A DNA stretch of 33,665 nucleotides from Acidobacteriota bacterium (GTDB lineage Bacteria; Acidobacteriota; Terriglobia; Terriglobales; Acidobacteriaceae): positions 1-33,665 of the forward strand of contig JAJYVR010000005.1 of NCBI GenBank assembly GCA_021791935.1. The letters run 5' to 3'. A model generated the notes under the pieces. The model was not told the DNA's origin, did no database searches, and saw only the letters and a program-made list of their open reading frames with translations. Positions 1-33,665 of this stretch are shown in pieces. The position numbers and the translations under genes were made by a program. How positions within the stretch are numbered: position 1 is the stretch's first letter; each line of letters begins with the position of its first letter.

Positions 1-1357
1 GATCGAAAATTATCCCATCTCCGGGATGCGGGCGCATTCGTTGCTGATCCGCGCCATTGGCATGGTCAAGCGTGCTGCCGCCGAGACCAACAAAAAACTC
101 GGCCTGGTCGACGCGCATCGTGCCGACGCCATTTCGAAAGCCGCGCAAGAAGTCATCGATGGCAAGTGGGATGAGGAATTTCTCGTCGATGTCTTTCAGG
201 CCGGCGCAGGCGTCAGCTTCCACATGAACGCCAACGAGGTCATCGCCAATCGAGCCAATCAACTGCTCGGTGGGGCGCTAGGGGAGTATGCGCATGTCCA
301 TCCCAACGACCATGTGAACTATGGCCAGTCCACCAACGATGTGTTTCCCACCGCCATGCGTCTGGGCACGCTGCTGGCGCTCGAAACGCTGTACCCGGTG
401 CTCGAATCGCTGGCCGCCAGCTTCGAAAATAAGGCCAAAGAGTTCGACAGCATTCTCAAGTCCGGCCGCACGCACCTGCAGGATGCCGTCCCCATTCGCC
501 TCGGCCAGGAATTTGCCGCCTACGCCGTCGCCATCCGCAAAGCGCGCGCCAACATCTCCCAACAATCTGACGCCCTGCGCGAACTCGGCCTCGGCGGTTC
601 AGCCGTCGGCACCGGCATCAACACGCATCCGCGCTATCGCGCCACGGCCATCGCGACCCTGGCGAAAATCTCCGGCCAAAAGCTGACCCCAGCCAAAGAC
701 ATGCGTTGGGCGATGCAGTCGAATGCCTGCATGGGCGATGTCAGCGCCGCGCTGCGCTCGCTCGCGCTCGAAATCATCCGCATCTCGAACGACCTGCGCC
801 TGCTCGCCTCCGGCCCCAACACTGGCCTCGCGGAAATTGTTCTGCCCAGCCTGCAACCGGGCTCCTCCATCATGCCGGGCAAAATCAATCCCGTCCTGGC
901 GGAGCTGGCCGCCATGGTCAGCTTTCAGGTGATCGGCAATGACACCGCCGTCGCCTACGCCGTGCAGGCCGGCCAGCTTGAATTGAACGTGATGATGCCG
1001 ACGATGGCGTACAACGTCCTGCAATCGATCGCCATTCTCGCGAATATGCTCCGCCAGTTCGACCAGCATTGCATCGCCGGCATCACCGCCAATCGCGCCC
1101 GCTGCCAAATGTATGCGGAGAGCACCGTTTCGCTGGCGACCGCGCTGAATCCCTACATCGGCTATGCCAGGGCCGCGGAAATCGTCAAGGAATCCGTGGC
1201 GACCGGGCGCTCCATCGTCGAGCTGGTGCGCGAGAAAAAGCTGTTGAGCGAAAAGGAAATCGCCGAAATCCTCGACCCCAAGCGCATGACCGAACCGCAA
1301 GCCCCGCTGCGGGCCGCGAAAAAGCGCGACCGTGCCAGGAAGCGCCAGAAGAGTTGA
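1..1357 (+). CDS. aspA: Aspartate ammonia-lyase (aspartase), 5' end missing
   Basis: This enzyme of the fumarase/aspartase superfamily deaminates L-aspartate to fumarate and ammonia in the cytoplasm. The frame is open from base 2 (reading IENYPISG before the first Met at 26), so the true start lies upstream of the window; about 451 residues are visible against roughly 470-480 for the family. The superfamily signature GSSIMPGKINPV is present (bases about 862-897). QAGAGVSFHMNANEVIANRA and HPNDHVNYGQSTNDVFPTA resemble aspartases more than class II fumarases, which normally have QTGSGT and a different substrate loop. The C-terminus is Lys/Arg-rich. I am sure of the superfamily and fairly sure of aspartase over fumarase. 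Confidence 0.85.
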   Translation, partial: IENYPISGMRAHSLLIRAIGMVKRAAAETNKKLGLVDAHRADAISKAAQEVIDGKWDEEFLVDVFQAGAGVSFHMNANEVIANRANQLLGGALGEYAHVHPNDHVNYGQSTNDVFPTAMRLGTLLALETLYPVLESLAASFENKAKEFDSILKSGRTHLQDAVPIRLGQEFAAYAVAIRKARANISQQSDALRELGLGGSAVGTGINTHPRYRATAIATLAKISGQKLTPAKDMRWAMQSNACMGDVSAALRSLALEIIRISNDLRLLASGPNTGLAEIVLPSLQPGSSIMPGKINPVLAELAAMVSFQVIGNDTAVAYAVQAGQLELNVMMPTMAYNVLQSIAILANMLRQFDQHCIAGITANRARCQMYAESTVSLATALNPYIGYARAAEIVKESVATGRSIVELVREKKLLSEKEIAEILDPKRMTEPQAPLRAAKKRDRARKRQKS

Positions 1358-1360
1358 AAA

Positions 1361-1416
1361 GCAGGTCCCTCCGCTCCGGCAACTCGCGTTCCGAGTTGCC
1401 TTCGGTCGGGATGACA
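1361..1416 (+). repeat. Dispersed palindromic repeat, copy R1 (C/G subtype)
   Basis: It begins GCAGGTCCCTCC and ends GGTCGGGATGACA. The centre forms a perfect 9-bp stem (1378-1386 with 1392-1400) over a 5-nt loop. It lies four bases after the aspA stop codon, in the 240-bp gap before mreB. It could act as a transcript-end hairpin, but no T-tract follows. Confidence 0.85.
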
Positions 1417-1597
1417 GACTTTGCCTCATCGGAAAATTGCCTTTACCGAGTCGCCATTCCTGCCTCGATTCGCCCGGGCATTCCCGCGGTTGATACCTTC
1501 CACGATTCCCCTGGGCCAACGTTCCATCCGCAGGCGAACCGACATGGCCGTACAATGGGAGATAATACGATTCCCCCAAAGGCACGTACAACACTGA

Positions 1598-2662
1598 ATG
1601 TCCTCTAACGGCTATCACTCTCGCTCCTCACGCAGCCACAATCTGCGTTCGCTGTTCAGCTTGTTCTCAAGCGACCTGGCCATCGACCTTGGCACGGCCA
1701 ACACGCTTGTCTTCGCGGCTGGCAAGGGCATCGTTGTCAATGAGCCTTCGATCGTCGCGTTGAACAAGACCACCGGCGAAGTGGAAGCGGTGGGCAAGGA
1801 AGCCAAAGAGATGCTGGGCCGCACCCCTGGCAACATCGTCGCCATCCGTCCCATGAAGGACGGCGTCATCGCCGACTTCAAAGTCACGGAAAAGATGTTG
1901 AATTACTTCATCCAAAAAGCGCATGGCCGCAAGATGCTGGTCCATCCGCGCATCGTTATTGGGGTTCCGTCGGAAATTACCCAGGTGGAAAAGCGCGCCG
2001 TGGAAGATTCCGCCTATCGCGCCAAGGCGAGCGAAGTCTACCTGGTCGAGCAGGCCATGGTGGCCGCCATCGGCGCCGGTCTGCCGATTACAGAACCCGG
2101 CGGCAACATGGTTGTCGACATCGGCGGCGGCACTACAGATATCGCGGTGATCTCGCTTTCCGGCATCGTCTATTCGCGTTCCGTCCGCATGGCCGGCAAC
2201 CAGATGGACGAAGCCATCATGAATTATCTGAAGCGCAAATACAATCTGCTGATCGGCGAGCGCACCGCCGAGCACATCAAGATGGAGTTGGGCTCGGCGT
2301 ATCCGCTGGACAAGCCTGTCACCATGGAAATCAAAGGCCGCAACCTGATTGAAGGCGTGCCCAAGACCATCACCATCGACGACAGCGAAATTCGCGAGTC
2401 CCTGGCGGAATGCATCAGCACCATCATGAACGCGATTCGCGTGGCGCTGGAACGTACACCGCCGGAGCTTTCCGCCGACATCAGCGACCGCGGCATCGTG
2501 CTGACCGGCGGCGGCGCGCTCATCAAAAACCTGGACAAACGGATTCGCGAAGAAACCGGTCTGCCAGTCTCGGTGGCGGACGATCCACTGGCATCTGTCG
2601 TACTCGGCACCGGAAAGATGCTGTCGGACTTCCGTTTGCTGCGCAAGATCAAGATCGATTAA
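1598..2662 (+). CDS. mreB: Rod shape-determining protein MreB
   Basis: This is a bacterial actin homologue that polymerises on the inner membrane face and directs lateral wall synthesis. After a 24-residue leader comes SSDLAIDLGTANTLVF, the phosphate-1 loop; DIGGGTTDIAVIS is the second phosphate loop and LTGGGALIKNLD the adenosine motif. The length of 354 aa is near the usual 335-350. No in-frame ATG or GTG lies closer to the conserved start, so the leader MSSNGYHSRSSRSHN appears to be translated; it is polar and may replace the usual short membrane-binding helix. The Shine-Dalgarno site is weak (AAAGG near 1576). It heads the mre/mrd operon, but two accessory genes separate it from mreC. Confidence 0.97.
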   Translation: MSSNGYHSRSSRSHNLRSLFSLFSSDLAIDLGTANTLVFAAGKGIVVNEPSIVALNKTTGEVEAVGKEAKEMLGRTPGNIVAIRPMKDGVIADFKVTEKMLNYFIQKAHGRKMLVHPRIVIGVPSEITQVEKRAVEDSAYRAKASEVYLVEQAMVAAIGAGLPITEPGGNMVVDIGGGTTDIAVISLSGIVYSRSVRMAGNQMDEAIMNYLKRKYNLLIGERTAEHIKMELGSAYPLDKPVTMEIKGRNLIEGVPKTITIDDSEIRESLAECISTIMNAIRVALERTPPELSADISDRGIVLTGGGALIKNLDKRIREETGLPVSVADDPLASVVLGTGKMLSDFRLLRKIKID

Positions 2663-2733
2663 TTGGTTCGCGTTCTGCAAGCGGGGCCCGCTGAAGATTT
2701 ATTTGATTCCACTAGAAATGGAGCGTTCTAAAG

Positions 2734-3165
2734 GTGGAAGCGAAGACCGGCTCGCATCAACGTCCAATTTTCGGGGTGATATTGCTGCTCTCACTCGCCC
2801 TGAATGCGTTCTTAATATGGAACGATCACTATGATGTTCCAGATGTGAATTTCTTCCCGCATGGATTGCGAGATGCGTATTTCATCAAGAGGCACGCAGG
2901 AGGAAAGTATTTTGTAATTGAGCACTCAGGGCACCGTTATTTGGTTAAATGCCAGGACACATTAACTTGGCTCGGCGGTATTTACACTTCAGGCCAACCC
3001 ATGGTCGATGGATGCACCTATATTCCATCTTTAGTCGGCAAAAGTATTGCTGGAGGTCTGATGCGCAATGAAGGCGATGCTCTGGTATACCAGCCGTGGG
3101 AGCAGGTGGACACCGAGCAAACAGCAGACATTCTCACGATTGTCAGTGACGAAAAAAGTAGGTAG
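2734..3165 (+). CDS. Unknown AT-rich membrane-anchored protein
   Basis: I do not recognise this 143-residue protein. It starts at GTG 2734 with GGAG at 2720-2723. Residues 12-29 form one hydrophobic segment, giving an uncleaved anchor or signal, and the rest is a soluble domain with two cysteines. Base composition differs from the flanking mre genes: 26 of 60 bases are G or C at 2821-2880, with many A/T-ending codons. It sits between mreB and mreC next to a GIY-YIG repeat unit, so I infer it was acquired by insertion. A role in cell shape is not supported by anything in the sequence. Confidence 0.7.
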   Translation: MEAKTGSHQRPIFGVILLLSLALNAFLIWNDHYDVPDVNFFPHGLRDAYFIKRHAGGKYFVIEHSGHRYLVKCQDTLTWLGGIYTSGQPMVDGCTYIPSLVGKSIAGGLMRNEGDALVYQPWEQVDTEQTADILTIVSDEKSR

Positions 3166-3214
3166 CTGTTTCCAAACAGGCGTTGTTTGAAGTGAATTAA
3201 GTATTGCAGAAATC

Positions 3215-3254
3215 TGTCATCCCGAGCGAAGCGCAGCGTAGTCGAGGGACCTGC
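3215..3254 (-). repeat. Dispersed palindromic repeat R2 (G/C subtype), left end of GIY-YIG unit
   Basis: Read on the minus strand it begins GCAGGTCCCTCG and ends GCTCGGGATGACA. Its 3215-3231 segment is a perfect 17-base inverse of 3598-3614, and 3240-3254 is a perfect 15-base inverse of 3557-3571. It therefore forms an inverted pair with R3 around the nuclease gene. It ends nine bases before the GTG start of that gene. Confidence 0.88.
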
Positions 3255-3262
3255 TTTTAACC

Positions 3263-3625
3263 GTGCGTGAACACACCTACTTCGTTTACATAATTGCCAG
3301 CCGATCGCGCACCATTTACATCGGGATCACCAGGGATTTGCGCCGTCGCGTTTGGGAACACCAGGCCGGTACCTTCCCAGGCTTTACACGAACCTATCGC
3401 TGTCATCGGCTGGTATGGTTCGAGACGTATTTCACTGTGACGCGAGCTATTGACCGCGAAAAGCAGCTCAAAAGATGGTCGCGCACCAAGAAGATCAACC
3501 TTATTGAACAGGAAAATCAGCTATGGGCGGATCTGAGCGAAGAATGGCCTCAAACAGCAGGTCCCTCGACTGCGTCCCGTCGCCGAAGCGACGCGGACTT
3601 CGCTCGGGATGACAAAAATATTTGA
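3263..3625 (+). CDS. GIY-YIG nuclease-domain protein, bounded by inverted repeats
   Basis: This is a single-domain GIY-YIG endonuclease of the small stand-alone type, 120 aa. The GIY-equivalent is VYI at residues 8-10 and the YIG is at 19-21, followed by RDLRRRVWEH with the expected arginine and by the conserved REKQLKRW helix with Glu66. It starts at GTG 3263 with no clear ribosome-binding site. Its last 20 or so codons (from TAGPST onward) are read through repeat R3, so the native C-terminus probably lies near residue 97. It is 64/95 identical, by my alignment, to the protein at 23366-23680. Six bases separate it from mreC. The family cuts DNA in homing, repair and restriction systems; here I infer a selfish or repeat-spreading role, without proof of activity. 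Confidence 0.88.
   Translation: MREHTYFVYIIASRSRTIYIGITRDLRRRVWEHQAGTFPGFTRTYRCHRLVWFETYFTVTRAIDREKQLKRWSRTKKINLIEQENQLWADLSEEWPQTAGPSTASRRRSDADFARDDKNI
3557..3614 (+). repeat. Dispersed palindromic repeat R3 (G/C subtype), right end of GIY-YIG unit
   Basis: It begins GCAGGTCCCTCG and ends GCTCGGGATGACA. The centre has a 6-bp stem (3578-3583 with 3588-3593) closed by a CGAA tetraloop. It encodes the tail of the nuclease gene and lies 17 bases before the mreC start. Confidence 0.88.
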
Positions 3626-3631
3626 GGCCTC

Positions 3632-4954
3632 ATGGAATCTTTTCTCAGCCGCTACCGGAATCCTCTGATCCTGCTGGCACTCGTGCTGGCGCAGTTGCTC
3701 GGCCTTGCCGTGCAGGTGCGTCGCTCCAACGCCGGTCAGGATGGAAAGCAAACGCGCCTCATCCGCCTTTGGGTCGTCACTGCCTTTTCGCCGTTTGAGC
3801 GGGCACTCCTGTCGGTGGGCCATGGCGTCAGCCACACCTGGAACGACTATGTGGATCTGCGCCACGTTCGCCGGCAGAACCAGCAACTGCAGTCGGAATT
3901 GGACCGGATTCGTCTCGAACAATCCTCGCTGGCCGTCGATGCACGCCAGGGATTGCGCCTGCAGAAGCTCTTCGGGTTTCAGCGGCAATATATTTCAAAA
4001 ACCGTCGCCGGCCATGTCATCGGCACCAGCGGCACCGATCTGTCGCGCGTATTGGTCATCGATAAAGGCTCGAAAGACGGCATCAAAACCGACATGCCGG
4101 TCATCACCCCCGACGGCGTGGTCGGCAAAGTGCGCGATGTATTTCCGCACACCGCCCAGGTGCTGGAGATCAACGACGAAACCAGCGGCCTCGGCATCGT
4201 CCTCACGCAGACGCGGCTGCGCGGCATTCTGCGCGGCAACGCCGCCGGGCAAACGGAAATCATCGACGTCCTGCCGGATGAACGCATTCAACCCGGCGAA
4301 CAAGTTGTCACCAGCGGCGGCGACAGCGTGTATCCCTCCGGGCTCCCAGTCGGGACGGTCGAGCGCGTGGTCAACGATCCGGAGCACGATCCCTATGTTG
4401 CCGTGGTGGTTCGGCCAGCGGTCAACCTGTCTCGACTGGACGAAGTGCTGGTGATCACAGAAACCCAGAACACCATGCCCACGGCCATGCAGCAGGACAT
4501 TGCGACCAGCGAGCAGAGGGCGGCCGATGTTCTGGCCCAGCGGCTGCCCAGCGTGCCGCCGCCCGCAACCGTCGGGCCCGATGGAAAACCCATCGACGCA
4601 AATACTCCGCCCTCCCCGGTGCGCCCCCCGCCTTCGCTGCATCCTGACCAGTTCACGCCGGACGCGACACCGCCGGCGTCCGCTCTCACCCCAGGGGCTG
4701 CGTATCCGAATCGGGTCTTTCCCGCGCAAGCCGCGCCGGTTTCGACGGGACACTCGAACACCGCGGCGCCTTCCACTGTAACGCCCGCGAAGTCTGCCCC
4801 CGCAACCGCAGGACCGAAGCCCGCAACGGCGCAGCCCAGGACGAACACGATTTCGAATCCGACAAGCGCAACCACGGCAACCCGGCATCCGAAAACGGCG
4901 CAATACCCGGCCGCCCCCACCCAGCCCACCACCGGTGAGGAGCGGCAGAACTGA
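3632..4954 (+). CDS. mreC: Rod shape-determining protein MreC with long Pro/Thr/Ala-rich tail
   Basis: MreC is a bitopic inner-membrane protein whose periplasmic part activates PBP2/RodA. Residues 8-28 are the transmembrane helix, about 65-112 are helical with coiled-coil character (HVRRQNQQLQSELDRIRLEQ), and the beta-barrel domain runs to about 275 (VIGTSGTDLSRVLVIDKGSKDG, TSGGDSVYPSGLPVGTV). The last 150 or so residues are low-complexity and rich in Pro, Thr and Ala, making the protein 440 aa against the usual 270-330. GAGG at 3624-3627 overlaps the stop of the upstream nuclease gene and sets the ATG at 3632. It is followed by mreD after 2 bases. Confidence 0.95.
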   Translation: MESFLSRYRNPLILLALVLAQLLGLAVQVRRSNAGQDGKQTRLIRLWVVTAFSPFERALLSVGHGVSHTWNDYVDLRHVRRQNQQLQSELDRIRLEQSSLAVDARQGLRLQKLFGFQRQYISKTVAGHVIGTSGTDLSRVLVIDKGSKDGIKTDMPVITPDGVVGKVRDVFPHTAQVLEINDETSGLGIVLTQTRLRGILRGNAAGQTEIIDVLPDERIQPGEQVVTSGGDSVYPSGLPVGTVERVVNDPEHDPYVAVVVRPAVNLSRLDEVLVITETQNTMPTAMQQDIATSEQRAADVLAQRLPSVPPPATVGPDGKPIDANTPPSPVRPPPSLHPDQFTPDATPPASALTPGAAYPNRVFPAQAAPVSTGHSNTAAPSTVTPAKSAPATAGPKPATAQPRTNTISNPTSATTATRHPKTAQYPAAPTQPTTGEERQN

Positions 4955-4956
4955 CC

Positions 4957-5478
4957 ATGGCACTCTTGCCCCAGCGCTCGCGTCGAGAAATGGAAGAACA
5001 CAGCTTCCACCCGCTCGTCCTGATTCTGGTGCCGCTGCTGGCCATTTTCTTGCAGGTCTACCTGCCGCTGCGCTTTCCCTCGTTCAACATTTTGAACCTG
5101 CCGGTGCTGATTGTTATCTATTTTTCCGTCTCGCGTCGCAGTCCGATCGGCGGAACGCTGCTGGGCATGGTCATCGGCATCCTTCAGGATGCAATGACGC
5201 ACCTGCCGCTTGGCATCAACGGCATCGTCGATTGCATTCTGGGTTATCTGGCTGCTTCGATCGGGTTGCGGATCGATGTCGACAACCCTGGCACCCGGCT
5301 GATCATGAACTTCACTTTTATCCTGCTGGCCAGCGTCTTGCACCTGCTGATTCTGCGCCGACTGGTCGGCATTCATGAGCAGTGGTACGGGTGGCACGAC
5401 CTGATTCGCGCCCTGGTCAACGGGCTGGTGGGGGTAGTTCTTTTTGCACTGCTCGACCGCCTGCGGCAAAGGGAATAG
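4957..5478 (+). CDS. mreD: Rod shape-determining protein MreD
   Basis: MreD is a small integral membrane protein of the elongasome. The 173 residues contain about five hydrophobic segments, beginning at PLVLILVPLLAIFLQVYLPL and ending at LVNGLVGVVLFALLDRL. The segment RSPIGGTLLGMVIGILQDAM with LPLGINGI matches the family pattern (glycine-rich turn followed by D-A). It starts 2 bases after the mreC stop, which implies translational coupling. Length is normal. Confidence 0.93.
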   Translation: MALLPQRSRREMEEHSFHPLVLILVPLLAIFLQVYLPLRFPSFNILNLPVLIVIYFSVSRRSPIGGTLLGMVIGILQDAMTHLPLGINGIVDCILGYLAASIGLRIDVDNPGTRLIMNFTFILLASVLHLLILRRLVGIHEQWYGWHDLIRALVNGLVGVVLFALLDRLRQRE

Positions 5479-5517
5479 GGGAGCAATTCCGGAGTATCCT
5501 GAAGTCAACCCTTCCCC

Positions 5518-7674
5518 ATGGCTGGCACATATAACAAAGACGAAAGAATTCCATCGATCAAGCTGACGGCGATCCAGTACGTCATCGCACTGATCCTGGC
5601 GATACTCGTCTCCGGCTTGTGGAGACTGCAGGTGCTGGGCGCGCAAAACTATCGCGCGCTTGCCGAGGCCAACCGCATTCGCAAAGTCCCTATCCTCGCG
5701 CCGCGCGGAAAGCTCTACGATCGCGACGGACGCCTGCTGGTCGACAATTATCCCTCTGTCACGTGCTTCCTGGTTCCGGAGCAGGCCCGCAATCTTGACG
5801 CCGATTTGCCCCTCATCGCCGATGGCCTGCATATGCAGACCGATCAGTTGCACGCCATACTTTTGCGCTATCGCCATCAGCCCAAATATCAGCCCATCCC
5901 GCTGCAACAGGACATTACGCCGGACGAGCAGGCTTTTATCGCGGCCCATGCCAATGAGCTGCCCGAACTGGAAACCATTGAGGAGCAGCGGCGGCTCTAT
6001 CCCAGCAATGGCTTCGCCGCTCACCTCATCGGTTACGTCGGCGAAGTTTCTGAAGACATGCTCGACGACCCACGCTATGCCTTCTATCAACCGGGCGACG
6101 TGGTCGGTCGGTCCGGCGTCGAGGAGTCCTACGACCCCATCCTGCGCGGTCAGGATGGCTCCCGCGATGTGATTGTCGACAGCCACGGCCGCGAGCTGGG
6201 CGCGCTTGGCATCGAACCCGCGAAGCCGGGAAAATCAATTAAACTCACCATCGATCTTGACGTGCAGAAAGCCGCGGAGGAAGCTTTGGGCGCTCGGCAA
6301 GGCGCCATCGTCGCCATCGATCCGCGCACCGGCGAAGTGCTGGCCATGGTCAGTCACCCCACCTTCGATCCCAATCGGTTTGCCATCCGCATTCATCGCG
6401 ACGAGTGGAACAAGCTCATCGCCGACCCCGACCATCCGCTGATGAACAAGGCCATCCAGGCCCAGCTCGCTCCCGGCTCGACGTTCAAAATCATCGAAGC
6501 CATTGCCGGCCTGCAGGAAGGCATCGCGCAGACACTCAAAGTAGACTGCCACGGCGGCGCCGTCTTTTACGGGCGATATTTCAAGTGCTGGATTTCAGCC
6601 CGCCATCAATCGCACGGAATTACCGAGATCGGCAAGGGAATTTATCAGTCGTGCGACGTTTTCTTCTACACGCTTGCGGAAAAAATGGGCATCGACACGA
6701 TCGCGAAATGGGCCCACATGTTTGGCCTGGGACAGAAGACCGGCATCGATCTGCCGAATGAAGCGGCCGGCATCATGCCCTCGCCGGAATGGAAGATGCG
6801 CAACTACCACCAGAAATGGTTTGCCGGTGAAACCATCTCGGTCGGCATCGGCCAGGGAGCCATCGCCGTCACTCCGATTCAACTCATCCGCGCCATTGCG
6901 GGGATCGGGTCCGGCGGAGTTCTTAAGCGCCCGCACGTCGTGTTCCCGAATGAGATTCCCGCCGACCTGAAGGACTACTACCAGGACCGGTTTCCTGGCT
7001 CTGGCGATCAAGTAGTCCCCATCGATCCTGCCAACTGGCAGATTGTGACCGACGCCATGGCCCAGGTCGTCAGTTTTGCGGGAACGGCCGGTTTTGCGCA
7101 TTTGGATGGCATCGACTTCGCCGGCAAGACCGGCAGCGCGCAAATTGTCAGCAATGCCTATAAAGCGTCCGTGGGCGGCGGCGCAAAGCTGAACGATACT
7201 GCCTGGTTTGTCGGCATGTCGCCACGGAGAAACCCCGAAATTGCCGTGGTCGTGATGTGGCAGAACGGCTCGGAGGGATATTTCAGCGCTCGCCTGGCGG
7301 CCCGCGTCATTGAAGCCTACGTCAATAAAGAGCGTCTCCGCGACCACAACCTGATGCAAGTCGCCGCCAAGACCAATCCCGATGCCGGCAAGCCGTCATC
7401 GACTGTTCCCGTGACCGTGAAAGGGAAATCCGCGCCTGGCGCCGCCAAGCCGAAATCCATCGGTCAGATGCAGCCTCCTCGTGTCGCGACTGCATCTCCG
7501 ACAGAAATGGCCGCGCTCTGGACCGCTAGCGTCGCCCATCCGGAGGATCCGGACGCGAAGCAACTTCCCGCGCGCATCGCCGCGGCCTTTTCCCTGACCA
7601 AGGGCACCACCCTGCAAGCCGGCACATTTCTCCTTCCGCCGCCTCCAACGCCCCGCAACGGAGGTCGCGAGTGA
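5518..7674 (+). CDS. mrdA: Penicillin-binding protein 2 (elongasome transpeptidase)
   Basis: This class B PBP cross-links peptidoglycan during side-wall growth. One N-terminal transmembrane helix lies at about residues 16-35. The pedestal domain contains ILAPRGKLYDRDGRLLVDN. The transpeptidase motifs are STFK at 321-324 (Ser321 is the acylated nucleophile), SCD at 378-380 (PBP2 proteins have SxD rather than SxN) and KTG at 537-539. The 718 residues exceed the usual 600-650 because of a Pro/Ala/Lys-rich tail after about residue 620. The ATG at 5518 has no strong nearby Shine-Dalgarno site. It lies 39 bases after mreD; rodA follows after a repeat-filled gap. Confidence 0.95.
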   Translation: MAGTYNKDERIPSIKLTAIQYVIALILAILVSGLWRLQVLGAQNYRALAEANRIRKVPILAPRGKLYDRDGRLLVDNYPSVTCFLVPEQARNLDADLPLIADGLHMQTDQLHAILLRYRHQPKYQPIPLQQDITPDEQAFIAAHANELPELETIEEQRRLYPSNGFAAHLIGYVGEVSEDMLDDPRYAFYQPGDVVGRSGVEESYDPILRGQDGSRDVIVDSHGRELGALGIEPAKPGKSIKLTIDLDVQKAAEEALGARQGAIVAIDPRTGEVLAMVSHPTFDPNRFAIRIHRDEWNKLIADPDHPLMNKAIQAQLAPGSTFKIIEAIAGLQEGIAQTLKVDCHGGAVFYGRYFKCWISARHQSHGITEIGKGIYQSCDVFFYTLAEKMGIDTIAKWAHMFGLGQKTGIDLPNEAAGIMPSPEWKMRNYHQKWFAGETISVGIGQGAIAVTPIQLIRAIAGIGSGGVLKRPHVVFPNEIPADLKDYYQDRFPGSGDQVVPIDPANWQIVTDAMAQVVSFAGTAGFAHLDGIDFAGKTGSAQIVSNAYKASVGGGAKLNDTAWFVGMSPRRNPEIAVVVMWQNGSEGYFSARLAARVIEAYVNKERLRDHNLMQVAAKTNPDAGKPSSTVPVTVKGKSAPGAAKPKSIGQMQPPRVATASPTEMAALWTASVAHPEDPDAKQLPARIAAAFSLTKGTTLQAGTFLLPPPPTPRNGGRE

Positions 7675-7706
7675 TTTTGCAAGGGTCCGGTTACGGCCCG
7701 AAAACC

Positions 7707-7764
7707 GCAGGTCCCTCCACTTCGGTCGTCCGCCACGGCGGATCGACCTTCGGTCGGGATGACA
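7707..7764 (+). repeat. Dispersed palindromic repeat R4 (C/G subtype)
   Basis: It begins GCAGGTCCCTCC and ends GGTCGGGATGACA. The centre contains TCCGCC opposed to GGCGGA. It is tail-to-tail with R5: 7703-7721 is a perfect 19-base inverse of 7814-7832 and 7751-7765 a perfect 15-base inverse of 7776-7790, with a 10-base loop between. Confidence 0.88.
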
Positions 7765-7776
7765 AACCTTATCGCT

Positions 7777-7828
7777 TGTCATCCCGACCGGAGTTCTCGC
7801 GAAGCGAGGATGCAGTGGAGGGACCTGC
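7777..7828 (-). repeat. Dispersed palindromic repeat R5 (C/G subtype)
   Basis: This is the inverted partner of R4 in the mrdA-rodA gap. Its own centre has CTCGC (7796-7800) opposed to GCGAG (7804-7808). The end matches the family consensus GCAGGTCCCTCC exactly when read on the minus strand. Confidence 0.88.
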
Positions 7829-7862
7829 GGTTGTTTCTGCTGTCGCCAAGAGGGGATCTTAG

Positions 7863-8957
7863 ATGCGCCGCTTTCTTTCCTATCGCGATTTCGACTGGAC
7901 CTTGATGGGCTTTGTTGTGGCGCTGTCGGTGATCAGCGTGCTTGAAATTTACAGCGCCACCCTGCACACCAAGTTCGTCGATTTCGACCAGAAGCAGATG
8001 CTCTGGCTGGCTGGCGGCTTTGTAAGCATGTTTGTCCTGTCGCTCATCGACTACCACATCCTGCTGGATATCGCGGTATGGGCCTATGGCATCTGTCTGG
8101 TGTCGCTGGTGGCGGTCCTGGCGGTAGGGACCAAAGTCCTGGGCGGCCGGCGCTGGATCAGTTTGCCCGGCGGCATTCATTTCCAGCCTTCGGAATGGGT
8201 CAAGCTGGTACTCATCGTCGTGCTGGCCCGCTTCTTCACCAATCTCAGCGGCCGCGACCTCACGTGGAAAGACATCTTCAAGGCCATCGCCATGGTCGTC
8301 GTCCCCATGCTCCTGGTGATGAAGCAGCCGGACCTTGGCACCGCTCTTACCTACGCGCCAGTCCTGCTGGTGGGCCTGTTTCTCGGCGGCATTCGCTTTC
8401 GCCAGGCCGCGATTCTGCTTCTGGCCGCTTCCCTGGCCCTTGTTCCCGCCTGGTACAAGGTGCTGAAACCGTATCAAAAGGCGCGGCTGACCAGTTTTCT
8501 CGCGCCGGACAACGATCCCCGCGGCAGCGGCTATCAAATCCGACAATCGTTGATTGCAGTCGGCTCCGGCGGCGTCTGGGGGCAGGGCGCGGAGAAGGGA
8601 AGCCAGACCCAGGGCGATTTTCTTCCCATTCCATATACGGATTTCATCTTTGCCGCCTTTTGCGAGGAACATGGATTGGCGGGGGCCGTCCTTGTCCTGC
8701 TGTTATACTTCTTGTTGTTGATGCGTTTGGTCCAAAACGCTCAAACCGCCGCTGACCTGCCCGGCACGTTGATCGTCATGGGGGTCGTGGCCGTCCTGAT
8801 TTTTCAGATCGCGGTCAATGTGGGCATGGTCATCGGCTTGATGCCGGTCACCGGCATTCCGTTGCCCTTAATGAGTTATGGCGGCTCATCGGTATTGTTT
8901 ACGTTCCTGGCCCTTGGCATCGTCATGAACGTCCGCATGAGCCGCTTTGTGAATTAG
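7863..8957 (+). CDS. rodA: Peptidoglycan glycosyltransferase RodA (SEDS family)
   Basis: RodA polymerises lipid II into glycan strands in complex with PBP2. The 364-residue protein has about ten hydrophobic segments. SEDS signatures are present: KQPDLGTALTYAPVL with the essential aspartate, GQGAEKGSQTQGDFLPIPYTDFIFAAFCEEHGL split around the large periplasmic loop, and PVTGIPLPLMSYGGSS near the C-terminus. Length is normal (about 370). It belongs to the mre/mrd operon but is separated from mrdA by the R4/R5 inverted pair, which could uncouple its expression from mrdA. Confidence 0.95.
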   Translation: MRRFLSYRDFDWTLMGFVVALSVISVLEIYSATLHTKFVDFDQKQMLWLAGGFVSMFVLSLIDYHILLDIAVWAYGICLVSLVAVLAVGTKVLGGRRWISLPGGIHFQPSEWVKLVLIVVLARFFTNLSGRDLTWKDIFKAIAMVVVPMLLVMKQPDLGTALTYAPVLLVGLFLGGIRFRQAAILLLAASLALVPAWYKVLKPYQKARLTSFLAPDNDPRGSGYQIRQSLIAVGSGGVWGQGAEKGSQTQGDFLPIPYTDFIFAAFCEEHGLAGAVLVLLLYFLLLMRLVQNAQTAADLPGTLIVMGVVAVLIFQIAVNVGMVIGLMPVTGIPLPLMSYGGSSVLFTFLALGIVMNVRMSRFVN

Positions 8958-9509
8958 CACCACCCCTGTCGCCGGGTACCGGGTGCCCCAGGTTCGCGTA
9001 GTTGACCTGGGATTGAAAACATTCCGGTAACGGTGAAAGGCTCTAGCACTCCCTCTGGCGCACAAGCAGGCCGCGTCAGATTGTTTTCAGATTTACGCAT
9101 CCGCTTGCAGCATCGGAATGTCCGATGGCATGGATGCAAGTAGAAGTTTTTCTCGGTCAGGCAGATTCCAACCGAGACCAGGCAGGTTCGATCGAATGCA
9201 CGCATTGCACGCAACTGGACTGGAAACGGCCCCACCCTTCATGGGGGAAGCAGTGGCCACAAAGTCCGTGCGTGCCGTTCTTTCACGTCGCAGTCAAGAT
9301 TCTTCGCTTCCACCGCTATCCCGCCCCGGCGGGAGAGTTCCATTCTGGCCGAAAGCAAGTTTCACGTCCGCCGCGTCTTCAGAACAATCCCTCGATTCAA
9401 CCGCTCTCGTCCCGGTCGCCGCGCTCGGTACTCCCTAGCGCGCAAGAAATCTGCCTCGCCATACCCCGAGTCCGCGGCCTGCCACGGCTCCGGACTGGAA
9501 TGAGGCAGC
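8958..9509 (+). other. 552-bp gap before RNase E/G with possible structured leader
   Basis: No convincing gene is seen. Overlapping short open frames on the plus strand are Arg/Pro/Ser-rich without family features. Three inverted repeats stand out: 8987-8993 with 9005-9011; a nested pair 9104-9109 with 9135-9140 enclosing 9111-9117 with 9121-9127 (3-nt loop); and 9320-9326 with 9329-9335. None is followed by a T-tract. In E. coli the rne mRNA has a long structured leader used for autoregulation; by analogy this may be the leader of the downstream gene, which is an inference only. Confidence 0.35.
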
Positions 9510-12500
9510 ATGACAAAAGAAATTTATATCTCCAGCACCCCTCACGAAACCCGCCTCGCGGTTGTCGAAGACGACCAGCTCGCGGAAATCTATTATGAGC
9601 GCGAGAACGAGTACACCCTCGCCGGCTCCATTTACAAAGGCAAAGTCACCCGCGTCCTCCCCGGCATGCAGTCGGCCTTTGTCGATATCGGTTTGGAGCG
9701 CGATGCGTTCCTCTACGTCACCGACTTCGCCGAAGAACAGGAAGACGGCGAAGAATATGTTTCCCTCGCGCCCGGTTCTCGCGGCCGGGGGCGTTCGGCT
9801 GGCGGCCACCCCAATGGCGGTCGCGGCGCAGCCGATGCGGAACCGCAACCAGGCGGGGAAGACCCCGCATTTCGTTCTTCCGTCGAAAGAAAACCGGCAG
9901 GGAATCTGTCCGCCCGCGAAGCCTCCAGCGCGCCGGGCGACGAAGAGGGGCCGGGAGGACGGCGTTGGCGCGGTCGGCGCGGTCGGCGGCGCGGTCGCGG
10001 CGGACCAGGCGTCCACGAGCGTTCAGCTTCGCACCCTGCGACCGGATCCAGCGACCAGCGTACCGACGGCCCCGAAGCAACACAGTTTGCGACCGAGGCG
10101 GTCCCCGCCGAGGCCGATTTCGAAAGCCCGCATCAGGATTTCGCGACACCATCGGCCCCGCTCGCGCCGCAGCCGGAGCGTCCCCGGTCTTCGCATATCC
10201 GCCCCGAGCAAGCGCCTGTCGTTCTCCCTGGCGAATCGCTCTCCAAATATCGTCGCGGCGAGTCTCCCGCGCCTTCCGCGTCGGCGGCAACCCAGGAAAG
10301 ACAAACGCCAGTGCCGGCCCCCCAGCCGGCCTTCCAGCCTTCCAGCATGGTGGTAGGACCGCTGGCATGGGATGGCAGCGACGTGTTGCCGGGCGAATCC
10401 CTTTCCCGTCACATGCGCTCGGGGGAAGCGTCCTCGCCCAAGGCGGAAAGCTTCTCCTCGCTGGCAGCGGAGGTACGGCCGATTGTCGACGAGGCTCCTG
10501 CCCCCCAGCCTCCAGCCGAGACGCATCCCCCAGTCGATGAAACTCCCTTGCCCGTATTCGAGCGCGAGAGACCCGCACCGGCTTACACGGATCTGTCATC
10601 CCGATCGGAGTCCGCCACGGCGGACGAAGTGGAGGGCCCCGCGGTTTCCGAGAACTTTGAGCCCACCGAAGCGTCCGCGTCCTATCGCTTCGATCCCTCC
10701 ACGCCCAGCGCCTATCGGCAAAGCAGCGTCGCCGAACCGCCCGCGCCGGAATTTTCCAGCCACGAAACGGTTGCGGAGGCACAGCAAGAAGCCACGACCC
10801 ATCCTGGGCCGTTCCGCGGCGAGGTCGCTTCGATCGTCCAACCGGGGCATTCGCATCCAACCGTGGCAGGCGTTTCCTCCCAGACGGAAGCGATTGAATC
10901 CGTCCGCGCGCGCGGCGCGTCCGCTGGCACCGAAGACACCTCGACCGAGCAGGAAGAAAGCGCGCAAGAAGAGGACGCGACCTCCGATCGCGATGAGCAC
11001 GTCTTCGATCCCGGTCTCGGAAATCTGGAAGAGGAAATCATCGACGAAGATGAGCCGGAAGCCTATGCCGCGCAGAGTCCGCAGGATGAAGCCGAATACG
11101 ACGATCTGGTCGAAGAGACGCTCGATGTCCAGATGGACAGCGGCCTGCTCAGCGAGCTGGTGCGCGATCGGCACATTGAACAGCGCACCCGCTTCGACGA
11201 CGAAAACGCAGATGCATCGGCGGATGGCTTGGAAGTCGAGGAAGATCTCAGCGAAGACGAAGCCTTCACAGCCGAAATGGGCGAGATCGAGCTGGAAGAT
11301 GCTGCGGATTCCGCAGAGGACGAAGCGGAAGGGGACCAGCCCGCAAATGCGGATGCAACCCGCAGCCGTCCCAGCGGAGGCCGCAATGGACAGCGCGGAA
11401 ACCGCAGCCAGCAGCGTCGCGGCCAGCGTGGAGATGGCAGGATGCGTCGCGCCACCGCGCAAACCACCAACCTGCCCGCCATCACCGACCTGTTGAAGCC
11501 CAACCAGGAAATCCTGGTCCAGATCGCGAAGGAACCCATTGCGCGCAAAGGCGCGCGCATCACCAGCCACATCGCCTTGCCCGGTCGCTTCCTGGTCTTC
11601 ATGCCGACGGTGAATCATGTTGGCGTCTCCCGCAAAATTTCCTCCGATGAAGAACGTCAGCGGCTGAAGCACATTCTTCTCAGCGAAAAAGGGGCGGCCT
11701 CCGGCGGCTTTATCGTTCGCACCGCCGCTGCCACCGCCAGCGAGGAAGATCTTCGCGCCGACATTCGCTTCCTGCTGACCCTGTGGGCGGAGATTCGCCA
11801 GCGAGCGGAGAACGCCAAACCTCCGGCATTGATCTATCACGATCTCAGCCTGGTGGAACGCGTGCTGCGCGATCAGGTCACGGACAATTTCTCCTCCATC
11901 TGGGTCGACACCGAGGCGGACTACGAGCGGGTCCTGCGCTTTCTCGGCCGCTTTGAGCCCTCCCTGGTGCGGCGCGTCAAGCTCTACACCAAGGAAACGC
12001 CGCTGTTCGAGCAGTTCGGCATTCAGGAAGAAATCAACAATGCGCTGCGCTCCAAGGTGTGGCTCAAATCCGGCGGCTCCATCGTTATCAACCAGACCGA
12101 GGCGCTGGTGGCCATCGACATCAACACCGGAAAATACGTCGGCAAAACAGCGCGCCTGGAAGACACTATTCTCAAGACCAACCTCGACGCCATTCCAGAG
12201 ATTGTCCGCCAGATTCGTCTGCGCGATCTGGGCGGCATCATCGTCATCGACTTCATCGACATGGATGAACGCAGGAACCGCAATCGAGTGATGCTGGCGC
12301 TGGAAGACGCATTGAAGTCCGATCGCGCCCCATCGAAGGTCTTGCAGTTCAACGATTTCGGCCTGGTGGCGATCACGCGCAAACGCGTCAAGCAATCGCT
12401 GGAGCGCACTCTGTCCGTTCCTTGCTCCGTTTGCACCGGGACAGGCATGGTCAAAGGACCGCTGACGGTCTGCAATGAGATTTATGTCGAGTTGCGCAAG

Positions 12501-12674
12501 ATGTATCGTCAAATTGACCGCGGCGATATTCTCCTGCGTGTGAATCCAGAGGTCGTCAAGCAGTTGAAACAGTCAAATGGCCGCTGGCTCAGCGAGATGG
12601 AGGAAATGTCCGGCAAAACTGTCATTGTCAAAAGCGATGCCAGTCTGCATCCGGAGCAGTTCGATATTCAATAA
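9510..12674 (+). CDS. rng: Ribonuclease E/G with large insertion in the S1 domain
   Basis: This endoribonuclease of the RNase E/G family acts in mRNA decay and rRNA processing. Residues 1 to about 75 carry the first half of the S1 domain (GSIYKGKVTRVLPGMQSAFVD). The fold resumes at about residue 654 (LPAITDLLKPNQEILVQIAK), so about 575 residues are inserted. The DNase I-like catalytic part follows, with Asp870 (VAIDINTGKYVG) and Asp914 (IVIDFIDMDE) as metal ligands, and the zinc-link CSVC at 972-975. The insertion holds an Arg/Gly cluster at about 148-166, two VLPGESLS motifs (238 and 292), an acidic part at about 475-615 and a second Arg/Gly cluster at about 618-650. TGAGG precedes the ATG. 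The symbol rng rather than rne is a choice. Confidence 0.93.
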   Translation: MTKEIYISSTPHETRLAVVEDDQLAEIYYERENEYTLAGSIYKGKVTRVLPGMQSAFVDIGLERDAFLYVTDFAEEQEDGEEYVSLAPGSRGRGRSAGGHPNGGRGAADAEPQPGGEDPAFRSSVERKPAGNLSAREASSAPGDEEGPGGRRWRGRRGRRRGRGGPGVHERSASHPATGSSDQRTDGPEATQFATEAVPAEADFESPHQDFATPSAPLAPQPERPRSSHIRPEQAPVVLPGESLSKYRRGESPAPSASAATQERQTPVPAPQPAFQPSSMVVGPLAWDGSDVLPGESLSRHMRSGEASSPKAESFSSLAAEVRPIVDEAPAPQPPAETHPPVDETPLPVFERERPAPAYTDLSSRSESATADEVEGPAVSENFEPTEASASYRFDPSTPSAYRQSSVAEPPAPEFSSHETVAEAQQEATTHPGPFRGEVASIVQPGHSHPTVAGVSSQTEAIESVRARGASAGTEDTSTEQEESAQEEDATSDRDEHVFDPGLGNLEEEIIDEDEPEAYAAQSPQDEAEYDDLVEETLDVQMDSGLLSELVRDRHIEQRTRFDDENADASADGLEVEEDLSEDEAFTAEMGEIELEDAADSAEDEAEGDQPANADATRSRPSGGRNGQRGNRSQQRRGQRGDGRMRRATAQTTNLPAITDLLKPNQEILVQIAKEPIARKGARITSHIALPGRFLVFMPTVNHVGVSRKISSDEERQRLKHILLSEKGAASGGFIVRTAAATASEEDLRADIRFLLTLWAEIRQRAENAKPPALIYHDLSLVERVLRDQVTDNFSSIWVDTEADYERVLRFLGRFEPSLVRRVKLYTKETPLFEQFGIQEEINNALRSKVWLKSGGSIVINQTEALVAIDINTGKYVGKTARLEDTILKTNLDAIPEIVRQIRLRDLGGIIVIDFIDMDERRNRNRVMLALEDALKSDRAPSKVLQFNDFGLVAITRKRVKQSLERTLSVPCSVCTGTGMVKGPLTVCNEIYVELRKMYRQIDRGDILLRVNPEVVKQLKQSNGRWLSEMEEMSGKTVIVKSDASLHPEQFDIQ
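10594..10642 (-). repeat. Degenerate copy R6 of the dispersed repeat inside the RNase E/G gene
   Basis: On the plus strand it reads TGTCATCCCGATCGGAG, then TCCGCC opposed to GGCGGA, then GTGGAGGGCCCCGC. It differs from the consensus at a few bases (GAC to GAT, ACCT to CCCC). It is translated in frame as residues 362-378 of the disordered insertion, with no stop codon. Confidence 0.8.
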
Positions 12675-13044
12675 CGCGGCTCTGGACGTGGGGCGGGCCA
12701 AATGGAGGCGCACAAGTCCGCGTTCCTCCGTATGACCGTCCCATCGTCCCGCCCCGTGTCATGGAGACCTGTTTCGGCGATATCGAAATTTCGGGACCTA
12801 CGTTGCGCGATAGGAAACCGGGTTGCTGCATTTTACCGGAAACTTCCGCAACATTTTCCACGGGTGCCCGTCTAAACGGGGTTGGAAGGGATTCAGGAGC
12901 AGCAAACACGACGATTGTACCGGACGGACCTCCTGGAGCATCTCGCTAAAGTCCAGCGGCATCCGATTGAGCTGGATGCCTGGAATTGCACGGCTGGGAC
13001 CGCCCGGACGATCGGAAATGAGCATGGAGGATAACGAAGAATTT
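12675..13044 (+). other. 370-bp gap between RNase E/G and barrel protein genes
   Basis: No gene is supported, although the barrel frame stays open upstream to 12823. GTGGGGCGGG (about 12688-12697) and CCCGCCCCGTG (about 12750-12760) are imperfectly complementary and could form a long-range hairpin after the RNase gene, without a T-tract. GGAGG at 13027-13031 serves the downstream gene. The promoter of that gene should be here, but I cannot place -35/-10 boxes with confidence. Confidence 0.4.
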
Positions 13045-13899
13045 ATGAAGACTCTCAAGACAACATTGCGGACCGCTCTCAAACGAACCGGGTATGTGGC
13101 GTTGGCCTGTGGACTGCCTCTTGCTGCCGGCCTGCAGGCCCAGACGTATTCCAGCTCCAACGTCAGCTATACCCCCCAATACAACTCCCAGTCCAACCCT
13201 CAATACAACGCCCCCAGCCCGCAGTACAACGGAAGCTACAGCTACAGCCAGAATCAATACCAGGAGCCAGTGACCCCTCCCCGCTATAAGGGAGAAGGCT
13301 GGGGCAAACATTTTGTCTTTGAGGGCGGAGGCGGCGTTACGGCGCCTGCGGCCGGAACGCAAAAATTTGCGAACACGGGATTCAATGTCCTGCTGGGCGG
13401 GGGTCTAAGGTTCAACGATCGTCTCAGCCTGCTTGCGGAATGGAATTTCAATCGCATGGGGGTCCCCACGGATCTCGCCATCTCCACCGCCCAGGTTCCC
13501 GGAGGCAATGAGCATATCTGGACAGCCATGCTCAATCCGAAATTCGATTATATTCGTGGCAGCAGAGTGGATGGATACGTCATCGGCGGTGGCGGGTTCT
13601 CACGCCAGCTCACTACGTTTACAGCGCCGGTCCTCGTGCCGTGCGGGTATGGCTACGGTTACGGCTATGGTTATGGCTATGGTTACGGCGGTTGCTCAGG
13701 CAGCGTCAATGTCGCCCATGAGTCCAGCAATCAGGGGATGTTCGACGTCGGGACCGGCGTGGAATTCCGCTTCTCATCCTATAGTCGCTTTAAGCTTTTT
13801 GTAGAAGGTCGATACGAGAAGTTTTACACCCACAAGAGCAATCTCCCGCCCGGATACAACGCCGCGCTTGTCCCGGTAATGATCGGCGTCCGCTGGTAA
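13045..13899 (+). CDS. Outer-membrane beta-barrel protein with Gly-Tyr loop
   Basis: The start is set at ATG 13045, which gives a classical signal peptide (KRTGYVALACGLPLAAGLQAQ, cleavage after AQA-type residues near 31-33) and follows GGAGG at 13027-13031; the open frame extends further upstream but without signal-peptide logic. Mature residues to about 75 are Gln/Tyr/Asn-rich with QYN repeats. The remainder alternates like a small OmpA/OmpW-type barrel (FVFEGGGGVTAP, LSLLAEWNF, FKLFVEGRYEKF, ending in VRW as barrels often do). Residues 201-214 are seven Gly-Tyr pairs bounded by Cys200 and Cys217. Its ligand or function is unknown. A strong terminator follows. Confidence 0.8.
   Translation: MKTLKTTLRTALKRTGYVALACGLPLAAGLQAQTYSSSNVSYTPQYNSQSNPQYNAPSPQYNGSYSYSQNQYQEPVTPPRYKGEGWGKHFVFEGGGGVTAPAAGTQKFANTGFNVLLGGGLRFNDRLSLLAEWNFNRMGVPTDLAISTAQVPGGNEHIWTAMLNPKFDYIRGSRVDGYVIGGGGFSRQLTTFTAPVLVPCGYGYGYGYGYGYGYGGCSGSVNVAHESSNQGMFDVGTGVEFRFSSYSRFKLFVEGRYEKFYTHKSNLPPGYNAALVPVMIGVRW
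13645..13692 (+). repeat. Hexanucleotide tandem repeat encoding (Gly-Tyr)7
   Basis: Seven or eight units of GGYTAY-type hexamer lie in frame in the barrel gene. Gain or loss of a unit would keep the frame and change the loop length between Cys200 and Cys217. Confidence 0.8.
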
Positions 13900-13921
13900 C
13901 CCTCGAACGTTGCATTCCCCC

Positions 13922-13952
13922 AAAAGCGCGCTCTTCGGAGCGCGCTTTTTTT
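13922..13952 (+). terminator. Rho-independent terminator of the barrel gene
   Basis: A 12-bp stem (13922-13933 with 13938-13949) closes on a TTCG tetraloop and runs into seven T residues. The convergent glycosyltransferase gene ends at 13957, so it may also serve that gene through the A-run on the other side. Confidence 0.92.
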
Positions 13953-13956
13953 GACC

Positions 13957-15666
13957 CTACACGCCCACGGGAAACGGTTTTGGCGAGGACTCGTCCGGAT
14001 TGGCAACTCCCGTCCGAAAGCGGTCGAACATCCCCTGCGACACGCTCAACACCGCCGTATAGCCATAGCCGAACATGAACAGAAACAAGAATGGAATGGT
14101 AATGTAGTTCGCGTTCGAGAAGGCATACCAGATCGTCAGGGCAAAGTACCCGCTGATCAGCATTTCCACTACCGGCAACAGGCCCAGGCGCTTACGATAT
14201 TTCGCCGCCTGCGACTTCTCGCCGCGCTTCTCCACCCGGTACTTCGGCGTCCGTTTGAACGGGCTCTTGATTCCGAACAATGCCTCCAACACGGCCCTGG
14301 CGTTGGTCAAAGTCAGACCGATGCCGCCCAGCGCCAGCACAAACGGCAGGTACAGCAACGCGCGATACCATTTGCCCGGATACAGTTCCTTCTGCGAGAT
14401 CAGATAGAACGAGGAAACCGAAAAAGTCGATGCCATAAACAGCGGCAAATCGATATACAGCATCTGAAACCATCCCTGATAGAAACGGATGATCATCGCC
14501 GGCATCAGCAAAATGGAAAGCAGCACCATCAATGGATAGCTGATGTTGGCCGTCAAGTGGTAAAAGGTCTCCAGCTTCACATGAAAGGGCAACTTGGCGC
14601 GAAACACCTGCGGCAGTATCTTCTTTGAAGTCTGGATCAGGCCCTTGGACCATCGCGCCTGCTGCGTCTTGAATGCCGTCATTTCAATCGGCAGTTCCGC
14701 CGGACACTCCACGTCCTGCAGATACTTGAAGCGCCATCCCTTCAATTGCGCCCGATAGCTCAGGTCGGTGTCTTCGGTCAGCGTGTCATGCTGCCAGCCT
14801 CCGGCCTCATCAATCGCCTCGCGACGCCACATGCCCGCCGTGCCGTTGAAGTTGAAAAACACTCCGCAGCGCGACCGCCCGCCGTGTTCCAGCACAAAAT
14901 GCCCGTCCAGCAGGATCGCTTCCACCTGGGTCAAAAAACTGTAGTCGCGATTCAGGTGCGTCCATCGCGTCTGCACCATGCCAATCTTCGCATCGGAAAA
15001 GTGATGTACCACCTTCATCAGCCAGTCCGGCGAAGGCACAAAGTCGGCGTCGAACATGGCGATCAGCCCGCCCTTCGCGGTCTTCAACCCATTGTCCAGC
15101 GCGCCCGCCTTGTATCCATGTCGATTGGCGCGATGGATGTACTCAATCGGCTGAGGCTCGCCATGCAATCCGCTCCGATAGCGCTCCACCACAGCCGCCG
15201 CCACCTCTTGCGTCTCGTCCGTCGAGTCGTCCAGTACCTGGATTTCCAGCCGGTCGCGCGGATAATCGAGCCGGCAGCACGCGTCCACCAGCCGGTCAAT
15301 CACAAACTGCTCGTTGAAGATCGGCAGCTGCACCGTAATGAACGGCAGCTCGGTGAACTTCTCCGGCGCTTCGTGGGTCGCGTTCTTTTTGTAACGGTAG
15401 TAGAGCCACACCAGTTGATAGCGATGGATTCCGTAGAACGCCAGAATGGTCATCAGCAGAAAATATGGGACCAGCAACGAGGCGTCAAACCAGTTCCAGG
15501 CGTAGAGATGGCCGAAGACCTGGTTGGCGACCTGCTGCTCATGCAGGTAATGCATCAGCCCATGGCGCGGCGCAAACAGCACCGAACAAAGCGCTCCACG
15601 ACCGGCCAGCGCCGACCCGGAGATGGATCCATGGTCCCAGACTGAAGCAATGGACATCAACGGCAT
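13957..15666 (-). CDS. Membrane processive glycosyltransferase, family 2 (cellulose synthase-like)
   Basis: It transfers sugar from a nucleotide sugar at the cytoplasmic membrane; the product is not known. A transmembrane helix lies at about 60-80. The GT-A domain has VLDDSTDET (Asp146-147), FDADF (206-208), TEDTDLSYR (297-301) and QQARW (335-339), the D, DxD, TED, QxxRW set of processive GT2 enzymes. Four or more further transmembrane segments follow. The frame stays open to 15861, but ATG 15666 has GGAGG 13 bases upstream and the extra N-terminal part looks non-coding, giving 569 aa. A start at Met39 is also possible. No PilZ domain or cellulose operon partners are present, so a glucomannan- or exopolysaccharide-type role is as likely as cellulose. 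Confidence 0.85.
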   Translation of the reverse strand: MPLMSIASVWDHGSISGSALAGRGALCSVLFAPRHGLMHYLHEQQVANQVFGHLYAWNWFDASLLVPYFLLMTILAFYGIHRYQLVWLYYRYKKNATHEAPEKFTELPFITVQLPIFNEQFVIDRLVDACCRLDYPRDRLEIQVLDDSTDETQEVAAAVVERYRSGLHGEPQPIEYIHRANRHGYKAGALDNGLKTAKGGLIAMFDADFVPSPDWLMKVVHHFSDAKIGMVQTRWTHLNRDYSFLTQVEAILLDGHFVLEHGGRSRCGVFFNFNGTAGMWRREAIDEAGGWQHDTLTEDTDLSYRAQLKGWRFKYLQDVECPAELPIEMTAFKTQQARWSKGLIQTSKKILPQVFRAKLPFHVKLETFYHLTANISYPLMVLLSILLMPAMIIRFYQGWFQMLYIDLPLFMASTFSVSSFYLISQKELYPGKWYRALLYLPFVLALGGIGLTLTNARAVLEALFGIKSPFKRTPKYRVEKRGEKSQAAKYRKRLGLLPVVEMLISGYFALTIWYAFSNANYITIPFLFLFMFGYGYTAVLSVSQGMFDRFRTGVANPDESSPKPFPVGV

Positions 15667-15898
15667 CGCCGCAAAATGGGCCTCCACAGAAGTATGCTGT
15701 TCGCCTAATTGTACGCGACAGAAAATCCCTGGCTGAAAACGCAACTCCGGTTTTCCGTGACACACTGCCCGGGTGCGTCCTGCATTTTCCCGGACAGCGT
15801 ATGTCATGGGCGCCCCATCCCTCGCGCCTTTACGAAGGGTGGGACAAAACAATGCCGACATTACAGTGTGAGTGAAAATGTTCTAGAATTCGCAGCAA

Positions 15899-16492
15899 GT
15901 GAGCGCCTTCACGCCCAGTACAATTGCGGCCATCATCGTCGCCGCCAGCTTTGCCGCCGGGCTCAACGTCTACGCGACGGTGCTCACCCTCGGCTTGCTG
16001 GCGCACACCCCTTGGGTCGTCCTGCCACCCGGTCTGGAAATTCTTGGCAACTGGATCGTCATCGCCGTCAGCGGAGCCTTATTTGTCGCCGAATTCATCG
16101 CCGACAAAATTCCCGGCCTCGATATGGTGTGGAACGCGCTGCACACCTTCATCCGCGTCCCGGTCGCAGGGCTGCTTGCCTATCGCGCCAGCTCTCACCT
16201 GTCGCCGGAAATGCAATTGTTGGCTACCTTGGGCGGCGCTGCCATCGCCATGGTGGCGCATAGCTCGAAAATCGCGGTCCGCGCCGTGGTCACGCCCAGT
16301 CCCGAGCCCATCTCGAACATCACCCTCAGCGCCGGCGAGGACGGCATCGCCATCGGCCTGACGTGGCTGGTGACGCAGCATCCCTGGACCGCTGCCAGCG
16401 TTGCCATCGCCTTCATTGTGATTGCGCTGCTGATGACGCGCTGGGTGGTCCGGGCCCTCCGCCGCACCTGGGCCCGCCTGCAAACCATCTGA
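15899..16492 (+). CDS. DUF4126 family membrane protein
   Basis: This 197-residue integral membrane protein has about five hydrophobic segments. AAGLNVYATVLTLGLLAHT near the N-terminus and FVAEFIADKIPGLDMVWNALHTFIRVPVAGLLAY match my recollection of the DUF4126 family, whose function is unknown. It starts at GTG 15899 with no strong Shine-Dalgarno site. It is divergent from the glycosyltransferase gene, with which it may share a promoter region, and convergent with the toxin gene at 16533. Confidence 0.78.
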   Translation: MSAFTPSTIAAIIVAASFAAGLNVYATVLTLGLLAHTPWVVLPPGLEILGNWIVIAVSGALFVAEFIADKIPGLDMVWNALHTFIRVPVAGLLAYRASSHLSPEMQLLATLGGAAIAMVAHSSKIAVRAVVTPSPEPISNITLSAGEDGIAIGLTWLVTQHPWTAASVAIAFIVIALLMTRWVVRALRRTWARLQTI

Positions 16493-16532
16493 ACGAAGAT
16501 TCTTGCTGCGGCCACATTCGCAAGCTGCAGCG

Positions 16533-16964
16533 TCATTTTGCGAATCTTCTCAGAAACTCCGCGGGCCGCAGGATTCGTACTCCGCAAAGAATCTTGCCAA
16601 AATATATCCCGAAATGTTGAATGTCGCCAGTCAACAAAAAGTCTGACTCTGCGGCAACAGCGCCAGCAAGGATGGGACGGTCCTTGTCCGGCAATTCGAT
16701 GCCCGCCAACTTATCCTGTGTTCTCGCGTCGATTCCCAATGCATCTGTGGCGATTTCTACGCCTTCAAGCAGGTCTCGCAGGCGTGATTGTTGGTCTTCC
16801 TGGTCGAGGTTGTTGGCCGCTTCTTGCGCTGCGTACACGGACGTTACGAGCCGAACGCGGTGCAGTTTCCATAGGACCGCAAGGCCAGCCTGCTCACGAT
16901 ACGCCGCCGAAAACAGAACATTCGCATCCAGGAAAACTCGGCAATCGTGTTTTGGGCGCGGCAT
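16533..16964 (-). CDS. PIN-domain protein, probable VapC-type toxin
   Basis: PIN domains are metal-dependent ribonucleases; as toxins they cleave tRNA or rRNA. The 143 residues run from VFLDANVLFSAA (Asp13) through Glu48, DKDRPILAGAVA (Asp93/Asp95) to FLLTGDIQHF (Asp114), giving the expected acidic cluster. ATG 16964 is chosen because it immediately precedes the PIN core; a TTG at 17012 would add 16 residues that overlap the antitoxin gene. Four bases separate it from the AbrB-type gene, the order and spacing of an antitoxin-toxin operon. The target RNA cannot be told. Confidence 0.85.
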   Translation of the reverse strand: MPRPKHDCRVFLDANVLFSAAYREQAGLAVLWKLHRVRLVTSVYAAQEAANNLDQEDQQSRLRDLLEGVEIATDALGIDARTQDKLAGIELPDKDRPILAGAVAAESDFLLTGDIQHFGIYFGKILCGVRILRPAEFLRRFAK

Positions 16965-16968
16965 CGAT

Positions 16969-17253
16969 TTAAGCTGGACGCCGATGCCGAATCTTCCGTG
17001 GAGAGAGCGCAAGTTTGCGCACTTCTTTTACTGCCTGCGCATAGTCTTCAACATCCACAGCATTATTCAGCAGGAATTCCGCCTTGCGCTCGTCTGTATA
17101 TCGCTCCACCGGCACCGCTACCGCGGGTCGCAGCAGAATTCCGCCGCCTTGTTCCTCCGCGATCAGCAGCGTGCCTTCCTTCAGACCAAACCTCTCTCGT
17201 AGCTTGGCGGGGACCACAATGGTGCCCCGCTTCCCAACCCGACTGGTTTCCAT
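16969..17253 (-). CDS. AbrB/SpoVT-type antitoxin
   Basis: The 94-residue protein opens with a swapped-hairpin DNA-binding domain: SRVGKRGTIVVPAKLRERFGLKEGTLLIAEEQGGGILLRP. This is the AbrB/MazE/VapB fold. The acidic/basic C-terminal half would wrap the toxin. ATG 17253 has AGAGG about nine bases upstream. Antitoxins of this type bind their own promoter, so autoregulation of the pair is expected from the family. Confidence 0.87.
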   Translation of the reverse strand: METSRVGKRGTIVVPAKLRERFGLKEGTLLIAEEQGGGILLRPAVAVPVERYTDERKAEFLLNNAVDVEDYAQAVKEVRKLALSPRKIRHRRPA

Positions 17254-17371
17254 CAAAATGCCTCTTTTTCAGAATATCAGACAATCGGACATTATGAACT
17301 TCTGGAAGACCGATATACCCAGGCAAGAATTTGCGCCGAGTCTCTGGGATGGAAGAGTCGGCGGAGGCCGC

Positions 17372-18418
17372 CTAGTTTAGAAACATTGTCCGATAGAGGG
17401 TGTCGCGCTGGACGGGCTTGAATCCGGCATCTCGGATAATGCGGCGCAGTTCTTCTTCCGTGGTGTGGTTCGCCGTCCCCGCCGCCTTCACCACATTTTC
17501 TTCCAGCATCACCGAACCGACATCGTTACCGCCGAAGCGCAACCCCATCTGCAGCACCTTCAGCCCCTGCGTCACCCAGCTCGACTGCACATTCAGGATG
17601 TTGTCCAGATACAGCCGCGAAATTGCCAGCACCTTCAGATATTCGACCGATGTCGCCTCGTCCCAGCCACGCCCGCCCAGCGCCGTGTTGTGCGGCTGAA
17701 AACTCCATGGGATAAACGCCGTGAATCCGCCCGTCTCGTCCTGCAGGCGGCGCAGCGTTTCAAAGTGGTTCACACGCTGCTCAAACGTCTCGCCCACGCC
17801 AAACATCATGGTCGCGGTGGTGCGCATTCCCAATTGATGCGCGGTGCGATGCACCAGCACCCACTCATCCGTGCCGCACTTCAGCCGAGCAATCCGATGC
17901 CGCACTTCATCGTCGAGAATCTCCGCCCCGCCGCCGGGAATCGAATCCAGGCCCGCATCGCGCAACCGCGCAATCGTGTCCCGCACCGACAGCCCGCTGT
18001 ATTCCGCAATCGCCAGAATCTCCGACGCGGAAAAACAATGCAGCCAGATGGAAGGGAAGCGCTGTTTAATGCCCGTCAGCAACCGCTCAAACCAATCGAT
18101 CTTCAAATCAGGATGCAGCCCGCCCTGCATCAGCACGCCCGTCCCGCCCATCTCCACGGTCTCGCGAATCTTGTCGTAAATCGTATCGAAGTCGAGAATG
18201 TATCCCTCCGCCGCGAGCTTGCCTTTCAGCGGGCGATAGAAGGCGCAGAACGTGCAGTATTCCGTGCAGAAATTTGTGTAATTGATGTTGCGGTCGATGA
18301 TGTAGGTGACCACGCCCTCCGGATGCAGCCTGCGCCGCACCGCGTTGGCTTCCATGCCCAGCCCAATCAAGTCGTCCGACGCAAATGCGTCCAGAGCCTG
18401 CTGTCGCGTGATCCCCAT
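17372..18418 (-). CDS. mqnC: Cyclic dehypoxanthinyl futalosine synthase
   Basis: This radical SAM enzyme cyclises dehypoxanthinyl futalosine in the futalosine route to menaquinone. The cluster motif CTEYCTFC (Cys51, 55, 58) follows NINYTNF, typical of MqnC/MqnE. IPGGGAEILDDEVR and HRTAHQLGMRTTATMMFGVGET support MqnC over MqnE and over CofH. At 348 aa it is close to the usual 350-380. No other men or mqn gene is in the window, so the pathway genes are scattered, which is common. A small ORF lies upstream on the same strand. Confidence 0.92.
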   Translation of the reverse strand: MGITRQQALDAFASDDLIGLGMEANAVRRRLHPEGVVTYIIDRNINYTNFCTEYCTFCAFYRPLKGKLAAEGYILDFDTIYDKIRETVEMGGTGVLMQGGLHPDLKIDWFERLLTGIKQRFPSIWLHCFSASEILAIAEYSGLSVRDTIARLRDAGLDSIPGGGAEILDDEVRHRIARLKCGTDEWVLVHRTAHQLGMRTTATMMFGVGETFEQRVNHFETLRRLQDETGGFTAFIPWSFQPHNTALGGRGWDEATSVEYLKVLAISRLYLDNILNVQSSWVTQGLKVLQMGLRFGGNDVGSVMLEENVVKAAGTANHTTEEELRRIIRDAGFKPVQRDTLYRTMFLN

Positions 18419-18521
18419 GGCCCTAGTTTACCCGTTACGCTGGGACCTTGCACTCCGTACCGTCGGCGTCCCAACATCCCGCGCGGGTACGGCGTTCGCC
18501 GCACAACCATCCGCAAGCCAG

Positions 18522-18710
18522 CTACTCTTCGTCGGTTCGCTTTTCCTGCGGCGGAGGATCGCCAGCGGAACTTTGTGCAGGCCCCGACGGCGCAGGTTTC
18601 GCCGAGTCCGGCGGGATTTTCCTGGTCTGCATTCTGCGAATGTCGTTCGGACTGGAGACGCCGAAAATGGAAAGCGCGCGGCCCAGCTTGTTGAAGATTC
18701 CACTGGACAT
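18522..18710 (-). CDS. Possible small protein upstream of mqnC
   Basis: A 62-codon frame starts at ATG 18710 with AGGAG ten bases upstream. Third codon positions are strongly G/C, as in the neighbouring genes. The N-terminus (MSSGIFNKLGRALSIFGVSS) could form a short amphipathic helix; the C-terminal half is Pro/Ser/charged and probably disordered. An overlapping frame from ATG 18717 sits closer to the same ribosome-binding site but gives an Arg-rich unlikely protein. I do not recognise a family. It is 104 bases from mqnC and may be co-transcribed with it. Confidence 0.5.
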   Translation of the reverse strand: MSSGIFNKLGRALSIFGVSSPNDIRRMQTRKIPPDSAKPAPSGPAQSSAGDPPPQEKRTDEE

Positions 18711-18788
18711 TTTGCATTTTCTCCTTGTTTCGCTAGTTTATATGGAGTGCGCAACATAAACCGCAAATCCCGGCATCCGAGGAGCAAT

Positions 18789-20015
18789 ATGCGATTTTTT
18801 CTTCTTGCGGACTCCGCGCTCTTTTCTACTGCGGTGAAGAATTCCATTGCAATCGCCTTATTTCTGTCGATTGGCGCGGCACCGGCCCTTGCCACACCTA
18901 AGAGCAAAAAATCCGGACCGAAGCCCGCACCCCAAGCGTCTACCAAGGCCAAGCCAGATGTCCTCGTCTTTTTAAATGGAGACAGGATCACGGGAAATCT
19001 TGTCAAAGCCGATGGCGTCAACATTTACTTTGCCACCGACGAGGCCGGTCAAGTGACGGTGCCATGGACGAAAATCAAGAACTTCGATACGTCCAAGCGA
19101 TTTGCCGTTCTCACAAAAAAAGAGAAGGCGCAGCGCAAACATATCAACCACTCAATTCCTGTGGGGAGTTTGCATCTGAATGGGAAGACATTGACGATTG
19201 CAGACAACAACGCAAGCCAAAATGTCGCCGTCAGCGACATCAGCTATGTAATCGATGAGGCAACATATCGAAAAAATGTGGAACAAGAGCAAGGACTGTT
19301 CCACGGAATCACGGGGTCCGTGACGGCAGGCTACAGCCAGGTCAACTCCACCTATAACTCAACGACCCTGACTTCCGGTGTCAATCTTACACGCATCGCT
19401 CCGGCCGTCCCGTGGATGAAAGCGGCGCGCAGAACTCTTTTGAACTTTTCCAATACATATTCGACCTTCACTCAGTCCCCCAGCCCGACCGCAGTGACCA
19501 ATATTTTGCATGGCAGCCTGGAAGAAGACGAGTATCTGAAGCCGCGATTTTACCTTCTTGAGCAGGCGATCTACGACCGGAATTCCGTCGAAGGCCTGGC
19601 GTTGCAGCAGGTGTATGGCGGCGGTCTTGGATATACCGTCATCAAGAAGGCGATGCAGGAACTGGATTTGAGCGCAACCGTCAATTACACAAAACAGCAG
19701 TTCGATCAGCCGGTAGCGTTGAATCCCAACCAGGCGCCAAGCGCGACGCAAAATCTAATAGGAGCGACGTTTGCCGACAATTACACATACAAGCTGCCTC
19801 ACCACATCGTATTGACGGAAGTTTCCAATGTAACGCCGGAATTCAATTATTTTCAGGCTTATACGGCAAATGCGACAGTCGGGGCCACGATGCCGATCAT
19901 CAAGAACTTTGGCCTGTCCATCCAAGCGATTGACAATTACTTGAACGACCCGCCTCCGGGATTCAAGGGCAATTCGACGCAGTACACAACCGGGCTGACA
20001 TACAGCATTCCATGA
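18789..20015 (+). CDS. DUF481-like outer-membrane/periplasmic protein
   Basis: The start is ATG 18789, placed four bases after AGGAG; the frame is open further upstream but without gene features. The 408 residues begin with a signal peptide (VKNSIAIALFLSIGAAPALA). Residues about 45-160 form a small beta domain with DVLVFLNGDRITGNLVKADG and VGSLHLNGKTLTI, like the N-terminal domain of YdiY-type proteins. The C-terminal part (GITGSVTAGYSQVNSTYNSTTL to TTGLTYSIP) looks like a DUF481 barrel. Codon use is slightly AT-richer than neighbours. Function is unknown. A bidirectional terminator follows. Confidence 0.75.
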   Translation: MRFFLLADSALFSTAVKNSIAIALFLSIGAAPALATPKSKKSGPKPAPQASTKAKPDVLVFLNGDRITGNLVKADGVNIYFATDEAGQVTVPWTKIKNFDTSKRFAVLTKKEKAQRKHINHSIPVGSLHLNGKTLTIADNNASQNVAVSDISYVIDEATYRKNVEQEQGLFHGITGSVTAGYSQVNSTYNSTTLTSGVNLTRIAPAVPWMKAARRTLLNFSNTYSTFTQSPSPTAVTNILHGSLEEDEYLKPRFYLLEQAIYDRNSVEGLALQQVYGGGLGYTVIKKAMQELDLSATVNYTKQQFDQPVALNPNQAPSATQNLIGATFADNYTYKLPHHIVLTEVSNVTPEFNYFQAYTANATVGATMPIIKNFGLSIQAIDNYLNDPPPGFKGNSTQYTTGLTYSIP

Positions 20016-20030
20016 TCGATTTACGATCAA

Positions 20031-20066
20031 GAAAAACACCCGTGAAGATCTCCGCGGGTGTTTTTC
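20031..20066. terminator. Bidirectional Rho-independent terminator
   Basis: A 12-bp perfect stem (20031-20042 with 20055-20066) has an A-run on the left and a T-run on the right. It lies between the convergent DUF481-like and cytochrome genes and suits both strands. Confidence 0.92.
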
Positions 20067-20080
20067 TGTCGCGATAATCC

Positions 20081-20611
20081 TTAAAACGTCAGCGGCTTGG
20101 CCAGAATGTCCATGGCCGGCTGCGGCAACGGCTTGTCCGCATTCGCCAGCAGCAAACTGACCTGCCACATTTGCGTCGAGGAAAGGACCTGGTCGAACGA
20201 CGGCATCCCCGTCAGGCGAATTCCATTCGAAACCTTCCAATACGTCTCTCCCGGCGGGTCGTCGCTGACTCCCACCACGCCTCGCGATCCATGTGCGTGC
20301 CATAGCTGCGGTGCATGCGGGTACATGTGCGGGGCCGCGGTGGAATTTTGGCTGTTCAGCCCATGGCAAAATGCGCAATTCTGGCGGTAGACCTGCGCTC
20401 CCGCAGTCATATTGTCCGCGGTTGCCTGGATCGGCACCGACTTGGGCATGTCCTTCTGGATGCGGCGATGCAACGGAACATGCACAATCTGCTTTTCAAA
20501 AGGAAAAGGCGGATCGGCAACGGCGACGGGAGGATTGCCAAAGCGAAGATAGCAAAGTGCCCCGATCGGTACGATGACCAGCCCTACCAGCAGGCCAATA
20601 AAAAACTTCAT
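20081..20611 (-). CDS. Membrane-anchored monohaem cytochrome c
   Basis: The 176-residue protein has an uncleaved N-terminal anchor (KFFIGLLVGLVIVPIGALCY), then a class I cytochrome c domain with CAFCH at 79-83 and a probable axial Met136 in LTGMPSF. ATG 20611 is chosen for the preceding GGAGGAG; upstream codons look non-coding. It would carry electrons in the periplasm. No oxidase or dehydrogenase partner is adjacent, so its redox partner is unknown. Confidence 0.88.
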   Translation of the reverse strand: MKFFIGLLVGLVIVPIGALCYLRFGNPPVAVADPPFPFEKQIVHVPLHRRIQKDMPKSVPIQATADNMTAGAQVYRQNCAFCHGLNSQNSTAAPHMYPHAPQLWHAHGSRGVVGVSDDPPGETYWKVSNGIRLTGMPSFDQVLSSTQMWQVSLLLANADKPLPQPAMDILAKPLTF

Positions 20612-20753
20612 ACACTCCTCCGAGAATCGGCGATTTTTCATCCTGGAAACAGGGGCCACGCTCGCCTCTCTGCTCCGTGTACAGATAGACTACCTGCGTC
20701 CGGCAACCCCCGTAAATGATTTAGATGATTTAATGGAGACTTAGGAGAAAAAA

Positions 20754-21590
20754 GTGCTGTCTCAGTTCACCCAGGGAGCCCGATCCATTCCCTTGCCAAT
20801 TTTCAGGTCCATGTCACCGCGCCGCGTCGCTGCTTCCGGTCTTCGCTCCCTCGGCTTCAGCCTCGCCTGTTTCGTCCTGGTGCTCTTCGTCTGCTGCATG
20901 GCTTCCCCATTGCGCGCGCAGGACTCAAGCCCGCAGCTCCAGCCGAAAGCCTCGTCGTCTTCCGTTCCGGAGCAGACGCCGACCACTCGCCGCAGCCTGG
21001 AGAACCGGCGAATGCAAACCAAACGACGCCGCGAGGCAGCGCTCGTCAGCGCAACCTATAACCATCGCTGGGAAATGTATGTCGGCGGGGAGTACATGCG
21101 TTTTCGCCCCGGACCGAACCTGCATAACTCCGGCATGGGCGGCTGGATACTGGGAGCAACTCGCTACTTTACGCCTCGATGGGGCATCAGCGCCGATGCT
21201 CGCGGCGACTATGGGAACAACTCCCTCGGTGCGGTTAGCGGCGGAGGCAACAACACCTACAACGCCAGGTTCAGCGTGTTCCCCTTCACCATCGGCCCGC
21301 TCTATCGGTTCTATGGCAGTCCGAAATATTCTGTCAGCGCCGCTCTCCAGGTAGGCGATATCTATGGGTACTTCGACCAGGACATCGGCCCATTTCCGCC
21401 GGCGTCGGTGGGCTTTTATCCCGCCAGCAATGTGGGCGCCGCCATTGCCAGCCTTCACCTGGATTACAACCTGAGCCCGGGCCTCGCGGTCCGGCTTTCC
21501 CCGCGCATACTGTTCGACCACTTTGGCGGGAACCTCGATCACAATCAGGGGTTCATGGTCGGGATGGTCTATCGCTTCGGACGGCAATAG
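20754..21590 (+). CDS. Outer-membrane beta-barrel protein
   Basis: The GTG at 20754 is seven bases after TAGGAG and is the preferred start; ATG 20811 would also retain the signal peptide. The hydrophobic stretch LGFSLACFVLVLFVCCMASPLRA is followed by a Ser/Gln/Arg-rich linker, then a barrel of about 180 residues (YVGGEYMRFRPG, WGISADARGDYG, YSVSAALQVGDIYG, LAVRLSPRILFDHFGG, ending VYRFGRQ). It resembles the acidobacterial OmpA-like porin-fold proteins, but I cannot name a family. A strong terminator follows, so it is a single-gene unit. Confidence 0.75.
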   Translation: MLSQFTQGARSIPLPIFRSMSPRRVAASGLRSLGFSLACFVLVLFVCCMASPLRAQDSSPQLQPKASSSSVPEQTPTTRRSLENRRMQTKRRREAALVSATYNHRWEMYVGGEYMRFRPGPNLHNSGMGGWILGATRYFTPRWGISADARGDYGNNSLGAVSGGGNNTYNARFSVFPFTIGPLYRFYGSPKYSVSAALQVGDIYGYFDQDIGPFPPASVGFYPASNVGAAIASLHLDYNLSPGLAVRLSPRILFDHFGGNLDHNQGFMVGMVYRFGRQ

Positions 21591-21627
21591 GCCCATGGCA
21601 TACCTGGCACCGTCCCTGGGCCGAACC

Positions 21628-21662
21628 AAAAGAAGACTGCGCTGCCCGCAGTCTTCTTTTTC
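21628..21662 (+). terminator. Rho-independent terminator of the barrel gene
   Basis: A 14-bp perfect stem (21628-21641 with 21647-21660) with a 5-nt loop ends in a T-run. Confidence 0.92.
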
Positions 21663-21699
21663 TGTGGACGAAGACGATTTCAGAACGATAGAAAGCTGA

Positions 21700-23211
21700 G
21701 TGAATCGAATGGCAACCGCAAGACGCAGCACCAGGAACTTTAAGAATTTGATTGGCGGCAAATGGGTCAGCGCCCACTCCCGCAAAACGTTTGAGAATCG
21801 CAATCCCGCAAAGAACCGCGACTTGGTCGGCATCTTTCCCGCGTCCGATACACGAGATGTCTCCGACGCCGTCTCCGCAGCCAAACAAGCCTTCCAAACC
21901 TGGCGGCTGGTGCCCGCCCCCAAGCGCGCCGAGATCCTGTTCCGCGCCGGCGAAATCCTCACCGAACGCAAAGAGCAGTATGCCCGCGATATGACCCGCG
22001 AAATGGGAAAGGTGCTGGAAGAAACCCGCGGCGATGTGCAGGAAGCCATCGACACCGCCTTCTACATGGCCGGCGAGGGTCGCCGCATGTTCGGCAACAC
22101 CACGCCCTCCGAGTTGCAGAATAAATTTGCCATGAGCGTGCGCATGCCCGTCGGCGTCTGCGGCATGATCACTCCGTGGAATTTTCCCATGGCCATCCCC
22201 TCCTGGAAGCTGCTGCCGGCCATCGTCTGCGGCAACACCTGCGTCATCAAACCCGCGCAGGCCACGCCGCTTTCCACCTACAACCTGGTGCAGGCGCTGC
22301 TCGATGCCGGCTTGCCCAATGGCGTCGTCAATATCGTTTCCGGTTCCGGCGGCCAGGTCGGCATGCCGTTAGTCGAGCATCCCGACGTCAACGCCATCAG
22401 CCTCACGGGATCGAGTGAAGTCGGTCGCGCCGTCGGCATGGCCGCGGCCGCCGGTTTCAAACCCTGCTCGCTGGAACTCGGCGGCAAAAACGCCATGATC
22501 GTCATGGACGACGCCAATCTCGATCTGGCCGTCGAAGGCGCGCTCTGGGGAGCGTTTGGCACCACTGGCCAGCGCTGCACCGCCACCAGCCGCATCCTGA
22601 TTTGCAAGAAAATTGCCCGCCGCTTCACCGAGCAATTGGTCGAGCGCGTCCGCAAGCTGCGCATCGGCAACGGCCTGGAAAAAGGCGTGCAGGTCGGTCC
22701 GCTGGTCAACCAGCAGCAGGTGGAAACCAGCGCCATGTATGTCAAAATCGCTCTCGATGAAGGCGCAAAACTTCTTGCCGGCGGCAAGCGCCTGCAAGGC
22801 AGGGCCTATGCGGATGGATATTTTTTCGCTCCCACCATCTTTGGCGGAGTGAAGCCGTCGATGCGGGTCGCGCGCGAAGAAGTCTTCGGTCCCGTCCTCA
22901 GTCTGTTGGAGTTCGACAATTTTGAGCACGCCCTTCAAATTGCCAACGATGTCGACTACGGTCTCTCCGCCGCCATCTACACTCGCGATGTCAACCAGGC
23001 CTATCGCGCCATGCGCGACATCGACACCGGCATCGTCTACATCAATGCGCCCACCATTGGCGCGGAAGTGCATCTGCCCTTCGGCGGCGTCAAGCAGACC
23101 GGCAACGGCCATCGCGAAGGCGGCAGCGGCGCGTTGGATTTCTACACCGCCTGGAAGTCCGTCTACGTGGATTATTCCGATCGCCTGCAGCGCGCCCAGA
23201 TCGACGATTGA
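21700..23211 (+). CDS. Aldehyde dehydrogenase family protein
   Basis: It oxidises an aldehyde to the acid with NAD(P)+. The 503-residue protein is full length. Catalytic residues are visible: Asn161 (PWNFP), Glu259 (SLELGGKN), Cys293 (GQRCTA). The C-terminal [27 protein letters not shown] is typical of a branch of uncharacterised ALDHs related to, but distinct from, the aminoadipic-semialdehyde (ALDH7) type. The substrate cannot be assigned. It starts at GTG 21700 or ATG 21709; neither has a strong ribosome-binding site. Confidence 0.92.
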
Positions 23212-23327
23212 TGAACAAGGCGACCAACAATCCGCTCAAGGAGGCGTACTTCGAAGCTGGGACAACGCCACAACGACCGAATCTTGAATACTTGCGATTG
23301 TTTGAATGATGCGCAAATCAAAAAACG

Positions 23328-23386
23328 TGTCATCCCGAGCGAAGGAATCCCAGCGCACGCTGGGATTATGCAGTCGAGGGACCTGC
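23328..23386 (-). repeat. Dispersed palindromic repeat R7 (G/C subtype)
   Basis: Read on the minus strand it begins GCAGGTCCCTCG and ends GCTCGGGATGACA. The centre is a perfect 9-bp stem (23346-23354 with 23359-23367). It supplies the last codons (AGPSTA) and the stop of the GIY-YIG gene at 23366. Confidence 0.88.
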
Positions 23387-23680
23387 GTTTGGATACCATC
23401 CGTCGCTCAGATCAGTCCAAGTTGGATTTTGTTTCTCTATCAAAGTGATCTTCTTGCTTCGCGACCAGTTTTTGAGTTGTTTCTCGCGCGCGATGGCCAG
23501 AGGTACCGAAACATAGGATTCGAACCATACCAGGCGGTGACAACGATATTTCGAAGTGAAACCGGGATATGTGCCGGCTTTATGTTCCCAAACTCGTCGC
23601 TCCAGATTGTTCGTAATGCCGATATACAGCACATGAGTCCGGCTTGCGACAATGTAAGTGTAATAGTGATGTTCTCGCAT
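23366..23680 (-). CDS. GIY-YIG nuclease-domain protein, second copy
   Basis: This 104-residue single-domain GIY-YIG nuclease is 64/95 identical, by eye, to the one at 3263-3625. YTYIVAS and LYIGITNNLERRVWEHK hold the GIY/YIG pair and arginine, and REKQLKNW the conserved helix with glutamate. It starts at ATG 23680 and stops inside repeat R7. Divergence from copy 1 is spread evenly over the protein with the motifs kept, suggesting purifying selection since the copies split. It lies between the aldehyde dehydrogenase and HNH genes in an AT-richer island. Confidence 0.9.
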   Translation of the reverse strand: MREHHYYTYIVASRTHVLYIGITNNLERRVWEHKAGTYPGFTSKYRCHRLVWFESYVSVPLAIAREKQLKNWSRSKKITLIEKQNPTWTDLSDGWYPNAGPSTA

Positions 23681-23721
23681 CAGGCTCCAACTCGATCAGA
23701 CGGCTTTTCGATTATATGTTG

Positions 23722-23779
23722 GTCATCCCGAGCGAGGTAGTCACAGCCTGCGCTGCGACTGCGCAGTCGAGGGACCTGC
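23722..23779 (-). repeat. Dispersed palindromic repeat R8 (G/C subtype)
   Basis: It carries the family ends and a near-perfect 9-bp central stem (AGTCACAGC opposed to GCTGCGACT). It continues directly into the GIY-YIG remnant at 23780-23845 and is in the same orientation as R7. Confidence 0.87.
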
Positions 23780-23845
23780 GGTTGGATACCAATGTGTTCG
23801 GCTAGCTACAATGTAAACGTAAACGTAATAACGGTGTTCACGCAT
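23759..23845 (-). pseudogene. Internally deleted GIY-YIG gene remnant
   Basis: Read from ATG 23845 on the minus strand the frame gives MREHRYYVYVYIVASRTH, then WYPTAGPSTAQ. The first part matches the N-terminus of the intact copy (MREHHYYTYIVASRTH) with a duplicated Val-Tyr, and the second matches its C-terminus (WYPNAGPSTA). About 75 codons, including YIG and the catalytic helix, are missing with no frame change. The start codon overlaps the ATG of the HNH gene on the other strand. Confidence 0.82.
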
Positions 23846-24554
23846 GAATGATCAGATCAATCAAATCAGGCAGCTTCTTGATCAATTAGAAGCTGGTTCA
23901 GAGGTAAAGGCCAGTTCCAAGAGCCTAGCCGAATTTTCTGCTTTAGAGCTCCCGCAAATCATTCAAGAAGTTGTAGATGATCTTCAGCCACTTTTAACAC
24001 CCTACGAAGCCGCGTTTTACTGGTATCTCTTTCGACATTCAATTGCGGGGAACGGGAGCGCATATCTGCGAACTGGCCACAGGCGTCTGTGCAAAGGCGT
24101 TGCAAAATCCTCTCGCTCAGGCCGGGCAGAGAACCCTGTTGCGCCGAGCAAGGTTCAGGAAATCCTGCGTGAATTGGAGTCAATTGGCGCAATTCGCAAA
24201 GAAGGTGAACCCAATCGTGAAGGCACACTCTATCGGGTTCTTGTTCCTGACGAAATCGAAGCTTGCAGGAAATATCGTGCAGAGCGCCTTACAGAAAACC
24301 TACCGCCTGAAGCCCTTGAGGCTGAAATTGATCACTACAACGTGCGCGAAAATCGCGTGAAAATCTTTGAGCGGGACCAGTACAAATGCTTCTATTGTGA
24401 GAAGCAGCTTACTCGCTTTACCGCGACACTTGATCACATCACGCCCGTCGCGGAGGGTGGTGGCAACGATATAGGCAATTTAATTACTGCCTGTTTGCAC
24501 TGCAATTCCCGGAAACAGAAACGTCCTTTGGACGATTTCCTTGCTGAAAGCTGA
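23844..24554 (+). CDS. Winged-helix/HNH endonuclease protein
   Basis: The C-terminal 65 residues are an HNH nuclease: YKCFYCEKQL, LDHITPVAEGGGNDIGNLITAC and CNSRKQKRPLDDF show the zinc-binding CxxC pairs and the catalytic DH. Residues about 50-140 (LTPYEAAFYWYLFRHS, SKVQEILRELESIGAIRK, GTLYRVLVPDEI) look like a winged-helix DNA-binding domain of the replication-initiator type. The gene is AT-rich (24 of 60 bases G/C at 23941-24000), unlike the host genes. ATG 23844 overlaps the GIY-YIG remnant. A defence, homing or mobile-element role is inferred from the domains and location. Confidence 0.82.
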   Translation: MNDQINQIRQLLDQLEAGSEVKASSKSLAEFSALELPQIIQEVVDDLQPLLTPYEAAFYWYLFRHSIAGNGSAYLRTGHRRLCKGVAKSSRSGRAENPVAPSKVQEILRELESIGAIRKEGEPNREGTLYRVLVPDEIEACRKYRAERLTENLPPEALEAEIDHYNVRENRVKIFERDQYKCFYCEKQLTRFTATLDHITPVAEGGGNDIGNLITACLHCNSRKQKRPLDDFLAES

Positions 24555-24590
24555 TCGATCAGCGTGATGGAATCCCATAATGGCGGAAAC

Positions 24591-24639
24591 GCAGGTCCCT
24601 CCGCTGCGGTCGCCGCGGCGACCTCCGGTCGGGATGACA
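24591..24639 (+). repeat. Dispersed palindromic repeat R9 (C/G subtype)
   Basis: Family ends are intact. The centre 24608-24623 is a perfect 16-base palindrome. It lies between the HNH gene and ald, about 60 bases before the ald start. Confidence 0.87.
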
Positions 24640-24697
24640 ACTTCCAAGAGTGTATTGCGATTTTGTTGATCAGGCCAGGATCTAGGAGAGTGCAAAT

Positions 24698-25813
24698 ATG
24701 ATTATCGGCGTTCCCAAAGAAGTAAAAGACCACGAAAGCCGCGTCGGCGTCACCCCTGCCGGCGTCAAGGCCCTCGTCGAAGCGGGCCACACGGTCCTGG
24801 TCGAAACCAATGCGGGGGCCCTCTCCTCGCTCCCCGATGATGAATATCAATCGGCAGGCGCGGAAATCGCCGGCTCGGCCTACGATGTCTGGCGTCTCTC
24901 CGACATGATCGTCAAGGTCAAGGAGCCGGTCGAGAAAGAGTACGGTCATTTCCGCGAGGGACTGGTCCTGTTCACCTATCTGCACCTCGCGCCTCTTCCC
25001 GCGCTGACCGCCAAGCTGCTGGAGAAAAAAGTCATCGGCATCGCCTATGAAACGATTCGCGACAAAGCCGGCACGCTGCCGCTACTGACGCCGATGTCGG
25101 AAGTGGCGGGACGAATGTCGGTGCAGGTCGGCGCTGCCCACCTGGAAAAAGAAAAAGGCGGTCGCGGCGTTCTTCTCGGCGGTATTCCCGGCGTGCCGCC
25201 TGGAAATGTCTGCATCATCGGCGGCGGCATCGTCGGCACCAACGCCGCCAAAGTTGCGCTCGGCATGGGCGCGAAGGTCACCATCATCGACATGAACCTG
25301 AACCGTCTGCGCGAACTGGACGACATCTTCAATGGCCGCGTCTACACCCTCGCCTCCAACTCCTACAACGTCGGCCGTGCCGTGCGCGAAGCGGACCTGC
25401 TTATCGGCGGCGTATTGATCCCCGGCGCCGCCGCTCCTAAAATCGTCACTCGCGCGATGGTCTCCGCCATGAAAAAAGGCGCGGTGATTGTGGATGTTGC
25501 CATCGATCAAGGCGGCTGCATTGAGACCGCCCGTCCCACCACCCACAGCGATCCCTCCTACGTGCTGGATGGCGTGGTGCATTATTGCGTGACCAACATG
25601 CCGGCAGCGGTGCCGCATACTTCGACCCTCGGCCTCACCAACGCGACCTTTCCGTATGTGCTGCGGCTGGCCACGCTCGGCCCGAAGGCGGCCATTCAAG
25701 CCGATGCCGGACTGCAGGATGGCGTCAACACCTACAACGGCAGTCTGACCTGCAAGCCCGTCGCGGAATCCCAGGGTATGCCCTGGAAATCCGTGACCGA
25801 ACTGGTGCATTGA
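24698..25813 (+). CDS. ald: Alanine dehydrogenase
   Basis: It catalyses the reversible NAD-linked deamination of L-alanine to pyruvate. At 371 aa it has exactly the usual length. Lys75 (VKVKEP) and His96 (LHLA) are the pyruvate-binding and catalytic residues, [20 protein letters not shown] is the typical N-terminus, and [26 protein letters not shown] is the Rossmann NAD site. GGAG lies near 24685. It follows the repeat R9 and has no obvious operon partner; it is a host gene by codon use. Confidence 0.96.
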
Positions 25814-26043
25814 ACTGCGTTCATTCGTCGCCATTGTTCCATGGAGAAGAGGGCCTGCGCCGTCGATGTCTTCTCTGCGTGTGCGCGAACGCCTTGTGCC
25901 GCTCCGCCGCCCGAAAACAGGCTCTTCGACGACGCGCGGTTGCCGAAGCAGCAACGGGGCCCTAAAATGGATTAGCTGACACATGTCACGATAGGTGTTC
26001 TTAGTAACCGCCAGTCCGCGCCAAGCGGCGGCGGGGAGGTTCA

Positions 26044-28596
26044 ATGCGGCGGTTCGTATTTTCTGTAGTTCTCCTGGTTCTATCCCTGCCCGTCGGGCTG
26101 TCAACCACCGGCTGCGTCAACAACTATGGGCAGAACTACTGCACCGGTTTCCAGAGCGGCCCGCAGCTCTCGGCCCCTGCCCAGATTACCCTTCAGCCCG
26201 CAGTCTACGGGCTCTCGCTCAGCTATGGAGAAGTGGCGTCCCTGGCGACGCCTACGGCGATCAATTGCAAGGGCTCGTCGGTCACTGTCAGGAACTATAC
26301 GTATGGCACCACCAATCTTGCGGTAGCGGACGTCTCGCCTTCCGGTCAAGTATGCGGCGGCGAATGGAACCGGAACTCCGGCAATGGCATTCCCAACTTT
26401 ACGACCTGCATCCCGCCCCAGCCGGGGACTTCGACCTTCCAGTCGAATGGCGGTCTTGCCTACCTGACCGCCAGCGGCGGCGGGGCCACCAGCAATCCCG
26501 TACCCGTCTTTGTCCATCCTCCGATCACCAGCGTCCTGCTCGGCGGCAAGAGCGCGGTGCATACATGTCCCAACAATCCCAGCACCGGATCGCCGACGAA
26601 TGCTCCTGTCTATGCCCTGAATAGCTGCCTTTCGCAGAACCAGACTGCCCAACTGGCCGCCACCGTTTGTACAGGCGGCGGCGCTTGCGCCTCCGGGTCG
26701 CCGCAAGACATTACCTGCAATGCGGGCCATCTCGTCTTTAGTCCGCAGAATTCGGATGTCGTCTCCATCGACCAGAACGGCGTCGCGACAGCGCATCTGC
26801 CGGGTGCCTCGGTTATCAACGCCACCGTCGCCCAGGCCACCAGTACTGCCGGATATTTCTTTACCTGCCCGGCAAAAAGCATTCAGTTGTCCGTGGGCAC
26901 GACCACCCAGAAAAATGTCACCGTCAATATCAACAACATCCAACCCCTGACGACGACCATCCTCGACACTCTGGGCAACCCCATCAGCGGATTGCAACTG
27001 CAGTACACGTCCAACGATCCCATCAACATTCCAGTCAGCAACACCGGCTCTGTAAAGCCGTCCTATCCCAGCGACGCCGCCATCGTCGTCCAGTGCCTGC
27101 CATCGGTCTGCAATCCGGCGCCGCAGAACGAAATCGGCAACCTCGGCACGGGCCTGCCCATTAGCAGCAACCCAATCCAGGTGAATACGCCCGGCCCCAG
27201 CCTGGACATAATGTATATGTCCAGCCCGCAGTCGTTAAATCTGGTTCCGATTGACTTCCAAAGCGGCAATGTCGGCACTCCGATACGCCTGCCCTACCAG
27301 CCCAATTCCATGGTGATGGACGAAAACGGCAACAATCTGTTTATGGGCACCAATGCCGAACTGTTGATTGTGTCGATTTCCCCCGTTTCAGGCACCACAT
27401 TGACGACACAAACCCCAAGCGTTCCCGGAACTGTGCTTGCCGTTGCACCCAATGACAGCATCGTTGTCATTCACGATCCATGCCGACAGCTTTTTTACCT
27501 CTACACGCCGGCTGCGGGCAAAGTAGGGGCCACGTCGCTTTCCTTTGGCGTGGTCGGTCAAGCCCCCGTCGCTTGCGACGTGAACAGTGAGCCGATCGAT
27601 CCCTCGGTCGAGGTCCATCCGCCGTACGCCGCGCAGTTCACTCAGGACAGCCAGACGGTCTACATCGTCGGCGAAAATACCCTCTACACCTACAACACCT
27701 TCACCGGCTGGCACGTTTGCACGGAAAATGGGCAAAGCGGAAACTGCCCCGTCAACTCCACCAGCGTCGCCGTTACCATTCCGGGCGTCGGCGCCTATGC
27801 GAGCGGCTCTCCCACAACTGCCTTCGGGTACTGCGCTCTCGGAACAAACAATGCGGCGCAGACTCCCGGCCCTCCACCCGCAGGTCTGGCCGATCCAACC
27901 GCGGCCGTCAATCCCACCGAATACTATCCCAACGCCGCCACTGTGGGCGTGCAAACCGACCAACTGGCTGCCACCACGGATGGATATCACATCATTGGCG
28001 CAACGGCTGCCAGCGGCGGGCAGCTCACGGACATTGCCGTCCAGATTCCCGCTGGCGCCTGCCCATTGAAGACAGCGTTGAATTTCCCCAGCAGCCCGCA
28101 AACAACCAGCCTGAACACGCCCGACGTAAGCTCCATCAACCAGGTGCTGGTTTCGCCCAACTCGCAGTTGGCGTTTGTGACGTTCGAGCCGGCAACCTCC
28201 ACGGGAAGCAACAACACCTTGCCCGCCTACAAGGTCCCCTGTACAACGTTCCAGTCGTCGCAAGGGAACTGTGCCGCCGGGCAACCGACTACTGGCAGCG
28301 TTGTCCCTGTCGCCCTCACCGGTCAGGCGGGAGCGCCGGTCGCCGGCACCTTCAGCCCCGATACCACCACGTTCTATGCATCCACAAGTAACGACAACCT
28401 GGTGCACATCATCGACACCGCCACGTTGACCGATACAAAGACCATCAATCCAGCTTTGACCTGCGCCACCACCACAAACGCCCCGGCCAACCCCTACCTG
28501 GCGTGTACGCTGGGAAGCCCAGTACCGGCGCTTTTCCTTGCCGCGCGCCCGCGTCCGACACAGGGTGCGCCCACCACTGCCGCCAAAAACAACTAG
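26044..28596 (+). CDS. Large secreted lipoprotein with Ig-like and beta-propeller-like regions
   Basis: The ATG is four bases after GGGGAGG. A signal peptide ends in the lipobox LSTTGC, so Cys24 should be lipidated and the 850-residue protein surface- or periplasm-exposed. Residues about 45-330 have Ig-like features (VPVFVHPPITSVLLGGKS, NSDVVSIDQNGVATAHLPGASVINATV, which is BIG2-like), with many paired cysteines. Residues about 390-840 have repeated segments of the YVTN/propeller type (NSMVMDENGNNLFMGTNAELLIVSI, SPNSQLAFVTFEP, FSPDTTTFYASTSNDNLVHIIDTATL). Such proteins are frequent in Acidobacteriota; binding partner unknown. Confidence 0.8.
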   Translation: MRRFVFSVVLLVLSLPVGLSTTGCVNNYGQNYCTGFQSGPQLSAPAQITLQPAVYGLSLSYGEVASLATPTAINCKGSSVTVRNYTYGTTNLAVADVSPSGQVCGGEWNRNSGNGIPNFTTCIPPQPGTSTFQSNGGLAYLTASGGGATSNPVPVFVHPPITSVLLGGKSAVHTCPNNPSTGSPTNAPVYALNSCLSQNQTAQLAATVCTGGGACASGSPQDITCNAGHLVFSPQNSDVVSIDQNGVATAHLPGASVINATVAQATSTAGYFFTCPAKSIQLSVGTTTQKNVTVNINNIQPLTTTILDTLGNPISGLQLQYTSNDPINIPVSNTGSVKPSYPSDAAIVVQCLPSVCNPAPQNEIGNLGTGLPISSNPIQVNTPGPSLDIMYMSSPQSLNLVPIDFQSGNVGTPIRLPYQPNSMVMDENGNNLFMGTNAELLIVSISPVSGTTLTTQTPSVPGTVLAVAPNDSIVVIHDPCRQLFYLYTPAAGKVGATSLSFGVVGQAPVACDVNSEPIDPSVEVHPPYAAQFTQDSQTVYIVGENTLYTYNTFTGWHVCTENGQSGNCPVNSTSVAVTIPGVGAYASGSPTTAFGYCALGTNNAAQTPGPPPAGLADPTAAVNPTEYYPNAATVGVQTDQLAATTDGYHIIGATAASGGQLTDIAVQIPAGACPLKTALNFPSSPQTTSLNTPDVSSINQVLVSPNSQLAFVTFEPATSTGSNNTLPAYKVPCTTFQSSQGNCAAGQPTTGSVVPVALTGQAGAPVAGTFSPDTTTFYASTSNDNLVHIIDTATLTDTKTINPALTCATTTNAPANPYLACTLGSPVPALFLAARPRPTQGAPTTAAKNN

Positions 28597-28641
28597 CTGC
28601 GCCACAACCGTTTGGGGGACGCAGACTCGGCTTCAGGTAGA

Positions 28642-28662
28642 CCCCGGACTTTTAGTCCGGGG
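28642..28662. repeat. Perfect 9-bp stem palindrome between convergent genes
   Basis: CCCCGGACT and AGTCCGGGG flank a TTT loop. It lies after the lipoprotein gene and before the end of nusB. No T-tract follows, so it is either a Rho-independent stem lacking a tail or a REP-like unit of a family different from R1-R9. Confidence 0.6.
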
Positions 28663-28760
28663 AACCGGTTCCTATCCGCGACACCCCTTTAGGAGCTGAG
28701 GCCGCAATGGCTGACCTGCGGTTTCCACGCTCAAACAACATCTGGGTTCAAAGGATGAAA

Positions 28761-29216
28761 TTACGCCTGGCGTTCTTTCGCCGAACGCGGCGCGAGCTGT
28801 TTCGCGGTGCGTGGCAATGCACGCGCCACTGCATCCAGTATCCCGTTCAGGAAGTGGACCGATTCCGGTGCCGCATACAGTCGCGCAATTTCCAGCGTTT
28901 CGTTGATGACGATCGGCAACGGCGTCGCCGGATACGCCAGCATTTCCGCGATTGCGGCCCGCAGCAGGTTGCGATCCACCGCCGCCATTCGCCCCAGCCG
29001 CCAATGCTCGCTGGCCGTCGCAATGCAGGTATCGATCTCTTCCTGTCGCGCAATTGCCACGCGAAAAATATCTTCGGCAAATCCCTGCGTTCCCGGGTCT
29101 ACCTTCTCTCGCGCCTGCCAAAACGTCCGCTGCACGTCCTCCGCGCTCTGTCGCCCCAGGTCCGCCTGGAACAGCATCTGCATCGCGATTTCACGAGATT
29201 TGCGGCGTTTTCCCAT
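28761..29216 (-). CDS. nusB: Transcription antitermination factor NusB
   Basis: NusB with NusE binds boxA RNA for antitermination in rRNA operons. The 151-residue all-helical protein shows KRRKSREIAMQMLFQADLG, VDRNLLRAAIAEMLAYPATPLPIVINETLEIARLYAAPESVHFLNGILDAVAR, a clear family pattern. It begins 2 bases after the stop of the lumazine synthase gene, the widespread ribH-nusB arrangement, and should be translationally coupled to it. Confidence 0.95.
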   Translation of the reverse strand: MGKRRKSREIAMQMLFQADLGRQSAEDVQRTFWQAREKVDPGTQGFAEDIFRVAIARQEEIDTCIATASEHWRLGRMAAVDRNLLRAAIAEMLAYPATPLPIVINETLEIARLYAAPESVHFLNGILDAVARALPRTAKQLAPRSAKERQA

Positions 29217-29218
29217 GC

Positions 29219-30109
29219 TTACAGTCCCGCCGTCGTATCTGTAACTGTAGCGGCTACAATCTTCCTTTTCACCGCCGCCATCTCGATCGCCGCCAGCGCC
29301 GCTTCAAATCCCTTGTTCCCCATCTTCAGTCCGGCGCGGTCCAGCGCCTGCTCCAGCGTCTCGCAGGTCAGCACCCCAAACGCATGCGGCACGCCCGTGT
29401 CCTGCTGCGACTGTCCGATGCCGCGCGAGACTTCCGTATAGATCGCTTCATAATGCGCCGTCTCGCCGCGCAGCAAAACTCCCAGCGTCACAATCGCATC
29501 CACACTCTTGCTCTCCGCCAGCAGGCGCGCCGCCGAGGGAATCTCCCATGACCCAGGAACGCGCACGACAGTGATCGCATCCCTTTTCGCTCCGCTGCGC
29601 AGCAACGCGTCCAGCGCGCCCTGCAGCAGTCGGTCGGTGATGACGGCATTCCACCGCGAAACCACAATGCCGAATCGCATCCCAGCGGCGCTCAGGTCGC
29701 CTTCCACCGCCACCGGTTTTCCGTGGGCAACATTCTCCGACTCCCAGAAACCGAACACCATGCCCGGCACCGGCTCCGCGGTAAACAGGCGCGAATTCCA
29801 ATGGGTCTGCGCGATCGCCGAAACCTTTTGCCAGCCCTCCGCAGTTGCGGAATTCTTCTTCGTCCAGTTTTCCGCCACCGTATGCACCGTCTCCAACCCC
29901 GTCACTTCAATCAGGATTTCCGGCGCGGTCGACATTTTTCCAGTCGCAAATTCCAGGTTGCCCAGCGGCGCAAGAAAAGGTGCGGTGCGAAATTGTTCGC
30001 CCGCCGATCCTTTGCCAGGCTCAAATCCAAGCGCCGAAAAAAAACTCTCCAGCGTCTTCATTTCCTCAGCCGTGCGCGTCGCGCGCACCCATGTGATTCC
30101 TTTGATCAT
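29219..30109 (-). CDS. ribH: VOC-domain / lumazine synthase fusion
   Basis: The C-terminal part (about 135-280) is 6,7-dimethyl-8-ribityllumazine synthase, the penultimate riboflavin enzyme: GIVVSRWNAVITDRLLQGA, VPGSWEIPSAA, RGETAHYEAIYTEVSRGI (His219), PHAFGVLTCETLEQALDRAG (Arg258) and GNKGFEAALAAIEM. Residues 1-126 look like a glyoxalase/VOC module (ITWVRATRTAEEMKTLESFFSALGF, EILIEVTGLETVHTVAENW, GMVFGFWESE), though the usual first metal-ligand His is replaced by Trp7, so it may be non-catalytic. The fusion is in frame with no stop. ATG 30109 is chosen over GTG 30142 because it starts the VOC fold. Typical RibH is about 155 aa, this is 296. An internal start at Met144 could also yield plain RibH. 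Confidence 0.87.
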   Translation of the reverse strand: MIKGITWVRATRTAEEMKTLESFFSALGFEPGKGSAGEQFRTAPFLAPLGNLEFATGKMSTAPEILIEVTGLETVHTVAENWTKKNSATAEGWQKVSAIAQTHWNSRLFTAEPVPGMVFGFWESENVAHGKPVAVEGDLSAAGMRFGIVVSRWNAVITDRLLQGALDALLRSGAKRDAITVVRVPGSWEIPSAARLLAESKSVDAIVTLGVLLRGETAHYEAIYTEVSRGIGQSQQDTGVPHAFGVLTCETLEQALDRAGLKMGNKGFEAALAAIEMAAVKRKIVAATVTDTTAGL

Positions 30110-30200
30110 GCTTCGATGGTACAACGCCGCTCTCTCATCCACTGCCGCCGGCTGTAGATTGAAAACGGGTGCAGCCCCTGAGGCCTGAAAAAATCGATGT

Positions 30201-31538
30201 CTAGGGATGAAAGCTGATCAGATCGATCCCGCTTTTTCCATTGCGCGTAACAAAAGACAACGTATACAAGGTCCCGTCCGAACCAAGCACGAGGCTTTGT
30301 GGGGGACTGACGGGGTCGCCATTGTTCAACAAAATCCTGCCATGGTCCACATACTTGCTGCTTGCAATGTCATATGTAATCAGGTCGGTCCCGTCTTTTT
30401 GGTCTGGCGTTGTCTTTAAGCCCTTCGAATCGCCTGAAAGTGGAACTCCGGTCAGGTAGTACAGCGTGTGTCCGTCCGCTCCCAGGGCAAGGCCCAGGTA
30501 TCCATATTCCACACCGTCGAACATTCCGGTTCTCTTGGACGGTTCGGACGTGAGCCGCTCCAGTACCTCAACAGAGCGCGTGGTGGGATCGAATCGGAAT
30601 AAATAGCCGGACCGTCCATTGATACCGTAGATTGCGCGTTCGGACGGTACCCAGATCGCGGCTCGCCAGTTGTAGGCCATGCCATGCATCGCCGGGTTAT
30701 ACGAACCGAAATAATCTTTCTTGAGATTCACGCCCGCGACCGTATCTACTTTGTCTTTGTCGTAGTCGTAACGATGGAGGGTTCCATCTCCCGTCGTGAA
30801 GTATGCTGAGCCGTCCAGTGGATCGATGACGATCCTGCGGCAAATGGCTCTGTAGGTGCTCCCCAAAGTACCAAGCTCTCCGCCATCAAAGGCTGTTCCA
30901 AGATCTTTCAATGTCTTGGTTTTCAAGTCATAGCGCAAAAAGTCGCCCGCCGGCCACGTGATGCCATACAAACGACCCCGCCGCACGTCCATGTTCATGG
31001 CGATAATTCCTTGGCCGCCCGGCGCAATCGCAAGATCCGTAAACTTTCCAGTCTTCATGTCATAAGCGACAAAATGTCCTCCCGGATAAGGCCGATAGCC
31101 ATGGGGAGCTTTTGCTGTTCGCTCAACACCGCCTGCATTGTTGTAGTAGCCTAGATGCGTCGAAAAATATAGCTTGCCATCGTTCTCGACGAAGTTCACG
31201 TGACTTTTTCCCTGGGCAACCGCCTTGATGTTGCCTTGGCCGACTGCATCGTTCAAATTGGCGATGTGCGCGATTGCCTTGGTCTTCGGATTGAAGGAAT
31301 ACATCTGTCCAGGAAGGTTGTACTGCGCGGAAGAAAGCACGTAATAAATGGTCCCGTCGCTCGACACGCCCATACCGTTGTAAGCTTCCCCGGGTTTTGC
31401 GGCTTCCGGAAAATGGGAATCGTATGCAGTTGCCCGCAACACATGTCGGTCGATGCCCTGGCCATAAAAGGTTGGCGTTACTGCAATCGGAACGAGTAGG
31501 GCCATCGCAATTTGGCGGACAGCAGCAGGGGTTTTCAA
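30201..31538 (-). CDS. Secreted beta-propeller protein
   Basis: A TTG start at 31538 is preceded by GAGGAG at a spacing of seven, and gives a signal peptide (KTPAAVRQIAMALLVPIAVTPTFYGQG). The 445 residues contain repeated blade-like units: GVSSDGTIYYVLSSA, GQMYSFNPKTKAI, GGHFVAYDMKTGKFTDL, GDFLRYDLKTKTLKDL, GYLFRFDPTTRSVEVLERL, TDLITYDIASSKYVDHG and GSDGTLYTLSF. This is a seven-bladed-propeller pattern of the SMP-30/NHL/quinoprotein-like sort, without recognisable catalytic residues. Codon use is a little AT-richer than in neighbouring metabolic genes. Confidence 0.78.
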   Translation of the reverse strand: MKTPAAVRQIAMALLVPIAVTPTFYGQGIDRHVLRATAYDSHFPEAAKPGEAYNGMGVSSDGTIYYVLSSAQYNLPGQMYSFNPKTKAIAHIANLNDAVGQGNIKAVAQGKSHVNFVENDGKLYFSTHLGYYNNAGGVERTAKAPHGYRPYPGGHFVAYDMKTGKFTDLAIAPGGQGIIAMNMDVRRGRLYGITWPAGDFLRYDLKTKTLKDLGTAFDGGELGTLGSTYRAICRRIVIDPLDGSAYFTTGDGTLHRYDYDKDKVDTVAGVNLKKDYFGSYNPAMHGMAYNWRAAIWVPSERAIYGINGRSGYLFRFDPTTRSVEVLERLTSEPSKRTGMFDGVEYGYLGLALGADGHTLYYLTGVPLSGDSKGLKTTPDQKDGTDLITYDIASSKYVDHGRILLNNGDPVSPPQSLVLGSDGTLYTLSFVTRNGKSGIDLISFHP

Positions 31539-31781
31539 TGTTTATCTCCTCGAACCTGGAAAGGGGATGGAGTGCCGGCCACAATGCACTCGGCGAGCAA
31601 TTCCACATGGACAACTTTCAGTGACAACAATGCACCCCGCAGCTCCCGAAATCTCAAACCCGAGTCGGGGATGGCGAGCGATGAATTTCCAATTTCGTTT
31701 GTTTTCCGCCCAAGTATATAAATACACCAGTCTTCCAACAATTGCTCGGTGAAGGCCCCGATCGAAAAGGTCCGCGACACT
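31539..31781. promoter_or_regulatory. Divergent intergenic region
   Basis: The 243 bases between the minus-strand propeller gene and the plus-strand enoyl-CoA hydratase gene must hold the start signals for both. It is AT-richer towards the hydratase (31680-31745). I cannot place promoter boxes confidently. Confidence 0.4.
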
Positions 31782-32576
31782 ATGACGCCAGAAAAAACAT
31801 TGGAAAATATCCAGCTTGAAATTCGCGACGGCATCGCTTTTCTTACCCTCAACCGCCCCAAGGTTTTAAACGCGCTCAACGCCGCCACCCTGCGCGAACT
31901 GCAATCCGTCATCGACATCATCCAGGCCGACGCTTCCATCCGCGTCGCCATCCTCACCGGTTCAGGAGAAAAGGCATTCGCCGCCGGAGCCGATATTCAG
32001 GAACTGGCGCAAGTCAACAGTACCGAAGGCCGCGAGCTCGCGTTGCGAGGGCAAGCCGTTTTTCGCGCCATTGAAACCTGCGGCAAGCCCGTCATTGCCT
32101 GCATCAACGGATTTGCCCTCGGCGGCGGCTGCGAACTTGCCCTGGCCTGCACTCTTCGCATCGCCAGCGAGCACGCGAAGATGGGCCAGCCGGAGGTGAA
32201 GCTCGGCCTCATTCCCGGCTATGGCGGGACCCAGCGGCTCGCGCGCCTGGTCGGCAAAGGTGTCGCCCTGCAAATGATTCTCACCGGAGAGATGTTTTCC
32301 GCCGCCGATTGCTTGCGTGTCGGCCTGGTCAATGAAGTTGTCGCCCCCGACCAATTGCTGCCCCGCGCGGAAGCCATCGCCCGCACCATCGCAGGCATGG
32401 CGCCGCTCGCCATTCGCTACTCGCTGGAAGCTGTCGATCGCGGCTACGATCTGCCGCTGCAGGAAGCTCTCTTCCTTGAAGCGGCTCTGTTCGGCATCAG
32501 TTGCGGCACCGCCGACAAAGGGGAAGGCACCGCCGCCTTTCTCGCCAAGCGTGCCCCAGTCTGGCAAGGCCGCTGA
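31782..32576 (+). CDS. Enoyl-CoA hydratase (crotonase family)
   Basis: It hydrates trans-2-enoyl-CoA in beta-oxidation or related pathways. The 264-residue protein has the oxyanion-hole segments AFAAGADIQEL and ALGGGCELALA, both catalytic glutamates (Glu118 in GGGCELAL, Glu138 in GQPEVKLGLIPGYGGTQRL), and the usual length. ATG 31782 with AAAGG upstream is preferred; a GTG at 31749 would add 11 residues lacking family similarity. Both glutamates argue for true hydratase activity rather than an isomerase-only member. Confidence 0.93.
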   Translation: MTPEKTLENIQLEIRDGIAFLTLNRPKVLNALNAATLRELQSVIDIIQADASIRVAILTGSGEKAFAAGADIQELAQVNSTEGRELALRGQAVFRAIETCGKPVIACINGFALGGGCELALACTLRIASEHAKMGQPEVKLGLIPGYGGTQRLARLVGKGVALQMILTGEMFSAADCLRVGLVNEVVAPDQLLPRAEAIARTIAGMAPLAIRYSLEAVDRGYDLPLQEALFLEAALFGISCGTADKGEGTAAFLAKRAPVWQGR

Positions 32577-32615
32577 CGCCTTCAACATTCATGCACCGCT
32601 GATATCCTGAAGACA

Positions 32616-33179
32616 ATGCTTCGCTCCTCGTTTCGGTCCGTCCGCCTTCGATCCGCTGCGCTGCTCGCGCTCGCGATCTCCGCGTCCCTCGCCGTCAGTG
32701 GATGCCGAAACCAAGGCAACACCTTCGATATGTCTCGCCACGCCGCGCAATGGGCCGCAGCCGAAACCGCAGCCCGTCAGGAATTGGCGCAGGTCCCGCC
32801 GCCTTTGAAAAGCGTCTACCTCAACATCGATCAGGAACCGCAGTGGCAGAATCCCTATCTCAGCATTGAGCAGAACATGATTCAGTTGCGTATCTATTTG
32901 CCGGATGAAAATGCAAGTCCCGTCGATCGCGGCGGACTCACCCGCATGAGGTCCGCTCGCAAGCAGGTGGTGAATATTCGCCTGGCGGAATTGCCGCAGG
33001 CCCTTTCCTCGCTGCCCGACGGCGCATGGCCCTACGGCCGTGTGGTTGCCATCGGCAGGGAAAAGGAGACGCCGCAAAATCGCGCCTGGTTTCCGAATCA
33101 CCTTGAAATCACCGTCCGCGCTCTTGAAGACATGGGCGTCGTCGTGGACGACTGGAACCGTCCCGCCGCGATGCCGTAA
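32616..33179 (+). CDS. Small lipoprotein of unknown function
   Basis: The 187 residues begin with an Arg-rich signal peptide ending in the lipobox AVSGC, so Cys30 is the likely lipid site. The remainder (SVYLNIDQEPQWQNPYLSIEQNMIQLRIYLPDENAS, LPDGAWPYGRVVAIGREKE, NHLEITVRALEDMGVVVDDW) is a compact alpha/beta domain that I do not recognise. It lies between the hydratase and the FAD oxidase on the same strand and could share an operon with either. Function unknown. Confidence 0.8.
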   Translation: MLRSSFRSVRLRSAALLALAISASLAVSGCRNQGNTFDMSRHAAQWAAAETAARQELAQVPPPLKSVYLNIDQEPQWQNPYLSIEQNMIQLRIYLPDENASPVDRGGLTRMRSARKQVVNIRLAELPQALSSLPDGAWPYGRVVAIGREKETPQNRAWFPNHLEITVRALEDMGVVVDDWNRPAAMP

Positions 33180-33237
33180 GGCCGAAGCTACCGCGTCAGC
33201 CCTACCGAATCGACGTCCGACCGACAGAAGGAGTTGA

Positions 33238-33665
33238 ATGGCCGAGCCACAGTTTCCGATTCTGGTCGAACAAAAGAAGCTTCATCCGCACGAGCATTTC
33301 TCCGCGCATCGCGAGTTGGAAGCGGCCCTTCGCCAGTCCATTCGCGGCGAGGTCCGCTTCGACTCCGGCAGTCGCGCCCTCTACTCGACCGATGCTTCCA
33401 ACTATCGCCAGATTCCCATCGGCCTTGTGCTTCCGCTCGATACCGCCGATGTCGAAGCCGCCGTTGCAGCCTGCCGCGAATTTGACGCGCCCATTCTCTC
33501 TCGTGGCGCAGGCACCAGCCTCGCCGGCCAGTGCTGCACCGTTGCCGTGGTGCTCGACTTTTCCAAATATGTCGATCGCATCCTCAATCTCGATGTCGAA
33601 CATTGTCAGTCCCGCGTCGAACCCGGCATCGTGCTCGACCGTGTCCGCGAAGCCGCCGAAAAGCA
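33238..33665 (+). CDS. FAD-linked oxidase, 3' end beyond window
   Basis: The ATG at 33238 follows AGAAGGAG. The 142 visible residues run into a PCMH-type FAD-binding domain: RGEVRFDSGSRALYSTDASNYRQIPIGLVLPLDTADVEAAVAACREF, then ILSRGAGTSLAGQCC, the flavin-binding loop. This matches the long FAD- and Fe-S-binding oxidoreductases of the D-lactate/glycolate dehydrogenase type (about 950-1000 aa), but only the beginning is seen, so substrate and the Fe-S half are inference. Confidence 0.87.
   Translation, partial: MAEPQFPILVEQKKLHPHEHFSAHRELEAALRQSIRGEVRFDSGSRALYSTDASNYRQIPIGLVLPLDTADVEAAVAACREFDAPILSRGAGTSLAGQCCTVAVVLDFSKYVDRILNLDVEHCQSRVEPGIVLDRVREAAEK

Follow-up and report, generated by a model that had tools for sequence, protein, structure and literature searches.

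In E. coli, inverted REP units are combined into composites, the BIMEs, which are transcribed within operons. Among the other described hairpin repeats, the CGTC/TGTC/CCTC REP superfamily includes dRS3 of Neisseria and RPE-4 and RPE-6 of Rickettsia (Di Nocera, De Gregorio and Rocco 2013, PMC3733652). That study of 2013 found CGTC-type palindromes in five phyla, remarked that they "apparently lack a dedicated transposase" and named no associated enzyme (PMC3733652). The Slx1-like/UPF0213 proteins are, within the accessible part of the survey by Dunin-Horkawicz (2006, PMC1564403), read as a mostly vertical family, and that part draws no link between them and repeats. Our search of open-access PMC returned no paper linking GIY-YIG proteins with REP, RAYT, dRS3 or CGTC repeats, and RepRanger (2025, PMC12306157) mentions neither GIY nor nuclease. 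Here we describe a palindrome between mrdA and rodA in an Acidobacteriota genome, using "the window" for the whole 33.7-kb stretch of DNA that was analysed. The palindrome, R4/R5, is probably a selfish, non-autonomous repeat dimer whose autonomous form consists of inverted repeats, tags outermost, flanking a GIY-YIG gene, with mobility that would be driven by the nuclease.

Results

Two repeat units form the mrdA-rodA palindrome

The palindrome and its neighbours are laid out as follows.

5518-7674, + strand: mrdA (PBP2), 5' of the R4/R5 dimer; Pfam Transpeptidase 8e-64, PBP_dimer 2e-40
7703-7765, - strand: R4, REP-like unit; TGTC tag 7764-7761; internal hairpin GGTCG.TCCGCC/GGCGGA.CGACC; tail CTGCGGTT
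7766-7775, no strand: spacer/loop between the two tags; 10 nt, ACCTTATCGC
7776-7832, + strand: R5, REP-like unit; TGTC tag 7777-7780; internal hairpin TCTCGC/GCGAGGA, unlike that of R4; ends the same as those of R4
7863-8957, + strand: rodA, 3' of the R4/R5 dimer; Pfam FTSW_RODA_SPOVE 5e-94

A first-pass annotation of this DNA had described a giant inverted repeat whose outer arms match perfectly over 19 bp and whose inner arms do so over 15 bp, around a 10-nt loop, each half having its own side hairpin. The description holds throughout. The outer arms (7703-7721 and 7814-7832) are 19 nt long and 100% complementary, while the inner arms (7745-7765 and 7776-7796) are 21 nt long and 90% complementary, their innermost 15 bp (7751-7765 and 7776-7790) being perfect. 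The setting between the PBP2 and RodA genes was also read correctly, the Pfam matches agreeing on both. Folded as RNA, 7675-7862 reaches -114.6 kcal/mol against a shuffle mean of -68.8 (sd 4.1; z = -11.1), with 0 of 200 dinucleotide shuffles equally stable; the 130-nt core as RNA has a folding energy of -96.5, and as DNA the palindrome 7703-7832 gives -55.1, where mononucleotide shuffles average -21.5. Rfam has no match anywhere in the window.

The first-pass annotation missed that R4 and R5 are two copies of one dispersed repeat. They are set tag-to-tag with their tags inside, a TT dimer in the terms of Di Nocera et al. (2013). The ends of the repeat are constant (TGTCATCCCGASCG ... TSGAGGGACCTGC-like) and its middle palindrome varies from unit to unit, so R4 and R5 are two different units rather than one sequence copied in reverse. 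By the coordinates of the strict head pattern they make up the sole close tags-inside pair in their own genome.

A dispersed repeat with a paired stem

The window holds nine repeat units, and the 3.17-Mb draft genome holds 95 GTCATYYYGASCG heads against 2 for the reversed control pattern, both counted with a strict head pattern. Three units of the window stand apart from the loci treated elsewhere in the text, all from the repeat search.

1362-1417, - strand: solitary REP-like unit, 3' of an ORF ending at 1357
10593-10650, + strand: REP-like unit in frame within an RNase E/G gene (9510-12674)
24589-24640, - strand: solitary REP-like unit, ahead of an ORF at 24698

The unit within the RNase E/G gene adds about 20 codons to a variable region, and among seven relatives compared its peptide is common only to the closest (L068). 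Tandem units outnumber inverted dimers in the genome, and same-orientation runs with a spacing of about 70-145 bp were seen on contigs C214, C309, C115, C97 and C52.

Each unit is laid out as a TGTC tag, a stem of the form AT-YYY-GA-S ... S'-GA-RRR-A with a tandem GA/GA mismatch, a variable inner hairpin and a short tail. TGTC terminates most of the window units and GGTC one of them. The outer stem, broken by the tandem GA/GA and lengthened by the variable inner hairpin, is not the uninterrupted stem of 8-9 bp with a loop of 4-5 nt that marks the CGTC superfamily. Of the first two stem positions, which are complementary A/T in that superfamily, position 2 pairs (T with A), and the first A faces T in ...GGGAT units and C in the ...GGGAC units of the window. 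The tail of the window units is CTGC rather than CCA, the latter occurring in another subtype of the same genome (L060). The GTAG tag of RAYT-type REPs is not present in these repeats.

Pairing was scored in 126 units beside GIY-YIG genes, a sample in which shared ancestry adds to the counts. The reverse complement of a unit's own TYYY, preceded by GA, lies on the 3' side in 90% of units; permuting the YYY types lowers this share to 38% (maximum 49%). The bases flanking the GA/GA mismatch (S/S') are G-C in 71 cases, C-G in 21 and other in 1, and the stem types CCC, CCT, TCT and TCC turn up repeatedly across genomes. Judged by this pattern of pairing, the repeat is under selection as a folded strand.

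The mrdA-rodA gap in relatives

An extremely stable RNA fold placed between two co-directional partner genes brings to mind a stabiliser, processing site or attenuator of the mRNA, retained by selection to keep PBP2 and RodA in balance, for which BIMEs supply a precedent. Comparison of 65 loci with both mrdA and rodA, window included, speaks against such a role. The gap is below 30 bp in 38 of the 65, with a median of 12 bp where the repeat motif is absent, and four close relatives (L064, L065, L067, L069) have gaps of only 3-19 bp. The motif is found in the gap of 8 of the 65 loci, and L083 carries a tags-inside pair resembling R4/R5. The gaps of L063, L066 and L071 contain repeat-like units of other sequence subtypes. 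In L084 (Paracidobacterium acidisoli), L088 and L112 a small GIY-YIG gene occupies the gap, bracketed by repeats in L084 and L088 and with a unit found on one side only in L112. The other insertions in the gaps of a few relatives are apparently independent. Going by these gap sequences, the palindrome is not a fixed or conserved part of the mrdA-rodA operon.

A role in the mRNA is also difficult to square with the other copies, about 95 in number and in unrelated places, and no terminator-like site or T-run was found at R4/R5. We therefore regard this explanation as highly improbable, and the stabiliser or attenuator proposed in the first-pass annotation finds no backing in the relatives. Its comparison with BIMEs survives in form, R4/R5 being an inverted REP-like composite that would be co-transcribed with the operon, and is dropped as to regulation. 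An incidental effect of the dimer on mrdA-rodA mRNA is possible.

GIY-YIG genes beside repeat units

Two places in the window combine repeat units with small nuclease genes. Units are from the repeat search.

3214-3253, + strand: REP-like unit bounding GIY-YIG element 1 upstream, tag outward
3263-3625, + strand: small Slx1-like GIY-YIG nuclease gene 1 (P0001); PF01541 2.6e-15
3558-3615, - strand: REP-like unit bounding GIY-YIG element 1 downstream, tag outward
23327-23388, + strand: REP-like unit, 3' side of GIY-YIG gene 2, tag outward
23366-23680, - strand: small GIY-YIG nuclease gene 2; 66% identity to gene 1, C-terminus running into the REP unit
23720-23781, + strand: REP-like unit, 5' side of GIY-YIG gene 2; parallel to the unit 23327-23388 rather than inverted
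23792-23845, - strand: truncated GIY-YIG gene remnant (MREHRYYVYVYIVASRTH...), adjoining the REP unit 23720-23781

Gene 1 sits between mreB and mreC, enclosed by inverted units with their tags outward, and the mreB-mreC gap is 969 bp with the gene as against a median of 132 bp in 27 gene-free relatives. The C-terminal tail of P0001 is coded by the downstream unit and predicted to be disordered. A third intact GIY-YIG gene lies on contig 252 of the same genome, flanked by repeats of the GTCATTCTGA...GAATCCA subtype.

Several further details were seen. Between mreB and element 1 there is a 143-aa ORF (2734-3165) that matches nothing in Pfam and has no counterpart in the rodA-region loci of the tested relatives; it may have arrived together with the insertion. 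The remnant at 23792-23845 is a gene start that stops beside the repeat, as if the rest had been deleted, and the ORF at 23844-24554, between repeat units, shows by eye an HNH-nuclease-like pattern (CFYCEKQL...LDHITPVAEGG...CLHCN). In locus L164, from position 1501, the GIY-YIG frame crosses the downstream repeat (VLRFAQDDK) into enoyl-CoA hydratase-like sequence for more than 300 aa, and several further copies have reading frames of 300-400 aa.

Association across the Acidobacteriaceae

The GIY-YIG gene was found in 71 of 120 genomes of the family, in one to eight copies each, some of them broken. Bracketing was assessed on 71 genes with enough flank, counting outward-tagged units within 400 bp. 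Such a unit lies upstream of 59, downstream of 57 and on both sides of 54 of the 71 genes, counts that are slightly inflated because one locus was retrieved twice (L084 and L189 are identical; L088 and L152 also reach that place) and a few loci share ancestry. Units of the opposite orientation are three to four times rarer around the genes, and beyond 400-500 bp the density drops to background, about 0-2 per 100-bp bin over about 70 loci. In a test that makes no use of the motif, 64 of 72 genes had flanks whose inverted match exceeded the 99.5th percentile of the shuffled sequences, and several apparent exceptions bear variants such as GTCATCACGA or GTCATCCAGA. The two units of a gene also match each other: own partners have a mean score of 28.3 against 15.5 for permuted ones, and none of 10,000 permutations reached 28.3. 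The gene and the repeats are thus physically associated, with terminal inverted repeats around the gene as in TIR transposons and MITEs.

Other genes behave differently. Neither of the two larger GIY-YIG genes of the same genome has repeats nearby, and eight distant UPF0213-like homologues are without this repeat type (one has a microsatellite, one a marginal score). In the wider phylum the flank test was passed by only 11 of 16 close homologues, which, like the same-orientation units around gene 2 of the window, counts against the nuclease as mover. It should also be considered that the repeats could be moved by a RAYT (Y1/HUH) transposase, as is thought for GTAG-type REPs, and Y1_Tnp genes do occur in the genome under study and in 52 of 60 genomes of the family. 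However, none of the 28 Y1_Tnp/RAYT genes tested is bracketed by these repeats, which lack the GTAG tag, and Di Nocera et al. likewise saw no CGTC-flanked RAYT (PMC3733652). We consider a RAYT as the mover very unlikely.

Repeat number follows the gene. Median head counts are 70 in gene-bearing genomes and 19 in gene-free ones (Mann-Whitney p 2e-8), and the number of repeats increases with GIY-YIG gene copies (Spearman 0.54, n=120); these are raw values, with kinship and genome quality not factored in. A few repeat-rich genomes (133-207 heads), namely G079 (207), G032 (158) and G115, have no GIY-YIG gene at E<=1e-8; there the enzyme may have been lost, missed in the drafts, or not be the sole mover.

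Other phyla and empty sites

A protein search of a plasmid collection, which includes several chromosome-sized records, retrieved GIY-YIG homologues in Alpha-, Beta- and Gammaproteobacteria, Cyanobacteriota and Bacteroidota. Inverted repeats flank the gene in 11 of 12 sampled genera, Cupriavidus having none. The repeats around the gene are CGTCATCCCCGCGAAGGCGGGGATCCAG in Azospirillum, CGTCATTCCCGC... in Neisseria gonorrhoeae and Aeromonas, and CGTCGCCCCGTGCTTGACACGGGGC in Novosphingobium; Sinorhizobium and, it appears, Methylobacterium have CCTC-type repeats, and Planktothrix and Spirosoma have TGTC types. In Azospirillum lipoferum the element separates sufB from sufC and is missing in three relatives whose flanks are about 95% identical. 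Empty sites in Azospirillum, Sphingobium and Shinella confirm insertion or make it likely, with junction flanks too divergent for exact ends or target duplications to be read. No recent near-identical duplicate pairs within one genome occur among the fetched loci.

Two arrangements differ from the usual one. At about 1180-1230 of L235 (Sphingobium TomTYG74) a single hairpin with tags at both ends stands where a sister strain has the GIY-YIG element; this solo hairpin may be the scar of a gene loss or a precursor. In L219 (Azospirillum lipoferum) and L198 the gene is flanked on either side by a repeat dimer rather than a single unit.

The main rival to a repeat-moving nuclease is that the gene is a homing-like passenger, which settles in existing repeat dimers and does not move them. 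GIY-YIG enzymes are classic homing nucleases, and some repeat-rich genomes are without the gene. Gene-free dimers with tags outside are, by published description, the most frequent arrangement of CGTC repeats (PMC3733652) and would offer homing an empty landing pad. Against this, repeat number increases with gene copies, and at suf, mreB-mreC and mrdA-rodA the element is present or absent as a whole, gene-free relatives being mostly without a dimer (Sphingobium L235 has a solo hairpin at another such site). The fold of the enzyme, moreover, is Slx1/UPF0213-like and not of the I-TevI/UvrC lineage that yielded homing enzymes. Homing is, on balance, unlikely, though it deserves more weight than a RAYT or an mRNA role.

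Discussion

A candidate enzyme and a possible mechanism

The protein is a minimal GIY-YIG domain of about 100 residues and of Slx1/UPF0213 type. Eight positions (Y19, G21, R29, H33, E66, N85, W88, D90) are near-invariant in 69 copies, and the catalytic Y, R, H and E of GIY-YIG enzymes are all present. Sequence and Foldseek searches place UPF0213 (1zg2) and Slx1 nearest, the fold search giving E <0.001 for 1zg2 only, with a predicted P0001 model of medium confidence (pLDDT 77) and a disordered, repeat-encoded tail. No NCBIfam model matches the nuclease at its cut-off. Eukaryotic Slx1 cuts branched DNA, an activity that fits a hairpin or cruciform repeat as the substrate.

From these observations we infer that the nuclease moves the repeats. 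It would recognise the repeat once this has extruded into a hairpin or cruciform, as might happen on the lagging strand, and would cleave near the tag or the base of the stem. The released or copied unit, or a pair of units with the gene that they enclose, would then be joined into a new, mostly intergenic site. GIY-YIG nucleases cut DNA and we know of none that joins it, so completion would have to fall to the host, whose repair or replication would finish the insertion. Single units, tandems and dimers like R4/R5 would be the gene-free copies, and a tags-inside dimer might most simply arise from two adjacent insertions.

The GIY-YIG nuclease is accordingly a good candidate for the enzyme that spreads CGTC-type repeats. 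A broader reading, to which we give an even chance, is that these elements form a widespread, hitherto undescribed class of bacterial mobile DNA. The sole protein of this class would be a minimal GIY-YIG nuclease, Slx1-like, with folded hairpins at the element's ends as its substrate, and the class would be the source of CGTC-type repeats, including dRS3 of Neisseria and possibly the Rickettsia palindromic elements. With matched repeats on both sides of a small nuclease gene in several phyla, the spread of CGTC palindromes becomes directly testable. If the proposal is true, one more nuclease class would be added to the few enzymes that underlie hairpin repeats in bacteria. There is also a practical point: where a palindrome is seen in an operon, relatives should be checked before it is called a regulator.

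Comparison with known systems

R4/R5 resembles the BIMEs of E. coli as an inverted REP composite, and differs from them in its sequence and tag; nothing ties it to the REP family of E. coli or to the RAYT of that family. The RAYT/TnpAREP REPtrons and REPINs (PMC3116915, PMC2817692, PMC8266576) share with our elements a small DNA-processing gene between hairpin repeats and gene-free dispersed copies. Here, however, the gene encodes a GIY-YIG protein and not an HUH tyrosine transposase, and the tag is TGTC/CGTC and not GTAG. RAYTs, furthermore, are housekeeping-like (PMC8266576), whereas the GIY-YIG gene has several copies per genome and a patchy distribution.

With the Slx1-like/UPF0213 proteins (1zg2, 1ywl; PMC1564403) the nuclease has in common a stand-alone minimal GIY-YIG domain, by sequence and by predicted fold. 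That family is mostly vertical according to the accessible part of the survey, while the repeat-bracketed clade is multi-copy and patchy. The Rickettsia palindromic elements offer a likeness of habit, namely the in-frame insertion seen here in the RNase E/G gene.

The closest likeness of the repeats is to the CGTC superfamily, with which they share an unpaired TGTC end tag, an imperfect palindrome, many dispersed copies, dimers and some intragenic placements. In the window units, by contrast, the outer stem is short and carries the tandem GA/GA, the inner hairpin is long and variable, and the tail is CTGC in place of CCA; because stem and tail differ, we call them CGTC-REP-like and not formal members of the superfamily. 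Repeats of the same type nevertheless flank GIY-YIG genes in A. lipoferum, N. aromaticivorans, S. meliloti and Neisseria, all of them among the CGTC taxa of PMC3733652.
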